This document shows, piece after piece, positions 1-64,000 of a stretch of 64,000 nt of DNA. The notes below the pieces were generated by a model that saw only the letters and a list, made by a program, of their open reading frames with translations, was not told the origin of the DNA and did no database searches. This stretch comes from Bacteroidales bacterium. Lineage in GTDB: Bacteria > Bacteroidota > Bacteroidia > Bacteroidales > UBA6680. A program made the translations under genes and the position numbers. How positions within the stretch are numbered: position 1 is the stretch's first letter; the number at the start of each line of letters is the position of its first letter. The DNA is taken from NCBI GenBank assembly GCA_025210735.1, contig JAOARD010000011.1, forward strand, positions 1-64,000, read 5' to 3'.

Positions 1-1
1 T

Positions 2-919
2 GTATTAGGAGTTAATACATCGCGTTATTATATGTTTGATCCATCCTATTATCTGAAAGGAGATGATATAAAAAAGGATGCAGGAGGATTTGTAGAGGGA
101 AATGTACAGTTTCCGTATCGTGGATTTAATGCATCGTTTATGGCAAGGATTTATAGTGGAGGTATAAAGAGTGGCGACAGCTATTTTGCAGGAGATATCA
201 CGTTTGATTTTTCGCTGTTTGATTATACATGGCATACAAATTCAGGTTTATCATTTAGTAGTTCAAGTGCAAGTTATTTTGAGAGTCGTTTCTTTTCAAA
301 CAGGATTAAGTGGAATGAATCCCTTCCTCGTGAGAATAAAACATCATTATCGGGGGTAATCAGTTCGTCTGATTTAGGATTGTCATTGGAGGGATATTAT
401 AATCAGATAGGAAATTTTATAAGTTATGATACCCTAGGAGTAACAACAAACGACGGACAGTTTGCAGTGTTTGGATTACGTGCCAAGAAACAGTTTAGGT
501 TAGGAGGATTACGAACAGATATATTGGTAGATTTTCAGCAGAGTACAGATGAGAGTGCATTGAGTCTTCCGTTATTAAGTACTGAGACTAAACTATACTG
601 GGAGGATGATATCTATTTTAAGAAGACAGATGGACTATTAGACTATCAGATAGGAGTAAGTTTAAGATATAATACAGAGTACTATGCTGATGCTTATGAG
701 CCTGCTATGGGTGTTTATGTACAACAACGTATAAAGAAATATGGAGGTTACCCGTGGTTTGATGCGTTTTTAAACATCAAAGTAAAACGTATGGTGATAT
801 ATCTAAAATATACTCATCTTAACGAGAGTTTTTCAAATGGAGAGTACTTCCGTACGCCCTATTATCCGGCTGCTCCGGCTGCTTTAACATACGGTTTTAT
901 CTGGAGATTTTATAATTAA
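2..919 (+). CDS. Putative porin, C-terminal part (partial)
   Basis: The reading frame is already open at the left edge, so the start lies outside the window; 305 residues are visible. The sequence is rich in alternating aromatic and polar strands and ends in a strand closing with FIWRFYN, typical of outer-membrane beta-barrels. The segment YYPAAPAALTYGFIWRF close to the end resembles the closing strand of the Bacteroidota putative porin family (Porin_10). It would sit in the outer membrane; its substrate cannot be told. An internal ATG at base 32 is not the start because the frame continues upstream. A terminator-like hairpin follows at once. Family assignment is by recall of the family pattern, not by a search. 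Confidence 0.75.
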   Translation, partial: VLGVNTSRYYMFDPSYYLKGDDIKKDAGGFVEGNVQFPYRGFNASFMARIYSGGIKSGDSYFAGDITFDFSLFDYTWHTNSGLSFSSSSASYFESRFFSNRIKWNESLPRENKTSLSGVISSSDLGLSLEGYYNQIGNFISYDTLGVTTNDGQFAVFGLRAKKQFRLGGLRTDILVDFQQSTDESALSLPLLSTETKLYWEDDIYFKKTDGLLDYQIGVSLRYNTEYYADAYEPAMGVYVQQRIKKYGGYPWFDAFLNIKVKRMVIYLKYTHLNESFSNGEYFRTPYYPAAPAALTYGFIWRFYN

Positions 920-923
920 TGAG

Positions 924-966
924 GTTAGCAAAAGGTTAATTTTAACACTTTTAACATTTTTTTTAC
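924..966 (+). terminator. Terminator after the porin gene
   Basis: An imperfect inverted repeat (GTTAGCAAAAGGTTAA paired with TTAACACTTTTAAC, with a small bulge) is followed by a run of eight or nine T. It begins a few bases after the porin stop codon. Confidence 0.65.
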
Positions 967-1168
967 GATTTATTTATATAACTTGCGCCCTGAAATTTTT
1001 ACAGATATATGCACACTATAGTAAATAACATTAAACAATATATCCGATTTGTGTGTTCTGTAAAGAGATATTGATTGCATGAAGCGAGATTTGAAAATAA
1101 ACTTATTATTAATAAAACCGATTTAGCGTGGTTAGTTTTATGTAACAATTCGTGACTAGTTATAGCAC
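967..1168. other. AT-rich gap before the mltF-like gene
   Basis: This is the non-repeat part of the 345-base gap between the porin and the lytic transglycosylase. It has no open frame worth calling. A possible second, poor copy of the left end of the leader element (ATGAAGCGAGATTTGAAAAT) begins near 1079. No clear -7/-33 promoter pair was recognised. Confidence 0.4.
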
Positions 1169-1264
1169 ATGAAACGAATCATTAATAATAACTTCTCTTA
1201 TAAAAACAAACACAATTATTTTTGGTACGTTGCATGTGACCAGTAGAAACTAAAAAACAAGCAC
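1169..1264 (+). repeat. Leader element, copy 1 (before mltF-like gene)
   Basis: Copy of the dispersed element of about 90 bp described in the findings. It starts ATGAAACGAATCATTA and ends exactly at the start codon of the downstream gene. The right half GTTGCATGTGACCAG followed by an AAACTAAAAAAC stretch matches GTTCCATCTGACAACTAAAAAAC of the copy at 31229-31319. This is one of the more diverged copies. Confidence 0.6.
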
Positions 1265-2713
1265 ATGAAAACAACATTAAAAACAATCTTAAAGACCATT
1301 GGTCTAATGGTATTGGTCGTCATTATTACCAATTGTAATAAGCAACAATTGGTAACAGAAGAGAACGTAAACATCACCGAAACAGTTTCAATTGATCTTG
1401 ACAAGATCAAAGAGAGAGGTAGACTCATTGCCTCAACAAGCTATAATTCAGTTAATTATTTTATGTATAAAGGTGCTCCAATGGGATATCAGTTTGATAT
1501 GCTTAGATTGCTAGCGTCTGAACTAAATGTTAGTCTTGAGATTGTAGTAAATAATGATAACGAAGATGCATTCAGAAAACTGAATACCGGTGAGTATGAT
1601 TTGATTGCTAATGGATTAACAGTAACAGATGATAGATTAAAAAGTGTAGGTTTTACCAAGCCATTAGCGGAATCAAGACAGGTACTGGTACAGCGTTTAC
1701 CAGAAAAAGGAAAGAGTATAACGGGAAGCAATTTGCATGATAACACAATTACAGATGTTAAGCAGTTAGCAGGAAAGGTAGTGTATGTACAACAAGGAAC
1801 AGTTTTTGTTGATAATTTAAAAAGTTTATCAGATAGCCTTGATAATCCTATAACTATTATTGAACTACCAGAAGAGCAAGAAGATATTATAAAGCTGATT
1901 GCAAATGGTGAGATAAATTATACTGTATGTGATGAAAATATTGGGTTGGTTAATCAAACTTATTACCCGAATATTGATGTGAGTATACCATTAAGTTCTA
2001 AACAAGATCTTGCTTGGGCTGTGAGAAAAAATTCTCCTGAGCTATTAAATGAAATTGATAAATGGCTAACAAGTAAACAGTCTAAATACTCAAGAGCAAT
2101 ATTATACAAGAAATATTTTAATAATAAGAGATCAAAAAGAATTGTTAAGAGTGATTATTATACATTAAGTAGCGGAAAAATTTCTGTATTTGATGATATA
2201 ATAAAGCGAAAGAGTGAATTAATAGGTTGGGATTGGAGGCTCTTAGCATCTTTGATATATCAGGAGTCAAGATTTAACCCTGAAGCTGAATCGTGGATGG
2301 GAGCGTATGGTCTTATGCAGTTAATGCCAACAACTGCTGATATGTATGGAATAACTGACGACTCGACACCTGAACAGCATATTTCTGCAGGTGTAAAGTA
2401 TATTGCATGGATTGATAAAAGGTTAAAGAAGACCGGAATTAGTGATGAAGAGAGAATTAAGTTTGTTATAGCTTCATATAATGTTGGGTTAGGGCATGTA
2501 AAGGATGCCAGAAGACTTGCAGTAAAGTATGGCAAGAATCCTGACATATGGGATAATAATGTAGACTTTTTTATACTAAATAAATCTAAACCAAAGTATT
2601 TTAAAGATCCGGTTGTTAAACACGGATATGCCAGAGGAAGTGAAACATATAAATATGTAATTGAGATTACTGATCGTTTTGAGCATTACAGAAATCTGGC
2701 AATACTTGATTAA
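1265..2713 (+). CDS. mltF: MltF-like membrane-bound lytic murein transglycosylase (lipoprotein)
   Basis: It is predicted to cleave the glycan strands of peptidoglycan between MurNAc and GlcNAc, forming 1,6-anhydro ends, from the periplasmic face of a membrane. The N-terminus is a lipoprotein signal with lipobox IITNC (Cys24). Residues about 50-275 form a solute-binding-protein family 3 fold, with a typical DxxANGLTVTxxR segment. Residues about 315-460 form a C-terminal SLT domain. The SLT motifs are QESRFNPEA, with likely catalytic Glu334, then GAYGLMQLMPTTA and ASYNVGLGH. The two-domain order and 482-residue length fit MltF. The start codon abuts a leader element copy. The 3' end overlaps the convergent nudix gene by 47 bases, with no terminator between them. 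Confidence 0.9.
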   Translation: MKTTLKTILKTIGLMVLVVIITNCNKQQLVTEENVNITETVSIDLDKIKERGRLIASTSYNSVNYFMYKGAPMGYQFDMLRLLASELNVSLEIVVNNDNEDAFRKLNTGEYDLIANGLTVTDDRLKSVGFTKPLAESRQVLVQRLPEKGKSITGSNLHDNTITDVKQLAGKVVYVQQGTVFVDNLKSLSDSLDNPITIIELPEEQEDIIKLIANGEINYTVCDENIGLVNQTYYPNIDVSIPLSSKQDLAWAVRKNSPELLNEIDKWLTSKQSKYSRAILYKKYFNNKRSKRIVKSDYYTLSSGKISVFDDIIKRKSELIGWDWRLLASLIYQESRFNPEAESWMGAYGLMQLMPTTADMYGITDDSTPEQHISAGVKYIAWIDKRLKKTGISDEERIKFVIASYNVGLGHVKDARRLAVKYGKNPDIWDNNVDFFILNKSKPKYFKDPVVKHGYARGSETYKYVIEITDRFEHYRNLAILD

Positions 2714-3338
2714 AATCAAAACCATTTAAAACCTCTGTTAATTCAGAGATAATCATTGCTGTAGCACCCCATACATGATTGTTATACAGATCGTAGTAAG
2801 GTGCATTGATAGCTTTATTGTTAATGGTTATGGTTTTGTTCTTTCTTGAATCGGCAGAGAATATTTTGTTTATGTCTACCTCAATAATATGTTCAACCTC
2901 ACTTTTGTCGATATTAAATTCGGGAGTGTATGGTAAAAAACATAGTACAGGTAGTACCTTAATATTACTAACAGGAATATATAAATTTGATAATGTGCTG
3001 ATGATTGTAAGATCATCAGCACAAATACCTATCTCTTCTTTTGTTTCTCGTACTGCTGTCTGAATTAAATCGCTATCATTCTCTTCAAACTTTCCACCAG
3101 GAAACGATATTTGTGCGCTATGTGGTCCATCATACTCTGGTCTCTTAATGAAAACAGTACAGAGTTTATTGTTTTTTGGATATAGTATTATAGCAACAGC
3201 AGCCTCTTTAGCAGGACTGTTATCGCTATTATTAAACACAATGTTTCTGTGCTGAGGTGCCATTTTTTTTTGCGCCTCAATTCCTGGTAAGGAGTTATTA
3301 AAATAAGCTCTTAATTCATCAACAATATCTTTACACAT
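2667..3338 (-). CDS. NUDIX hydrolase, CoA pyrophosphatase-like
   Basis: A 223-residue NUDIX protein. The Nudix box is visible as GGKFEENDSDLIQTAVRETK followed by EEIG. The stretch just before it (IKRPEYDGPHSAQISFPGG) resembles the additional motif of the CoA diphosphatase branch (NudL/NUDT7), which splits CoA into 3',5'-ADP and phosphopantetheine. It is a soluble cytoplasmic enzyme with no signal peptide. Its ATG shares one base with the gatD stop codon (TAATG), so it is probably translated with gatE-gatD. Substrate assignment is an inference; other Nudix substrates remain possible. Its 3' end overlaps the convergent mltF-like gene. Confidence 0.82.
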   Translation of the reverse strand: MCKDIVDELRAYFNNSLPGIEAQKKMAPQHRNIVFNNSDNSPAKEAAVAIILYPKNNKLCTVFIKRPEYDGPHSAQISFPGGKFEENDSDLIQTAVRETKEEIGICADDLTIISTLSNLYIPVSNIKVLPVLCFLPYTPEFNIDKSEVEHIIEVDINKIFSADSRKNKTITINNKAINAPYYDLYNNHVWGATAMIISELTEVLNGFDFNQVLPDFCNAQNDQ

Positions 3339-4726
3339 TACTTTCTAAAATTTTTAATAAAATCATCAATTTCTGAGACCCCTCCTTGATAAACCAAGTA
3401 ACCATCATAAGGTTCACGAGGAGTTATCTCATCGTTTACTGTATCAAGCATTATATCCTTTACCTTTTCAGGGTTATCTGTCTGACCAAGAGCCCATCCT
3501 AATTTTATATAGGCGGTTTCTGGTAACATGTTTCCTGCCGGTACAATTCCCATTTTCATAAGATCGCGCCCGGTATCATATACAAACATATTAACATACC
3601 CCCATATTGTCTGTAACGTCATATACATTACAACGCCTTTCTTTTGTGCACGCTCTATTGCAGGATATATGCTTTTATTAACATGCCCTAATCCAGTACC
3701 AACAAAAACTATTCCTTTATATCCGCAATCAACAAGCGAATCTATTACATCGCCTTGCATTCCGGGGTAGTAATAAACCATTGTCACCTTCTCGTTGAAT
3801 ACAGGATTACATATCACATTATTGTCTTTGCGTCTTACATTCCTGTCAGATTTAATCTTCTTTATACCTATATCTTTATTTATTGTGGCAAGAGGAGTAT
3901 CGCCAATAGTTCTGAATGTAGACCTGTACGATGAGTGCATTTTACGCACCCTTGTTCCCGGATGAAGGAAACCATATTCATCAGATGTAGGACCAAACAT
4001 ACAAACCATTACCTCTGCAATATCGCTATATGCAGCAGTGTATGCTGCATGAATAAGATTTAAAGCAGCATCAGATGATGGTCTGTCTGATGAGCGCTGA
4101 GATCCTACAAGAACAATTGGAATAGGTGGATTCTGAATCATAAATGTAAGTGCAGCAGCTGTATGGTGTAGTGTATCTGTTCCATGGCCAATTATAATTC
4201 CATCAACACCTTTCTCAATCTCCTCCTTAATAGCTTTTGCAAGTATAACATATTGCTCTGGTCCCATATTTTCACTAAACACAGAGAATAGTTTTTCGGT
4301 CTCTATATTACATATATCTGCAAGTTCAGGTACAGCACCATATAACTCTCCAGGTGAAAAAGCAGGGATAACAGCTCCGGTTCTGTAATCTAGTCTTGAT
4401 GCTATTGTTCCTCCGGTTCCAAACAGTTTTACATTTGGTTTGTCATCTGAGTATGGGAACTTTTTTTCCGGAATTTTATAGTTTGCTTTATAATATCCGA
4501 GTTCTGTAATATCTGTTATTGTGTTAATATTTATACCAATATTGTACCCTGTATCTATCTTTAGAACAAGATGCTGATCGTTATCATTTTCTGATCGGGG
4601 CAAAAGTGTTCCTATAAACTCTCCTCTGGTAGTGGTTATTTTAACTTTTCCCCAAACGCGACAATTGTATTTTTCAAATATCTTTAATGATTCTCCTTTA
4701 TATCCTTGTGTATTTTCTCCGTTCAT
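3338..4726 (-). CDS. gatD: Glu-tRNA(Gln) amidotransferase subunit D
   Basis: This is the asparaginase-like subunit that releases ammonia from glutamine or asparagine for transamidation of Glu-tRNA(Gln). A small N-terminal beta domain (about residues 1-85) precedes an L-asparaginase I fold. The active-site motifs are GTGGTIASR (Thr104/Thr107), GHGTDT (Thr183, Asp184) and VRKMH (Lys262). I chose the ATG at 4726, giving 462 residues, because it overlaps the gatE stop codon as ATGA and removes a non-homologous extension of 34 residues. The N-terminal AMPS-type domain and the direct partnership with gatE separate it from ordinary asparaginase. The gene pair is unusual for Bacteroidota; see findings. 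Confidence 0.93.
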   Translation of the reverse strand: MNGENTQGYKGESLKIFEKYNCRVWGKVKITTTRGEFIGTLLPRSENDNDQHLVLKIDTGYNIGININTITDITELGYYKANYKIPEKKFPYSDDKPNVKLFGTGGTIASRLDYRTGAVIPAFSPGELYGAVPELADICNIETEKLFSVFSENMGPEQYVILAKAIKEEIEKGVDGIIIGHGTDTLHHTAAALTFMIQNPPIPIVLVGSQRSSDRPSSDAALNLIHAAYTAAYSDIAEVMVCMFGPTSDEYGFLHPGTRVRKMHSSYRSTFRTIGDTPLATINKDIGIKKIKSDRNVRRKDNNVICNPVFNEKVTMVYYYPGMQGDVIDSLVDCGYKGIVFVGTGLGHVNKSIYPAIERAQKKGVVMYMTLQTIWGYVNMFVYDTGRDLMKMGIVPAGNMLPETAYIKLGWALGQTDNPEKVKDIMLDTVNDEITPREPYDGYLVYQGGVSEIDDFIKNFRK

Positions 4727-6696
4727 GATAATGTGGTTTCTGATGTTAATAATGTTGATAACTTGGCAATTGATATATTTCCGACAGCTTCGGGTGCAAT
4801 ATTGCCAATAGCCCAGTTTACAGTACATTTATGATCTCTGTATTCCGGAATTGTTGTCATTAGTTTGTTTGTTTTTGTCAGAAACTCACTGAAATCAATA
4901 TTTCTTTTATTAAAATTAATTCTGTCTAATACCTTTTCGGCCGAATCTAATCCAGATTTTGCAATCTCAGAAAATATTCTCTTTATAAGTTCATTATCAA
5001 GATTGTTGTCTGCAATATATTTGAATATATTGTATATGTTCTCAAAATTAAAGTCCTTCTTATATCCGTTTCTACCATGAATATGTTTTACTCTGTGACC
5101 TATTACTGATGTAACAAATTTTGGTGTATAACCCAGAGATATAACCTTGTTTATTAATTTAAACAGATTGTTTCTAAGAATATATGTGTAGGTATCTTTT
5201 GGCGCACTCCACTCTCTTAGTTTACTCATCTGATAATCTATATCATTCTCTTCCTGTTGTTTCAAACTATCAATATATTCAATAGCAAGCGGTATAGGTA
5301 CAGAGTCGGTATCTGGATACATTCTGTCTGCTCCCGGCAGAACTCTTTCAAACAGAGTAGTTCCATCAGGCATTGGTCTTCTTGTTTCTGAAGGTATACC
5401 TTCAAATGCCATAATGCATCGCTCCTCAACTGTCTCTATAGCTGTCTGTATATCGTTTTTTGGACCCCAGATTATTATCTGAGCATCGTTATCGTTTGAT
5501 GGTAAAGCCTCTTTAACCTGTTTAAATACCGATGGAGATAAATCTGTATTAATATCCTCTGATGATACTATATTTGGTTTCTCAATACAGGCAATAACCT
5601 TTAATCTGTCTGATATTTCGCTACAGAAATCTCTTCCTGGTTGCGTAAAATGCGATAATATATCTTTGAACTCAGGAAGATTTATAGCAATGATCTCTTC
5701 GCATGGAAGACCATTCTGTTTTGCAATCTCTCTTATCTTAGGAAATTCTTTAGCATTTAGAGTAGTATAACTTAATTTCCACGAGTCTTTAGATGATCTT
5801 TCATTCAATATATCTTTTATACTTAAAAGCGCCCATTGTCTGAATGCTTCGTTGTGCGAAAGTTTTGGTATCCACCTGTTTCTCGAAACTCCTTTTATTT
5901 CGACCCTTGTTCCTCCTTCGCAGCTGACATTAACATCCTCTCTGCCAGCACCCATTCCTACTCTGACTTTTCCAGATACTCTGTTTAACAGTCTGATATG
6001 TTCTGCTGCATCTTTTAGTTCCTGAGGAGTGAATAGCTCTGGGGCAGTTACAGTTTCAATAAGGGGTACACCAAGTCTGTCCGTCTTATAAACCCGGTTA
6101 TGACCAAAATCCATTGTCTCACGGCATGAGTCCTCCTCAATACTAAGTTGTATAAGGTTTACTTTTTTGTAACCAAGATCAATTTGTCCGTTTACACCAA
6201 GAATTGCTGTGCGCTGAAAACCAGCCGGGATACTTCCGTCAAGATACTGCTTTCTGGTTATATGCACCTCGCCAACAATGTTTAACTTACACAGATGGCA
6301 AATTTCAAGGGCATACTCAAGGGCCTCTTTATTTATCGGGAACGGAGGAGTATCATCAATATCGTATGTACACGCAGTTGATTTGTGTATTTTATAGGTA
6401 ATCTCTTTTTTGGTCTTAAACTCCATTAGTGCTGTGCCGTCATAAACACCCATCTCACTTAGCGTAGGGCGCATATGTCTTATTATTTCGGCATGATAAT
6501 CTTCATTGCTGTGTAATACTCCGGCAGGACATCTGCAAAAAAGCTTCTCTTTAGAATTTAATTGCTGATGTACCTCTAGTCCCGACTTAAAGCCAATACG
6601 GCGATAATCTTCGGGGGTTGCTTCATGAAAAGATACATATCCTATCTTCTCTTTGCTTTGTAGGTAATTCTGGTTTTTTATTAGGTCTTTATTCAT
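4723..6696 (-). CDS. gatE: Glu-tRNA(Gln) amidotransferase subunit E
   Basis: This is the tRNA-binding and kinase/transamidase subunit that phosphorylates Glu on misacylated Glu-tRNA(Gln) and converts it to Gln. The GatB/GatE cradle begins with GLEVHQQLNSKEKLFCRCP near residue 40. Further family motifs are IEEDSCRE, RLGVPLIETVT and GREDVNVS. A GAD/AspRS-like insert (about residues 330-440) is present, which separates GatE from GatB. The last 130 residues are helical, as in the YqeY-like tail. At 657 residues it has the length of archaeal GatE. It is first in gatE-gatD-nudix, with a 4-base overlap into gatD. A leader element copy ends at its ATG. Confidence 0.94.
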   Translation of the reverse strand: MNKDLIKNQNYLQSKEKIGYVSFHEATPEDYRRIGFKSGLEVHQQLNSKEKLFCRCPAGVLHSNEDYHAEIIRHMRPTLSEMGVYDGTALMEFKTKKEITYKIHKSTACTYDIDDTPPFPINKEALEYALEICHLCKLNIVGEVHITRKQYLDGSIPAGFQRTAILGVNGQIDLGYKKVNLIQLSIEEDSCRETMDFGHNRVYKTDRLGVPLIETVTAPELFTPQELKDAAEHIRLLNRVSGKVRVGMGAGREDVNVSCEGGTRVEIKGVSRNRWIPKLSHNEAFRQWALLSIKDILNERSSKDSWKLSYTTLNAKEFPKIREIAKQNGLPCEEIIAINLPEFKDILSHFTQPGRDFCSEISDRLKVIACIEKPNIVSSEDINTDLSPSVFKQVKEALPSNDNDAQIIIWGPKNDIQTAIETVEERCIMAFEGIPSETRRPMPDGTTLFERVLPGADRMYPDTDSVPIPLAIEYIDSLKQQEENDIDYQMSKLREWSAPKDTYTYILRNNLFKLINKVISLGYTPKFVTSVIGHRVKHIHGRNGYKKDFNFENIYNIFKYIADNNLDNELIKRIFSEIAKSGLDSAEKVLDRINFNKRNIDFSEFLTKTNKLMTTIPEYRDHKCTVNWAIGNIAPEAVGNISIAKLSTLLTSETTLS

Positions 6697-6784
6697 ACGA
6701 TTATTATTTATTTGAATTTCGTATGGAACCAGTCTATATCAGTATCAACAGGGTTTTGTTCAGAACTGGTATAGAGGGTTTCAT
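6697..6784 (-). repeat. Leader element, copy 2 (before gatE)
   Basis: On the minus strand the element begins ATGAAACCCTCTATACC and ends at the gatE start codon, 88 bases later. Its right half (TGGTTCCATACGAAATTC followed by an AT-rich tail) matches the common GTTCCATCTGACAA core. In one frame the segment is open for about 37 codons up to a stop at 6708 but has no ATG. I treat this as chance or degenerate coding. Confidence 0.55.
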
Positions 6785-7015
6785 TTATAAATAAGGGTAA
6801 ATTGAATTTCAGACTCTTAATTTATGGTTTATTTTCAGCATTACCAAAAAGAGGAGTTTAAATAATAACCACAGTATTAATAAATATCGGGGTGATTTTT
6901 TGAGTACAATAGAATGTTTTCGGTAGAGTTAGGAAAAGTTGAAGGCAGATATAAAAGCCTGATATCTGAATTTGGTAAGGTACTATTATCAATAATACCT
7001 TACCATGTATATTTA
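6785..7015. other. Intergenic region with two strong hairpins
   Basis: This stretch between cmk and the gatE leader has no supported gene. It holds two adjacent perfect inverted repeats: CAGATAT/ATATCTG at 6946-6968 and GGTAAGGTA/TACCTTACC at 6974-7004. The second lies a few bases past the cmk stop codon on the minus strand and may stabilise or end the lolE-like/cmk transcript, although no clear T-run follows it. Confidence 0.5.
6974..7004 (-). terminator. Hairpin downstream of cmk
   Basis: A 9-bp perfect stem GGTAAGGTA/TACCTTACC begins about 12 bases after the cmk stop codon. No U-tract follows on the minus strand, so it may be a processing or stabilising hairpin rather than an intrinsic terminator. 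Confidence 0.4.
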
Positions 7016-7705
7016 TTAAAGCTTGTTTATAATCTCTTCAAGCCACACAACCTGATCTTCAGGTAGCATATATGTGTTGTCAAGAGTAATTGCATCGTCA
7101 GCCTTTACAAGAGGGCTAATTTCTCTGGTCTGATCAAGATGATCACGCGACACTATATTCTCTTCTATATCGTCATAATTAACATCATCACCTTTTGCAA
7201 TAAGTTCATCATAACGTCTTTTCGCTCTCACCTTAGGATCTGCGGTCATAAATATCTTTAGTTCAGCATCAGGGAATACAGCAGTTCCTATATCTCTGCC
7301 ATCCATTACAATACCTTTCTTAATGCCAAACCCTTGCTGAAGTTTTACAAGTTTTTCTCTTACGCTTCCAATACTGCTTATAATACTCACTTTAGATGAA
7401 ACAGAAATTGATCTGATCTCGTTTTCAACATCTTCACCGTTAAGTTTGGTAATCTGATTCCCTTCACTATCGTATTCAAAGTCTATCTCTACGTTATTAA
7501 GAATATCATTAAGCTTAATCTGATCTACAGTGTTGTTATCTATAATGTTATGTTTTATACAGCTAAGAGTAACTGCTCTATACATTGCCCCGCTATCCAC
7601 ATATGTATAGTTGTATTTTTTTGCAATCTTCTTTGCAAAAGTGCTTTTCCCGCAACTTGAAAAGCCATCAATAGCAATTACAATTTTATTTTGTAAGATA
7701 TCCAT
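7016..7705 (-). CDS. cmk: Cytidylate kinase
   Basis: It phosphorylates CMP and dCMP to the diphosphates with ATP, in pyrimidine salvage. The N-terminal P-loop is IDGFSSCGKSTFAKKIA (residues about 12-28), followed by the CMP-site motif YVDSGAMYRAVT. Later motifs are MDGRDIGTAVFPDAELKIFM and the lid RAKRRYDEL. The 229-residue length is normal for bacterial Cmk. It follows the LolE-like permease gene by 15 bases on the same strand, so the two are probably cotranscribed. No signal peptide; cytoplasmic. The family assignment is firm. Confidence 0.95.
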   Translation of the reverse strand: MDILQNKIVIAIDGFSSCGKSTFAKKIAKKYNYTYVDSGAMYRAVTLSCIKHNIIDNNTVDQIKLNDILNNVEIDFEYDSEGNQITKLNGEDVENEIRSISVSSKVSIISSIGSVREKLVKLQQGFGIKKGIVMDGRDIGTAVFPDAELKIFMTADPKVRAKRRYDELIAKGDDVNYDDIEENIVSRDHLDQTREISPLVKADDAITLDNTYMLPEDQVVWLEEIINKL

Positions 7706-7720
7706 ATTGTGTTATTTGTT

Positions 7721-8965
7721 TTATTCGAATTTTATTGATTTCTCAGGTGTTATTCTTGCTATAATTATTGATGGTACAATAAGAACAATAAATGTTATTG
7801 CAATTGTTCCAACATTTAGCAGAAGAATATGTGTAACGTCAATTTTAACAGGAACTCTGTCTATAAAGTAGTTCTCGGCATTAAGAGTAAGAGGTTTAAA
7901 GTATTTCTGTATAAGACATAATCCTAAACCAATAATATTACCAAATAGTAAACCTCTGTATAGAATGAACAAGCTATGGTATATAAAGATTTTTCGGATA
8001 GCAAATGTTTTTGCTCCAATAGCCTTAAGTATTCCAATCATGTTTGTACGCTCTAATATTACAATTAACATTCCTGAGATCATATTAAAGCATGCAACAA
8101 TAATCATTATTGTAAGTATGAATACAACATTCATATCCTGAAGTTCAAGCCAATCAAATAAACCACTCTTGTTTTCAACAATACTTTCTGTTCGTATTGG
8201 TTCGTCTTTATAATCAAAATTCAGAACAACAATATCCTCAACTTTCATTGTCATCATCTCCAGGTTATCAAAGTCCTTAATTGTTATCTCGTAACCGCCA
8301 ACTTTGTCTTTTCCCCATCCGTTAAGCCTCTGTATATGTTTAATATCGCCAATAATGTAACGTTTGTCGTATTCCGCCATAAACGTTTCATATATACCAC
8401 ATACTTTGAACTTTCTCATGCGCGGAGGTTTCTGTATAAAGTACATATAGAATGATGAATCAACATCTAAGTGAAGCATCTTTGCAAGTCTGTTTGATAT
8501 AACTACATCGTTTGTACGTTTTACAGAATCTATTTTTGGTAATACACCTCGTATTAGATATTTATTGAAAGAACTTTCGTTAAAATCTGTATTTATTCCT
8601 TTTAATACCGCACCCTGAATCTGATCTTTGGTTTTCATTACTCCTGCTTTTGTGGCAAAAGTTTGTACAGATTTTACCCCCTCAAGAGATTTTATTGTAT
8701 CAATATATTTAAGTGGATGATCAATTGGCGATGATTCAAACGATCTGTTCGGATCATACTTTACTAGTTTGATATTTGATTCAAAATCAAAAACTTTTTC
8801 TCTGATCTCACTTTTAAAGCCGTTTACAACAGCAAGAGCAGCAATCATTACAATAATGCTTAAGGCAACTCCTGCCACAGCAATTTTAATAATTGGTCGC
8901 GTTAATGTCTTTGATCCTTTGTGATCAAAGAAAATTTTTCTGGCAATAAATAGTTCTGTATTCAA
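7721..8965 (-). CDS. LolC/LolE-type ABC transporter permease
   Basis: A FtsX/MacB-type inner-membrane permease. One transmembrane helix lies near residues 27-50 (IAVAGVALSIIVMIAALAVV), followed by a large periplasmic MacB-like domain. Three C-terminal helices lie near residues 280-405. The N-terminal ELFIARKI motif is typical of LolC/LolE proteins, which extract lipoproteins from the inner membrane with the LolD ATPase. No LolD gene is in the window. The start is a TTG at 8965 that keeps the ELFIAR motif near the N-terminus; no ATG fits better. A -7 box (TACATTTG on the minus strand, 8988-8995) lies just upstream. Confidence 0.85.
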   Translation of the reverse strand: MNTELFIARKIFFDHKGSKTLTRPIIKIAVAGVALSIIVMIAALAVVNGFKSEIREKVFDFESNIKLVKYDPNRSFESSPIDHPLKYIDTIKSLEGVKSVQTFATKAGVMKTKDQIQGAVLKGINTDFNESSFNKYLIRGVLPKIDSVKRTNDVVISNRLAKMLHLDVDSSFYMYFIQKPPRMRKFKVCGIYETFMAEYDKRYIIGDIKHIQRLNGWGKDKVGGYEITIKDFDNLEMMTMKVEDIVVLNFDYKDEPIRTESIVENKSGLFDWLELQDMNVVFILTIMIIVACFNMISGMLIVILERTNMIGILKAIGAKTFAIRKIFIYHSLFILYRGLLFGNIIGLGLCLIQKYFKPLTLNAENYFIDRVPVKIDVTHILLLNVGTIAITFIVLIVPSIIIARITPEKSIKFE

Positions 8966-8975
8966 GGCTTTATTT

Positions 8976-8995
8976 TACATTTGACTACAAATGTA
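8976..8995. promoter_or_regulatory. Divergent -7 boxes in one palindrome
   Basis: TACATTTG on the plus strand (8976-8983) and TACATTTG on the minus strand (8988-8995) both match the Bacteroidota -7 consensus TAnnTTTG. They face away from each other inside the palindrome ACATTTG-acta-CAAATGT. They are positioned to drive namZ to the right and the LolE-like gene to the left. The -33 elements are not obvious. Confidence 0.5.
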
Positions 8996-9027
8996 GTAAA
9001 TAAAGAGATAGATAATTATTTGAATTG

Positions 9028-10218
9028 ATGAGAACTGTTTTCAGAACATCTGTTTTTATTCTGTTTTTTGTTGTAGTAAGCTGCAACATCTTTTCTAAAA
9101 ACAGAGATAATATTACTCCGGGAGCTTACAATATAGAGGAATATAGAACTATTTTAAAAGATAAAAAGGTTGTTGTTGTAGCAAATCATACATCCTTAAT
9201 TGGAGAAACCCATTTAGTTGACAGCTTATTATCTGTAGGAATTAATGTGGTAAGTATATTCTCGCCCGAACACGGTTTCAGAGGTAATGCAGGTGCCGGT
9301 GAGTATGTTGATAATGGAGTTGATATTAAAACGGGTTTACCTCTTATATCGCTTTATGGAAAGAATAAAAAACCAACCAAGGAGCAGCTAAAAGGAGTTG
9401 ATTGTGTTGTGTTTGATATTCAGGATGTTGGTGTTAGATTTTATACTTATCTATCTACAATGCACTATGTAATGGAAGCTTGTGCAGAGAACAATGTAGA
9501 GTGTGTAATTCTTGATCGTCCTAACCCTAATGGTTTTTATGTAGACGGACCTGTTTTAGATACAACATACAGATCGTTTGTAGGTATGCATAAGATACCA
9601 TTGATTCACGGAATGACACTTGGAGAACTGGCAATGATGATTAACGGAGAGGGGTGGCTTAAGGCTGGTGTAAAGTGCGATATAAAGGTTATAAAGTGTA
9701 AAAACTACGATCACACAAAGCTGTATGAACTCCCTGTTAAACCATCGCCAAATTTACCTAATATGACATCTGTTTACTTATACCCATCGTTAGCTCTGTT
9801 TGAAGGAACAGTTGTGAGTGTAGGGCGTGGCACCGATTTCCCGTTTCAGACATTCGGACACCCTGAATATAAATATGAATTTACATTTACACCCAGAAGT
9901 ATAAAGGGGGTTAGTATGCATCCTAAGCATAAAGGTAAGGTGTGTCATGGAATAGATTTGAGAGATATAAATACAGATTCAATTATAAACAATCCGGGTC
10001 TGAATATAGAGTGGTTGTATATGGCTTATAATGCTTATGGAAAAAAGGATAAATTTTTTAATAAGTTTATCAGAAACCTGTATGGCAGCCAACAACTTGA
10101 AAAGGATATATTAGATGGTAAAACACCTGATCAGATTAAACTTAGTTGGCATGATGATATCTTAATGTTTGAACAGATCAGGAAAAAGTATCTGCTTTAT
10201 CCTGATTTTGATAAATAA
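9028..10218 (+). CDS. namZ: Exo-beta-N-acetylmuramidase NamZ (DUF1343), lipoprotein
   Basis: A DUF1343 family protein of 396 residues. Characterised NamZ enzymes release MurNAc from the non-reducing end of peptidoglycan fragments, a recycling or scavenging step. Visible motifs include VVANHTSLIG, FSPEHGFRG, VFDIQDVGVRFYTYLSTMHY, DRPNPNG and SPNLPNMTS. The N-terminus has a lipoprotein signal with VVSC (Cys near residue 19), placing it at a membrane. I start at the ATG at 9028 rather than the overlapping TTG three bases earlier. It is followed 12 bases later by the MutS-like gene. Enzyme activity is inferred from the family. Confidence 0.88.
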   Translation: MRTVFRTSVFILFFVVVSCNIFSKNRDNITPGAYNIEEYRTILKDKKVVVVANHTSLIGETHLVDSLLSVGINVVSIFSPEHGFRGNAGAGEYVDNGVDIKTGLPLISLYGKNKKPTKEQLKGVDCVVFDIQDVGVRFYTYLSTMHYVMEACAENNVECVILDRPNPNGFYVDGPVLDTTYRSFVGMHKIPLIHGMTLGELAMMINGEGWLKAGVKCDIKVIKCKNYDHTKLYELPVKPSPNLPNMTSVYLYPSLALFEGTVVSVGRGTDFPFQTFGHPEYKYEFTFTPRSIKGVSMHPKHKGKVCHGIDLRDINTDSIINNPGLNIEWLYMAYNAYGKKDKFFNKFIRNLYGSQQLEKDILDGKTPDQIKLSWHDDILMFEQIRKKYLLYPDFDK

Positions 10219-10230
10219 AACTATACCAAT

Positions 10231-11577
10231 ATGCAGAATAACTTTTTTATTGACAGACAGACACTATACGAATTACAGTTATTTACAGATGATGATAACG
10301 GACAATCTGTGTCCGGGATTTTTATGAATGTAAATACCGAAGGTGGAAAGCAGAAAATAAATGAATTGTTCAGAACTCCTTTGAATAGTGCTGCTGATAT
10401 AGAAAACAGACAATCTGCAATTAAATATATAATGAGTACCGATGGTTTTGAGAATTTCCCTGTTTCGCAAAGTCATATGGATGCGATAGAGTTATACTAT
10501 TACTCAAAAGAGCCTGTACTTGTTGCTAATAGCGGTTTTGTTGCCGCATTAGAGAGCATTTGGTTACGGGTGAAAAAACGATCGGTATATAATAAGGTGT
10601 ATAGAGAAGGTGTAATGGCAAACCTTCAGTTTATCAGTAGAATGAAAGCTTTTGCCGATGCAATAAATGGAGAGGAGATACCTGAATTACTAAGAAATAT
10701 TGTTTTGCAAATTGCTGCTTTTACAGATATTCCTGATATTAGAAGCGCACTAAAAACAATTGGTAAGAGTTCCGACTTCTCTTTTATTCAGCTTATGCAT
10801 CTTGATAAGCTGTTCAGAGAGGTGCTTAGAGAAGAGTATACGCTTTTTATAGATAGTATATATGAGTTGGATATGTATATGGGAATTGCTCACTCAGCGA
10901 GCAAACGTAAATTTACATTTCCGGTTATAGACGATAGTGTGTCAGGAGTTGATATTAAAGGATTATATCATCCATTTCTTACAAAGGCTGTTGATAATGA
11001 TTTTACATATAGTAGTGGTAAAAATTTCTCATTTCTTACCGGGCCAAATATGGCAGGTAAAACTACTTTCCTGAAAGCTCTGGGTGTATCTGTATACCTT
11101 GCACACTTAGGTTTACCAGTACCCGCAGAAGGTATGAAACTTAATCTGTTTAAAGGTCTGTTTACAAGTCTGAATACTGTAGATAACCTTACTAAAGGAT
11201 ATAGCTATTTCTATTCTGAGGTTTTACGCGTTAAGAATATTGCACAAACGCTACATAAAACACCTAAGATATTTGTAATATTTGATGAGTTATTTAAAGG
11301 TACAAATGTAAAAGATGCTTTTGATGGATCTAAACTTGTAGTAGATGGGTTATGTAAATGGAGTGGCAACTATTATGTATTATCATCGCACCTTCTTGAG
11401 CTTGGAACTAATCTGAAAGAGAACAATAACGTGCAGTTTAACCACTTCTCTTCATCAGTAAAAGATAATAAACCTGTATTTGATTATAAATTGCATGATG
11501 GTTTATCTGATGAGAGAATAGGTTTGCAAATAATTAAAAGCGAGGGTATACCTCAATTATTAGAGCCAAAACAGTAA
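10231..11577 (+). CDS. MutS-family ATPase without mismatch-recognition domains
   Basis: A 448-residue MutS-like protein. The N-terminal 250 residues resemble the core/lever helical region. They are followed by the ATPase: Walker A GPNMAGKTT at about residue 271, a typical SYFYSEVLR segment, the Walker B-like stretch IFVIFDELFKGT, and SSHLLEL. Domains I and II of MutS and the Smr domain of MutS2 are absent. It is therefore unlikely to be the main mismatch-repair MutS; a role in recombination control or RNA/DNA structure binding is possible but not shown. It is cotranscribed with namZ, judging from the 12-base gap. Cytoplasmic. Confidence 0.85.
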   Translation: MQNNFFIDRQTLYELQLFTDDDNGQSVSGIFMNVNTEGGKQKINELFRTPLNSAADIENRQSAIKYIMSTDGFENFPVSQSHMDAIELYYYSKEPVLVANSGFVAALESIWLRVKKRSVYNKVYREGVMANLQFISRMKAFADAINGEEIPELLRNIVLQIAAFTDIPDIRSALKTIGKSSDFSFIQLMHLDKLFREVLREEYTLFIDSIYELDMYMGIAHSASKRKFTFPVIDDSVSGVDIKGLYHPFLTKAVDNDFTYSSGKNFSFLTGPNMAGKTTFLKALGVSVYLAHLGLPVPAEGMKLNLFKGLFTSLNTVDNLTKGYSYFYSEVLRVKNIAQTLHKTPKIFVIFDELFKGTNVKDAFDGSKLVVDGLCKWSGNYYVLSSHLLELGTNLKENNNVQFNHFSSSVKDNKPVFDYKLHDGLSDERIGLQIIKSEGIPQLLEPKQ

Positions 11578-11658
11578 TTGATTTTCTGAATTATTAAATA
11601 ACAATTTTAAAATATCTTAATTTTGTTGCTTAAGTAATCGTTACTAATATTTATTAAG

Positions 11659-11838
11659 ATGAGACGAAGCATGTGAAAGATTTTCACACACACATTAGAA
11701 ACGAGCATAAGAAAGACTTTAATAGTATACAAAGACAATTTTAATGCGAGTTATATCTGGCAATAAAAAAATAATTATAACAGATAAAAGTTTATTATGC
11801 TAAGTTACATCTGACAAATAAAAAGAAAAAATAAACAG
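11659..11838 (+). repeat. Leader element, copy 3, with doubled right half (before ispH)
   Basis: It starts ATGAGACGAAGCATGTGAAA and is the longest copy (180 bases). The right-hand module appears twice: 11743-11766 (TAATGCGAGTTATATCTGG) and 11795-11826 (TTATGCTAAGTTACATCTG). The second repeat runs to the ispH start codon. A perfect small hairpin GTGAAA-gat-TTTCAC sits at the same place as stems in other copies. A -7-like TAATTTTG lies about 30 bases upstream. Confidence 0.7.
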
Positions 11839-12723
11839 ATGAAAGTTCAGATTGATCCAAAATCAGGTTTTTGTTTTGGTGTTGTATATGCAATAGAGAA
11901 GGCGGAGAATGAACTTGAAAAGGATCCATTATTATATTGTTTAGGAGATATTGTTCATAACTCAGTTGAGGTTGACAGGTTGTGTAAGAAAGGGCTTGTT
12001 ACAATAAATCATGAGCAGTTTAAAGAACTGCATGATTGTAAGGTTCTTATCAGAGCGCACGGAGAGCCTCCTGAAACATATAAGATTGCATTAGAGAACA
12101 ATATTGAACTAATTGATGCCTCATGTCCGGTTGTATTAAGGTTGCAGAATAAGATACGGGATGGCTACCAGGGTGTTGTAGAGGATGGCGGACAGCTTAT
12201 TATTTATGGTAAGAAAGGTCATGCCGAAGTAAATGGTTTGGTAGGACAAACCGGAGGTAATTCAATAGTTATTGAGAACGAAGAAGATCTTGATAAGATA
12301 GATTATACAAAACCTGTTACAATATACTCACAGACTACAAAGAGTATGGATGGGTATGCCAAGATACAGGAGATTATTCGCAAAAGAATGGCTGAGGCAG
12401 GAAATACAAATCCGGATAATCTTTCTGCGCATGATACTATATGCAGGCAGGTTTCAGGAAGATATCCTGCTATTGGAAAATTTGCAGAATCGCATGATTT
12501 GGTTCTCTTTGTGAGTGGGAAAAAGAGTTCAAACGGAAAGGTGTTGTTTAATGCCTGTCTAGAGAAGAATAGAGAAACCCATTTTATAACAGATGTTGAG
12601 GATATAAATACAGATTGGTTTAATAATAGTGTTAAATCTGTTGGTATTTGTGGTGCAACATCAACACCATTGTGGCTAATGGAGAAAGTTGCAGAATATG
12701 TGTCTGGCTTAAAAACCGATTAA
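11839..12723 (+). CDS. ispH: 4-hydroxy-3-methylbut-2-enyl diphosphate reductase
   Basis: The last enzyme of the MEP isoprenoid pathway, converting HMBPP to IPP and DMAPP with a 4Fe-4S cluster. The three cluster cysteines are visible in SGFCFGV (Cys12), DASCPVV (about Cys95) and DTICRQV (about Cys198). Substrate-site motifs IRAHGEPP, YGKKGHAEVNG and SQTTKS are present. At 294 residues the length is normal. Its stop codon shares one base with the ATG of priA, so the two are cotranslated. A long leader element precedes it. Confidence 0.95.
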   Translation: MKVQIDPKSGFCFGVVYAIEKAENELEKDPLLYCLGDIVHNSVEVDRLCKKGLVTINHEQFKELHDCKVLIRAHGEPPETYKIALENNIELIDASCPVVLRLQNKIRDGYQGVVEDGGQLIIYGKKGHAEVNGLVGQTGGNSIVIENEEDLDKIDYTKPVTIYSQTTKSMDGYAKIQEIIRKRMAEAGNTNPDNLSAHDTICRQVSGRYPAIGKFAESHDLVLFVSGKKSSNGKVLFNACLEKNRETHFITDVEDINTDWFNNSVKSVGICGATSTPLWLMEKVAEYVSGLKTD

Positions 12724-15179
12724 TGACAAAAGAAACAAAATACTATGCTGATGTAATATTGCCTCTGGCTGTTAATAACATTTTTACATATCAGATACCT
12801 GATGATATAGATGCTGATAATTTGCCCGGATCGAGAGTAATTGTGCAGTTTGGTGCAAAAAAAAGATACTCAGCAATAGTATGGGCTGTGCATACAAACC
12901 AACCGAAGTACCGAACAAAACTTATTGATGGTGTTGTAGATAATTTTCCGGTAATTAATTCATCGCAGCGTAAGTTCTGGACATGGATATCGGCATATTA
13001 TATGTGTACACTTGGCGAGGTGTTTAAAGCTGCTATTCCAGCCGGGTTAAAACTGGAGAGTATAACAGAGATATATCTGTCTGAGAACGATTTTAAATTA
13101 TCGGAATTGACAGATGACGAACGTGTTATCTATAACTATCTGTTGTCAACCAGAAGATGTTTATTAAAAGATCTGGAAGAATTTTTTAGTAAAAACAAGG
13201 TGTCGTCTTTAATAAAAACACTTGTTAAAAAAGGTGTGGTAGAACTTAAAGAGAGGATAAACGGGAACTATAACCCTACAATGATAACCTATCTTTCTGT
13301 TAATCCGGAATATGATCTGGAAGATACCTCTTTAATGTTTGATAAATTAAAGAGAGCAGCTAAGCAGCAAGTTGCATTAACAGGTTTAATAGATATAATT
13401 CAGAAGGAGGATTGTGAATTTGTTGAGAAATCCAGGCTTATGTTTGAGACAAAATCTACAACAGCTGTAATTAATGCACTTGTAGATAAAGATATTATTA
13501 ATGTTCATAAGTTTGAGCCTGGCAAAGTAACAGGAAAGGAGTCTGGTCATGTACTTAATGAATTGTCTGAAGCACAGAACAGATCATATGAAGAGATAGT
13601 TAATCAGTTTAATGAAGGTAAGGTAACCCTGTTAAAAGGGGTAACCGGAAGTGGAAAAACGGAGATATATATACACCTTATTCAACAAGCAATAAGTGAA
13701 GGAAAGCAGGTTCTGTACCTGTTGCCTGAAATAGCACTTACAACTCAAATAATAACAAGATTAAAAAGTGCTTTTGGTGAGAAAATTGGAGTGTATCACT
13801 CAAGATATACTGATAAGGAGCGTGCAGATCTCTATTTAAGACAACTTGATAGCGAGAGAGCTCTTCCGGTAATTGTTGGTGCACGATCGGCGGTATTTTT
13901 GCCATTTAATAACCTCGGACTTGTAATTGTTGATGAGGAGCATGAGCCGTCGTTTAAACAGTACGATCCGGCTCCACGTTATAACGGACGTGATGCCTCA
14001 GTTGTATTGGCATCGCTGTTTGAAGCTAACACACTGTTGGGATCTGCAACACCGTCGATAGAGTCTTTTTTTAATGCCAAAACAGGTAAGTATGGGCTTG
14101 TAGAGCTTAATGAGAGACATAGCAAAGTAAAGATGCCTGATGTTGTGCTTGTTAACACGTTAAAAGAGCGACGAAGAAAGAGAATGTTCTCGCTATTTTC
14201 AGGAACACTACTTGATAATATGGAGAAGGCAATTTCCGACGGAGAGCAGGTTATTCTGTTTCAGAACAGAAGGGGGTTCAGCTCTTATGTTGAGTGTGGA
14301 TTGTGTGCTGAAGTACCTCAGTGTCCGCACTGTAATGTTAGTTTAACCTATCATAAATCATTTAATAATCTGATGTGCCATTATTGCGGATACACAATAA
14401 AACTAATGCCTAAGTGTCCTAAATGTTATAGCGGAGCAATGGAGACACGTGGTTTTGGGACAGAGATGATTGAGGATGAGCTTGCTGTTTATCTGCCGGA
14501 TGCAAGGGTGGCAAGAATGGATCTTGATAGTACCAGAAGAAAGAATGCTTTTTCGGAACTCATAGATAAGTTTCAGAGTCATCAGATAGATATTTTGGTT
14601 GGAACGCAGATGGTTACCAAAGGACTGGATTTTGATAATGTGTCTGTAGTGGGTGTGCTTAACTCCGATTCTATGTTGCGTTTCCCTGATTTCAGAGCAT
14701 TTGAGAGGAGTTATCATCTGTTAACTCAGGTTGCAGGCAGGGCAGGACGAAAACGAGAGGGAGCAAAGGTATATATTCAAAGTTCTGATACAGAACATCC
14801 GGTATTGGCCGATGTGCAAGATGGAAACTATGCAAGAATGTTTGTTAATCAATGTACCGAGCGTAAGATGTTTCATTATCCTCCGTATGTGAGACTGGTT
14901 AAGCTGAATGTGAAGCATAAGAATAAAGGGGTTTTACGTAGTGCTGCAAATGAAATAGTTAACAGGTTAAGAAAACGATTAGGAACGCGAGTGTTAGGAC
15001 CTGTAGAGCCGATAATTGATAAAATACAGTCTTATAATATAATGGAGATAATAGTAAAACTTGACGGAAGATTACCGCACTCAAAGGTGAAAGTTTTTAT
15101 TAACCAAACTATAGACGAAGTGTGTATGCTAACACATTATAAATCTGTTATTGTTGTAAAAGATGTTGATCCTGCATAA
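12723..15179 (+). CDS. priA: Primosomal replication-restart helicase PriA
   Basis: A 3'-5' superfamily 2 DNA helicase that reloads the replisome at stalled forks. Walker A is GVTGSGKTE (about residue 306), Walker B is VDEEHEPSFKQYDPAPRYNGR, and GSATPS and GTQMVTKGLDF are further helicase motifs. Paired Zn-binding cysteines run through CGLCAEVPQCPHC and CHYCGYTIKLMPKCPKC. The N-terminal 100 residues match the 3'-DNA-binding domain. I chose the ATG at 12723, overlapping the ispH stop codon, instead of an extension of 25 residues read in another frame of ispH. It has 818 residues, normal for Bacteroidota PriA. Confidence 0.96.
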   Translation: MTKETKYYADVILPLAVNNIFTYQIPDDIDADNLPGSRVIVQFGAKKRYSAIVWAVHTNQPKYRTKLIDGVVDNFPVINSSQRKFWTWISAYYMCTLGEVFKAAIPAGLKLESITEIYLSENDFKLSELTDDERVIYNYLLSTRRCLLKDLEEFFSKNKVSSLIKTLVKKGVVELKERINGNYNPTMITYLSVNPEYDLEDTSLMFDKLKRAAKQQVALTGLIDIIQKEDCEFVEKSRLMFETKSTTAVINALVDKDIINVHKFEPGKVTGKESGHVLNELSEAQNRSYEEIVNQFNEGKVTLLKGVTGSGKTEIYIHLIQQAISEGKQVLYLLPEIALTTQIITRLKSAFGEKIGVYHSRYTDKERADLYLRQLDSERALPVIVGARSAVFLPFNNLGLVIVDEEHEPSFKQYDPAPRYNGRDASVVLASLFEANTLLGSATPSIESFFNAKTGKYGLVELNERHSKVKMPDVVLVNTLKERRRKRMFSLFSGTLLDNMEKAISDGEQVILFQNRRGFSSYVECGLCAEVPQCPHCNVSLTYHKSFNNLMCHYCGYTIKLMPKCPKCYSGAMETRGFGTEMIEDELAVYLPDARVARMDLDSTRRKNAFSELIDKFQSHQIDILVGTQMVTKGLDFDNVSVVGVLNSDSMLRFPDFRAFERSYHLLTQVAGRAGRKREGAKVYIQSSDTEHPVLADVQDGNYARMFVNQCTERKMFHYPPYVRLVKLNVKHKNKGVLRSAANEIVNRLRKRLGTRVLGPVEPIIDKIQSYNIMEIIVKLDGRLPHSKVKVFINQTIDEVCMLTHYKSVIVVKDVDPA

Positions 15180-15205
15180 ACAGTTTTATATGAGTTTTAA
15201 ATTAT

Positions 15206-15213
15206 TATCTTTG
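15206..15213 (+). promoter_or_regulatory. -7 box before the DUF6165 gene
   Basis: TATCTTTG matches the Bacteroidota consensus TAnnTTTG, 28 bases before the ATG at 15242. The -33 element is weak. Confidence 0.45.
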
Positions 15214-15241
15214 ATGTTCGAATTAATTATAATTTACTATA

Positions 15242-15613
15242 ATGAAGATAGAGGTTTCAAACGGTGAAATAGTTGATAAACTAACTATTATACAGATAAA
15301 ATTAGAGCGTATTGCAGACGAAGAGAAATTAGTAAACCTAAGAAAAGAGTATGCTGTTCTTGATGAGGCTGTCTCAAAAATATTGAGTAAAGAGGATGAT
15401 CTATATAAAAGGTTATATGATGTAAACTGTAAGCTTTGGGATATTGAAGATCGTTGTAGAGAGTATGAGCGAAACAAGGATTTTGGTGCCGGTTTTGTTG
15501 AGACAACACGTTCAGTATACATCACAAATGATATGCGTTCTGAAATTAAAAAAGAGATAAATCTGAAAACAGGTTCAGATCTGATTGAAGAGAAGTCTTA
15601 CGACGAGTATTAA
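15242..15613 (+). CDS. DUF6165 family protein
   Basis: A 123-residue protein beginning MKIEVSNGEIVDKLTI. It is mostly helical and charged, with a predicted helical hairpin over residues 15-85. The sequence fits the DUF6165 family, whose members are often found beside glycosyltransferases; the function is unknown. No signal peptide or membrane segment, so it is probably cytoplasmic. It precedes the GT9 gene, separated by a terminator-like hairpin. A role in cell-surface glycan assembly is inferred only from this neighbour. Confidence 0.7.
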   Translation: MKIEVSNGEIVDKLTIIQIKLERIADEEKLVNLRKEYAVLDEAVSKILSKEDDLYKRLYDVNCKLWDIEDRCREYERNKDFGAGFVETTRSVYITNDMRSEIKKEINLKTGSDLIEEKSYDEY

Positions 15614-15620
15614 GATATTA

Positions 15621-15649
15621 AGCCTGCGTAATGCAGGCTATTTTTTTTA
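15621..15649 (+). terminator. Terminator-like hairpin between DUF6165 and GT9 genes
   Basis: Perfect stem AGCCTGC-gtaat-GCAGGCT followed by a run of eight T. The GT9 ATG lies only three bases after the T-run. Confidence 0.85.
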
Positions 15650-15652
15650 TAT

Positions 15653-16699
15653 ATGCGACTACTGGTATTACGTTTTTCTGCAATGGGCGATGTAGCTCTT
15701 ACAACGCCTGCAATAAGAGGTGTGCTTCAGGATAATCCTGATTTAGAAATTACAATGGTTACTCCGCGTTTTTTTGCACCGTTTTTTTATGATATTCCAC
15801 GATTAACTCTTTTTTATCCCGATTTTAAAGGAGAGCACAAAGGTGTTAAAGGGCTATATAAACTATATAAGAAACTTAGTTCAGATCAGAATTTTGATGC
15901 AATTATTGATCTTCATGATGTATTAAGATCGCGAATTTTGTCTTCGTTTTTTAAATTAAAATCAAAACCTGTATACAGAATATCTAAAGACAGGGGGCAA
16001 AAAAAGAAGATAATTTCCGGAAAATTAGATAAAGCTATAAAACCATCGTGGCAACGATATGTCGATGTGTTTTATAAGGCAGGGTTAAAATTTACGCCTT
16101 CTGATTTGCCGTGTATACGCCCTTCTGAAGAGGCAATGGATGAGGTTAATAAATATGTTACATCTTTCTCTGTTGGGCATGATGATGTATGGATTGGAAT
16201 AGCTCCGTTTGCAAAACATGATTTAAAGATGTGGAGTCTTGATTCAATGCGTAATCTTATTGACAAGATCTGTACAAACAATAAGGCAACTATATTTTTG
16301 TTTGGTGGAGGAGAGAAAGAGAAACAGGCACTTGATAAGTTGAGTGTTGGTTTTGATAAAGTATTTAATCTTACCGGAAAGATAGACTTTAAGAATGAGT
16401 TGGCTCTTATTCAGAAGTTAGATTTTATGATAAGTATGGACTCTGCAAATATGCATATAGCATCATTGTTAGGAACAAAAACTGTCTCTGTTTGGTGTGC
16501 AACACACTCAATGGTTGGTTTTTCAGCATATAAACAGCCCGATGATTATATTATAGAAGTGCCTCGTGCCGATTTACCATGCAGACCTTGTACTGTTTAT
16601 GGAAAGGGCACTTGTAAAAGAGGAGATCTTGCATGCAGATATAGCATAACACATGATGATGTGTATAAGAGATTAGTAGAGCTTAAAATGCTTGTGTAA
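15653..16699 (+). CDS. Glycosyltransferase family 9 (heptosyltransferase-like)
   Basis: A 348-residue GT-B glycosyltransferase of family 9, which includes LPS heptosyltransferases. The N-terminus reads LVLRFSAMGDVALTTPAIRG, the usual RFS-G-D start that contacts the acceptor. The C-terminal half has IGIAPFAKHDLKMWSLDSM and the sugar-nucleotide segment DFMISMDSANMHIASLLGTK. A cluster of cysteines (CRPCTVYGKGTCKRGDLAC) near the end is common in this branch. It acts at the cytoplasmic face of the inner membrane in LPS-core or related glycan assembly; the sugar donor is not known. Its start codon is nearly fused to a terminator hairpin. Confidence 0.88.
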   Translation: MRLLVLRFSAMGDVALTTPAIRGVLQDNPDLEITMVTPRFFAPFFYDIPRLTLFYPDFKGEHKGVKGLYKLYKKLSSDQNFDAIIDLHDVLRSRILSSFFKLKSKPVYRISKDRGQKKKIISGKLDKAIKPSWQRYVDVFYKAGLKFTPSDLPCIRPSEEAMDEVNKYVTSFSVGHDDVWIGIAPFAKHDLKMWSLDSMRNLIDKICTNNKATIFLFGGGEKEKQALDKLSVGFDKVFNLTGKIDFKNELALIQKLDFMISMDSANMHIASLLGTKTVSVWCATHSMVGFSAYKQPDDYIIEVPRADLPCRPCTVYGKGTCKRGDLACRYSITHDDVYKRLVELKMLV

Positions 16700-16909
16700 A
16701 AGTTATCAACATGTATTTTGTTGATTTTTAACACTTAGTGTATTTTGTAGATTTGCTTAATTGAGACGTTAGGTTTGTGTGTTAAAAAACTGTTGATAAA
16801 ATTTTTGTAATTGTTTACATTCTTTTTAAGGAATTTAGAAGTTGTTAAATGATTGTACTATTTTTGATGCTGAAATAATATGTAAGACCAAAACCAAAAT
16901 TTAGTAAAG

Positions 16910-17710
16910 ATGGGTAAAGTTATTGCACTGGCTAACCAGAAGGGTGGAGTAGGTAAGACAACAACAGCTATTAATTTGTCAGCAAGTCTTGCTGCACTTG
17001 ATAAAAAGGTGTTGTTGATTGATGCTGATCCTCAGGCTAATTCTACATCAGGGATAGGATTTGATTTGCGAAGTATCCAATCGAGTATTTATGAATGCCT
17101 TATTGGTGAAGCAAAGATGGAAGATGTTGCTATGCAAAGTGAGATGGATAATCTTTTTCTTGTACCATCGCATATTGATTTGGTTGGAGCTGAGATTGAG
17201 ATGCTGAATCTTCCGAATAGAGAAAAGATTCTTAAATCGGTTATTGACAGTGTACGTGATCAGTATGACTATATATTTATTGATTGTTCACCATCATTAG
17301 GTCTTATAACTGTTAATGCCTTAACTGCAGCCGATTCAGTAATAATGCCGGTGCAGTGTGAGTACTTTGCACTTGAAGGATTGGGTAAACTATTAAATAC
17401 AATAAAAATTATTCAATCAAGATTAAATACTGAATTAGAGATAGAGGGATTCTTACTGACTATGTACGATGCTCGTTTAAGACTTTCTAATCAGGTTGTT
17501 GAAGAGGTACGTAAGCATTTTCAGCAGATGGTGTTTGATACCATAATACAGAGAAATATTAAACTAAGCGAGGCACCAAGTTATGGTAAGCCTGTAATAC
17601 TATACGATGCTAATTCTAAAGGATCTTTAAATTATCTGAATCTTGCAAAAGAGCTGTTGCAACATAATGATAATACAAATATAAAGAATGAGCATAAGGT
17701 TGTAGAATAG
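16910..17710 (+). CDS. parA: Chromosome-partitioning ATPase ParA/Soj
   Basis: A deviant-Walker-A ATPase that binds DNA non-specifically as an ATP dimer and is released by ParB, moving replicated origins apart. The motif [17 protein letters not shown] begins near residue 8, with the signature lysine in [18 protein letters not shown] and [15 protein letters not shown] are the further motifs. The 266-residue length is that of chromosomal ParA without an N-terminal HTH. It is followed 19 bases later by parB. The 210-base upstream gap is AT-rich; TATTTTTG near 16859 could be a -7 box. Confidence 0.96.
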
Positions 17711-17719
17711 AAATTCATC

Positions 17720-17725
17720 AGGAGG
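17720..17725 (+). promoter_or_regulatory. Strong Shine-Dalgarno before parB
   Basis: AGGAGG with a 4-base spacer before the parB ATG. This fixes the start codon. Such a complete SD is unusual in this window, where most starts have none. Confidence 0.75.
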
Positions 17726-17729
17726 AAAA

Positions 17730-18638
17730 ATGGCACAGAAACGAAGCGCGTTGGGTAGAGGATTAGGAGCGTTGATAAGCGAAGCAGAAACCACAAATAC
17801 AAGCAAAACAGTAAGAACACCTGCCGAAAAGGTTGTTAGAGAGATAAAAGACTCTCCTGGTGTTACAGAGATAGAATTATCTAAGATTGAGGCAAATCCT
17901 TTTCAGCCCCGAACAAATTTTGATCAGGAAGCTCTTGAAGAGCTTATGGCATCAATCCGGGAAATAGGAATTGTTCAGCCAATAACACTTAGAGAAGTAA
18001 GCCCTGACAGATATCAGATAATTGCCGGTGAGCGCCGTTTCAGAGCATCGCAACTTATAGGTAAAAAGAAGATTCCTGCATATGTGCGTAAAGCCAATGA
18101 TCAGGATATGCTTGAGATGGCTCTTGTTGAGAATATTCAACGTCAGGATCTGGATGCCATAGAGATTGCTTTAAGTTATCAGAGATTAATGGATGAGTGT
18201 GAACTTACTCAGGAGTTACTTAGTGAGAGAGTTGGAAAAAAGAGATCAACTGTTACAAATTATCTGAGACTTCTTAAACTACCAGTAGAGATACAGTTGG
18301 GTATAAGAAAGCAACTGTTAAGTATGGGACATGCCCGTGCAATAATTGGAGTTGAGGATGTTATTAAGCAGCTGGATATCTTTGCCAAGATTATAAAAGA
18401 GGGATTATCGGTACGTCAGACAGAAGAGATTGTACGTAACGTAAGTGCCGGAAAAGGACTTGCAACCCCTAAGAAAACCAATGAACTTCCTTCAGAGTTG
18501 CTTGATATTAAAAAGGTATTAGGAGATAAAATATCAGCTAATATAGATTTTAAGCAATCGAAAAAAGGGAATGGTAAAATGATAATATCTTATAAAGATA
18601 AAAAGCAGTTAGATCAAATATTAAAGTTTTTTAACTAG
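17730..18638 (+). CDS. parB: Chromosome-partitioning protein ParB
   Basis: A CTPase clamp that loads at parS sites and spreads on origin-proximal DNA. The N-terminal ParB/sulfiredoxin-like domain contains IEANPFQPR and the GERRFRA nucleotide motif (about residues 96-102). It is followed by ENIQRQDLDAIE and an HTH with RVGKKRSTVTNYLRLLKLP. The C-terminal 60 residues form a probable dimerisation domain. At 302 residues it is a standard chromosomal ParB. It is coupled to parA. No recognisable parS site was found in the window. Confidence 0.96.
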   Translation: MAQKRSALGRGLGALISEAETTNTSKTVRTPAEKVVREIKDSPGVTEIELSKIEANPFQPRTNFDQEALEELMASIREIGIVQPITLREVSPDRYQIIAGERRFRASQLIGKKKIPAYVRKANDQDMLEMALVENIQRQDLDAIEIALSYQRLMDECELTQELLSERVGKKRSTVTNYLRLLKLPVEIQLGIRKQLLSMGHARAIIGVEDVIKQLDIFAKIIKEGLSVRQTEEIVRNVSAGKGLATPKKTNELPSELLDIKKVLGDKISANIDFKQSKKGNGKMIISYKDKKQLDQILKFFN

Positions 18639-18685
18639 CAATAAGATTAATATTTCTTAGATTTGTTATTCGTAACCGATCATAT

Positions 18686-19591
18686 TTGAAGGAATTGAAA
18701 TACTTTAATATATATATTAAGAAAAGCATAATAGTTACTATTATGCTTTTTGTTTGTTGTGTGGGAGAGAGCAGTCTGTATGCTAAACCTAAAAAAGAGG
18801 TAAAAGACACAGTTAAACAACAAGTTAATAATACCTGGTTGTACTCAATGGTTTTACCGGGATACGGACAGATAAGAAATAAACAATACTGGAAAGTACC
18901 CGTGATATATGCATCCGGAGCAGGATTAATATACATGGGTTACGATAGTAACAGCAAATATCATGAGGCTTATAATAATTATGTAAATACCACAGACCCA
19001 TCACTAAGGGCGCAATATAAGAGTGATTACACCTCGTTCAGACGTCAGAGAAATTTATATTATAGCGGGGCAGGTCTTGTTTACTTGTTAAGTGTAATTG
19101 ACGCAATAAACGGTGTTAAATCACCAAATCACTCACCTGCAAAAGCAACCTTATACTCAGCTCTTTTGCCGGGATTAGGACAGTTCTATAATAAACAATA
19201 TTGGAAGATCCCTATAATATACGGAGGGATGGCATCGTTAATATATGGTATAACATTTAATAATACAGAGTATAAAAGTGCACTGGATGCGTACAATGCT
19301 GTTAAGGCAGGGGAATACGGTGAATTTAATGGAGCAACGAAAGAGGCAGATTTGAAACATTATGTTCAGTCGTACCGTAGAAACAGAGACTTGATGGTTT
19401 TACTAATAGGAGTTGCTTATGCTTTGAACATTATTGATGCTACAGTTGATGCTCATCTATTTGATTATGATATAGGAGACGATTTGTCTTTGAGATTTGA
19501 TCCGATGATGACAAATGATTTTACTGCTCCCAAGCAAGTATATTCGTATACTGGAGCCGGAGTAGGAGCGAGGGTACTAATAACATTTTAA
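18686..19591 (+). CDS. DUF5683 membrane protein
   Basis: A 301-residue protein with a signal peptide ending near LYA (residue 33). It contains two copies of a repeat seen as YSMVLPGYGQIRNKQYWKVP (about residue 53) and YSALLPGLGQFYNKQYWKIP (about residue 155). Each copy is followed by a hydrophobic segment rich in Gly and Tyr. This matches DUF5683, a Bacteroidota envelope family usually found next to parAB and MltD; the function is unknown. The proposed start is a TTG at 18686; the alternative ATG at 18743 would leave a poor signal peptide. A -7-like TAGATTTG lies at 18658-18665. Confidence 0.8.
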   Translation: MKELKYFNIYIKKSIIVTIMLFVCCVGESSLYAKPKKEVKDTVKQQVNNTWLYSMVLPGYGQIRNKQYWKVPVIYASGAGLIYMGYDSNSKYHEAYNNYVNTTDPSLRAQYKSDYTSFRRQRNLYYSGAGLVYLLSVIDAINGVKSPNHSPAKATLYSALLPGLGQFYNKQYWKIPIIYGGMASLIYGITFNNTEYKSALDAYNAVKAGEYGEFNGATKEADLKHYVQSYRRNRDLMVLLIGVAYALNIIDATVDAHLFDYDIGDDLSLRFDPMMTNDFTAPKQVYSYTGAGVGARVLITF

Positions 19592-19601
19592 TCACATTGC
19601 C

Positions 19602-21164
19602 ATGAAAAAATTACTTATTAGCTGCGGAGTTATGCTCTGTTTGAGTGTAGGTTCATTACAAGCTGCTAATGACCATAATCCACCCCTTAAAGAAAAGGGA
19701 GTTTTGAATATAGAGAAGAATTTTAGCGATAATCTTGATAGTATATATAAATCCTGGGCTATAAAACAGTCGTTAGCGGGAGAAGATACTTACTATAATG
19801 ATGCTGACAGTATGATAATTGCAGCACAAGACTCTGTATTTATACCAACATTTCCTGATTCTGTTTATATAGACAGATTATCACGTATTGAGACACCAAT
19901 ATCTTTGACTTATAATAAGATAGTCAGGAACTTTATTCACTCTTATACAAACAGACATAGAAAAAAAGTAGAGCTTATGTTAGGATTAAGTGACTACTAT
20001 TTTCCTATGGTTGAGGAAATTCTTGATAAAAAAGGTATGCCGCTGGAGTTAAAATATCTGCCAGTAATAGAATCTGCACTTAATCCTCGTGCTGTTTCGC
20101 GTGTTGGTGCAACAGGATTGTGGCAGTTTATGTATGGCACAGGACGAATGTACAAACTTAATATATCATCGTATGTAGATGAGAGGCGAGATCCTATTAA
20201 ATCGTCGTATGCTGCTGTAGAGTTTATGGAGGATCTTTATGAGATGTACGGAGACTGGATACTGGTTATTGCTGCATATAACTGTGGTCCGGGTAATGTA
20301 CGCAAGGCTATAAAGAGAGCCGGAGGAAAGCGTAATTATTGGGATATATATCACTATCTGCCTCGCGAAACCAGAGGTTATGTTCCTGCATTTATTGCGG
20401 CAATGTATACTTTTAATTACTATAAAGAGCATAATATCTCTCCTGTAAAAATTGATTTCTCTGCTGTTACAGATACACTTATGATTAACAAAAAGGTTCA
20501 TTTCAGACAGATATCATCTGTTCTTGGTGTTTCGCTACAGGAGATAAGAGATCTGAATCCGCAATACAGAAGAGATGTAATTCCTGCGCAGTATAAAGAG
20601 AGATCGTTAAGATTACCATTGCAGTACACTGTTCAGTATATTGAAAAAGAGGACTCTATAGTTAATTATAAAAAGAATGTATATTTTTCTAACGAGTTTA
20701 CACAGGTAAGTCCTAAATCAAGAAGCCGATTCCTGAATGATCCACCACCGGGACATGTTATGATAAGATATACTGTTAAAAAAGGTGATTACCTTGGCTA
20801 TATATCAGAGTGGTTTAATGTTAGAACCTCTAGTTTACGTAGCTGGAACAGAATACGGGGAAGTATGATTCGTGAAGGACAGAAACTTAGAATTTATGTT
20901 CCAAAGAGAAAGGCATCGTATTACAAGAAGTTTAATACAATGACTATGGCACAGAAGCAAAGAGCTTCTAACTCTAAATCATCTATTGCTATGGCTAATA
21001 CAAAAACCGTTAAAGGTGGAGTGTATTATACTGTAAAAAAAGGTGATACATTGTGGGAGATTGCTCAGCTATATCCGGGAGTGTCAATAGCATCGATACA
21101 GAGAATTAACAAACTTGGTAACGGACGCAATATAAAACCAGGACAGCGTATCAGAATCAAGTAG
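19602..21164 (+). CDS. mltD: MltD-like lytic transglycosylase with two LysM domains
   Basis: A periplasmic or envelope peptidoglycan lytic transglycosylase. It has a signal peptide (residues 1-21, cleavage after LQA). An SLT domain spans about residues 130-280, with likely catalytic Glu in IESALNPRAVS, followed by GATGLWQFM and AAYNCGPGNVRKA. Two LysM peptidoglycan-binding domains follow, at about residues 390-440 (YTVKKGDYLGYISEWF) and 470-520 (YTVKKGDTLWEIAQLY). The 520-residue length and order match MltD. It follows DUF5683 by 10 bases, so it is probably in the parA-parB-DUF5683-mltD transcript. A clear terminator follows. Confidence 0.92.
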   Translation: MKKLLISCGVMLCLSVGSLQAANDHNPPLKEKGVLNIEKNFSDNLDSIYKSWAIKQSLAGEDTYYNDADSMIIAAQDSVFIPTFPDSVYIDRLSRIETPISLTYNKIVRNFIHSYTNRHRKKVELMLGLSDYYFPMVEEILDKKGMPLELKYLPVIESALNPRAVSRVGATGLWQFMYGTGRMYKLNISSYVDERRDPIKSSYAAVEFMEDLYEMYGDWILVIAAYNCGPGNVRKAIKRAGGKRNYWDIYHYLPRETRGYVPAFIAAMYTFNYYKEHNISPVKIDFSAVTDTLMINKKVHFRQISSVLGVSLQEIRDLNPQYRRDVIPAQYKERSLRLPLQYTVQYIEKEDSIVNYKKNVYFSNEFTQVSPKSRSRFLNDPPPGHVMIRYTVKKGDYLGYISEWFNVRTSSLRSWNRIRGSMIREGQKLRIYVPKRKASYYKKFNTMTMAQKQRASNSKSSIAMANTKTVKGGVYYTVKKGDTLWEIAQLYPGVSIASIQRINKLGNGRNIKPGQRIRIK

Positions 21165-21185
21165 GATATTTATAGAAACAATATT

Positions 21186-21223
21186 AAAAACCGATTTGCA
21201 AATCATAGCATATCGGTTTTTTT
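21186..21223 (+). terminator. Terminator after mltD
   Basis: Stem AAAAACCGAT/ATCGGTTTTT with a 16-base loop and a T-run. Confidence 0.85.
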
Positions 21224-21260
21224 GTATTAAAGCATTTATTTAAAATAAATAAAAATAAGC

Positions 21261-21268
21261 TATATTTG
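21261..21268 (+). promoter_or_regulatory. -7 box before the hemerythrin gene
   Basis: TATATTTG matches TAnnTTTG but lies only 15 bases before the ATG at 21284. Either the leader is very short or translation starts at the next ATG (21308). Confidence 0.45.
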
Positions 21269-21283
21269 TAAAAAATCTAGATT

Positions 21284-22018
21284 ATGATATTTAGTAAAAA
21301 TCAAAAAATGGTAGATGTAATTCATGCCGATTTTCATCTGCTTAAAATAACTGACAGATTTGGTATTAAACTTGGTTTTGGAGATAAAACTGTTCTGTCT
21401 GTTTGTTCAGAGTATGGAATTAATCCGGACTTTTTTGTAGAGATGCTTAATGTATTTCATGATAAAAACTATTTCCCGCGAGAGAATCTTAAGTCGTTCT
21501 CAGCAAATACAATAATAGATTATCTTGAAACAACACACAGATATTATCTGAAAGATAAATTACCTGAGATAGAGAGCTTAATAGAGATTCTGGTAGATAA
21601 ATGTTCTGCTGAAAATAAGGGACACTATAAACTAATTCTTAAATTCTTTCATGACTACAGAGGAGAGATGAAAGATCATATCAGAAGAGAAGATGAGGTA
21701 GTTTTTCCTTATGCCATAGAGGTTGAGAATGCTTATAATAGCGGAAATGTAAGCGATACATTACTGAAGAGAATGAAAGAGTACTCAATAGAGGATTACT
21801 ACAAAGAGCATGAGGATATTGAGGAGAAACTATTTGATTTGAAGAATATTATAATGAAATATCTACCTGAGCCAGAGAATAGCAGATTGTGTTATGATGT
21901 GTTGAATGAGCTGTTTATGTTAGAGAAGGATATGAATGATCATTCACGAATGGAGGATACTGTTATGGTACCAAAGATAATTGAGATGGAGAGGGCGATT
22001 TCAGGAAATAAATCTTAA
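21284..22018 (+). CDS. DUF542/hemerythrin-domain protein (RIC/ScdA-like)
   Basis: A 244-residue cytoplasmic protein. The N-terminal 70 residues resemble the DUF542 (ScdA_N) domain of di-iron proteins that repair iron-sulfur clusters after nitric oxide or oxidative damage (YtfE/ScdA/RIC). The rest is a hemerythrin-like four-helix bundle with candidate iron ligands in ETTHRYY, KGHYKL, MKDHIRREDEVVFPY, YKEHEDIEEK and NDHSRMED. The usual DUF542 cysteine motif is not obvious: only one Cys lies near residue 46 (LSVCSEYGI). It is 5 bases upstream of a LuxR-type regulator. It may be a sensor of O2 or NO that works with that regulator rather than a repair enzyme; this is inference. Confidence 0.75.
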   Translation: MIFSKNQKMVDVIHADFHLLKITDRFGIKLGFGDKTVLSVCSEYGINPDFFVEMLNVFHDKNYFPRENLKSFSANTIIDYLETTHRYYLKDKLPEIESLIEILVDKCSAENKGHYKLILKFFHDYRGEMKDHIRREDEVVFPYAIEVENAYNSGNVSDTLLKRMKEYSIEDYYKEHEDIEEKLFDLKNIIMKYLPEPENSRLCYDVLNELFMLEKDMNDHSRMEDTVMVPKIIEMERAISGNKS

Positions 22019-22023
22019 TAGCA

Positions 22024-22611
22024 ATGATTAGTGTAACAATAATAGAACCCAGTTTTATTATCAGGCAAGGTTTGGTATCTGCTTTATCGGGCTATAGAGA
22101 TATAGAGATTCATAAGGTATATGATGAGTTTGATAATATAGAGGGAATAATAAATAAGATAGATACAGATATTGCTGTATTAAATCCTTCTTCGATTGAC
22201 CAAATTAGTCTTGCAAAACTTATAGAAGGTGATTCGGAGTTCTTTAAAAAACGTGTAGTATTGTTTACAAATTTTCCTGTAGGGGTTGATTTAGAGTCGT
22301 CTGTTAGAGCTGTGTTTTCTTATAATCAGAGTGAGACAGATATTGTAAAAGGAATAAATAAGCTTGTATCGGAATTTAATACTACAGAGGAACCTAAAGA
22401 GGAGGTTCTGAGCAAACGCGAGCAGGATATTCTGAGGTTGATTGCATTAGGGAAAACACAGAAAGAGATAGCCGATGAACTGTTTATAAGTACGCATACT
22501 GTTGTTTCGCACAGAAAGAATATTACCCGCAAACTGGGTATAAAAACAGTATCTGGATTAACAGTATACGCTATCTTAAACAATCTTATAAGTATGGGCG
22601 AACTTCAGTAG
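22024..22611 (+). CDS. LuxR-family regulator with a degenerate receiver domain
   Basis: A 195-residue protein with a NarL/FixJ layout. The N-terminal half has the receiver fold, but the acidic pair is EP (Glu8-Pro9) instead of D-D/E-D. The expected phospho-acceptor Asp is Asn54, in IAVLNPSS. The C-terminal half is a LuxR HTH: LSKREQDILRLIALGKTQKE followed by the helix STHTVVSHRKNITRKLG. It is probably not controlled by ordinary phosphotransfer. It is cotranscribed with the hemerythrin gene. Its end forms a hairpin shared with the convergent gdhA. Confidence 0.85.
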   Translation: MISVTIIEPSFIIRQGLVSALSGYRDIEIHKVYDEFDNIEGIINKIDTDIAVLNPSSIDQISLAKLIEGDSEFFKKRVVLFTNFPVGVDLESSVRAVFSYNQSETDIVKGINKLVSEFNTTEEPKEEVLSKREQDILRLIALGKTQKEIADELFISTHTVVSHRKNITRKLGIKTVSGLTVYAILNNLISMGELQ

Positions 22612-22622
22612 AAAATTCGCCC
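22596..22622. terminator. Hairpin between the LuxR regulator and gdhA
   Basis: GGGCGAA/TTCGCCC stem spanning the stop codon of the regulator and lying just before the convergent gdhA end. It could act for both strands; no strong T-run is seen. Confidence 0.45.
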
Positions 22623-22637
22623 TATACATAACTATTA

Positions 22638-24023
<1,386 letters not shown>

Positions 24024-24110
24024 TTAACACATTATGAAAAATAATTGGGCTAATAGTTAGTTGTTAACTATTTATTTAGTTAAATTTAATAGATACAAAA
24101 ACCTTTTTTA

Positions 24111-27100
24111 ATGAGTATTTCAGACGATAAATGGCTGGATAAATACAGAAAACTTAAAGCGGAGAATAGTGAGAGGATAAAGGAGTTATCTGCAATATAC
24201 AGAGTAACAGAGATAATAGAACAGAAACGATCAGTTAATTCAACATTAAAGGCTATAAGTCAGCTTCTTCCATCAGCATGGCAATATCCTGATTATACAG
24301 TTTGCAGAATTGTGTTTGAAGACAGAAGCTATGAGAGTGTAGGATTTGTAGAGACCAAATGGCGATTATCTAATGAGTTTAATGATGCTCTTGGAAGAAA
24401 AGGATCTGTAAATATATATTACACACGTAAGTTTAACGATAAAGATGAGGGACCGTTTCTGTTTGAAGAGAGACAGTTGATAAATGTATTGTCTATAATG
24501 ATAGGCGATTATATATCTAAAACTGTTGCAGAGGAGAAAGCTCAGAGCAGACGTTTGCTTGACGAAAATGCATATGCATACACCAAGATAGATACAGATG
24601 GGGAAGATCTGTTACAACGATTTTTGAATAAGCAGAATTCGCAGAGAGATATTTATCATGATTTAATGCCTTTTAAAGTAAAGGAGATACTGCTTGTATC
24701 AACACTATATGATGCCTACAATATTGACAGAGAGCGTAGGGCATCTGATCATATTCTTGGAGAGTACCATAAACTGAATCTTACGTCTATGCCTCGCATT
24801 ACAGGTGTTTCAGGGCTTAAGGAGGCGCAAAAAGTATTACGTACAAAACATATAGATCTGGTTATTGTAATGATAGGCGTAGCTCCTAATCTACATATTG
24901 GTATATGCTCAGTGTTAAAAAGAGAATTCCCGTATATACCACTATTTCTGTTATTGAATAATGACAGAATGGCAGCAAAGTTGGAGAATACAGAAATTAC
25001 AGTTGATGAGAGTATAGACAGGGTTTTTGTTTGGAATGGTGATACCAGAATATTCTTTGCAATGGTAAAATACCTTGAGGATAAAGTTAATGTTGAGAAT
25101 GATACACGTGTAGGACTTGTAAGAGTAATTATACTTGTTGAGGATTCATCTATTTATTATTCAAAATATCTGCCATTATTGTATAATATACTGCTTGGTC
25201 AGATTAAAGAGATAATAGAGGAGGTAAATACCGATGATCTGTATAAGGTATTAAGAATGCGAGCCAGACCTAAAATTCTTTTGGCAGAGAACTATGAAGA
25301 GGCTTATAAAATGTTTCATCATTACAGATCTAATATCTTGTGTCTGATAACAGATATGAGTTACAATAAAAATAATGTAAATGATCATAAAGCCGGAGAG
25401 TCGTTAATAAGACATGTGAGAACTTATATTAAGGATTTGCCGGTAATAGTTCAGAGTACCGATGATATTAGTGAGGAACTTATAGAAGAGCTGAATGTAA
25501 TATACCTCAATAAACATTCAAAAAAATTTAAAAAGGAGGTGCACCGGTTTCTAAAAGATTATCTTGGATTTGGAAACTTTGTTTTCAGAGATAGTCTGGG
25601 AGAGGAGCTGCAACAAGCTTCGTCGTTACAAGAATTTGAAAAGTTACTGTATACTGTTCCTGACGAAAGTCTGGAGTTTCATGGAAAACGAAACCATTTT
25701 TCCAGTTGGTTAATGGCAAGAGGAGAGATTGAGTTGGCAAAAATGCTGTTGCCATATAAGGTATCTGATTTTTCAGGTAAACAGGAGCTGAGAGAACTGT
25801 TAATATATTTTGTACAGAACTTCAGAAATACCAGAAAAAAAGGTCAGATTATCCCTTTCTCAACAGAGAACTTGTACGACGTTAGAAATGTATTTACTAT
25901 GTCTGGCGGGCTTCTTGGAGGAAAGGGTAGAGGAATAGCATTTGTAAGCACTCTGGTATATAATCTGGACTTTATAGATCTTGTAAAAGATATATCAATA
26001 AAAACACCAATAACCTGCATAATAGGAACAGATGAGTTCTCGGAGTTTATTGATAGTAATAATATATCAATAGATGTTTATGAGGAGTCTGATTATGAGG
26101 TTATAAGAGATAGATTTATTAAAGGTAAACTGAGTGAGTCGTTACGCAGAAAACTGCTTGTTTGGTTAGCTTTTTCAAAGGTACCATTGGCTGTGAGGTC
26201 GTCAGGGCTTTTAGAAGACTCTATGTTACAGCCGTTTGCAGGAGTTTATAGTACCTATATGTTACCGAATAATAATGAGGATATTACAGAGAGATATAAG
26301 CAATTAGAAGATGCCATTAAGATGGTATACGCATCTGTATTTTCACCAGAAGCCAGAGCATATATTGAATCTGTTAAGTATAAGTTAGAAGATGAGAGAA
26401 TGGCAGTTGTTATTCAGGAGGTTGTGGGAAATCAGCATGGTAATTATTTTTATCCTGACCTGAGTGGTGCTGCACAGAGCTATAATTATTATCCGTTTGG
26501 AGCTATGAAACCTGATGATGGATTAGCTGAGATAGCACTGGGATTAGGCAAATATGTAGTTGAAGGGAATATGAGTTACAGATTCTCACCAAGTCACCCA
26601 TCGCTTGATATATACACAGCAAAGGATATAATAAAAAATTCTCAGACGCACTTCTGGGCTATTGATATGGTTAATAATAAAATTGATATCAAAAAGGGTG
26701 AGAATGCAACGCTTGCAAAACGAGATCTGTATGATGCAGAGAAGGATGGAACAATAAAACATCTGGCATCGGTTTATAGTGTAAATAACGATACTATAAT
26801 GCCCGGACTGGATAGTTCAGGACCACGTGTGTTGAACTTTGCCAATATATTAAAGTATAACTATATTCCTCTAGCTGATACAATAAAGAAAGTATTGGAT
26901 ATTATAGGAAAAGCGTTCGGATCGCCTGTGGGAATTGAGTTTGCAGTAGATCTTAATAAAGATAGCAAAGGCAGAGCATCATTTTACCTGTTGCAGATAA
27001 AACCTATGATAGGTGAGGTTTCAGGATGTACCATAACAGATGAGGAGAGAGAGAGCAAAGACAAGGTTGTATACTCAACCCGAAGTATGGGAAACGGTGT

Positions 27101-27563
27101 AATAGATTGTGTTAAGCATATTGTTATTGTAGACAGAGATACTTTTGATAAGAGAGAAACTGTAAATATTGCTAATGAGATAGAGGAGATAAATAACTAC
27201 TGTAAAGATAAAGATATTGAGTATGTATTAATAGGACCCGGACGTTGGGGAACACGTGACAGATGGATTGGTATTCCGGTAACCTGGAGTCAGATATCAA
27301 TGGTTAAGGCTATTATTGAGACAAGCCTTAAGGACTTTCCTCTTGACGCTTCGTCAGGATCACACTTTTTTCATAATGTAACATCAATGAATATTGGTTA
27401 CGCATCGGTTAATCATGATGATAATATCACTATTTTAGACTGGAACAGAGTGCTGTCTGAGAAGATAATCTTTTCAACACAGCACGTTAAATTAATTGAG
27501 TTTAAACATCATCTCTCTATAAAAATGGATGGAGTAGAGAGAGAGATGATAATTATGGCATAG
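24111..27563 (+). CDS. Receiver plus PEP/pyruvate-binding ATP-grasp protein
   Basis: A 1150-residue soluble protein. Residues about 1-150 are GAF-like. Residues about 190-320 look like a degenerate receiver. Residues about 340-500 look like a second receiver with the usual key positions: ILVEDSS, CLITDMSY, VQSTDD and YLNKHSKK. The C-terminal half is the PEP-synthase/PPDK ATP-grasp nucleotide-binding domain, with GGLLGGKGRGIAF, VRSSGLLEDSMLQPFAGVY and FYLLQIKPM. The phosphohistidine swivel domain and the PEP-binding barrel are missing, so it cannot be a complete PEP synthase. It may be a signalling kinase or phosphotransferase; the substrate is unknown. It ends two bases from the convergent NtrY-like kinase. 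Confidence 0.75.
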   Translation: MSISDDKWLDKYRKLKAENSERIKELSAIYRVTEIIEQKRSVNSTLKAISQLLPSAWQYPDYTVCRIVFEDRSYESVGFVETKWRLSNEFNDALGRKGSVNIYYTRKFNDKDEGPFLFEERQLINVLSIMIGDYISKTVAEEKAQSRRLLDENAYAYTKIDTDGEDLLQRFLNKQNSQRDIYHDLMPFKVKEILLVSTLYDAYNIDRERRASDHILGEYHKLNLTSMPRITGVSGLKEAQKVLRTKHIDLVIVMIGVAPNLHIGICSVLKREFPYIPLFLLLNNDRMAAKLENTEITVDESIDRVFVWNGDTRIFFAMVKYLEDKVNVENDTRVGLVRVIILVEDSSIYYSKYLPLLYNILLGQIKEIIEEVNTDDLYKVLRMRARPKILLAENYEEAYKMFHHYRSNILCLITDMSYNKNNVNDHKAGESLIRHVRTYIKDLPVIVQSTDDISEELIEELNVIYLNKHSKKFKKEVHRFLKDYLGFGNFVFRDSLGEELQQASSLQEFEKLLYTVPDESLEFHGKRNHFSSWLMARGEIELAKMLLPYKVSDFSGKQELRELLIYFVQNFRNTRKKGQIIPFSTENLYDVRNVFTMSGGLLGGKGRGIAFVSTLVYNLDFIDLVKDISIKTPITCIIGTDEFSEFIDSNNISIDVYEESDYEVIRDRFIKGKLSESLRRKLLVWLAFSKVPLAVRSSGLLEDSMLQPFAGVYSTYMLPNNNEDITERYKQLEDAIKMVYASVFSPEARAYIESVKYKLEDERMAVVIQEVVGNQHGNYFYPDLSGAAQSYNYYPFGAMKPDDGLAEIALGLGKYVVEGNMSYRFSPSHPSLDIYTAKDIIKNSQTHFWAIDMVNNKIDIKKGENATLAKRDLYDAEKDGTIKHLASVYSVNNDTIMPGLDSSGPRVLNFANILKYNYIPLADTIKKVLDIIGKAFGSPVGIEFAVDLNKDSKGRASFYLLQIKPMIGEVSGCTITDEERESKDKVVYSTRSMGNGVIDCVKHIVIVDRDTFDKRETVNIANEIEEINNYCKDKDIEYVLIGPGRWGTRDRWIGIPVTWSQISMVKAIIETSLKDFPLDASSGSHFFHNVTSMNIGYASVNHDDNITILDWNRVLSEKIIFSTQHVKLIEFKHHLSIKMDGVEREMIIMA

Positions 27564-27565
27564 AT

Positions 27566-30500
27566 TTATCTTTTTACCTTTAACAGAGTAAAGAAGAATG
27601 TTGTTCCTTTACCTGGTATAGTATTATATCGTATTTTTCCGCCCGATGTCTCAATAATGTTTTTTACAATAGATAACCCTAATCCCATACCTGATGTTTT
27701 GGTGGTAAAGTTTGGTTCAAATATCTTCTCCCCATCTTCTCCCGATATACCTTTTCCATTATCTTTTATAAAGAACTCTACAAAACTGTCGTCTAAGTCG
27801 TAGAAACCAATCTCAATTATACCTTGCCTCTCTTCCGGTATTGCAGAAATAGCGTTCTTAATAATATTAATGAATACCCTTGGCAGGTGCTCTGCATCAG
27901 ATATAACTCTGTTATCGCTATCAAACTGTTTTATAAACTGTACATCTGTGTTTGAGTATAAGTCAACAATATTATTTATAATGTCCTTCGGATCTATATC
28001 GGTAGGATTTTGTTCAGATAATTTCGAGAAATTAGAGAACTCATTTGCAATATATGTTAAAGAGTCTATCTGTTGAATCATGGTCTCAGTAAATCTCTTT
28101 AACTGCTTATCCCAATCCTCAGGTCTGTCTTTCCATGCTCTCTCAAGAAACTGTACCCTAAGTTTCATTGGGGTAAGCGGATTCTTAATCTCATGTGCAA
28201 TCTGCCTTGCCATCTTTTTCCATGCCTCTTCACGCTCCTTCTCGGTTAACTTATTAATACTTTCGTCCAGTTCTCTTACCTTATTGTTGTATGCAGTTAC
28301 AAGAGCAGATATTTCATCGTTCTTATTGTAGGTAAGTTTTAAGTTTTGCTCACCAATGCTAAGTTTAGACAACCCCTCTTGTAACATTCTGAGAGGTTTC
28401 GATATCTGGTTTGATAGTATTATAGCAATTGATATTGCAATAAGTATTAACATCAGAAAGATATTAACACCAGCGTTAATAAGTTCATATAACTGATTTT
28501 GCAGCTCATTTTGTCTGGTGAAATAAGGTATATTAATATAGGCTAATGGTTCGCCTATATTGTTTGTAAATGGAACATATATAGAGTGATAAGTTAATTC
28601 ACCAATATTCTCTTTACAGAAATATTTACGATTACCTGCCGACAAACTATTAAGAGCTAAAGGATTCATCTTCTTACTTAACAACCCCTGCTTAAATATC
28701 TCATTCCTTGATGAGGCCATAATATTCCCTTTTGTATCATACATGTTTATATCTGTATAAAATACATTTGAGAAACGTATAAGCCAGTATGTCAGATATT
28801 CTGAATTATCGGTAATAACAGCATCTTTATGACTTATCTTATGACTAAGCTCTACAGTTATTGATCTTACCTTCTCGTTCAGATTATCGAAATGCGTTTT
28901 TTCATATGTGTTTGCAGAATAGCGTATTGTACCAAAACCTATTAGCAACAGTGACAGAACTAATACGCTAATAATTGATAATTTAAGCTTTCCTTGCAGG
29001 CTTTTTACATAAAAGAATAGTTGTATGCGCTCTGATTTATAATATACTATCAGAAAGAATACATATATACCAATAAACAGGTGTGTAAACAGATAAAGAA
29101 CCTTATCGGCAACAATAAAAGATCTTACAAGAACAATTGTGTTATTAGGTTCAATCTGATATGTACACTGTATCTGTTTATCTTTTAACCTCTGCTTAAA
29201 TTTATTCTTCTTATCAAATGGCTCAGTTTCCCAAATTTCAGGAAAATCAAACTCGCCGGAATATGAAACCAGATGATTATTATAATAGTTTGCATATGAG
29301 AAACCTTTAAGGTTTGCCATATTCTTATTTGTTTTAAGAAGTAGCTCAGGATATCCCAGATACTTATTCTGAAGTTTACTGTCAAGCTCAATATAAACAT
29401 TGGCTGAATCTTTACTGTTAGCAATTGGTAACTTTATGTTTCCTACATAACTTACTCTACCATTATGATTATTATTATAGTAAAAATTAGAGAATGGAAT
29501 CTGAAAACCATACTTATCAATAATTGTATCAAAGAAATCGTTACAGTTTACATATGCCTTTGTCGGGTCAATTATTAGCTCTGTTCCGGAGTAGCAACAT
29601 GTAATCTGTATATCATATTTGTTATAGTATCCCGACAAATAATTTTTTACAATATGATTATATATGTCCTGTCCGTATTTATCTACATCGGTAAGAAACT
29701 CCGGAAGTTTCTCGTCGCTTATAATAGACTCTTCTGTTGATGATATAATTGTTTCCAGTACGGCATCTCTCTCATTAGATAGATTACCTGCAATTAACTT
29801 TGCATCCTCAATCTGTTTATCGTATTGCAGAGCGGTTATAAGGTACAAACCTATTACTGCAAGAATACTCATTAGTACCAAATTGTATCTGAACTCTTTA
29901 CCGTAATGCCTTTTTATATAAATAGTAAGAGATATAATAAAAAAGGCCAGAAGCATTAGTTCAATCAGCTTAATATAGCCAAAGAGATGTATTACCGGAA
30001 ATATTAACAAAATGGTAATAGAAACAATCCAGATAATTATTCTTTTAAGAGATTCAAACTTACCAAGTATATATAATAGTATGCGCGACAACAGAGAAAA
30101 GTTGCCAAGGAACAGTACCATTATAAGAAAGCCAATTAATGTAAATATGTTCATCTGAACAAAATCAAACATTAAAAACTCTTTTGTAGAGTGGAATATA
30201 AGAATCTTGAACATATACTTAAGCAGAGCCGCTGCGCCATACATACCTGCAAATAGTAATAGTATGAATGCGTTTTTTAGCAGACCATTAACCTTATTGA
30301 AACTGTATGTTTTTACTCTGTTATATATGGTGAGTAGTATTACTGTCAGGCAAATTGTTGATAGAAAAAAGTCGCCAAGTGACGGATTATGTGTTGAGCT
30401 TGCAAAAACGAACGACTGAAATAGTTCTGTCTCATATAAAAAATTGGGCCACTTAAATATTATTAATGCAGCTCTGATAATAGTTACAGAAATTATGAAT

Positions 30501-31228
30501 ATTACAAGCTTCAGTGTCTGCTTAATTTTTAGTGTATGGGCAATAATAATCCATAGCCAACTTAAACCAAGTACTAACGATATTGAGAAGATAAAAATAA
30601 TCAGACTTTGCAGATGTATGGGAACTTTTATCTTTGTTGGGAATGATATTGAGAACAGATATCCTCCTCTGCTTGTATATATTGGGTATCCTAAATACTT
30701 ATCAAGAATAATATCGGCCTCGGCCGGAAGTGATATATCGCTATGGTAACTATCCTGTAGCAGATGATTATGATGTTTGTACCCTTTCTTTAATTTGAAG
30801 AAAGCAAAGAATGTGATAGAATCTTTTTTAAGAACATTAGATATATACCAGTTCTTATTATATTTTATAATCTGCTGTATATCATAGTCGTCATAACTTC
30901 TCTTTTCAGTTATTATGTCGTTATCAGTCCAGTATATTGTTTTGTTGTTTTTTCTGGCAATAATTGTTATGCCTTTATCTATAAGACTATTATAGTAATA
31001 TTCACTTAGTTTATCTTCAGACTCATTCTCTTCGTTATATCTATCGGCAAATATCCTTAATTCGCGTTTTATCTCAGCACTCTTATAAAACAATTCCTGT
31101 TCAACATTGTCTCTAATTTCAGACCTGTCTGTATACCTGTCTGCATATTGATTCAGAAACATTATAGCAATAATTGTTATTAATGTTGCAAAGAGCAGTA
31201 TAATCTCCTTTCTAATAAGTGCTTTCAT
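27566..31228 (-). CDS. NtrY-like membrane sensor histidine kinase
   Basis: A 1220-residue kinase. It has an N-terminal helix and extracytoplasmic domain (residues 1-205), then a block of many transmembrane helices (about 205-470). A second extracytoplasmic domain and two more helices follow, near residues 725-780 and 925-950. A HAMP domain precedes the phosphoacceptor QIAHEIKNPLTPMKLR (His about 1012). The ATP-binding domain carries NIIKNAISA, DNGKGISG and GMGLGLSIVKNI. The HisKA style (AHEIKNPLTP) is that of NtrY, which often works with sigma-54 activators. No receiver partner lies beside it. A leader element copy separates it from rlmH. Confidence 0.85.
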   Translation of the reverse strand: MKALIRKEIILLFATLITIIAIMFLNQYADRYTDRSEIRDNVEQELFYKSAEIKRELRIFADRYNEENESEDKLSEYYYNSLIDKGITIIARKNNKTIYWTDNDIITEKRSYDDYDIQQIIKYNKNWYISNVLKKDSITFFAFFKLKKGYKHHNHLLQDSYHSDISLPAEADIILDKYLGYPIYTSRGGYLFSISFPTKIKVPIHLQSLIIFIFSISLVLGLSWLWIIIAHTLKIKQTLKLVIFIISVTIIRAALIIFKWPNFLYETELFQSFVFASSTHNPSLGDFFLSTICLTVILLTIYNRVKTYSFNKVNGLLKNAFILLLFAGMYGAAALLKYMFKILIFHSTKEFLMFDFVQMNIFTLIGFLIMVLFLGNFSLLSRILLYILGKFESLKRIIIWIVSITILLIFPVIHLFGYIKLIELMLLAFFIISLTIYIKRHYGKEFRYNLVLMSILAVIGLYLITALQYDKQIEDAKLIAGNLSNERDAVLETIISSTEESIISDEKLPEFLTDVDKYGQDIYNHIVKNYLSGYYNKYDIQITCCYSGTELIIDPTKAYVNCNDFFDTIIDKYGFQIPFSNFYYNNNHNGRVSYVGNIKLPIANSKDSANVYIELDSKLQNKYLGYPELLLKTNKNMANLKGFSYANYYNNHLVSYSGEFDFPEIWETEPFDKKNKFKQRLKDKQIQCTYQIEPNNTIVLVRSFIVADKVLYLFTHLFIGIYVFFLIVYYKSERIQLFFYVKSLQGKLKLSIISVLVLSLLLIGFGTIRYSANTYEKTHFDNLNEKVRSITVELSHKISHKDAVITDNSEYLTYWLIRFSNVFYTDINMYDTKGNIMASSRNEIFKQGLLSKKMNPLALNSLSAGNRKYFCKENIGELTYHSIYVPFTNNIGEPLAYINIPYFTRQNELQNQLYELINAGVNIFLMLILIAISIAIILSNQISKPLRMLQEGLSKLSIGEQNLKLTYNKNDEISALVTAYNNKVRELDESINKLTEKEREEAWKKMARQIAHEIKNPLTPMKLRVQFLERAWKDRPEDWDKQLKRFTETMIQQIDSLTYIANEFSNFSKLSEQNPTDIDPKDIINNIVDLYSNTDVQFIKQFDSDNRVISDAEHLPRVFINIIKNAISAIPEERQGIIEIGFYDLDDSFVEFFIKDNGKGISGEDGEKIFEPNFTTKTSGMGLGLSIVKNIIETSGGKIRYNTIPGKGTTFFFTLLKVKR

Positions 31229-31319
31229 CTGATTATAATTGTTTTTTAGTTGTCAGATGGAACTCCGTATTATAATCATCCTCGTGTGTGTAAATGATCA
31301 TTCTCATGCTTCGTTTCAT
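31229..31319 (-). repeat. Leader element, copy 4 (before the NtrY-like kinase)
   Basis: The best-preserved copy. On the minus strand it starts ATGAAACGAAGCATGAGAA and carries the palindrome AATGATCATT. It continues with GGAGTTCCATCTGACAAC and ends at the kinase ATG after 91 bases. It lies only 18 bases after the rlmH stop codon, so it is intercistronic here. Confidence 0.75.
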
Positions 31320-31337
31320 CAGGGCTGTTAATTTATA

Positions 31338-31811
31338 TTATTGATGATGATAAGGCTCACCTTTCTGAATAGTGAAAGCTCTGTAAAGCTGTTCAATAAA
31401 AATCAGGCGTACCATTTGGTGCGAGAATGTCATTCTGGATAGTGATATCTTACTGTTTGCTCTCTGTTTAACAGTTTTACAGAAACCATAAGGTCCGCCT
31501 ATAACAAAAACAAGTGTTTTAATACCGCTAATCATTCTTTGGTTCATAAACTCTGAGAATTCAACTGATGAGTGATTCTTTCCATTCTCATCAAGTATAC
31601 ATACAAAGTCGCTGTTTGTTACTTGTTGAAGAATTAATTCACCCTCTTTAGTTTTTTGTTGATCTTCGCTAAGATTTTTACTGTTTTTAATATCAGGAAT
31701 TATTGTAAACTCAAAATTTGTATAGTGTTTCAGACGTTTTAAAAATATATCAATCCCCTCTTTAAGGTAATCCTTATCTGTTTTGCCAATTGCAATAAGT
31801 TTAATCTTCAT
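31338..31811 (-). CDS. rlmH: 23S rRNA (pseudouridine1915-N3)-methyltransferase
   Basis: A SPOUT methyltransferase that methylates pseudouridine 1915 in helix 69 of 23S rRNA on assembled ribosomes. The knot motifs FVIGGPYGF and SLSRMTFSHQMVRLIFIEQL, ending in YRAFTIQKGEPYHH, are all present. I chose the ATG at 31811 (157 residues, the usual length) over a TTG three codons earlier. It is upstream of the NtrY-like kinase on the same strand. Divergent from the DUF4783-nadC pair. Confidence 0.96.
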   Translation of the reverse strand: MKIKLIAIGKTDKDYLKEGIDIFLKRLKHYTNFEFTIIPDIKNSKNLSEDQQKTKEGELILQQVTNSDFVCILDENGKNHSSVEFSEFMNQRMISGIKTLVFVIGGPYGFCKTVKQRANSKISLSRMTFSHQMVRLIFIEQLYRAFTIQKGEPYHHQ

Positions 31812-31959
31812 TTTGTACAATTATTTTCCTGTTACAGGCTAAAGATATTTAAAATATACAGCTTAATTTATGTTTATATAACGCAATATATACTTTAAAA
31901 AGAAAATAATGTTAAAGTTTTTTGTGTAAACAGCATATTCGTGTGTTAATTTTAGTTAA

Positions 31960-31977
31960 TTGGCATAAAATTCGTAC
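31960..31977 (+). promoter_or_regulatory. Candidate sigma-54 promoter before DUF4783-nadC
   Basis: TTGGCAT with a G-T pair exactly ten bases after the GG (TTCGT at the -12 position). The ATG is 27 bases downstream. The -12 half is imperfect (TCGT for TTGC). Confidence 0.4.
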
Positions 31978-32001
31978 TTTAGTCCAATAAAAGGTAATTG
32001 C

Positions 32002-32406
32002 ATGCTTGGTATAAGAAGTTATAAAAAGATTATTGCGGTTTTTGTTACTACTTTTCTGTTTTCGTTCTATTTGTTGGCACAAACAGCTGTTATGCCTTCA
32101 GTAATAAGAGCTTTTGAAAAGGGTAACTCAGACTTGCTGTCTCAAAATCTTAATACTCAGGTAGAAATGGTGTTACCAAATCATGAAGATATTTACAGTA
32201 AATCGCAGGCATCTATACTACTTAAACAGTTTTTTGAGAATAATAAAGTAGTGCTGTTTAAAATTGTTCATCAGGGTGGTCGTGACCATACAAAATATGC
32301 TATCGGAAAACTTGAAACAGAGAAGTCGAATTATAGGGTATATTTTATGTTGAAGAGTAGTGCCGGTAAATACAAGGTTCATCTTCTTAAAATAGAAGAG
32401 GAGTAA
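32002..32406 (+). CDS. DUF4783 domain protein, secreted
   Basis: A 134-residue protein with a signal peptide (residues about 1-28, FVTTFLFSFYLLAQTA). The mature part has an NTF2/SnoaL-like look: a helical start with VIRAFEKGNSDLLSQNLN, then strands ending in KVHLLKIEEE. It fits DUF4783, a Bacteroidota family commonly found beside nadC; its function is unknown. Likely periplasmic. The gap to nadC is 41 bases, so the two are probably cotranscribed. The start is the first ATG after a candidate sigma-54 site. Confidence 0.78.
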   Translation: MLGIRSYKKIIAVFVTTFLFSFYLLAQTAVMPSVIRAFEKGNSDLLSQNLNTQVEMVLPNHEDIYSKSQASILLKQFFENNKVVLFKIVHQGGRDHTKYAIGKLETEKSNYRVYFMLKSSAGKYKVHLLKIEEE

Positions 32407-32447
32407 TTCTCAATCTACTTATCAGAAATTATAATTATTTAAACTTA

Positions 32448-33293
32448 ATGAATACAGAATTAATTGATCGTTGTATAGAGTTGGCAATAGCTGAGGATAT
32501 TGGCGATGGAGATCATTCATCTTTAAGCTGTTTAGCACCTGATAAAAAGGGTGTTGCCAAATTGTACTCAAAAGATACTGGTGTTATTGCAGGTATTGAT
32601 ATTGCGGAAAGAATATTTACAAGATTTAATAGTGATCTTAAATTTATATCAGAGAAATCTGATGGAGATAAGATTATGCCGGGAGAACTTATATTTACAG
32701 TTGAAGGTGCAGAGCTATACATATTACAGGCAGAAAGACTTGTTCTTAATGTAATGCAACGCATGAGTGGTATTGCTACACAAACAAAGTATTATGTAAA
32801 CCTGCTTGATGGATTAAATACACAGATTCTTGATACAAGAAAAACAACACCGGGTTTCAGAGCTTTTGAGAAAGAGGCTGTGAGAATTGGTGGTGGAACT
32901 AATCACAGATTCGGTTTGTATGATATGATTATGCTTAAAGATAATCATATTGATTTCTCAGGCGGTATTGAGAAAGCTATTGATGCAGCAAATTCGTATA
33001 TTAATGCAAAAGGTAAGAGCCTGAAGATAGAGGTTGAAACCAGATCTGTTGATGATGTTAAGAGAGTACTGAAACATGGTGGTGTGCAACGAATAATGTT
33101 AGATAATTTCTCTATTGATGAAACTATTGAAGCTGTTAAAATAATTGATGGTAAGATAGAAACAGAGTCATCAGGAGGTATAACCGCAGAAACCATACGC
33201 TCATATGCTGAGTGTGGTGTAGATTTTATATCAGTAGGAGCACTTACACATCAGGTGAAAAGCCTTGATATGAGTTTGAAGGTTGAGATGTAA
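32448..33293 (+). CDS. nadC: Nicotinate-nucleotide pyrophosphorylase (carboxylating)
   Basis: It makes nicotinate mononucleotide from quinolinate and PRPP in de novo NAD synthesis. At 281 residues it is complete. Conserved motifs are AEDIGDGDHSS, AERLVLNVMQRMSGIAT, DTRKTTPGFRAFEKEAVRIG, NHRFGLYDMIMLKDNH and SSGGI. Cytoplasmic, dimeric family. It is second in the DUF4783-nadC unit and is followed by a clear terminator. Confidence 0.97.
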   Translation: MNTELIDRCIELAIAEDIGDGDHSSLSCLAPDKKGVAKLYSKDTGVIAGIDIAERIFTRFNSDLKFISEKSDGDKIMPGELIFTVEGAELYILQAERLVLNVMQRMSGIATQTKYYVNLLDGLNTQILDTRKTTPGFRAFEKEAVRIGGGTNHRFGLYDMIMLKDNHIDFSGGIEKAIDAANSYINAKGKSLKIEVETRSVDDVKRVLKHGGVQRIMLDNFSIDETIEAVKIIDGKIETESSGGITAETIRSYAECGVDFISVGALTHQVKSLDMSLKVEM

Positions 33294-33314
33294 GAATTAT
33301 TAATATATATGTTA

Positions 33315-33350
33315 AATGGCTTTATCGGTGCGATAAGGCCATTTTTGTTT
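33315..33350 (+). terminator. Terminator after nadC
   Basis: AATGGCTTTATCG/CGATAAGGCCATT stem with a 3-base loop, then a T-run. Confidence 0.85.
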
Positions 33351-33492
33351 TAAAATAGTTGGAACAATAATTATGATTATTTGTTATCAGAATAACTTAG
33401 TAAAAAATATATGTAAATAAATTGTTTGCTGATTGTGTGATGACATATTAAATATGTTATGGTAGTTATATTAAACATTCTGATAATAAACT

Positions 33493-34137
33493 ATGGATAA
33501 TAAGAAGTTACAGAAATTAAGGAAAGAATATACGCTTAAAAAGCTGAATGAGGATGATGTGAGAGAGATTCCCATAGATCAGTTTAATATATGGTTTGAT
33601 GAGGCTGTAAGCGCAGATGTATTGGAACCCAATGCTATGAGCTTGTCTACATCTACCTTTAACGGAAAGCCGTCTTCAAGAATGATTTTACTTAAGAGGG
33701 TTACAGATGAGGGGCTTACCTTCTTTACAAATTATGAGAGTCGGAAATCAAAAAATATTATACAGAATCCTTACGGAGCACTTTTATTCTATTGGCCTGA
33801 ACTGGAAAGACAGGTAAGAATAGAGGGTATAATAGAGAAAATACCATCAAGAGAATCTGATAACTATTTTGCAATAAGACCCAAGGGTAGTAAACTTGGT
33901 GCATGGGCATCGCCTCAAAGCAGTGAGATTCCAAACAGAAGATATCTTGATACATTAAAATCAGATTATAAAGAGGAGTTTGAAGATAAGTATATTGAAC
34001 GCCCGGAGAATTGGGGTGGATTTATCCTGAAACCAACGCTTTTTGAATTCTGGCAAGGACGATACAATAGACTGCATGACAGGATAGAGTACTTCTATTT
34101 TGAAAATAAATGGAATATCAGACGTTTGGCTCCATAA
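33493..34137 (+). CDS. pdxH: Pyridoxamine 5'-phosphate oxidase
   Basis: An FMN enzyme that oxidises pyridoxine or pyridoxamine 5'-phosphate to PLP. At 214 residues it is complete. Visible motifs are EPNAMSLSTSTFNGKPSSRM, LLKRVTDEGLTFFTNYESRK, FYWPELERQVRIEG, the phosphate-site segment SKLGAWASPQSS, and the C-terminal WQGRYNRLHDRIEY...WNIRRLAP signature. It stands alone between the nadC terminator and an unusual hairpin at 34162-34200. Confidence 0.97.
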   Translation: MDNKKLQKLRKEYTLKKLNEDDVREIPIDQFNIWFDEAVSADVLEPNAMSLSTSTFNGKPSSRMILLKRVTDEGLTFFTNYESRKSKNIIQNPYGALLFYWPELERQVRIEGIIEKIPSRESDNYFAIRPKGSKLGAWASPQSSEIPNRRYLDTLKSDYKEEFEDKYIERPENWGGFILKPTLFEFWQGRYNRLHDRIEYFYFENKWNIRRLAP

Positions 34138-34161
34138 AAAGTTGAAAAATAATATTAGTAC

Positions 34162-34200
34162 TATCCGATTTTGATATAGTTTGAGTATCGAAGTCGGATA
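34162..34200 (+). other. Long hairpin without a T-run
   Basis: TATCCGATTTTGATA pairs over 15 positions with TATCGAAGTCGGATA (13 Watson-Crick plus two G-U pairs), with a 9-base loop. No T-run follows, so it is not a typical intrinsic terminator. It lies 24 bases after the pdxH stop codon. Confidence 0.6.
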
Positions 34201-34333
34201 AACGTGTATGTGTTTACATTAACAATAGTTATTTGTAGATATATTACATGGTATTATTGATATAAAAGGAAACGTTATTAAGAGTTGAGTCGTAAAAATC
34301 AAGTGAAGAAGAAAACTTAATAAAAGTAACATC

Positions 34334-35752
34334 ATGAAAAGGCTCGTTTTAATATCGTTAATGTTGCTTCTGGTTGCTACAGTTTGCTCACAAGAATTTG
34401 CCGGATTCAGATATCAGGCGGTTATGCGTGATGCAAACGGTATTCCTAAAGAAAATACTCAGTTTTATATTATTGTAGACGTTGTTCAGGGACCAGATAA
34501 ATCTGTTGTTTATTCTGAAAGTAGAATAATAGGGACAGATAAATTCGGAATATTATCATTTATTATTGGAAAAGGAGATGCCACTATTGGTAAATTCACA
34601 GATATTGACTGGAGTAAACCAGGTTACTATCTTGATATTACAATTGACGGAGCACTCTATGGTACATCAGAGTTATTAACAGTACCATATGCACTGTATG
34701 CTGCAAAGGCAAACAGAGCAAAAAGTGTAGACTTTCAGAACGTTTTGAATATGCCGGAAATACCTTCTGACGTAAGCGACTTTACAGATATTGGAAATAT
34801 TCTTTTTGATGGTGATTACAATAAACTTACAAATAAACCTGATCCGGGTACTATTTTTAGTGGTAGTTACCTTGATCTTACAGATACACCAAATGTACCT
34901 GGCGATTTCTCCGATTATGTATCTGATTTATCAGAATATGTTGATTTTTTAAAGCTGTTGAATGCACCTGTTCCGTTTAGTGGCAACTATAATGATCTTA
35001 CAGATAAACCAACCAATATACCAGTTGATATTTCGGATCTGGATGATGCAGAAACACTGTTTGATGGTAAATATGAGAGTCTTGAAGATAAACCAACAAT
35101 TGTTAATAATAATAGCAACAATTATGCAGATATAGTAGATAAACCATTTGTACCACAAGATATAAGTGATATAGTTACCATTGATGAGTTGTCTGCATTA
35201 ATAAACTTTGAGGATATAGAAGATTTTCCAGCTCTTTTTGATGGCGATTTTAATAACCTCACAATCGATCCGGCAATTCCAAGAGATGTATCAGATTTTA
35301 CGGATCAGGAAGGAAAATTATTTGACAGGGATTTTAACAGTCTTACAAACGTACCCACAATAATATCTTTTGACGGAAATTACAATAATCTGGATAATAA
35401 ACCATCAATACCTGTTTTGTTTTCAGAACTAACAGATACAGATGAGGTATTGAAGAATCTGGATTATAATAATGTTGTAGATGCTCCGGCTATTCCTAAA
35501 AAATTAAGTGATCTTATTAATGATATTAATCTTCCGATAAGAGAAGTTGATGGAGATACAGAGAATGAGTTACAAAATCTGAGTGAGGTATTAAATATGG
35601 GAACTGATGCAGGAGGTATTGTAATTAACAATGTGGCTACTCCGGTGAAGTTGAAAGATGCTGCTACAAAGGAGTATGTAGATCAGCTTAAAGTAAAAAT
35701 AGAAGCATTAAAGGTGAAAATAGAAGAGATGAAAAATATTACAGGAAATTAA
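34334..35752 (+). CDS. Secreted repeat protein with tail-fibre-like LTxKP repeats
   Basis: A 472-residue protein with a signal peptide (residues 1-19). Residues about 20-140 are the Bacteroidota-specific N-terminal domain with FRYQAVMRDANG, VVYSES and VPYALYAAKA. Next comes a run of roughly eight to nine repeats of about 35 residues around a core such as FDGDYNKLTNKP or FSGNYNDLTDKP, joined by IP-x-DISDL-type linkers. The last 40 residues (KDAATKEYVDQLKVKIEALK onward) form a short coiled coil. Related proteins carry a C-terminal S74 peptidase or chaperone; none is present here. It is likely a trimeric surface fibre. Function unknown. Confidence 0.72.
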   Translation: MKRLVLISLMLLLVATVCSQEFAGFRYQAVMRDANGIPKENTQFYIIVDVVQGPDKSVVYSESRIIGTDKFGILSFIIGKGDATIGKFTDIDWSKPGYYLDITIDGALYGTSELLTVPYALYAAKANRAKSVDFQNVLNMPEIPSDVSDFTDIGNILFDGDYNKLTNKPDPGTIFSGSYLDLTDTPNVPGDFSDYVSDLSEYVDFLKLLNAPVPFSGNYNDLTDKPTNIPVDISDLDDAETLFDGKYESLEDKPTIVNNNSNNYADIVDKPFVPQDISDIVTIDELSALINFEDIEDFPALFDGDFNNLTIDPAIPRDVSDFTDQEGKLFDRDFNSLTNVPTIISFDGNYNNLDNKPSIPVLFSELTDTDEVLKNLDYNNVVDAPAIPKKLSDLINDINLPIREVDGDTENELQNLSEVLNMGTDAGGIVINNVATPVKLKDAATKEYVDQLKVKIEALKVKIEEMKNITGN

Positions 35753-35778
35753 ATTATCGATATTAAATATCGAGCCAA

Positions 35779-35823
35779 AAAAATGCTGCCCTTTTCTTCT
35801 TCAGTTGGGCAGCATTTTCTTTT
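35779..35823. terminator. Bidirectional terminator
   Basis: AAAATGCTGCCC/GGGCAGCATTTT stem with A-run on the left and T-run on the right, between two convergent genes. Confidence 0.9.
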
Positions 35824-35835
35824 ATAATAAATATA

Positions 35836-37347
35836 TTATTGACATTGAATATGCTCAATAACTATCTTTCTTATCTCATCATGTTTTCCGTAAAGTCTTT
35901 CACTTAAATTCTCGTCGTCGTGATCTTTAAGTTTCTTAACTACATTGTCTATAACACCTTTTGGGAATACATTGTTCTTCTCAAATATTTCACGTTTTTT
36001 CGCTAGTCTGTCAGCAGACTCAAAACATGAAGTAGGAAGCTGATCTAACTCAGAAAGTCTCTGTTTGTTCTCATCTCTAAAGATATTAACATCAACATAT
36101 AACTTCTCAGCCATATCAAGAGCATTATCCATTTCTAGTCCGTGTTGCGATGCAACAACAAGACCTGAAACAAGTTTGTAGATATCCGCAGATCCATCAG
36201 AAGCTCTGAACTCTACAGTCTGTTTTCCTGTCTGCTCTTCAATAACAGAATCTTCTTGTGGGTTAGCATCAAAGATCATGTTGTTAGTACCACTCCATCC
36301 AAGCGGAACACGTACAAGAACAGATCTGTTTCTATCACCCCAACAGATATTTGTAGGAGCTTCCTGATGAGGAACAAGACGTAAGTATGATGTTGGTATT
36401 GTGTTTCCGAATGCGGTAATAGCATCTGAAGCATCAAGTATTCCTGCAATCATTTTTCTTGCAGTATCACTTAATCTGCCATCTTCAACCATTATGTTCT
36501 TACCGTCTTTTTCAAGCAACATATGAATATGCAGACCACTACCAGCCTTACCTACAGTAATTTTTGGTGCAAAACTTATCTCAACACCATACTGATAACT
36601 AAGCATACGTAATAACCACTTAGCAACTACCATCTGATCAACAGCATCTTCTACAACACAAGGAAGGAACTCTATCTCTTGTTGCTCAAACGACTCTGTT
36701 TCAGTTGAAAAGTTACCTACTTCAGAGTGAGCATACTTAACCTTACCACCACACTGAGCAATAATTTTTGTAGCTTCAACTCTAAAATCTTCAAACTTAG
36801 CATATGGCTTTGATGCGTGATATCCCTTCTGATCAACAGCAGGATACAGATCCTCTTTTGAAGAGTTAACATAATACTCAAGCTCACCTAAAGCTTTAAA
36901 TACATAACCTGTAGACTTCTTAAACTCTTCGTGTGCTTTTCTAAGAATATACTCAGGTGCACTCTCAAGAGGTTTACCCTCATTGTTGTAGAAGCTACAA
37001 AGTATCTCTAATGTTGGAGTCTCTGTAAACGGATTAACAAAAGCTGTTTTATATCTTGGAACAACATATAAGTCACTTGATCCGGCCTCAATAAATGAGA
37101 ACAAACTAGAACCATCAACTCTCTCTCCTCCTGAAAGAACTGTGTCAAGATGAGCTTTGCTTGTGATTACAAAATTCAGAGTTTTAAGCTTACCATCCTC
37201 AGCTACATATCTGAAGTTAAGCATCTCAATTTCATACTCCTCAACAAAGTTTATTATGTCAGCCTTAGTAAATTTATCTGTAGGCTTTTTAATATATTGA
37301 ACCAGCGGGTTCGGATTTAATAAAATTTCTGAATCTCTCATATCCAT
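35836..37347 (-). CDS. glnA: Glutamine synthetase (type I fold)
   Basis: It forms glutamine from glutamate, ammonia and ATP. The beta-grasp domain (residues about 30-115) contains the catalytic-loop-like segment ERVDGSSLFSFIEAGSSD. The catalytic domain has ELEYYV, QQEIEFLP, GSGLHIHM, a WGDRNRSVLVRVPLG substrate segment and the metal-site segment KQTVEFRASDGSADIYKLVS. I chose ATG 37347, giving 503 residues; an earlier TTG at 37362 and an ATG at 37341 are alternatives. The NRSAS-type loop is changed here (NRSVLVR), marking a divergent Bacteroidota group. It is downstream of a small outer-membrane protein on the same strand. Confidence 0.88.
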   Translation of the reverse strand: MDMRDSEILLNPNPLVQYIKKPTDKFTKADIINFVEEYEIEMLNFRYVAEDGKLKTLNFVITSKAHLDTVLSGGERVDGSSLFSFIEAGSSDLYVVPRYKTAFVNPFTETPTLEILCSFYNNEGKPLESAPEYILRKAHEEFKKSTGYVFKALGELEYYVNSSKEDLYPAVDQKGYHASKPYAKFEDFRVEATKIIAQCGGKVKYAHSEVGNFSTETESFEQQEIEFLPCVVEDAVDQMVVAKWLLRMLSYQYGVEISFAPKITVGKAGSGLHIHMLLEKDGKNIMVEDGRLSDTARKMIAGILDASDAITAFGNTIPTSYLRLVPHQEAPTNICWGDRNRSVLVRVPLGWSGTNNMIFDANPQEDSVIEEQTGKQTVEFRASDGSADIYKLVSGLVVASQHGLEMDNALDMAEKLYVDVNIFRDENKQRLSELDQLPTSCFESADRLAKKREIFEKNNVFPKGVIDNVVKKLKDHDDENLSERLYGKHDEIRKIVIEHIQCQ

Positions 37348-37472
37348 ACTTTTTTTTAACAAAATAGGATGTAAAATAAGCTAATATTCTTTTAACTATA
37401 GATGTTAGCAAACATATTTTTTTGAAATTATTGTATATTTTACAACAAAATCCTTTTTGAGAACATCAGTAA

Positions 37473-37979
37473 TTAGAATTTTAAAACCAAACCTGCTCTT
37501 GCATTAACAGTTCCATCAGCACCACCACCAAGTTCAAGGTTTGCACCAATAGTCTTTTTAAAATAGTATGTGGCTCCTACAAAAGGTTCAAAAACAGCTT
37601 CTGTATTTCTGTTAGAGAGCTCATCCGGCGATGCCCAGAATCTTAAACCAAGATCAAGTCCGCCATACAGATCAAGATTCGGAAGCGGGCTTATCCATTC
37701 GTTTACATGAAACAGACCACTTGCAACAAAAGAGAACCCTGTATAACTATAAGTGTTTCCTCTGGATGTTACAGGATCTGTGAATAACCCAAGTTTAGCT
37801 CCAACATCAATTCTTTTTGTGAAAGTATAGTAACCTCCTACATTTACAATGTTAAATCCATTGTCAGATGTAACCCCTGTACTTAATATACCCTTTATTG
37901 TTCCTGGTTTATCTCCTTTTGCATGGAGCGGCATAGCCATTACCAGGGCTAATAGTGATAGTGCAATAAAATGTCTCAT
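37473..37979 (-). CDS. Small outer-membrane beta-barrel protein
   Basis: A 168-residue protein with a signal peptide ending ALVMAMPLHA. The mature chain consists of short amphipathic beta strands (GYYTFTKRIDVGAKLGLF, YSYTGFSFVASGLFHV, GATYYFKKTIGANLELGGG) and ends in GLVLKF, the usual outer-membrane barrel end. I chose ATG 37979 so that the signal peptide begins MRHFIALSLLAL; the longer frame adds 16 unrelated residues. The exact family is not recognised. Its 125-base gap to glnA gives weak evidence of an operon. Confidence 0.7.
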   Translation of the reverse strand: MRHFIALSLLALVMAMPLHAKGDKPGTIKGILSTGVTSDNGFNIVNVGGYYTFTKRIDVGAKLGLFTDPVTSRGNTYSYTGFSFVASGLFHVNEWISPLPNLDLYGGLDLGLRFWASPDELSNRNTEAVFEPFVGATYYFKKTIGANLELGGGADGTVNARAGLVLKF

Positions 37980-38085
37980 ATTGTTATGTGTTTTTGTTAT
38001 AAAATGCTTGTTAAATACTATATACAACTTAAATAAGTAACGATAATAGAAATACTGTGATGCATAATTGATCCTTAAAAATAAC

Positions 38086-38093
38086 TATTTTTG
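38086..38093 (+). promoter_or_regulatory. -7 box before the lipase gene
   Basis: TATTTTTG matches TAnnTTTG. It overlaps the TTG at 38091 and so supports the later ATG (38109) as the start of translation. Confidence 0.45.
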
Positions 38094-38108
38094 TATAAAA
38101 ATATTGTT

Positions 38109-38942
38109 ATGCCGATTGATAATACAAACCTTGTAACCAGCGATAATTTAAACCTGCATGTTTATAAATGGTCAGAAACAGATTGTAACAGAGGTGTTAT
38201 TGCAATTGTGCATGGTATAGGAGAGCATGGATTCAGATATGATCATGTGGCAAAGTATTTTGTTAAAGCTGGTTATATTGTTTATGCTTTTGATTACAGA
38301 GGACATGGAAGATCGTCAGGGAAAAGAGGGTTTGTAAATTGTTACAACGAGTTACTTGATGATGTAGATCTGTTTATAGACCATATAAAGATTGATAATC
38401 CGCAATCTAAAATAGTTCTGTATGGTCATAGTCTGGGTGGGAATATTGTTACCAGATATACTCTTGAGCGACATAACAGGCATAATAGTATGATTGTAAC
38501 ATCCCCATGGTTTGGACTTGCCAATGAAATACCGGGTGTTATTATATTGCTGCTCAAGATGTTGTGTAAGGTTGATCGTAATATGATTATAAGATCATTT
38601 CTTAATATAAAACATCTGTCTCATGATAGAGTAGAGGTTGAGAAATATAAAAACGACAAACTTGTACACAATAAAGTATCTTTAAATCTTCTTTTAGGAG
38701 GGATTGAATCTGCAAAATTAATAATGAATAGTGCTGGTAAAATAAAGATGCCTGTGTTATTAACTCATGGAGATTCAGATAAAATAACGTCTGCAGCTTG
38801 TAGTAAGAAATTTGCAGATAAATCAGAAGAAAATCTTACATTCAAAGAGTGGCCAGGAATGTATCATGAGCTGCACAATGAATCTGAAAAAGAGACAGTG
38901 CTTTGCTATATAAAAAACTGGATTGAATCTGTGGACGCATAA
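38109..38942 (+). CDS. Alpha/beta hydrolase, monoacylglycerol-lipase-like
   Basis: A 277-residue serine hydrolase of the Hydrolase_4 (lysophospholipase/monoacylglycerol lipase) type. Motifs are the oxyanion segment VHGIGEHGFRYDHVAKYF, FDYRGHGRSSGKRGF, the nucleophile elbow YGHSLGGN, the acid LLTHGDSDKITS, and the histidine in WPGMYHELHNE. No signal peptide, so it is probably cytoplasmic. Substrate is unknown beyond a family preference for lipid esters. The GSCFA gene follows after 56 bases. Confidence 0.85.
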   Translation: MPIDNTNLVTSDNLNLHVYKWSETDCNRGVIAIVHGIGEHGFRYDHVAKYFVKAGYIVYAFDYRGHGRSSGKRGFVNCYNELLDDVDLFIDHIKIDNPQSKIVLYGHSLGGNIVTRYTLERHNRHNSMIVTSPWFGLANEIPGVIILLLKMLCKVDRNMIIRSFLNIKHLSHDRVEVEKYKNDKLVHNKVSLNLLLGGIESAKLIMNSAGKIKMPVLLTHGDSDKITSAACSKKFADKSEENLTFKEWPGMYHELHNESEKETVLCYIKNWIESVDA

Positions 38943-38998
38943 ATTAAGCATAAAACACCATTATGTTGGAGTCATTTTGCAAATGAAAATTTAAACGT

Positions 38999-39982
38999 AT
39001 GAATTTCAGAACAACAATTGATATAGAGGATAGTAAGTTTAATATTGAGTATAAATCTAATATTCTGTTTATCGGTTCATGTTTCTCCAACAACATTGGA
39101 GGAAAGGTTGAATCGGCAAGATTCAATACACTTTTAAACCCTTTTGGTGTGTTGTATAACCCTGTTTCAGTAAAAAATTCATTAGAGATTCTTATGAACA
39201 GAGATATGTTTAATGAATCTGATGTTCATAACTATAATGGACTTTATTACAGTTACTATCATCATAGTAGTTTTTCAGGAACCAATAAAGATGAGGTTAT
39301 TAGTAATATAAACAGCTCTATAGAGGCAGGGCATGAATTCCTGAAGAACGCAGATGTACTGTTTATTACATTTGGTACTGCCAGAGTTTATGAACTTTGG
39401 GCAACAGGTAATGTGGTTAGTAACTGTCATAAACAACCTGCTAAATTGTTTAATAACAGATTACTATCAGTAGACTCTATTGTGAATGACTATGTTGGTT
39501 TTATTAATAATCTAAAACGCTTTAATCCTAAAATAAATATTGTATTTACAGTAAGTCCGGTAAGGCACTGGAAGGATGGAGCTGTTGGTAATCAGATTAG
39601 CAAATCTACATTGATACTTGCTGTTAATAAATTGGTAGAAGAGTTTGATAATGTTTCATATTTTCCATCGTATGAAATTGTTATGGATGATCTCAGAGAT
39701 TATAGGTTTTATGCTGATGATATGTTGCACCCGGCTGAGTTTGCAGTAAACTATATATGGGAGTTATTCTCAGACAGATATTTTTCACAAAAAACAAAAA
39801 GAGATATACTGTCTGTACACAAACTTGTTAAAGCCTCTGAACACAGACCTTATAACCCGGATACACCGCAACACCAGAAATTCATTAATAAAAGTCTAAT
39901 TCAGGCAGACAAACTGGAAGAAGATCTGGGAATTGATCTGTCAGCAATAAAAAAGCAGCTCCGTAAATATTTACAGAGCTGA
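38999..39982 (+). CDS. GSCFA family protein
   Basis: A 327-residue protein with the family-naming motif FIGSCFSNNIGGK near residue 23, then NPFGVLYNPVS, LFITFGTARVYEL, FTVSPVRHW and YFPSYEIVMDDLRDYRFYAD followed by DMLHP. GSCFA proteins have an SGNH-like hydrolase look: the Ser in GSCF and the D-x-x-HP pair at the end would be catalytic. The substrate is unknown; an esterase or acyltransferase acting on glycans is a reasonable guess. No signal peptide. It lies between the lipase and convergent kdsB. Confidence 0.88.
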   Translation: MNFRTTIDIEDSKFNIEYKSNILFIGSCFSNNIGGKVESARFNTLLNPFGVLYNPVSVKNSLEILMNRDMFNESDVHNYNGLYYSYYHHSSFSGTNKDEVISNINSSIEAGHEFLKNADVLFITFGTARVYELWATGNVVSNCHKQPAKLFNNRLLSVDSIVNDYVGFINNLKRFNPKINIVFTVSPVRHWKDGAVGNQISKSTLILAVNKLVEEFDNVSYFPSYEIVMDDLRDYRFYADDMLHPAEFAVNYIWELFSDRYFSQKTKRDILSVHKLVKASEHRPYNPDTPQHQKFINKSLIQADKLEEDLGIDLSAIKKQLRKYLQS

Positions 39983-39991
39983 TGAATATTG

Positions 39992-40726
39992 TTATTGGAT
40001 TACCTTTTTAAGATCATCCGGGGTATCAATACCAATGGTCTCTATGGTTGTTACAGCTGTTTTTATTGTGAAACCATTCTCTATCCATCTGTTCTGCTCA
40101 AGTGATTCAGCCTTCTCAATTGCAGAGGGCTTTAGCTTACAGATATCTTTTAATGTATTAAATCGGTATGCATAAAGACCAATATGTTTATAAAATGTGT
40201 GTTTATCAAACCACTCATCTTTTTCACAACCTCTGATAAACGGAATAGGCCATCTGCTGAAATATATTGCACTCTTATCTGTTCTGGTAATAACCTTAGG
40301 TTTATTCTCGTCAAACAGATCATCAGTAGACTCAATCTTCTTAATAAGAGTAGCTATTTCTGTATCTCTATCGTTAAAACAATCTTTTAATAAACCTAGT
40401 TGTTCCGGTTGTATAAATGGCTCATCGCCTTGTATGTTAACAACAACATCAAATAACTCACCACTATCAAATGCTTTTATTGCAGCTTCGCAACATCTGT
40501 CAGTTCCGCTCTGATGATCAGCTGATGTCATAACAACATTACCACCAAAACGTTTTACTTCGTCAGCAATTCTATTATCGTCAGTGGCAACAAGAACCTT
40601 ATCAAAGGCCTTAACAGCCTGATTATATACCAACTCTATCATTGAGTTGTCTCCTATCTTTACCAGAGGTTTGCCCGGGAATCGTGTTGATGCGTATCTT
40701 GCTGGAATTATTCCAATGAATTTCAT
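39992..40726 (-). CDS. kdsB: 3-deoxy-manno-octulosonate cytidylyltransferase
   Basis: It activates Kdo as CMP-Kdo for lipid A-core assembly. At 244 residues it is complete. Motifs are IIPARYASTRFPGKPL at the N-terminus, VATDDNRIADEVKRFGG, SGTDRCCEA, VVNIQGDEPFI, KHIGLYAYR and EQNRWIENGF. Cytoplasmic. Its start is next to a leader element copy. It is a single gene, convergent with GSCFA. Confidence 0.97.
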   Translation of the reverse strand: MKFIGIIPARYASTRFPGKPLVKIGDNSMIELVYNQAVKAFDKVLVATDDNRIADEVKRFGGNVVMTSADHQSGTDRCCEAAIKAFDSGELFDVVVNIQGDEPFIQPEQLGLLKDCFNDRDTEIATLIKKIESTDDLFDENKPKVITRTDKSAIYFSRWPIPFIRGCEKDEWFDKHTFYKHIGLYAYRFNTLKDICKLKPSAIEKAESLEQNRWIENGFTIKTAVTTIETIGIDTPDDLKKVIQ

Positions 40727-40816
40727 ATATCTAAAATTTGTTTTTTACAGGTTATATGGAGCTTACATTAATGATAACCATTGTATTTGAATGGCCATTC
40801 TCATGTCTTGCTTCAT
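40727..40816 (-). repeat. Leader element, copy 5 (before kdsB)
   Basis: On the minus strand it starts ATGAAGCAAGACATGAGAAT, contains the perfect palindrome GAATGGCCATTC where copy 4 has AATGATCATT, and continues with AAGCTCCATATAACCTG. It ends at the kdsB ATG after 90 bases. The changed palindrome keeps pairing, which suggests a structured RNA. Confidence 0.7.
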
Positions 40817-41039
40817 TTAAATGTATTTTATATTCAGTTATCAAGCTGTCATATACTTTCTTATTAGATATTACAATTGCATATATCAGACAAGCAGTAA
40901 TATTTGATACAAATATATGCAGCAATATTAAATTTTTATAAAAAAGAATAAAAACGGTTACTTAGCATGGATATTTAGTTGCTATATTGTAATTTTGTCA
41001 GTTAAGCAGAATTAATGTCATGTTTTTATAATAGCTTAA
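40817..41039. other. AT-rich divergent promoter region
   Basis: Gap between the kdsB leader and the sigma-54 activator gene. No gene is supported. TAATTTTG at 40990-40997 fits the -7 consensus for the activator gene, whose ATG is 43 bases further on. Confidence 0.45.
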
Positions 41040-42290
41040 ATGAATTTACAGTCAGTAAAACAACGATTTGGAATAATAGGTAATTCGGAAGGACTTAACC
41101 GGGCAATAAACATAGCCTATCAGGTTGCACCAACTGATCTGTCGGTGTTAATAACCGGAGAGAGTGGTGTGGGAAAAGAGAGCTTTCCGAAGATAATACA
41201 CCAATATAGTGCCAGGAAACATGGTTCATATATTGCTGTAAACTGTGGTGCTATACCAGAAGGAACTATTGATTCTGAATTGTTTGGTCATGAAAAGGGA
41301 GCTTTTACAGGAGCAACAGATAGCCGTAAAGGATATTTTGAGGTTGCTGATGGAGGCACAATTTTTCTTGATGAGGTTGCTGAGTTGCCAATGTCTACAC
41401 AGGTTAGGTTGTTAAGAGTACTGGAGACGGGTGAGTTTATTAAGGTTGGTTCATCAAAAGTGATGAAGACAAATGTAAGAGTAATTGCTGCAACAAATGT
41501 TGATGTTATAAAGGCTATTTCTGAGAATAAATTTCGTGAAGATCTTTATTATCGTTTAAATACTGTACCAATTTCAGTACCTTCTTTACGTGAAAGGGGA
41601 GATGATATACTACTGCTTTTCAGAAAATTTGCATATGATACTGCTGAGAAATACCGTATGCCTTCGATAAAACTATTGCCAGATGCTGTAGCTATTTTGC
41701 AGAATTTCAGATGGCCGGGTAATATACGTCAGCTAAAGAATGTGGCAGAACAAATATCTGTAATAGAACAGGAGAGAGAGATTGATGCTGGTATTGTTCG
41801 CAGATATCTTCCGGATTATAACCCATCAAAAAACCTGCCTGCAATATATGGTGGTGGTGCAAGTGTAGATGAAAAAACATTTGCTTCAGAAAGAGAGATT
41901 TTGTACAAGATACTCTTTGATATGAAGAATGATATGAATGATTTGAAGAAACTTGTTTACGAGATGATGGAGAGCAGAACTGAAGGGGCATTTGATATTA
42001 ATGAGGAGCAGGCCGGAATGATCAGAAAATTGTATAATGATAAAGAACAACCTGTTGATTTTACACCAACAATATCAAATCCGGTAACCTTTGAGAAAAA
42101 GATTACAGAGGATGATGTTATACAGGATACAGAAGAGGTTATTGAGGAGTCATTATCGCTTGAAGAGAAAGAGAAAGAGTTAATAGTTAAAGCTCTGGAG
42201 AAGCATGGCGGAAAGAGAAAACTTGCTGCTCAGGAGTTGGGTATTTCAGAACGTACCCTGTATAGAAAAATTAAGGAGTTGAAAGTTTAA
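41040..42290 (+). CDS. Sigma-54-dependent transcriptional activator
   Basis: A 416-residue AAA+ activator of RNA polymerase-sigma-54. Walker A is GESGVGKES (about residue 41). The sigma-54 contact loop GAFTGATDS is intact, Walker B is GGTIFLDEVAELP, and the arginine-finger region FREDLYYRLN is present. The C-terminus is a Fis-type HTH (GGKRKLAAQELGISERTLYR). There is no receiver or other N-terminal sensor domain. A poorly conserved linker of about 110 residues with an acidic stretch lies before the HTH. It heads a unit with lptE, a TPR gene and secG, a gene order I recall from other Bacteroidales. Confidence 0.95.
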   Translation: MNLQSVKQRFGIIGNSEGLNRAINIAYQVAPTDLSVLITGESGVGKESFPKIIHQYSARKHGSYIAVNCGAIPEGTIDSELFGHEKGAFTGATDSRKGYFEVADGGTIFLDEVAELPMSTQVRLLRVLETGEFIKVGSSKVMKTNVRVIAATNVDVIKAISENKFREDLYYRLNTVPISVPSLRERGDDILLLFRKFAYDTAEKYRMPSIKLLPDAVAILQNFRWPGNIRQLKNVAEQISVIEQEREIDAGIVRRYLPDYNPSKNLPAIYGGGASVDEKTFASEREILYKILFDMKNDMNDLKKLVYEMMESRTEGAFDINEEQAGMIRKLYNDKEQPVDFTPTISNPVTFEKKITEDDVIQDTEEVIEESLSLEEKEKELIVKALEKHGGKRKLAAQELGISERTLYRKIKELKV

Positions 42291-42301
42291 TATGTGAAGC
42301 A

Positions 42302-42793
42302 ATGAGAAAGATTTTATATATACCAATAATAATATTGTTACTTACAGGTTGTACTGTGGGTTATACATTTACAGGAGCGTCTATATCGGCAGATGCAAAA
42401 ACAGTGTCTATAGACTATTTTGTAAACAGAACGGCATTTGCACCATCCTTTGGCGATGATTTTACAGATGCTTTGCGTAATAAGTTTAGTTCGCAGACAA
42501 GACTGGATTTAATATCTGACAATGGAGACCTTAGATTCTCAGGAGAGATAAAAGGATACGCTATTACAGCAGAAGCTGTACAAGGAAATGATATAGCGGC
42601 GCAGAACAGGCTTACTATAACAGTAAGAGTAAAGTACACAAATGTATTGACCCCGGGAGAAGACTTTGACAAAGATTTTTCTCAGTACTCTACGTATCCA
42701 AGTTCTGAGTTAGAGCCTCCTGTATCAATAGTTTCAGAGGTTATGGAGAAACTTATTGAAGATGTTTTTAACGCCTCAGTAGCAAATTGGTAA
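42302..42793 (+). CDS. lptE: LptE-like LPS-assembly lipoprotein
   Basis: A 163-residue lipoprotein with lipobox LLTGC (Cys17). LptE plugs the LptD barrel that inserts LPS in the outer membrane. The mature chain has the family pattern of Bacteroidota LptE: GYTFTGASISADAKTVSIDY, then DALRNKFSSQTRLDLIS and the strand DLRFSGEIKGY. It follows the sigma-54 activator by 11 bases and precedes the TPR gene by 22 bases. The annotation as LptE rests on sequence pattern and neighbourhood. Confidence 0.82.
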   Translation: MRKILYIPIIILLLTGCTVGYTFTGASISADAKTVSIDYFVNRTAFAPSFGDDFTDALRNKFSSQTRLDLISDNGDLRFSGEIKGYAITAEAVQGNDIAAQNRLTITVRVKYTNVLTPGEDFDKDFSQYSTYPSSELEPPVSIVSEVMEKLIEDVFNASVANW

Positions 42794-42815
42794 TTGTACT
42801 TGTAAATTTTAAAAC

Positions 42816-44048
42816 ATGAAGATAAAAGCATTAACAGAACTATTGCGTAAACCAAAAGATTTGGGATCTGGTAATATTCCTGATCTTACAAAATTAACTA
42901 CACAATATCCGTTTTTTCAGATAGCTCACATTATGTTGGCAAAATCGCTGCATAACACAGAGAGTGTTAGAAAAGACGATAAAATATTTGAGGCTGCATT
43001 ATATGCACCTGACAGATCTAAGCTTCATGATTATATCATAGATTCACTTGTTGTTGACAGTATTGTATCAGATAATATAACTGAACAGAAAGCTGAAACT
43101 ATAGTTCCTGCTGAGTCTGAGGTAATAAAAAAGGAAGAGAGTAAGGAAACTGTTGATTTAAACAATGAGGTTAAAGAAGAAGTTAAGGCAGAGGAACCGG
43201 TAATTGAGATAGAGGATAGTAGCAAAGAGGTTAGAGCAGATGTTGTTACCGAGGTGAAGTTGGAGACCGTTGAAGCTGAAACAGAAAAAGAGGAAGTTGT
43301 TGTAGAGAAGGTTGAAGTAAAAGAAGAGGTTAATGTTGTTGAGGATGTTAAAGAACAAAAACCTGTTGTTGAGGAGTTAAAAGAAACAGAGATTGAAGAG
43401 GCCGTTGAAGCAGAGATTGAGGAGAGTGTTGCCGAATCGATAGATAATGAGATAAAGAAAGAAGAGGAATTAAAAAGTGTAGATATTCCAGAAGTAACTG
43501 TTCCGGAGAAACCTGTTGATGATAACAAGGATGAGTTACTTAATGTAATGGAGGTTATCTCATCTCCTGACGAAGAGGAGATAGAGCTTTTAGATTGGAG
43601 TACGGAAGATGATGAAAAAATTTCGCTGACAAATAAGAAAGAAGCGCCCAAAGAGGAAGAGGATAGTGAAGTTATAGAGGGCTTATATTATCCTAGTGCC
43701 GATTATCTTGCTACTTTAAGTGTTACGGAAGATGAAAAGGGTGATAAAGAGACGGTTGAAAAAGAGAATTCTGCTAAAACGGTAAATGACTCAAAACTAA
43801 TTGAGGATTTTCTTAAGAGTGAACCACGCATTGTTCCTAAACCGGATTTTGACGATGGTAAAGAAGATTTGGCAGAAAGTAGTATAAAAGAAGACTCAGA
43901 AATTGTAACTGAATCGTTGGCAAAAATATACATGCAGCAGAAACTTTACGGTAAGGCTATAAATATTTATGAAAAATTAAGTTTGAAATATCCGAAAAAA
44001 AGTGCTTATTTTGCCAGTCAAATTGACAAGATCAATAAGTTAATGTAA
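42816..44048 (+). CDS. Acidic protein with C-terminal TPR-like segment
   Basis: A 410-residue protein without signal peptide. The first 75 residues are helical (LTELLRKPKDLGSGNIPDLT) with a conserved-looking YPFFQIAHIMLAKSLH segment. Residues about 90-250 are a low-complexity Glu/Val/Lys-rich region that is probably disordered or coiled. The C-terminal 45 residues (SLAKIYMQQKLYGKAINIYE) form a TPR-like helix pair. I do not recognise a characterised homologue. Its place between lptE and secG suggests an envelope role, but nothing in the chain shows one. The biased composition creates a long antisense open frame that is not a gene. Confidence 0.7.
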   Translation: MKIKALTELLRKPKDLGSGNIPDLTKLTTQYPFFQIAHIMLAKSLHNTESVRKDDKIFEAALYAPDRSKLHDYIIDSLVVDSIVSDNITEQKAETIVPAESEVIKKEESKETVDLNNEVKEEVKAEEPVIEIEDSSKEVRADVVTEVKLETVEAETEKEEVVVEKVEVKEEVNVVEDVKEQKPVVEELKETEIEEAVEAEIEESVAESIDNEIKKEEELKSVDIPEVTVPEKPVDDNKDELLNVMEVISSPDEEEIELLDWSTEDDEKISLTNKKEAPKEEEDSEVIEGLYYPSADYLATLSVTEDEKGDKETVEKENSAKTVNDSKLIEDFLKSEPRIVPKPDFDDGKEDLAESSIKEDSEIVTESLAKIYMQQKLYGKAINIYEKLSLKYPKKSAYFASQIDKINKLM

Positions 44049-44070
44049 GAAAATTAAAAATTTATAAAAA

Positions 44071-44451
44071 ATGTATATAGTTTTTTCCGTTTTAATAGCG
44101 ATAGTTAGTGTTATACTTATTCTGATTGTTTTAGTACAGAATTCTAAGGGAGGTGGATTGGCTTCAAATTTCGCATCGTCAAATCAGGTGATGGGAGTTA
44201 GAAAAACAGCTGACTTCCTTGAAAGAGCAACCTGGACTTTAGCTGTTGCTTTATTAGTTTTTAGCCTTGGTGCTAGTATGTCAATTGACAGAACAACTGT
44301 TGATAATGCAAAAAGTGCTATGGAGAAAGTAATTGACTCTGAAACACCAGCAGTAACAACAGAAGAGAATAACGATTTTAATAATGATGAAAATGCTACT
44401 GAAGAGACAGCAGAGCCTGCAAAGGAGAAGCCTGCTGAGCCAGTTCAATAG
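44071..44451 (+). CDS. secG: Protein-export membrane protein SecG
   Basis: A small inner-membrane subunit of the SecYEG translocon. Two transmembrane helices (residues about 2-22 and 52-72) flank the conserved cytoplasmic loop LVQNSKGGGLASNFASSNQV followed by MGVRKTADFLERATW. A Glu/Thr/Ala-rich tail of about 50 residues follows, as in other Bacteroidota SecG proteins. At 126 residues it is complete. It is the last gene before a strong terminator. Confidence 0.95.
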   Translation: MYIVFSVLIAIVSVILILIVLVQNSKGGGLASNFASSNQVMGVRKTADFLERATWTLAVALLVFSLGASMSIDRTTVDNAKSAMEKVIDSETPAVTTEENNDFNNDENATEETAEPAKEKPAEPVQ

Positions 44452-44473
44452 TAACAGTTAATAAGATATTCTT

Positions 44474-44507
44474 AGTGCCACTATATGACATAGTGGCACT
44501 TTTTTTA
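44474..44507 (+). terminator. Terminator after secG
   Basis: AGTGCCACTAT/ATAGTGGCACT stem, then seven T. Confidence 0.92.
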
Positions 44508-44643
44508 TGTGTAAATGTAACTATTGACAGATTAGAATTCTGATTCATAACATAATTGATAGTCAGTGTTTTTTGTTTGAGGTTATCTGGTTATTGTTTA
44601 TATTGTATTGTTAGTTTTCAGATATAATTATGTCATAAATCAT

Positions 44644-44660
44644 TTGGCACAAATTCTGTA
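44644..44660 (+). promoter_or_regulatory. Candidate sigma-54 promoter before groES-groEL
   Basis: TTGGCAC with a G-T pair exactly ten bases after the GG. The -24 half is perfect and the -12 half (CTGT) is poor. The groES ATG is about 50 bases downstream. No CIRCE-like inverted repeat was seen in this gap. Confidence 0.4.
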
Positions 44661-44709
44661 TAATTGGTACCGTAAAATTGAATTATTAATTAAAAAATAT
44701 AAAAGAGAG

Positions 44710-44976
44710 ATGTCAGTAAAAATTAGACCATTAGGAGACAGAGTGGTTATAGAACCAAAAGAGGCTGAGCAGAAAACAGCTTCTGGTATTATTATTCCTG
44801 ATTCTGCACAAGAGAAGCCACAACAAGGAACTGTAGTTGCTGTTGGTAGCGCTGATGAGATTGAGCTTAAGCCGGGAGAGGTTGTTCTTTATGGTAAGTA
44901 CGCTGGTACTGAGGTTGAAATAGAAGGTGTTAAATACCTTGTAATGAAGCAATCAGAGATATTAGCAGCTATTTAA
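44710..44976 (+). CDS. groES: Co-chaperonin GroES
   Basis: The heptameric lid of the GroEL chamber. At 88 residues from the ATG at 44710 it has KIRPLGDRVVIEPKEAEQKT at the start, the mobile loop TASGIIIPDSAQEKPQQG, and the family end GVKYLVMKQSEILAAI. I rejected an earlier start at 44608 because it adds 34 unrelated residues across the promoter region. The gap to groEL is 30 bases, so the two form the usual operon. Confidence 0.98.
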   Translation: MSVKIRPLGDRVVIEPKEAEQKTASGIIIPDSAQEKPQQGTVVAVGSADEIELKPGEVVLYGKYAGTEVEIEGVKYLVMKQSEILAAI

Positions 44977-44994
44977 TTATTACTAACAATTTAA

Positions 44995-46644
<1,650 letters not shown>

Positions 46645-46667
46645 TAAGTTTTTATACAGATATTTAA

Positions 46668-46697
46668 GAGGTGCTCTTGTAGAGTGCCTCTTTTTTT
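46668..46697 (+). terminator. Terminator after groEL
   Basis: GAGGTGCTC/GAGTGCCTC stem (two G-U pairs) with a 5-base loop, then seven T. The T-run runs directly into a sigma-54-like site. Confidence 0.85.
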
Positions 46698-46713
46698 GGC
46701 ATAACCTTTGCAT
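46696..46713 (+). promoter_or_regulatory. Candidate sigma-54 promoter before the LPP20-like gene
   Basis: TTGGCAT-AACCT-TTGCA fits the -24/-12 consensus in both halves, with GG and GC ten bases apart. It is the best sigma-54 site in the window. The ATG at 46827 is about 115 bases downstream. Confidence 0.6.
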
Positions 46714-46826
46714 TTGTGTTAGTGACTTATTATTAAAAGTAAACTATTGGATAGTAAACCTTAAATAATTACTTTTAGTAAGCACTTTTTAAGAAAATAG
46801 TATTGTTAAATAAAAAAATCAGACAA

Positions 46827-47402
46827 ATGAAAAGAGGTATTTATTCTTTAATGTTAGGAGCGGCAGTTGTTTTTTTAGCGTCGTGTGGATCAAGTAAAGA
46901 GGTTACAGAGGCAAAGAAAAAAGAGCCAGCAGGAGAGAAACTTATTACAGTTTACTGTTCGGGTCCTGAGTTCTTCTCAACAGATGGTTATATCAGAGCA
47001 AACTCAATTGGAGAGAGTAGTGATATGACTATGGCAAAGAAGAAAGCAAGAAACAATACACTACAAGAACTATCTTCAAAAATACAGACTACATTTAAGG
47101 CTGTAATTGACAACTATCAGAGCTCAAAAGAGAACTCGTCAGGAGAGGAAGTTGTAAAACGTTACGAGGAACTTTCACGTGAGGTTATAAATCAAACTAT
47201 AAGTGGTTATAGAACAATTTGCGAGAAAGTAACACAAACAGAAAAAGGTACATATAAAACATATCTTGCATTTGAGATATCAATTGAGAACCTTTCAAAG
47301 CCATTCTACGATAAGATATCAGAAGATGATAAACTTAGAATAGATTATGATTATGAGAAGTTTAAAAAGACTTTTAACGAAGAGATGAAAAAACTTGACT
47401 AA
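46827..47402 (+). CDS. LPP20-like lipoprotein
   Basis: A 191-residue lipoprotein with lipobox FLASC (about Cys20). The mature part has the LPP20-like pattern: YIRANSIGESSDMTMAKKKA followed by RNNTLQEL, which is a strand then a helix of an ARNNAL type, and later TYKTYLAFEISIENL. The remainder is charged and helical. The function is unknown; such proteins are envelope lipoproteins, sometimes annotated LPP20. I chose ATG 46827 over the TTG at 46803, which adds eight residues before the signal peptide. It is a single gene between two terminators, with its own candidate sigma-54 promoter. Confidence 0.72.
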   Translation: MKRGIYSLMLGAAVVFLASCGSSKEVTEAKKKEPAGEKLITVYCSGPEFFSTDGYIRANSIGESSDMTMAKKKARNNTLQELSSKIQTTFKAVIDNYQSSKENSSGEEVVKRYEELSREVINQTISGYRTICEKVTQTEKGTYKTYLAFEISIENLSKPFYDKISEDDKLRIDYDYEKFKKTFNEEMKKLD

Positions 47403-47426
47403 ATAAATAAGCTTAAATGCTTTAAG

Positions 47427-47458
47427 AGCTGTGTCATATTTGTGGCACAGCTTTTTTT
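47427..47458 (+). terminator. Terminator after the LPP20-like gene
   Basis: AGCTGTGTCA/TGGCACAGCT stem followed by a run of seven T. Confidence 0.9.
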
Positions 47459-47577
47459 GTGCTTAATATCAATTTATCTTTTCAAAAAAATAAGATTACA
47501 ACAACTATATGTTTGAAGAAAAGTAATGCGGATGCCGAAAAGCGTATAGAGTAGGCAGATTATTCTAATTTAATGTG

Positions 47578-47656
47578 ATGAAACGAAGCATGAGAAAGAG
47601 TTTTACACACTTATATTATGCGATGTTCCATCTGATAAACGAAAAAATATAGACAG
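47578..47656 (+). repeat. Leader element, copy 6 (before a small lipoprotein)
   Basis: It starts ATGAAACGAAGCATGAGAA, then has TTTTACACAC, TATTATGCGATGTTCCATC and TGATAAACG, and ends at the ATG at 47657 after 79 bases. One of the clearest copies; the shortest. Confidence 0.75.
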
Positions 47657-48010
47657 ATGAAGAGTTTTTTTAAAGTATTTTCGCTATTAGTTGTTGTTTT
47701 TGGTATTATGGTTTTTACAAGTTGTAAAAAAGATGATGATGAGAGTAATGATATTAACATGACAAAAGATAATGTTGTTGGTACTTGGACTAATACCTCA
47801 AAAAACATTATTCTAACAATATCATCAAATGGCACTGGTGTATATTCAAGTCCTTATTATAGTAATCCTCCTGAAGCTATTACATGGGCAATAAGCGGAG
47901 AAAAAACATTGCATCTTCAGGGAACAGGTCTTTTTACACAGAACTATCAGTTAAAGTCATCTACAAAGCTAAAAGAGACAAGTCTCAATATTGAACTAAC
48001 AAAGCAGTAG
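47657..48010 (+). CDS. Small lipocalin-like lipoprotein
   Basis: A 117-residue protein with a lipoprotein signal, lipobox FTSC (about Cys23) followed by KKDDDESND. The aspartate-rich stretch after the Cys fits the lipoprotein export signal reported for surface lipoproteins of Bacteroidota. The mature chain has VVGTWTNTSKNIILTISSNG, TITW-like and LHLQGTG strands, as in lipocalin-like or DUF5640-type beta proteins. I do not recognise the exact family; function unknown. It is a single gene; its start is set by the leader element boundary and the signal peptide. Confidence 0.7.
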   Translation: MKSFFKVFSLLVVVFGIMVFTSCKKDDDESNDINMTKDNVVGTWTNTSKNIILTISSNGTGVYSSPYYSNPPEAITWAISGEKTLHLQGTGLFTQNYQLKSSTKLKETSLNIELTKQ

Positions 48011-48041
48011 AGTTAGATATCAGAGATAGACATGGGGAGAT

Positions 48042-48064
48042 AGAGCGGCTATTGCTGCTCTTTT
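48042..48064 (+). terminator. Terminator after the small lipoprotein
   Basis: AGAGCGGC-tatt-GCTGCTCT stem with one G-U pair, then four T. Confidence 0.55.
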
Positions 48065-48090
48065 CTGTATCTATTGTTTACTTTTTATTT

Positions 48091-49122
48091 TTAAATACGG
48101 AACGATAATGTGAAGTGATTTGAAGTTCCGGCAAGATGATATTTAGACAGAGCATAATCTATGCTGAACCTTTTTAACCTTAAGCCAGCTCCAAGAGTAA
48201 ATCCGGTAATGCTTTTTTTATCCTCTACCATCAGCTCTTTCCGTCTCTTAAAATTATAGCCTATTGATATATATATAGATTTAGTTGGTATAAACTCTCC
48301 GGCAATAATAAGGTGCCTTAGAAACTCATCACCAAACTTATTAAATCCGCTCTTCTGTTTAATCTCTTTTAATCCTGTAACATCATTTGTAGTATACTCA
48401 TCTGTTGCAAGATTATAGTTGTTCAGGCTATGAAATGTAACAGAAAATCTCAGCGGAGCGTGAGCAAGTTTTGCAGATGCTCCGGCAACAATATCAAAAG
48501 GCAGACTTTCTTTTGTTGATTTATATGTCTTAATCTGCGTACCAATGTTTCTGAAAAGAACCGATGCGCAGAATAGTTTATCCCTGCTTTGGTATAACAG
48601 GCTTAAATCAGCTGCAATACCCAATGAGTTATACTGCTCTAATTGAGAATATATAGTTTTAACATTCACACCTATCTTTATTGTAGAGTCGGCAATGCTT
48701 CTTGTGTATCCGGCAATCAGGGCAAATTCATTTGCAGAAAAATCTCCGGTTATATTTCCAAACTCATTAGCCTCAATAAATTTACCATAATTAATGTATT
48801 GTATTGAACCCATAAAGTTTCCAATACCCTTTTCGTGATGAGTGTAACTTACTAAACCTGCATTTATACCTGCTATATAATTTAAATAGTTAACATTTAC
48901 ACCTCTGTTAAAGTCAGATTTTATTAATGCAGGGTTGTACCATCCAAGTGAATTATTATCATCAAATATCGAGACATTTTTACCTCCAAGTCCGGCAAGT
49001 CTTGCCGATACAGGTATTTCAAGAAAGGTATAAGTGCTTGTTCCTCCATTTTGTGCCTGTGCAGTAACAGATACAGCAAAAACACTTACAATGCTCAATA
49101 ATATTATATATACTCTGTTCAT
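48091..49122 (-). CDS. porQ: Type IX secretion system protein PorQ
   Basis: A 343-residue outer-membrane protein of the PorV/FadL-related family, linked to type IX secretion in Porphyromonas. It has a signal peptide ending SVTAQAQN. The mature N-terminus reads GGTSTYTFLEIPVSARLAG, then LGGKNVSIFDDNNSLGWYNP and FNRGVNVNYLNYIAGINAG, all typical of PorQ. It ends with a barrel strand HFTLSFRI. It implies that the organism has, or had, a type IX secretion system. The YkgJ-like gene lies 43 bases upstream on the same strand. Confidence 0.9.
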   Translation of the reverse strand: MNRVYIILLSIVSVFAVSVTAQAQNGGTSTYTFLEIPVSARLAGLGGKNVSIFDDNNSLGWYNPALIKSDFNRGVNVNYLNYIAGINAGLVSYTHHEKGIGNFMGSIQYINYGKFIEANEFGNITGDFSANEFALIAGYTRSIADSTIKIGVNVKTIYSQLEQYNSLGIAADLSLLYQSRDKLFCASVLFRNIGTQIKTYKSTKESLPFDIVAGASAKLAHAPLRFSVTFHSLNNYNLATDEYTTNDVTGLKEIKQKSGFNKFGDEFLRHLIIAGEFIPTKSIYISIGYNFKRRKELMVEDKKSITGFTLGAGLRLKRFSIDYALSKYHLAGTSNHFTLSFRI

Positions 49123-49165
49123 ATTGACGACTAAAATAGTAAATATTGCAGATGTAAAGAGTATT

Positions 49166-49672
49166 TTAAAGCTTTTTACTCTGTTTTATACCCTCAACAA
49201 CTTTATAAACGACAGGGCACACCTCAATATTTTTCAAAGTGATATTTAAAATTTGATGAAATCGTCTTCTGTCTGTGTGTGGATACTCTTTACATGCTTT
49301 CGGACGACTCTCATAAATCATACACATATTGTCGTCCATAAGAAAAGGGCACGGAGTCTCTTTAAAAACATAATCGTCATCTTCATCAATAACAAAATAC
49401 TGATCAATAACAGCAGATGGCTTCTGTCTCAGATGTTTTGCTATACGCTCAATATCTTTATAGGTAATTATAGGACTAATGCTTTTACAGCAATTGGCAC
49501 ACTGTAAACAATCAATCTCTTCAAAAGCTTCATAGTGCAAATCATGAACAATATCATCAAGATTTGTCGGTTTACGCTTCTTTAGTTTTGCAAAGTATGC
49601 CTTATTTTCCTGTTTTTTATCCTTTGCTATCTTTTTTAAGATTTCCGGATTGTACAGATCCTCTCTCTTCAT
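49166..49672 (-). CDS. YkgJ-family cysteine-cluster protein
   Basis: A 168-residue protein with the YkgJ (zinc/iron-chelating) cysteine pattern: CLQCANCCKSISPIITYKDI near residue 56, CPFLMDDNMCMIYESRPKAC in the middle, then EVCPVVY near the end. The eight or so cysteines probably bind a metal or an iron-sulfur cluster. The function is not known. Cytoplasmic. Its ATG shares one base with the stop codon of the EamA gene (TAATG), so the two are coupled. Confidence 0.85.
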   Translation of the reverse strand: MKREDLYNPEILKKIAKDKKQENKAYFAKLKKRKPTNLDDIVHDLHYEAFEEIDCLQCANCCKSISPIITYKDIERIAKHLRQKPSAVIDQYFVIDEDDDYVFKETPCPFLMDDNMCMIYESRPKACKEYPHTDRRRFHQILNITLKNIEVCPVVYKVVEGIKQSKKL

Positions 49673-50580
49673 TATTTTAAAGATGTTATTGCTTTCTTAA
49701 GCTTCGTAAATTTAAGTTGCGATAGGAATAATCCGCAAATAACAACACCAATTCCTATACTGTTCTGTACAGTTGGTACTGTGCCTTTTATTTGAAAAGC
49801 AAAGAATGCTGTGAACACAGGTATTAAGTTAGTAAAGGTGTTTGATGTATTAATACCCAGTTTTTTAACCGAATATGTAAAGAAAGTGAATGCCAGAGTA
49901 GATGCAAAAATTGCAAGTTTAGCAATAACAAATATTGTCTCCTTATCAAATGGAGTGCTTACAAAATGTTTATAATCAAATATCAGGAAGAAAGGTATAA
50001 AATACAATAAACCAAAAAAATTCTGATATAAAATAATAGACAGAGCATTGTATTTATGAGCAATCCTCTTTAAAACTACAGAATAACTTATTCCTGCGGC
50101 AACAGCCATAAACAGAAGCGAGACCCCTTTTGATGATGCAGCAAAGTTCAGATCAGGAGTCATAACAACAAGCCCAACCCCAATAAAAGAGATAATTATT
50201 CCCAGATATTTGTTTGCAGAAATCTTCTCATTAGTAAAAAATATTGCTGCAATAGGAGTAAGTACAGGTATGGTTGATATAATTACGGCACCAGTAGTTG
50301 ATGAGACCATGCTCATGCCAAATGTTTCTCCCATAAAATACATGAATGGTTCAAAAAACGCCAAAAGCAACATTAACTTAAGATCTTCTCTTTTTAGCTT
50401 GTCTAGTTTACCCGTTACAGATAAAATAACAAAAAGTAACCCCACTGAAATAACCAGCCTGAAACTGGTTACAGTTATAGGCCCATATGTTGCTAAAGCT
50501 GTCTTTATCCAAACAAATGACAGGCTCCAGAATATCATTGATAATAAGACTGCCGTATAGTTCTTAATATTATTTACCAT
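49672..50580 (-). CDS. EamA/DMT-superfamily transporter
   Basis: A 302-residue inner-membrane protein with ten hydrophobic segments in two repeats of five, as in EamA (drug/metabolite) exporters. The first helix reads LLSMIFWSLSFVWIKTALAT and the middle has STTGAVIISTIPVLTPIAAI. I chose ATG 50580 because the earlier TTG at 50604 adds eight residues without support. The substrate is unknown. It is upstream of, and coupled to, the YkgJ-like gene. A -7-like TATATTTG is readable just upstream on the minus strand. Confidence 0.88.
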   Translation of the reverse strand: MVNNIKNYTAVLLSMIFWSLSFVWIKTALATYGPITVTSFRLVISVGLLFVILSVTGKLDKLKREDLKLMLLLAFFEPFMYFMGETFGMSMVSSTTGAVIISTIPVLTPIAAIFFTNEKISANKYLGIIISFIGVGLVVMTPDLNFAASSKGVSLLFMAVAAGISYSVVLKRIAHKYNALSIILYQNFFGLLYFIPFFLIFDYKHFVSTPFDKETIFVIAKLAIFASTLAFTFFTYSVKKLGINTSNTFTNLIPVFTAFFAFQIKGTVPTVQNSIGIGVVICGLFLSQLKFTKLKKAITSLK

Positions 50581-50678
50581 AACTGCTCTGTATTTTGGCT
50601 GCAAATATAGTGCAATTAAGTATATGAGAAACCAGTACTAAAGCTTTTATTATACTTAGAGATGATTATAGTAGAAAC

Positions 50679-50709
50679 AAAAAAAGGTTACCCGTTTGAG
50701 TAACCTTTG
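50679..50709 (-). terminator. Terminator after tRNA-His
   Basis: On the minus strand an AAAGGTTAC/GTAACCTTT stem with an 8-base loop is followed by a T-run. It starts about 10 bases after the tRNA 3' end. Confidence 0.85.
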
Positions 50710-50717
50710 AAAAGTTG

Positions 50718-50792
50718 GGTGGAAGATCGGGTTCGAACCGACGACCTCTGGAACCACAATCCAGCGCTCTAACCAACTGAGCTACGACCACC
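50718..50792 (-). tRNA. tRNA-His (GTG)
   Basis: Cloverleaf read on the minus strand. The D-arm is GCTCAGTTGGTTAGAGC. The anticodon stem CTGGA/TCCAG carries loop TTGTGGT, giving anticodon GTG (His). The T-arm is GTCGG-TTCGAAC-CCGAT. An extra 5' G at position -1 is encoded, as histidine tRNAs need. CCA is not encoded. The acceptor stem GTGGTCG/CTTCCAC has two non-pairing positions (T-T and C-T) by my reading. Confidence 0.93.
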
Positions 50793-50806
50793 ATGTTTTT
50801 GCGATG

Positions 50807-50839
50807 CAAAGATAACTAAATTAATCTCTACTTTGCAAA
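50807..50839 (-). promoter_or_regulatory. Promoter of tRNA-His
   Basis: On the minus strand TTTG (-33) is followed 21 bases later by TATCTTTG (-7, TAnnTTTG). The tRNA 5' end is about 15 bases downstream. Confidence 0.65.
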
Positions 50840-50980
50840 TAAAAACATCATAAAAGTTTAATAAAAAATGAGCCCGGCTACCAAACCAATTGGCTTACAG
50901 AATTATTGTGGGGTAATTTTTTTTTGAAAAAAAGTTTTTATACGGGCTATGTTGCGTACATTGCAGCAAAATTAGTGGGT

Positions 50981-51601
50981 ATGGATATAAACAGATGGCT
51001 AAAACTGCGACAAAATGGAGTAGTCTCTGAACTGATGACAAAATCGGGAATTGACTATAAAATAAATTATGGAGTGGATTTTCTTGAGATAAAAAACAGA
51101 GCTTCAGAACATAAATTATCGGAAACAGAGTGTTCAGAATTTCTGGATAGTGGTTGCAGAGAAAGAATGCTTTTGGCAATATTATCGTACGATAAAGAGA
51201 ACGTGAATGTTGATAAAGCTTTGAAGTTCTGTAAATATATTGTCAACTCAGAGATTGCTGATATAACAGGAACACACCTTTTCGGAAGAACACATATAGC
51301 ACCAGAACTAGGCAGTACTCTTATTGAGTCTGAGAATGAATTTATGATACGATGTGGCTGTGCAACAATATCTGCATATCTTATCAATAATGATACTTTA
51401 GAAAAGAGATATGTAGATAAAATAATTGATACTCTTAATATTGACGATCTTAATAAATCGGTAAATGTGCGCAGAGGATATGAGAGACTACTAGGAGCTA
51501 TAATGCGTAAACAATCTGATTATATACAAAATATAAAAGATAAAGTGTTGCAAAACCTTAATGATAAAGCACTCTGGAGCGAACTGGAATTGTTTTTGTA
51601 G
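50981..51601 (+). CDS. Hypothetical all-helical protein (HEAT-like)
   Basis: A 206-residue soluble protein, all helical by inspection. I start at ATG 50981 (MDINRWLKLRQNG); the upstream part of the open frame has no ATG and runs over a T-rich stretch. Paired helices such as ENEFMIRCGCATISAYLINN and RRGYERLLGAIMRKQSD resemble HEAT repeats, as in AlkD-like DNA-glycosylase-fold proteins, but the usual AlkD catalytic residues were not recognised. Single gene, after tRNA-His on the other strand. No reliable function. Confidence 0.6.
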   Translation: MDINRWLKLRQNGVVSELMTKSGIDYKINYGVDFLEIKNRASEHKLSETECSEFLDSGCRERMLLAILSYDKENVNVDKALKFCKYIVNSEIADITGTHLFGRTHIAPELGSTLIESENEFMIRCGCATISAYLINNDTLEKRYVDKIIDTLNIDDLNKSVNVRRGYERLLGAIMRKQSDYIQNIKDKVLQNLNDKALWSELELFL

Positions 51602-51656
51602 TATCAGTTAACATATCTAGCAATCTTTATATGTTGAAAGATATATATGATAAGTA

Positions 51657-51686
51657 TTTGAGATATTAGAAATTGATTTATTTTTG
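51657..51686 (+). promoter_or_regulatory. Promoter of the BI-1 gene
   Basis: TTTG at 51657-51660 and TATTTTTG at 51679-51686 with an 18-base spacer fit the Bacteroidota -33/-7 promoter. The ATG is at 51704. Confidence 0.65.
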
Positions 51687-51703
51687 CATAAAATTTTTTA
51701 ATT

Positions 51704-52453
51704 ATGAATTTGACAAAATCTTCAAACCCTATATTTGGTGACAAGGTGTATCGTAATAACTCAGTTACCAATGAGAGAGAAAAAACAATGACATTCTATG
51801 GCACGGTAACAAAAACAATTTTACTGTTTTTGCTTGTCGTATTAGGCGCTTCATACACATGGAGTATGTTTTTTCGTAATCCGGAATCAAATGCTGTTTT
51901 TCCGTTTATGATTACAGGAGCAATAGGAGGATTAATACTTGCCTTTGTAATATCTTTTAAACCTAAGAGTGCACGATTTCTGGCTCCTGTATATGCTATT
52001 CTTGAAGGATTGTTTATTGGAGGAATATCTGCTTTTTATACAGTTCAGACAGGCGGTATAGTAATGAAAGCAGTATTACTGACAGTATCAGTATTTGCAG
52101 TTATGTTATTTCTGTATAGAACCGGAGTTATAAAAGTTACTAAAAAATTCAGGGCAATCATAATATCAGCTATATCTGGTATTGCAATGGCATATTTGGT
52201 TACAATTCTTCTGTCATTCTTTGGTATAAACCTGTCATTTATGTATGATAGCAGCCCATTGAGTATAATAATCAGTTTAGTAGTTATTGCTATAGCAGCA
52301 CTTAGCCTTGCTCTTGATTTTGACTTTATCGACAGAGGAGTTAAAGGTAATGCTCCGGCTTATCTTGAGTGGTATGGTGCTTTTGGTATAATGGTAACAC
52401 TAATATGGTTATACCTTGAGATATTAAGATTGTTAGCAAAATTGAGAGATTAA
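51704..52453 (+). CDS. Bax inhibitor-1/YccA family membrane protein
   Basis: A 249-residue inner-membrane protein. After a polar start of about 35 residues (MNLTKSSNPIFGDKVYRNNS) it has seven hydrophobic helices, as in the BI-1/YccA/YbhL family, whose structurally studied member BsYetJ is a pH-dependent calcium leak. EGLFIGGISAFY in helix 3 and the late Asp residues in ALDFDFIDRGVKG are family landmarks. The physiological role in bacteria is not settled. Single gene. Confidence 0.9.
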   Translation: MNLTKSSNPIFGDKVYRNNSVTNEREKTMTFYGTVTKTILLFLLVVLGASYTWSMFFRNPESNAVFPFMITGAIGGLILAFVISFKPKSARFLAPVYAILEGLFIGGISAFYTVQTGGIVMKAVLLTVSVFAVMLFLYRTGVIKVTKKFRAIIISAISGIAMAYLVTILLSFFGINLSFMYDSSPLSIIISLVVIAIAALSLALDFDFIDRGVKGNAPAYLEWYGAFGIMVTLIWLYLEILRLLAKLRD

Positions 52454-52525
52454 ATATTAACCCGGATATTAATTAGTAATATGCAGTTAGCCCGTTTGGG
52501 AAAGTGTAGTAATTAACATTGACAG

Positions 52526-54049
52526 ATGAAGAAAAGAAGGTTCCCGTTTAACCTAATCTGTAAAAAACCAGATTCAGAGATGAGTGATTTAGAGAAACAT
52601 TTTGCAAAATTCAGAGAGAATATAGTAGGTAACAAAGCCTCATATTCTACTCCGTATGGTGAAAAAGAGGTTGTTTATGCCGACTGGATTGCCAGTGGTC
52701 GTTTATACGGACCAATAGAGGATAAAATGAAGAATGTTTTTGGTCCTTTTGTTGCTAATACTCACACTGAAACAAGTGAGACAGGAACAAGAATGACTCG
52801 TAGTTATCATGAAGCTGTAAAGCGTATTAAGCAGCATGTTAATGCGGGACCAAACGATGTTTACATTCAGGCAGGTTTCGGAATGACAGCTGTAATAAAC
52901 AAATTTCAGCGTATTCTCGGGCTTAAAGGGTGTGGTGCATTAAATAGCCGTCCGTGTCTTAAAGATATGGATAAACCAGTGGTATTTATTACACACATGG
53001 AGCATCACTCAAACCAGACATCGTGGTATGAAACCAATGTAGATGTTGTTGTACTTGAGCCAAACAAAGATATGATGGTTAATCCTGAAGAATTGCGCAC
53101 TCAGTTAGCTAAATATAAAGACAGAAAATTTAAGATAGGGTCATTTACCGCTGCATCAAATGTTACAGGTGTTAAGACTAACTATCATGAACTTGCACGT
53201 ATTATGCATGAGAATGATGGAGTATGTTTTGTAGACTTTGCTGCATCGGCACCATATGTTGATATAAATATGCATCCTGAAGACCCAATGGAGAAACTTG
53301 ATGCAATATACTTCTCTCCACATAAATTCCTTGGAGGGCCGGGAACTGCCGGAGTATTAATTTTTGATGCATCGCTTTACAACTCAAAGGCACCTGATAA
53401 TCCTGGTGGAGGAACAGTTGACTGGACAAACAGATGGGGCGAATATAAATATATTGATAATATTGAGGCTCGTGAGGACGGAGGAACTCCGGGATTCCTG
53501 CAAGCAATAAGAACAGCACTATCAATAGAGCTTAAAGATCAGATGGGTACCGATAAAATGGAAGCCAGAGAAAAAGAGCTTATAGAGTTAGCTCTAAAAG
53601 AGCTTGGCAATGTTGATGGAGTGAGAATACTTGCAGATAAGATTGTTGACAGAATTGGTGCTGTATCGTTCTATATACAACCAATACACTATAACCTTAT
53701 GGTTAAACTGTTAAGTGACAGATTTGGCATACAGGTGCGTGGAGGTTGTGCATGCGCTGGTACATATGGTCACTTCCTGTTAGATGTTGATTATGAAACA
53801 TCGCAGGATATAACAAAACGAATAAATACAGGCGATCTTTCAACAAAGCCAGGTTGGATACGCTGGTCTATTCACCCAACAACAACAGATAAAGAGGTAA
53901 TTGATTTTGCATATGCTGTAAAACAAATAGCTGAGAATTATACTGAGTGGGTGAAGGATTATGACTATGTTACACATAAAAATGAATATGTTCATAAACA
54001 AGATGTTGGCAAGATGAATAAAGAGATTGACGAATGGTTTACTCTTTAG
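52526..54049 (+). CDS. Class V aminotransferase (cysteine desulfurase-like)
   Basis: A 507-residue PLP enzyme of the SufS/CsdA-like group. Key segments are the cofactor stacking region THMEHHSNQTSWYET, the PLP Asp in VCFVDFAASAPYVDI, the Schiff-base Lys in YFSPHKFLGGPG, and the late cysteine-containing loop QVRGGCACAGTYGHFLLD. That cysteine pair could carry the persulfide. It is longer than SufS (about 405 residues), with an extra N-terminal stretch and internal insertions. No suf or isc genes are adjacent, so the substrate is uncertain. Single gene. Confidence 0.83.
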   Translation: MKKRRFPFNLICKKPDSEMSDLEKHFAKFRENIVGNKASYSTPYGEKEVVYADWIASGRLYGPIEDKMKNVFGPFVANTHTETSETGTRMTRSYHEAVKRIKQHVNAGPNDVYIQAGFGMTAVINKFQRILGLKGCGALNSRPCLKDMDKPVVFITHMEHHSNQTSWYETNVDVVVLEPNKDMMVNPEELRTQLAKYKDRKFKIGSFTAASNVTGVKTNYHELARIMHENDGVCFVDFAASAPYVDINMHPEDPMEKLDAIYFSPHKFLGGPGTAGVLIFDASLYNSKAPDNPGGGTVDWTNRWGEYKYIDNIEAREDGGTPGFLQAIRTALSIELKDQMGTDKMEAREKELIELALKELGNVDGVRILADKIVDRIGAVSFYIQPIHYNLMVKLLSDRFGIQVRGGCACAGTYGHFLLDVDYETSQDITKRINTGDLSTKPGWIRWSIHPTTTDKEVIDFAYAVKQIAENYTEWVKDYDYVTHKNEYVHKQDVGKMNKEIDEWFTL

Positions 54050-54070
54050 TAAAAAATAAGTTGTAAACAT

Positions 54071-54101
54071 TTTGTTGTTTATGGAATTGATATTACCTTT
54101 G
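54071..54101 (+). promoter_or_regulatory. Promoter of rpmE2
   Basis: TTTG at 54071-54074, 19-base spacer, TACCTTTG at 54094-54101: a textbook Bacteroidota -33/-7 promoter. The ATG is at 54146. Confidence 0.75.
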
Positions 54102-54145
54102 CAACCCATTGAAGGCATAGGTGATAAATATAAAATTATAATAAG

Positions 54146-54403
54146 ATGAAAAAGGGAATACATCCGGAAGAATACAGAATGGTAGCGTTTAGAGATATGT
54201 CTAACGGAACTACTTTTATTACTCGCTCTGCTGCTCCAGCTAAAGAGTCAGAGGTTATTGATGGGGTTGAGTATCCATTAATTAAACTTGAAATTTCAAG
54301 TACTTCTCACCCATTTTATACAGGTAAAATGAAGCTTGTTGATACAGCCGGACGTGTTGATAAGTTCATGAACAGATACAAGAAACACTACGATAAGAAA
54401 TAA
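54146..54403 (+). CDS. rpmE2: 50S ribosomal protein L31 type B
   Basis: An 85-residue ribosomal protein of the B (C-minus) type. It starts MKKGIHPEEYRMVAFRDMS, contains EISSTSHPFYTGK and ends RVDKFMNRYKKHYDKK. It has no cysteines, so it lacks the zinc knuckle of the A type; such paralogues do not need zinc. Single gene with a clear promoter and terminator. Confidence 0.97.
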   Translation: MKKGIHPEEYRMVAFRDMSNGTTFITRSAAPAKESEVIDGVEYPLIKLEISSTSHPFYTGKMKLVDTAGRVDKFMNRYKKHYDKK

Positions 54404-54424
54404 TTTATTTTTTATTTACGATAT

Positions 54425-54456
54425 AAAGCTCCCTAATTAGGGAGCTTTTTTTATTT
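54425..54456 (+). terminator. Terminator after rpmE2
   Basis: AAAGCTCCCTAATTAGGGAGCTTT perfect stem followed by a T-run. Confidence 0.93.
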
Positions 54457-54543
54457 TTAAGCATATAATAATACCACTATAAAGATGTTTCTGATTTAAA
54501 TAGATGGTATATTTAATATTGATAAATAAAAAAATATAATACA

Positions 54544-55731
54544 ATGAACTATATATTCTTTGATGATAGTGCGTCAGACAACCTGTTACCTCTTACGTTT
54601 ACACGCCCGGTGGCAGAACTAAGAATAGGTATAACCACTATAAGAGAGAAATGGGAGAGAGAATTATCTGCTAAAATATCCTTTATAACAAAGGATTACC
54701 TTTCAGAGAAGTTTAAACTTGTAGAGGCAGATGATAATATACTTATTAACGGCTCAATTGTTCCTAATGATATGCTTGTTAATACGGTATGTGCTCTTGA
54801 ACCAGACAGTTTGTTGTTTGCAGAAGATAAAATAATAGCTGTAAGGTTAGGTCAGGATAAACTGTCAACATTTAGTATTGATAACCTTGATGGATTAAAA
54901 AAAACAGAATTGTCAAAAGATGACTTTATATCTGTTGAGAACCCTTGGGATCTGTTCGCTATGAACGATAAGGTTCTTCGTTACGATTTTGAAAAGATTA
55001 CGGCTGGAAGAGAATCAATGCCAATTAGCGAAACAAACAGAGTTATAGGTGCTGAGAATATATTTATTGAAGAGGGTGCAAAAGTTGAATGTGCTATAAT
55101 AAATGCAGAAACAGGGCCTGTTTATATAGGTAAAGATGCAGAGGTGATGGAGGGTTCAATTGTAAGAGGACCATTTGCTTTATGCGATCACTCTGCACTT
55201 AAACTAGGAGCTAAAATATATGGTGCTACCACAATAGGACCACATTCAAAAGTAGGGGGAGAGGTTAATAACTCTGTTATCTTAGGATATAGCAATAAAG
55301 CTCACGACGGTTTCTTAGGAAACTCCGTAATAGGAGAGTGGTGTAATCTGGGTGCAGATTCAAATAACTCAAACCTTAAGAATAACTATGCAGAGGTAAG
55401 ACTATGGAATTACCCGAAACAGCGTTTTGTACATACAGGACTGCAATTCTGTGGCTTAATAATGGGCGATCACTCAAAATGCGGAATTAACACAATGTTT
55501 AACACTGGTACCGTGGTTGGTGTTAGTGCAAATATATATGGATCAGGCTTCCCTCGTAACTACGTTCCATCGTTTTCATGGGGTGGAGCACACGGATTTG
55601 TAGATTTTAGTATAAAGAAAGCTTTTGAGGTTGCTGGTAAGGTTATGGCTCGCAGAGGAATCGATTTTGATGAGACTGAACAGAATATTTTAACACATAT
55701 TTATAACGAGACAACACAACATAGAAAGTAG
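54544..55731 (+). CDS. GlmU-like sugar nucleotidyltransferase/acyltransferase
   Basis: A 395-residue two-domain protein. The N-terminal 190 residues resemble a sugar-nucleotidyltransferase fold (FFDDSASDNLLPLTFTRPVA). The C-terminal part is a left-handed beta-helix with hexapeptide-type repeats (VIGAENIFIEEGAKVE, VYIGKDAEVMEGSIVRGPFA, IGPHSKVGGEVNNSVILGYS). This matches Bacteroidota proteins annotated as GlmU family. The N-terminal GxGTRM signature of true GlmU is absent, so the nucleotidyltransferase activity is doubtful. It may act in UDP-GlcNAc or another activated-sugar route. Single gene. Confidence 0.8.
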   Translation: MNYIFFDDSASDNLLPLTFTRPVAELRIGITTIREKWERELSAKISFITKDYLSEKFKLVEADDNILINGSIVPNDMLVNTVCALEPDSLLFAEDKIIAVRLGQDKLSTFSIDNLDGLKKTELSKDDFISVENPWDLFAMNDKVLRYDFEKITAGRESMPISETNRVIGAENIFIEEGAKVECAIINAETGPVYIGKDAEVMEGSIVRGPFALCDHSALKLGAKIYGATTIGPHSKVGGEVNNSVILGYSNKAHDGFLGNSVIGEWCNLGADSNNSNLKNNYAEVRLWNYPKQRFVHTGLQFCGLIMGDHSKCGINTMFNTGTVVGVSANIYGSGFPRNYVPSFSWGGAHGFVDFSIKKAFEVAGKVMARRGIDFDETEQNILTHIYNETTQHRK

Positions 55732-55754
55732 ATATTTGTTGATATAGATATATT

Positions 55755-55797
55755 GAGTCATTATTTAATTAAATAGTGACTCTTTTTATTTTTTGGC
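55755..55797 (+). terminator. Terminator after the GlmU-like gene
   Basis: GAGTCATTATTTAATT/AAATAGTGACTC stem followed by TTTTTATTTTTT. The last Ts merge with a sigma-54-like site. Confidence 0.88.
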
Positions 55798-55810
55798 ATA
55801 CCAATTGTCT
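55793..55810 (+). promoter_or_regulatory. Candidate sigma-54 promoter before lon
   Basis: TTGGCAT-ACCAA-TTGT: perfect -24 half, -12 half with T for C, GG and G ten bases apart. The lon ATG is about 65 bases downstream. Confidence 0.5.
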
Positions 55811-55874
55811 TTATCAAGTCTGTACTTTAGAACATTAAAGTCCTGACAAAATGACACGAAACGATTAGATATTT

Positions 55875-58337
55875 ATGGGAGATAGAAAAGAAGACATAAA
55901 AATAGCAGATATATTTCTTTCAGGTAAAAATGATGATGCTGACTACATTCCTCTTATCACGGAGGATGATGAAGACGCTTTAGGCAACTCATTTGTACCT
56001 GCAGAACTGCCAATATTACCACTCCGAAATACAGTTTTATTTCCTGGAGTTATATTACCAATTACAGTTGGTAGAGATAAATCACTAAAACTTGTACGCG
56101 AGGCATATGCAAACGATAAAATTATTGGTGCAGTAGCACAAAAAGATGCATATGTAGAGGAGCCTGAAGTTGACGATATAGAGAGAATTGGTACTGTAGC
56201 TCAGATCATAAAGATTTTAGAGATGCCTGATGGCAGTACATCAATAATAATACAGGGTAAGCGCAGATTTGAGATTACAAATATGGTTAATGAAGAGCCA
56301 TATTTCAGAGCGGCTGTTCAGCCACTGTCAGAGAGCAAACCTGTTGAAAAATCACCACGATTTGATGCTATTATTGGTTCGTTAAAAGATCTGTCACTTA
56401 AGATAATTAAGCTATCGGCAAACATACCTTCTGAGATATCTTTTGCAGTTAAAAATATAGAGAGCTCTACATTTCTGGTAAACTTTATATCATCAAATAC
56501 CGATATAAATGTTGAGGAGAAACAAGAGCTGTTAGAGATAGACAGTTTAGAGGACAGAGGTTATAAACTTCTTGAATATCTTACTAAAGAGGTACAGTCT
56601 CTTGAACTTAAAAAGGATATTCAATCTAAAGTAAAGACAGAGCTTGATACGCAACAACGCGAATATATGCTTCATCAGCAGATGAAGACCATTCAGGATG
56701 AGTTAGGCGGAAGTCCGGCTGATCAGGAGGTTGAAGAGCTTAGAGAGAAAGCTGCTGATAAGAAATGGGATGAAGAGACTGCAAAAGTATTTGACAAGGA
56801 GTTGTCTAAACTCAGCAGAATGAATCCTGCTGCAGGAGAGTACTCTGTACAGATAAATTACCTGCAAACACTTGTTGATCTGCCTTGGAGCGAATATACA
56901 GATGATAACTTTGACCTTAAGAATGCAGAGAGTGTTCTTGACAGAGACCATTTTGGACTTGAGAAGGTTAAAGACAGAATACTTGAGCACCTTGCTGTAC
57001 TTAAGTTAAAAGGCGACCTTAAATCACCTATAATCTGTCTGTACGGACCTCCGGGGGTTGGAAAAACATCGCTGGGTAAATCTATAGCAGACTCACTTGG
57101 CAGAAAATATGTAAGAATGTCACTTGGTGGTCTGCATGATGAGTCAGAAATAAGAGGACACAGAAAAACATATATAGGGGCAATGCCGGGACGTATTATA
57201 TATAATATAAAAAAGGCAGCAAGCTCTAATCCGGTATTTATACTTGATGAAATTGATAAGATAGGAAAAGATGTTCATGGCGATCCTGCATCTGCTCTTT
57301 TAGAGGTACTGGATCCGGAGCAGAACAATGCATTCCACGATAACTACCTTGAGCTTGATTACGATCTGTCTAAGGTTATGTTTATTGCTACAGCCAATAA
57401 CATTGGTACAATACAACCTGCCCTTAGAGATCGTATGGAGATGATTGATGTTAGTGGTTACATTGTTGAAGAGAAGATTCAGATTGCGTTACGTCACCTG
57501 TTACCAAAGCAACTTGAGGCACATGGGGTAAAGGAGGAGCAACTATCATTAACATCGGCTGCTATTGAGTATATTATAGAGAATTATACACGTGAATCGG
57601 GTGTAAGATCACTTGATAAGCAGATAGCTAAGATTGCTCGTGTAACTGCAAAACGCATTGCGTACGAAGAGGAGTATGAAACAACAGTTGATGTTGAACA
57701 TATAAGAGATATTCTTGGTGTAGAGAAATTCTCACGCGATAAGTATCAGGGAAATGAGTACGCAGGAGTTGTTACCGGACTTGCATGGACTGCTGTAGGT
57801 GGCGATATTCTTTATATTGAGACAAGCCTAAGTAAAGGAAAAGGAAAACTTACACTTACCGGAAACCTTGGCGATGTTATGAAAGAATCTGCTGTAATTG
57901 CTCTTGAGTACATAAAAGCAAATGCAGATAAGCTGAATATAGACTATAAGGTGTTTGATAACTGGAATGTTCATGTTCACGTACCAGAGGGCGCAATACC
58001 AAAAGATGGTCCATCCGCAGGAATCACAATGGCAACATCGCTTACCTCGGCACTTACACAGCGCAAGGTTAAGAAAAATATTGCAATGACGGGAGAGATT
58101 ACTCTTAGAGGAAAAGTATTACCTGTAGGAGGAATAAAAGAGAAGATTCTTGCTGCTAAGCGCGCCGGAATAAAAGAGATATTAATGTCTGTTGATAACA
58201 AAAAAGATGTTGAAGACATAAAAGACATATATCTTAAAGGACTTACATTTACATATGTTGAAGATGTAATGGATGTAATTGATAAAGCCCTTACAAAACA
58301 GAAGGTAAAAGATCCTATAAAGTTGGATGTTAACTAG
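55875..58337 (+). CDS. lon: ATP-dependent Lon protease
   Basis: An 820-residue cytoplasmic AAA+ serine protease for damaged and regulatory proteins. The N-terminal substrate domain (LPILPLRNTVLFPGVILPIT) is followed by a coiled region. The AAA+ module has Walker A GPPGVGKTS (about residue 391) and FILDEIDKIG. The Lon protease domain carries the Ser-Lys dyad: Ser714 in KDGPSAG and Lys757 in GGIKEK. Length and motifs are standard for LonA. Single gene with its own candidate sigma-54 promoter and a strong terminator. Confidence 0.98.
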   Translation: MGDRKEDIKIADIFLSGKNDDADYIPLITEDDEDALGNSFVPAELPILPLRNTVLFPGVILPITVGRDKSLKLVREAYANDKIIGAVAQKDAYVEEPEVDDIERIGTVAQIIKILEMPDGSTSIIIQGKRRFEITNMVNEEPYFRAAVQPLSESKPVEKSPRFDAIIGSLKDLSLKIIKLSANIPSEISFAVKNIESSTFLVNFISSNTDINVEEKQELLEIDSLEDRGYKLLEYLTKEVQSLELKKDIQSKVKTELDTQQREYMLHQQMKTIQDELGGSPADQEVEELREKAADKKWDEETAKVFDKELSKLSRMNPAAGEYSVQINYLQTLVDLPWSEYTDDNFDLKNAESVLDRDHFGLEKVKDRILEHLAVLKLKGDLKSPIICLYGPPGVGKTSLGKSIADSLGRKYVRMSLGGLHDESEIRGHRKTYIGAMPGRIIYNIKKAASSNPVFILDEIDKIGKDVHGDPASALLEVLDPEQNNAFHDNYLELDYDLSKVMFIATANNIGTIQPALRDRMEMIDVSGYIVEEKIQIALRHLLPKQLEAHGVKEEQLSLTSAAIEYIIENYTRESGVRSLDKQIAKIARVTAKRIAYEEEYETTVDVEHIRDILGVEKFSRDKYQGNEYAGVVTGLAWTAVGGDILYIETSLSKGKGKLTLTGNLGDVMKESAVIALEYIKANADKLNIDYKVFDNWNVHVHVPEGAIPKDGPSAGITMATSLTSALTQRKVKKNIAMTGEITLRGKVLPVGGIKEKILAAKRAGIKEILMSVDNKKDVEDIKDIYLKGLTFTYVEDVMDVIDKALTKQKVKDPIKLDVN

Positions 58338-58356
58338 TTTTTTTAATAATAATAAC

Positions 58357-58387
58357 AATGGCGTATATTTTTATACGCCATTTTTTT
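58357..58387 (+). terminator. Terminator after lon
   Basis: AATGGCGTATA/TATACGCCATT stem, then seven T. A reading frame starting at 58358 lies in this hairpin and is not a start. Confidence 0.93.
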
Positions 58388-58394
58388 GTAAAAT

Positions 58395-58483
58395 ATGAAA
58401 CGAAGCATGAAAATAGTCATTCAGAATACGAGAATGATTATTATGCGAAGTTCTACCAGGATATTGAAAAGAAAAATAATAAG
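58395..58483 (+). repeat. Leader element, copy 7 (before the FISUMP lipoprotein)
   Basis: It starts ATGAAACGAAGCATGAAAAT only eight bases after the lon terminator T-run. It contains ATTATGCGAAGTTCTACC at the place of the right-half core and ends at the ATG at 58484 after 89 bases. A small open frame beginning at 58395 stops at a TGA that overlaps that ATG. Confidence 0.7.
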
Positions 58484-59719
58484 ATGAAGGTAAGGTTTGG
58501 AGTGATTGTTTTGGGAATGATTGTTATTTCTCAAATATTTGTAGGTTGTAAAAAGGATGATGAGAATAAGATGCCAACTTGTTCAATTAGTTTGTCTGAT
58601 CAGACAGGAAAGATTGAAAAAGGTTTGAGTATTACAATTGAGTTAAGAGCTAATGATTCTGATGGAAAAATAGTTATGCAACAACTATTTATTGATGGTG
58701 TAAAAAAGGAAATACCAGATAATGGTAACTATGTTTGCAATACAGATAACTATCAGACAGGAAATCATAATATTGAGTTTGTGGTATTTGATAATGATGG
58801 AGCTACTTCTTCTAGCAATATAAACTTTGAGATTATAAAGGCTACAACAATTCCTGTAGTATCAACAAAAGATGTTACTGAGATTAAGAAGACATCTGTA
58901 AAGTGTGGAGGAATTGTTAAGAGTGATGGAGGAAAAGAGATTTCTGAGAGAGGAATTTGTTGGGGGTTAAATTCTAATCCTACTGTTGCAGACAACAAAC
59001 TAATTGATAATGGTGGAGAGGATGATTTTGAAACTGTAATAAGTGGGTTGGCAGAAAATACAAAATATTATGTTAGATCTTTTGCAAAAAATGAAAAAGG
59101 TGTTGCATATGGAAATGAAATATCATTTACAACTTTATCTGGCGAAAATATGGTTACTGACTATGAAGGTAATGTTTATAGAACTGTAAAAATAGGTAAT
59201 CAGACATGGATGGCTGAGAATTTACGATCTAAGAAATACTCGGATGGTACTGCAATATCAGAAGTTTATGCCTATGGTGGTAATGAAGATATTGTTGTAA
59301 CATATGGTAGACATTATACATGGAAAGCTGCAATGAGAAATTCTGTTACAGAGAAAACTCAGGGAGCTTGTCCTACAGGTTGGCATGTACCATCTGCTGA
59401 TGAGTGGGATGAAATGATAACATTATTAGGAGGAAATGATGTTGCAGGAGGAAAGCTTAAAGAAACAGGAACAGACTATTGGAATGCACCAAATGTTGGA
59501 GCTGATAATAGTAGCGGGTTTTCAGCAGTAGGAGCAGGTCTTGTAAAATCAGGTTCTGAGGGAAATTTAAAAACATGGGCATACTTCTATTCAAGTACAA
59601 GATTAGAGGATTATAATAATGGATATAGCTACCAGATCCCTGCAAAAAAATCAATTATAGATAAAAGTAATGGATTTGCAACTTGGGATGCTATGTCTAT
59701 CAGATGTGTTAAGGATTAA
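58484..59719 (+). CDS. Secreted lipoprotein with FISUMP domain
   Basis: A 411-residue lipoprotein with lipobox FVGC (Cys near residue 21) followed by KKDDENK, the charged pattern of surface lipoproteins. A PKD/FnIII-like region (about residues 30-120) precedes a fibronectin-type repeat with ERGICWGLNSNPTVADNKL and YYVRSFAKNEKGVAYGNEIS. The C-terminal 190 residues are the FISUMP domain (YRTVKIGNQTWMAENLRSKK, GACPTGWHVPSADEWDE, AMSIRCVKD). The function of FISUMP is unknown. I placed the start at 58484 because the preceding 42 codons cover the lon terminator and a leader element. Confidence 0.82.
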   Translation: MKVRFGVIVLGMIVISQIFVGCKKDDENKMPTCSISLSDQTGKIEKGLSITIELRANDSDGKIVMQQLFIDGVKKEIPDNGNYVCNTDNYQTGNHNIEFVVFDNDGATSSSNINFEIIKATTIPVVSTKDVTEIKKTSVKCGGIVKSDGGKEISERGICWGLNSNPTVADNKLIDNGGEDDFETVISGLAENTKYYVRSFAKNEKGVAYGNEISFTTLSGENMVTDYEGNVYRTVKIGNQTWMAENLRSKKYSDGTAISEVYAYGGNEDIVVTYGRHYTWKAAMRNSVTEKTQGACPTGWHVPSADEWDEMITLLGGNDVAGGKLKETGTDYWNAPNVGADNSSGFSAVGAGLVKSGSEGNLKTWAYFYSSTRLEDYNNGYSYQIPAKKSIIDKSNGFATWDAMSIRCVKD

Positions 59720-59740
59720 GGTAAAATATAATTACAACAG

Positions 59741-59769
59741 AAGCCACTCTGTGCAGGAGTGGCTTTCTT
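59741..59769 (+). terminator. Terminator after the FISUMP lipoprotein
   Basis: AAGCCACTC/GAGTGGCTT stem followed by TTCTT. Confidence 0.75.
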
Positions 59770-60481
59770 ATATGTATACCCTTTAACTGCTCTGTTTTCG
59801 AATTTTTGATTGCTTTATTCTAAAAGGTTAGTTTTTTCGAAAAAATTAATCAATTTTTCAAATTTTTAACTCTATAACCACTTATGACTGACTTTGTAAT
59901 CATTAAGTCAGGTGATTATGGAGTTGTGTTTCTGAAATGTAATACGAGGGATGTTACAAAATGTTTATTTGTTGTAAACACATTGTAATATTACAATCAA
60001 TAACCATTTATATATACGAATAAAAAAAATATAATTTTTTCTGTTAGTATAGTGTTATGTATTTTAATATCTGTTAAACCGATAGAGTGTTGTCTAAATA
60101 ACAATGTATCATAACAATATATATTGTTAGAGTAGGTGTGTAGATATATTGTTGTTGTTAAAAATTAAATATTGAGATATATAAAATAACATTAATTACA
60201 CTAACGGTTGTTTATTTTTTAAATAATATGTGTATATTGCAAACGTAAAACATGAAACATATCAGATAAATTTGCGGTTTAATATCAGTTTAAACCATTG
60301 ATAACATAACTTTACTGCTTCAGATTAATGCATAATAGTCTCTGTTTTAACTTTATAGTTACTATTTGTGTAAAGTGATATCTCTGTTACTCAGAGTATT
60401 CATATATTAATATATTCCATACTGTATAAATAATTATTTAGGTTGTAGAGAGATTCCTAATTATTAATTTATATATAAACA
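59770..60481. other. Long AT-rich gap before the PA14 gene
   Basis: About 710 bases with no supported gene, the largest gap of the window. It contains a cluster of TTACAA/TTGTAA half-sites at 59954-59996. Otherwise it is low-complexity AT-rich DNA. A promoter for the downstream gene was not clearly identified. A small RNA could be hidden here but I cannot show one. Confidence 0.5.
59954..59997. promoter_or_regulatory. Operator-like cluster of TTGTAA/TTACAA sites
   Basis: TTACAA at 59954, TTGTAA at 59972, TTGTAA at 59983 and TTACAA at 59991. The last two form a perfect 16-base palindrome ATTGTAATATTACAAT at 59982-59997. The arrangement looks like binding sites for a dimeric regulator; none is identified. 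Confidence 0.4.
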
Positions 60482-63400
60482 ATGAAAACACTTTTATTTT
60501 TAGGCGGATCATCCCGATCCCGCCATCGCTTAAGTACATGCAAAATTGTATTTATGGCATTATTACTACTTACACCTTTGGGTGTTAGTGCGCAAAGTCA
60601 ATCAAGCGGTCATCCATTAACAATCACGCAGCAGGAGACCGATAATGACTACATAATAAAGTACAGAGTTAGTATGCCAAATGGCTTTGGTCGTTGTGGT
60701 GGGGTAGAGTGGCATAAGTCAGTTGCTATCCGGAAAGATGGCTCTAGTCTTGTTGAATTTGGCTCGCATCAGGGAGGTTGGGGCGACAGAACAATTACTG
60801 TTACAGCTTATCCTGGTGCAGCCAAAAATTATGGTGCAAAGTACTACTCGTCATCAACACTTTTTAACTGTCATAAGTGGAGTACATGGTATAGATACAT
60901 GCGTGCCAATAATCTTAAGCAACCGCTTAACTTCCGTCATCTGTATGAGGAAGAGAACAAGCAGGTTGTACTTACATGGGATAACGTAACAAATGTTCCT
61001 ACAGATAAGTACAAGATTAAGATTAAACGTACCGATCTTGGAACGGGAGATGTACGTAATATTGAGCTCAACGGAGGAACAGATCGGTATGTTGATAACA
61101 ACAACATTAAACCTCTAAAAAACTACAAGTATGAGATATGTACATATTTCAGAGGAGGATATAGTGTAACTGGTTATGGTAATGCTCCTGAGCGATACTC
61201 TAACTGGGTATCAATTAATGTTGAACTACCTGGTATTATAACTAATTTTGAGGTGGATACCAGGCGTACATCAATACAGTTTTCGTGGGATGTAAGAAAT
61301 ACTTACCACCACAATAAAAATCGTCTTGAGTACTTTGATGGTCTGCGTTGGACACTTGTAGAGGAGATGTCTGCAACAACAGACCAATATAACTGGTCAC
61401 CAACATTCACGCTTATTCCTGGCGAGAGTTATGAGTTCAGAGTACGTTCAATGAATGAACTGAGCGAGATTCAGAAACTATCAGGCGTTGGCGGACTGTC
61501 ATGTAACGGTGTTCTGAGCGGACATGTTAAAATTAAGGATAGTGAGAAGGGAGTGCCTAACGTGCCTGTTAATATTGCAGCAGATGTTGTTAGTAGTGCA
61601 TATGTAAACTATAAGTACTATGAGTTTCCAAGCTCTAACACAAGTGGTACTGTTGATAAGCTAAACTCTCTTACTCCCGTAAAATCTGGTGTAGTATCAA
61701 ATTTCTCAATAGCACCACGTAACCGTAACGACTATTTTGGGTTTATATTTGAAGCTAAGATTCATATAGAGACTGCTGGTAACTATACATTCTATACAAG
61801 ATCAGATGATGGTAGTAAACTGTTTATCAATGGAAATATTGTTGTGAGTAACGATGGTACACATCCAATGGAGGAGCGTAGTGGATCTGTAAATTTACCA
61901 GAAGGATATCATACAATTAAAGTATCGGTATTTGAGAATGCCGGAGGCGAAGGCCTTGAGGTAAAATATGCCGGTCCGGGTATATCTAAGCAGAAGATAC
62001 CTAGTGCAGTACTGTGTAAACATCAGGCAGTTTCATACGATATAACTACCGATGAGGAGGGGTACTTCTATGTAGATGAGATATTCTATGGTGAAGAGAC
62101 AAAATTCACAATAACAACAAACAACGATTCTGATATTCGTCCGTCTAAGAACGAGCGTACTCTTTCGGTATCTGATTATAAACAAGATAATGTTCGTTTT
62201 GAGGATTTCTCTTCTAAATCGGTATTTGGTAGAGTACTTATTGGAGAGTGTGCAATAAAAGATGCATATGTAATGTTTAACGGCGAGAAGCAGACAACAC
62301 AATCTGCAGCCGACGGATCATTTGAGTATGTAATTCAGGCACCTAATCCAAGTGATGCAAATACACTATCTGTGTTCTACAAGAGTCACGAGTTTTCAGG
62401 AACTATAGATCTTGACCTTGCAACAGATGTAGAGAACAGAAATAACCCTCACATATTCCGTGATATACAAAAAGATACACTTATTCTTTCTGTATTCTCA
62501 GGTTGTGATAAACCTATAGCAGACGGTGCGGTTGTTGAGCTGTTTACAGCAAACGAATCAGGTAATATCTGTAAAACAATGGATATTACCCTTGACGAAA
62601 CAGGTATTGATACACTATACCTTCCTGCTGCAAAATATACAGCACGTGTAAAAGACCTTATAATAAATCAGGTTCCGCAGGACGATCAGCGATATATTGA
62701 CTTCCTGAATGTAAAACCAAACATAATTGGGGCAATGGGAGAGTTAACAGTTGATCTTACAAAACGCGATACTGTTAAGAAAAGAGAGATAAAAGTTATT
62801 AACGCTGAGGAGAATGAGTATCAAATTATAGATAAAGTAATTGCTATAAACCTTGTTAAAGCTCCGTTTGTATATCGTCAGAGTATCGACTTTAAGATAG
62901 AAGATCCGTTCTGGAACAATCCTACATGTACACATGAGGTAATTGATAACGGAGAAACAAAAACCGAGTCGGTATTTGTTATGGATCAGCAGAGTGAGTA
63001 TAGCAGTAAGTTTAAACTTGATGAGTACTATGATTACTATGTGCTTAGAAAACACAGATGTGGTGTTGATTCTGCAAGTCTGTTTATAACAGATAACATA
63101 TCAGACAGAGATCAGACAGAACGTACAATTATTGATGGTACGTTGGCATACACTATAAATCCGGGAGAGGCTAACATAGAAGGAGACTGGAACAAACCTC
63201 ATGCATTCCAGAAAAACCTTGCAGTTACAGCCCGTGTACCAAACTACAAAAAAGATATATTTGCACAGCGATGGGCACTTGTAACCGGAGATAAAATTCT
63301 TGAACCTACATTTATAACAGGCGATGTTCATATGCCTCAGTATATACTTCATGATCCTCCGGGAGATGCCAGTTTTGCATACCTTGAGAAAGGGTCATCA

Positions 63401-64000
63401 ATATCTACACGTGTAACATTTGAACGTAAGTGGCTTGTTGGAGCCGAAGCAGAGGTTAATGCACTGTTTGGTAAGAAATTTACCGGATGGGGAATTGGTG
63501 GCGGATTCTATGTTCAGGTAGAAGGTGCCGGAGGAGATGTTTCAGGAAACGAGAGTGTTTACACAACATCGTTCTCAGAAACAGTATCAACAAATGCAGG
63601 TACTGTTGAGCCGGGTGAAGGTTCAGACGTAATAATTGGTACAGGTATGAACTTTGTTTACTCAAAAGGAAAACGGCTGGAGTTTAACTGTGCAACAGGT
63701 CCTACAATTGATCCTTCATACGTTGTATCACCAGGATTCCAAACAAGATTTACACTAAGTGTTTATCATGTTCGTAACCATATTCTTCCAACGCTCGATT
63801 CACTATTGGTTGAGATAAAATCACTTGAAGATAAAGGTAATGCAGGAGCTGTATTAACAGAAGAAGAGGGACGTCTGGTTCTTTCAAAAGATGTATTTAC
63901 AACATCAAAGGCAAACTGGAAACGTATCCTTTCTGATAATCGCCGTCAGGTGTTTACCGGAGGAAACTCACTAGGAGAGAAAGAGGCACATCTGCGTAAT
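60482..64000 (+). CDS. Large secreted PA14/FnIII-type protein (partial, open at right edge)
   Basis: The frame is open from the ATG at 60482 to the last base: 1173 codons without a stop. A long signal peptide (basic start SSRSRHRLSTCK, then VFMALLLLTPLGVSAQ) predicts export. Residues about 120-330 hold fibronectin-III-like strands (KQVVLTWDNVTNVPTDKYKI, TSIQFSWDVRNTYH, ESYEFRVRSMNE). A beta-sandwich start (GVLSGHVKIKDSEKGVPNVP) leads into a PA14 domain at about 375-507 (YTFYTRSDDGSKLFINGNIV). A second carboxypeptidase-regulatory-like repeat (SVFGRVLIGECAIKDAYVMF) follows. The remaining 600 residues are unassigned, with HDPPGDASFAYLEKGSS near residue 957. It is probably a cell-surface adhesin or structural protein; T9SS export is possible but the C-terminus is not visible. 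Confidence 0.8.
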   Translation, partial: MKTLLFLGGSSRSRHRLSTCKIVFMALLLLTPLGVSAQSQSSGHPLTITQQETDNDYIIKYRVSMPNGFGRCGGVEWHKSVAIRKDGSSLVEFGSHQGGWGDRTITVTAYPGAAKNYGAKYYSSSTLFNCHKWSTWYRYMRANNLKQPLNFRHLYEEENKQVVLTWDNVTNVPTDKYKIKIKRTDLGTGDVRNIELNGGTDRYVDNNNIKPLKNYKYEICTYFRGGYSVTGYGNAPERYSNWVSINVELPGIITNFEVDTRRTSIQFSWDVRNTYHHNKNRLEYFDGLRWTLVEEMSATTDQYNWSPTFTLIPGESYEFRVRSMNELSEIQKLSGVGGLSCNGVLSGHVKIKDSEKGVPNVPVNIAADVVSSAYVNYKYYEFPSSNTSGTVDKLNSLTPVKSGVVSNFSIAPRNRNDYFGFIFEAKIHIETAGNYTFYTRSDDGSKLFINGNIVVSNDGTHPMEERSGSVNLPEGYHTIKVSVFENAGGEGLEVKYAGPGISKQKIPSAVLCKHQAVSYDITTDEEGYFYVDEIFYGEETKFTITTNNDSDIRPSKNERTLSVSDYKQDNVRFEDFSSKSVFGRVLIGECAIKDAYVMFNGEKQTTQSAADGSFEYVIQAPNPSDANTLSVFYKSHEFSGTIDLDLATDVENRNNPHIFRDIQKDTLILSVFSGCDKPIADGAVVELFTANESGNICKTMDITLDETGIDTLYLPAAKYTARVKDLIINQVPQDDQRYIDFLNVKPNIIGAMGELTVDLTKRDTVKKREIKVINAEENEYQIIDKVIAINLVKAPFVYRQSIDFKIEDPFWNNPTCTHEVIDNGETKTESVFVMDQQSEYSSKFKLDEYYDYYVLRKHRCGVDSASLFITDNISDRDQTERTIIDGTLAYTINPGEANIEGDWNKPHAFQKNLAVTARVPNYKKDIFAQRWALVTGDKILEPTFITGDVHMPQYILHDPPGDASFAYLEKGSSISTRVTFERKWLVGAEAEVNALFGKKFTGWGIGGGFYVQVEGAGGDVSGNESVYTTSFSETVSTNAGTVEPGEGSDVIIGTGMNFVYSKGKRLEFNCATGPTIDPSYVVSPGFQTRFTLSVYHVRNHILPTLDSLLVEIKSLEDKGNAGAVLTEEEGRLVLSKDVFTTSKANWKRILSDNRRQVFTGGNSLGEKEAHLRN

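Follow-up and report, generated by a model that had tools for sequence, protein, structure and literature searches.

How does one sequence of about 90 bp come to stand directly before the start codons of seven unrelated genes? In the present study, this question was followed from the whole stretch of DNA under analysis, 64,000 nucleotides of a Bacteroidales contig (the window), into the rest of the host genome, a syntenic same-genus relative that is about 82-88% identical (G002), and other genomes of the phylum. The sequence had been proposed to be a mobile 5' leader, a translation enhancer or a regulatory RNA. The first of these proposals is supported by empty sites, by copy number, by tandem and nested insertions and by a phylum-wide spread. 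The copies very probably represent non-autonomous mobile elements of Bacteroidota, which are inserted in the sense orientation just 5' of ATGAA, prefer translation starts and would be mobilised in trans with the help of guide-word pairing.

Copies in the window and across the phylum

All seven copies were confirmed at their predicted positions and each stops exactly at a gene ATG; Pfam domains checked for all seven genes agree that these share no pathway. A structural covariance model (R2), trained on 54 copies (52 from other genomes and 2 from the host genome), finds the seven copies with E = 8e-18 to 1.7e-4, recovering the one at 11659-11838 as two pieces, and the next match in the 64 kb has E = 1.2. 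The features are as follows.

1169..1264, + strand: old copy of 96 bp; R2 E = 3.9e-10; CATGTG/CACATG pairing exact
1265-2713, + strand: SLT/solute-binding (mltF-like) gene after this copy, from its Pfam domains
4723-6696, - strand: gatB/gatE-like amidotransferase gene (GatB_N domain) after the 6697-6784 copy
6697..6784, - strand: divergent, strongly conserved copy; R2 E = 1.7e-4; long hairpin, variable loop and start-codon hairpin CATACG/CGTATG
11659..11838, + strand: composite copy, with the outer element at 11659-11699 and 11788-11838; absent from G002
11700..11787, + strand: nested second element, its ends shifted by 4 nt (AACGAGC...CAGATAA)
11839-12723, + strand: ispH (LytB) gene after the composite copy, from its Pfam domain
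27566-31228, - strand: histidine-kinase (ntrY-like) gene after the 31229-31319 copy
31229..31319, - strand: young canonical copy of 91 bp; R2 E = 8e-18; CATCTG/CAGATG exact; clean empty site in G002
39992-40726, - strand: kdsB-like cytidylyltransferase gene after the 40727-40816 copy
40727..40816, - strand: old copy; R2 E = 2.6e-12; pairing kept as CATATA/TATATG, not recognisably kept in G002
47578..47656, + strand: copy shorter by 12 bp (79 bp), shared with G002; R2 E = 5.9e-11; pairing exact
47657-48010, + strand: small gene after this copy, with no Pfam match
58395..58483, + strand: degenerate copy, terminal pairing lost; R2 E = 4.1e-8
58484-59719, + strand: gene with a Fib_succ_major domain after this copy

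Two details of the original prediction had to be changed. The 180-bp copy at 11659-11838 had been described as having a doubled right half, which is wrong, since it is one element nested within another (the insert being 11700-11787). At the right edge, the A-rich tail was found as described, but there is more to this edge: in six of the seven window copies the last three bases together with the ATG of the gene are complementary to the CATNTG word inside the element. The copies are of unequal age. Those at 31229-31319 and 11659-11838 are absent from G002, and those at 1169, 6697, 40727 and 47578 are shared and have diverged to a varying degree, with one pair broken in the G002 copy of 1169 and the pairing broken in the G002 orthologue of 47578. 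The 58395 copy and its gene both lie inside a 1.5-kb stretch that is missing from G002.

In the 5.63-Mb host genome as a whole, 78 occurrences of the exact left-end 19-mer ATGAAACGAAGCATGAGAA were counted, and none of its reversed control; these counts, together with the R2 search, rule out a simple repeat or a chance origin. A sequence model gives at least 159 copies for the host genome, which is a minimum because the scoring covered 150 candidates, and related copies were found in 14 of 59 relatives. In named GTDB genomes, at least 99 stretches were matched by a two-ended pattern, and these genomes span Marinilabiliales, Prolixibacteraceae, Marinifilaceae, Prevotella, Paludibacter, Chitinophaga/Niastella and Flavobacteriales, and the highest copy numbers were seen in Labilibaculum (143) and Plebeiobacterium (138). 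When 395 Bacteroidota genomes were drawn evenly, a match was present in 40 of them, other classes included. The unit is about 70-120 bp long, mostly 87-96 bp. The elements form a family of short mobile elements reaching across the phylum Bacteroidota. The plasmid and phage collections searched gave no match. One IMG/VR viral contig has a copy (L202:8771-8836), in which the element through the gene junction matches the host copy C9:89862; this contig is possibly a prophage, or a host-derived or mis-binned contig.

Insertion before ATGAA and pairing at the right end

Evidence for mobility comes from four sites that are filled in the host and empty in G002, namely the window copies 31229 and 11659, a tandem pair (L034) and a further locus (L023). 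The empty site for 31229-31319 reads ...AACATAAACCA joined to ATGAAAGCACTT; for 11659-11838, ...TATTAAAG joined to ATGAATGTTCAG; for the tandem pair, ...ATTAGAATATAAC joined to ATGAAAATATTG; and for L023, ...AAATTATAACAA joined to ATGAAAGTTGTC. In all four, the upstream flank meets the orthologous start codon (ATGAA) directly and without deletion, and the duplication is limited to the ATGAAA common to element and target. A fifth candidate, L024, is a less exact case, as divergence has altered its upstream flank. In addition, tandem arrays have copies spaced by 91-92 bp, and composites of the 11659 type, with an element nested at an internal ATGA, occur at three sites (11659, L018 and L042). 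The 4-nt shift in the ends of the nested copy 11700-11787 is not explained by a strict single-boundary rule.

Two observations concern exchange and assembly among the copies. At a site shared between the species (L009:14032-14119 and L321), the left and middle parts differ by type and the right half is nearly identical, which suggests gene conversion or replacement among copies. Five G002 contigs (C28, C85, C94, C113 and C186; loci L065-L068 and L077) end in the same half-inverted element pair; the repeat has probably misled the assembly here, and these pairs were left out of the analysis.

The element clearly, but not exactly, prefers ORF starts. In the host, 29 of 41 complete array-end copies adjoin an ORF start, compared with 143 of 330 other non-coding ATGAA sites (Fisher p = 0.0014), and in other genomes the proportions are 68/85 complete copies and 241/643 other sites (Fisher p = 8e-14); both p-values are optimistic, because the ORF caller was simple and crude and the copies are related. 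The search did not find matches scattered without relation to start codons, yet 20-30% of copies have no detectable ORF start. Of 126 copies, a single one falls within a gene on its sense strand, a rarity to be expected under selection. Since six copies run antisense to the genes on both sides, insertion does not strictly require a sense transcript at the site. The base N of the upstream flank need not match the guide base. Left flanks ending in CAN are frequent (35-50%, against 13% at ordinary starts), and a target preference for CAN 5' of ATG was considered and rejected, many of these flanks being remnants of older neighbouring copies. At four places (L015:8261, L031:3181, L043:3343 and L135:477) one recurrent repeat, ATGAAATTATTGACACTGGTTAATTAA..GGTGCACAATACATC...TTGTGCACC, comes directly after the copy, and no ORF starts there; it seems that the element either targets this repeat or moves together with it.

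Across genera, the layout is ATGAAAN, stem, variable loop, stem, NTTCCAT, then NTG[AG]CC or similar, an A-rich segment of 20-25 nt and CAN' directly before ATGAA. Covariation supports two helices, a left hairpin and a helix of CATNTG with CAN' plus the ATG of the gene. N and N' form a Watson-Crick pair in 140 of 150 copies (A-T 45, C-G 61, G-C 34); the pattern by which these copies were collected fixed the words CAT.TG and CA.ATGA, and therefore the free evidence consists of N:N' and of the additional compensations only. The latter include the rarer right-end pairs CATTTG/CAAATG, CATCCG/CGGATG, CATACG/CGTATG and CATATA/TATATG. RNAalifold picked the CATNTG/CAN'ATG helix unprompted, with 32 both-side changes, and the helix was lost in slid controls. 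On the host copies alone it found almost no structure, which became visible once divergent genomes were added.

In the left hairpin, the stem is GCAT/ATGC in 55 copies and GCCA/TGGC in 60, it reaches 11 bp in L116 and L132, and the loop differs by indels of 1-2 nt. Distant genomes have the pairs ATGAAAT/ATTCCAT, ATGAAACATCCAT/ATGGATGTTACAT and ATGAAACACC/GGTGTTCCAT, and the shortest distant version is 69 bp long with a 4-nt loop (ATGAAAT-GGAT-ATTCCAT). The predicted fold of the sense RNA consists of two adjacent hairpins, with the start codon inside the second. The sense RNA folds with a mean z of -2.67 in the GTDB set and -3.04 in the host; the antisense RNA has -1.67, and the values of DNA lie between about -1.4 and 0. 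An attempt to deduce the strand from G-T wobbles in the stems gave no clear answer.

Possible routes of mobility and related systems

Insertion, target and pairing can be read from the sequence itself, and from these we infer a guide role for one internal word and an enzyme acting in trans. The unit ATGAAA...CAN' inserts directly 5' of a target ATGAA, with the flank neither lost nor duplicated beyond ATGAAA. The internal word TTCCATNTG is the presumed guide or recognition strand, both for the junction of CAN' with ATGAA and for the target ATGAA, and a single pairing rule would therefore set the element ends and the insertion sites. The mobilising enzyme would be encoded elsewhere. A search of 2.06 Mb of sequence for an autonomous version, with left and right ends 0.1-8 kb apart, gave only composites and none around a gene, and no coding relative or mobilising enzyme was found in this sequence or in the Y1 and RAYT searches.

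A possible, if not a probable, route is single-stranded-DNA transposition of the IS200/IS605 or REP/RAYT type, in which a putative Y1 (HUH) enzyme would cut in trans. The strand complementary to the gene reads TTCAT^...ATGGAA-hairpin-TTTCAT^ (^ for the predicted cleavage site), so that the guide would lie 5' of the hairpin and the two ends would be cut at identical sites. A guide 5' to the hairpin foot, with cleavage tetranucleotides by the left end and closing the right end, fits IS200/IS605 elements and REPs (PMC8266576, PMC6006769). It also agrees with the lack of terminal inverted repeats, with a target that remains at one side, with tandem insertion into the end of the element itself and with the presence of Y1_Tnp in 28 of 30 element-bearing genomes. 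However, neither Geofilum (21 copies) nor strain ANBcel2 (35 copies) has a match to PF01797, in draft genomes that could hide a Y1 gene; the presence of Y1 among relatives does not track the copy number of the element; none of the Y1 loci examined is flanked by element ends; the RAYT-like genes of the host have their own, different repeats; and the DNA of either strand folds more weakly than the RNA. Two genes for Y1 transposases and two of the RAYT-like type occur in four host loci on contigs C31 and C1 (L079, L080, L081 and L082); the palindromic repeats near them are different ones of their own (e.g. AGCTGCCCTTTCAGGGCG; CTGGTTCGAGCTTGAAGCTCGGACA).

Like the IS200/IS605 elements, the present element keeps a fixed short target on one side, has no target-site duplication and no terminal inverted repeat, and combines a hairpin with a presumed guide that would pair with the cleavage sites (PMC6006769). 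It differs in having one hairpin instead of two subterminal ones and a canonical 6-bp pairing instead of tetranucleotide guides, and in that no autonomous tnpA copy lies between the same ends in the 2.06 Mb searched. REPIN/REP elements, which are thought to be mobilised in trans by RAYT (TnpA-REP) (PMC3116915, PMC8266576), are likewise non-autonomous and extragenic, reach tens to hundreds of copies and carry a hairpin and a guide word. In contrast to them, the consensus alignment has no GTAG/CGTC tetranucleotide at the hairpin foot, there is no doublet of inverted REPs, the site and orientation before ATGAA are strict, and no RAYT gene is flanked by the element, with the copy-rich Geofilum and ANBcel2 giving no Y1_Tnp match.

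A rather unlikely route leads through RNA: a folded sense transcript would pair with ATGAA on the coding strand and be copied or inserted by a trans-acting enzyme, in a SINE-like or guide-RNA-like manner. Folding is more significant for the sense RNA than for the antisense RNA or DNA, and the sense orientation and the enrichment at starts fit such a route. Nearly all copies are full length, however (28 half-copies among 325 matches), unlike the products of target-primed reverse transcription, and the six copies antisense to both neighbours also speak against it. The boldest version of the mechanism seems improbable to us. According to it, a folded transcript or strand with the one guide word TTCCATNTG would set the ends, select ATGAA and later form a hairpin with the host start codon, an enzyme other than a classical DDE or Y1 transposase would move the element, and the insertions would seed translational switches.

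The nearest known analogue by behaviour is the mycobacterial MIRU, which is near 80-100 bp in size. MIRUs (Supply et al. 1997, after the account in PMC12548453) are described as apparently mobile repeats. They 'insert themselves at start codons', oriented like the gene and often as tandem copies, and their internal ORF is coupled to the gene at -4 nt spacing (PMC12548453). The present element resembles them as a short mobile repeat in the sense orientation at gene start codons, as the empty sites and the enrichment at starts indicate, and little effect on the gene would be expected in both. The coupled ORF of the MIRU was not found here, since in 67 of 88 GTDB copies the reading frame ends before the element does; the two hairpins with a strand complementary to the start codon belong to the Bacteroidota element and are no stated feature of MIRUs; and the hosts are mycobacteria in one case and Bacteroidota in the other. 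With insertion at start codons present and the coupled ORF absent, the element, compared by description, is therefore MIRU-like and not a MIRU, and it seems to be a separate family.

HEARO and IscB-associated elements are said to sit 5' of ATGA/GTGA. HEARO RNA (RF02033) matched none of 295 genomes of the order, in a search whose control was likewise silent, and none was found in the window or in five sampled loci. Furthermore, none of the 4227 Rfam families matches the element in the window at the gathering threshold or in the five loci at E<=5. Judged against Rfam and the open-access literature, a structure-conserved Bacteroidota counterpart of start-codon-targeted elements seems undescribed, and an account in a subscription journal is possible.

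Fate of the leader after insertion

After insertion, the host gene retains its own ATG and gains a structured leader, with that ATG in the predicted second hairpin. The alternative that the element is primarily a cis-regulatory RNA, a leader which sequesters the start codon and is selected at each gene with mobility being incidental, we regard as unlikely for the family; a case in its favour is the gatB/E leader at 6697-6784. There, the stems and the start-codon hairpin are identical in the host and G002 and the loop is different, and this maintenance of stems around a varying loop is a signature of selected structure. The RNA of this leader folds with z = -4.83, and 0 of 200 shuffles were as stable. 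New compensations maintain the pairing at 6697 and 40727, and it is intact in both species at L038 and in the shared L018/L090 copy. Against this, the pairing is lost in one species at 47578, 40727 and L010, and by one pair at 1169; the genes served have no common pathway; and copies number in the hundreds per genome, while relatives have clean empty sites. The earlier suggestion of a regulatory RNA may hold in part: the sense RNA folds significantly, with the start codon taking part in the fold, and conservation like that of a functional RNA is seen in one old copy, the gatB/E leader, but several other shared copies decay. Most copies look like tolerated passengers, some of them possibly co-opted, and the gatB/E leader may be one of a few that have become functional leaders.

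The proposal of a translation enhancer replacing the missing Shine-Dalgarno sequence was not borne out, as no SD-like motif is conserved where it could be of use, and the hairpin would hide the AUG instead of exposing it; the CAN before the ATG is fixed because the hairpin sets it. It is very unlikely indeed that the conserved function is a translationally coupled short ORF from the element ATG to the gene ATG, as in MIRUs: this looked promising in the host, where an ORF that begins at the element ATG stops within -12 to +2 nt of the junction in 31 of 47 copies and the 91-bp units encode MKRSMRMVIHTHEDDYNAEFHLTNKKQL followed by a stop codon, but such an ORF or leader peptide had to be rejected across genomes, with 67 of 88 copies stopping within the element, lengths spread evenly modulo 3 (29/34/25) and the 1-2 nt indels in the variable loop.

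Bacteroidota are largely without Shine-Dalgarno sequences. The element gives a leader to hundreds of unrelated genes in this Shine-Dalgarno-poor phylum, and it therefore bears on translation start and on the evolution of leaders. The present results make testable the mobilising enzyme, the choice of target by base pairing and the effect of the start-codon hairpin on expression.

A further observation concerns the small gene at 47657. A DUF805b cis-regulatory motif of Rfam (RF02914, 41 bits) lies at 47525-47557 on the + strand, 20 bp 5' of the 47578 copy; this gene thus has two leader elements in succession, the motif and the element copy, and a very similar string occurs in locus L080.
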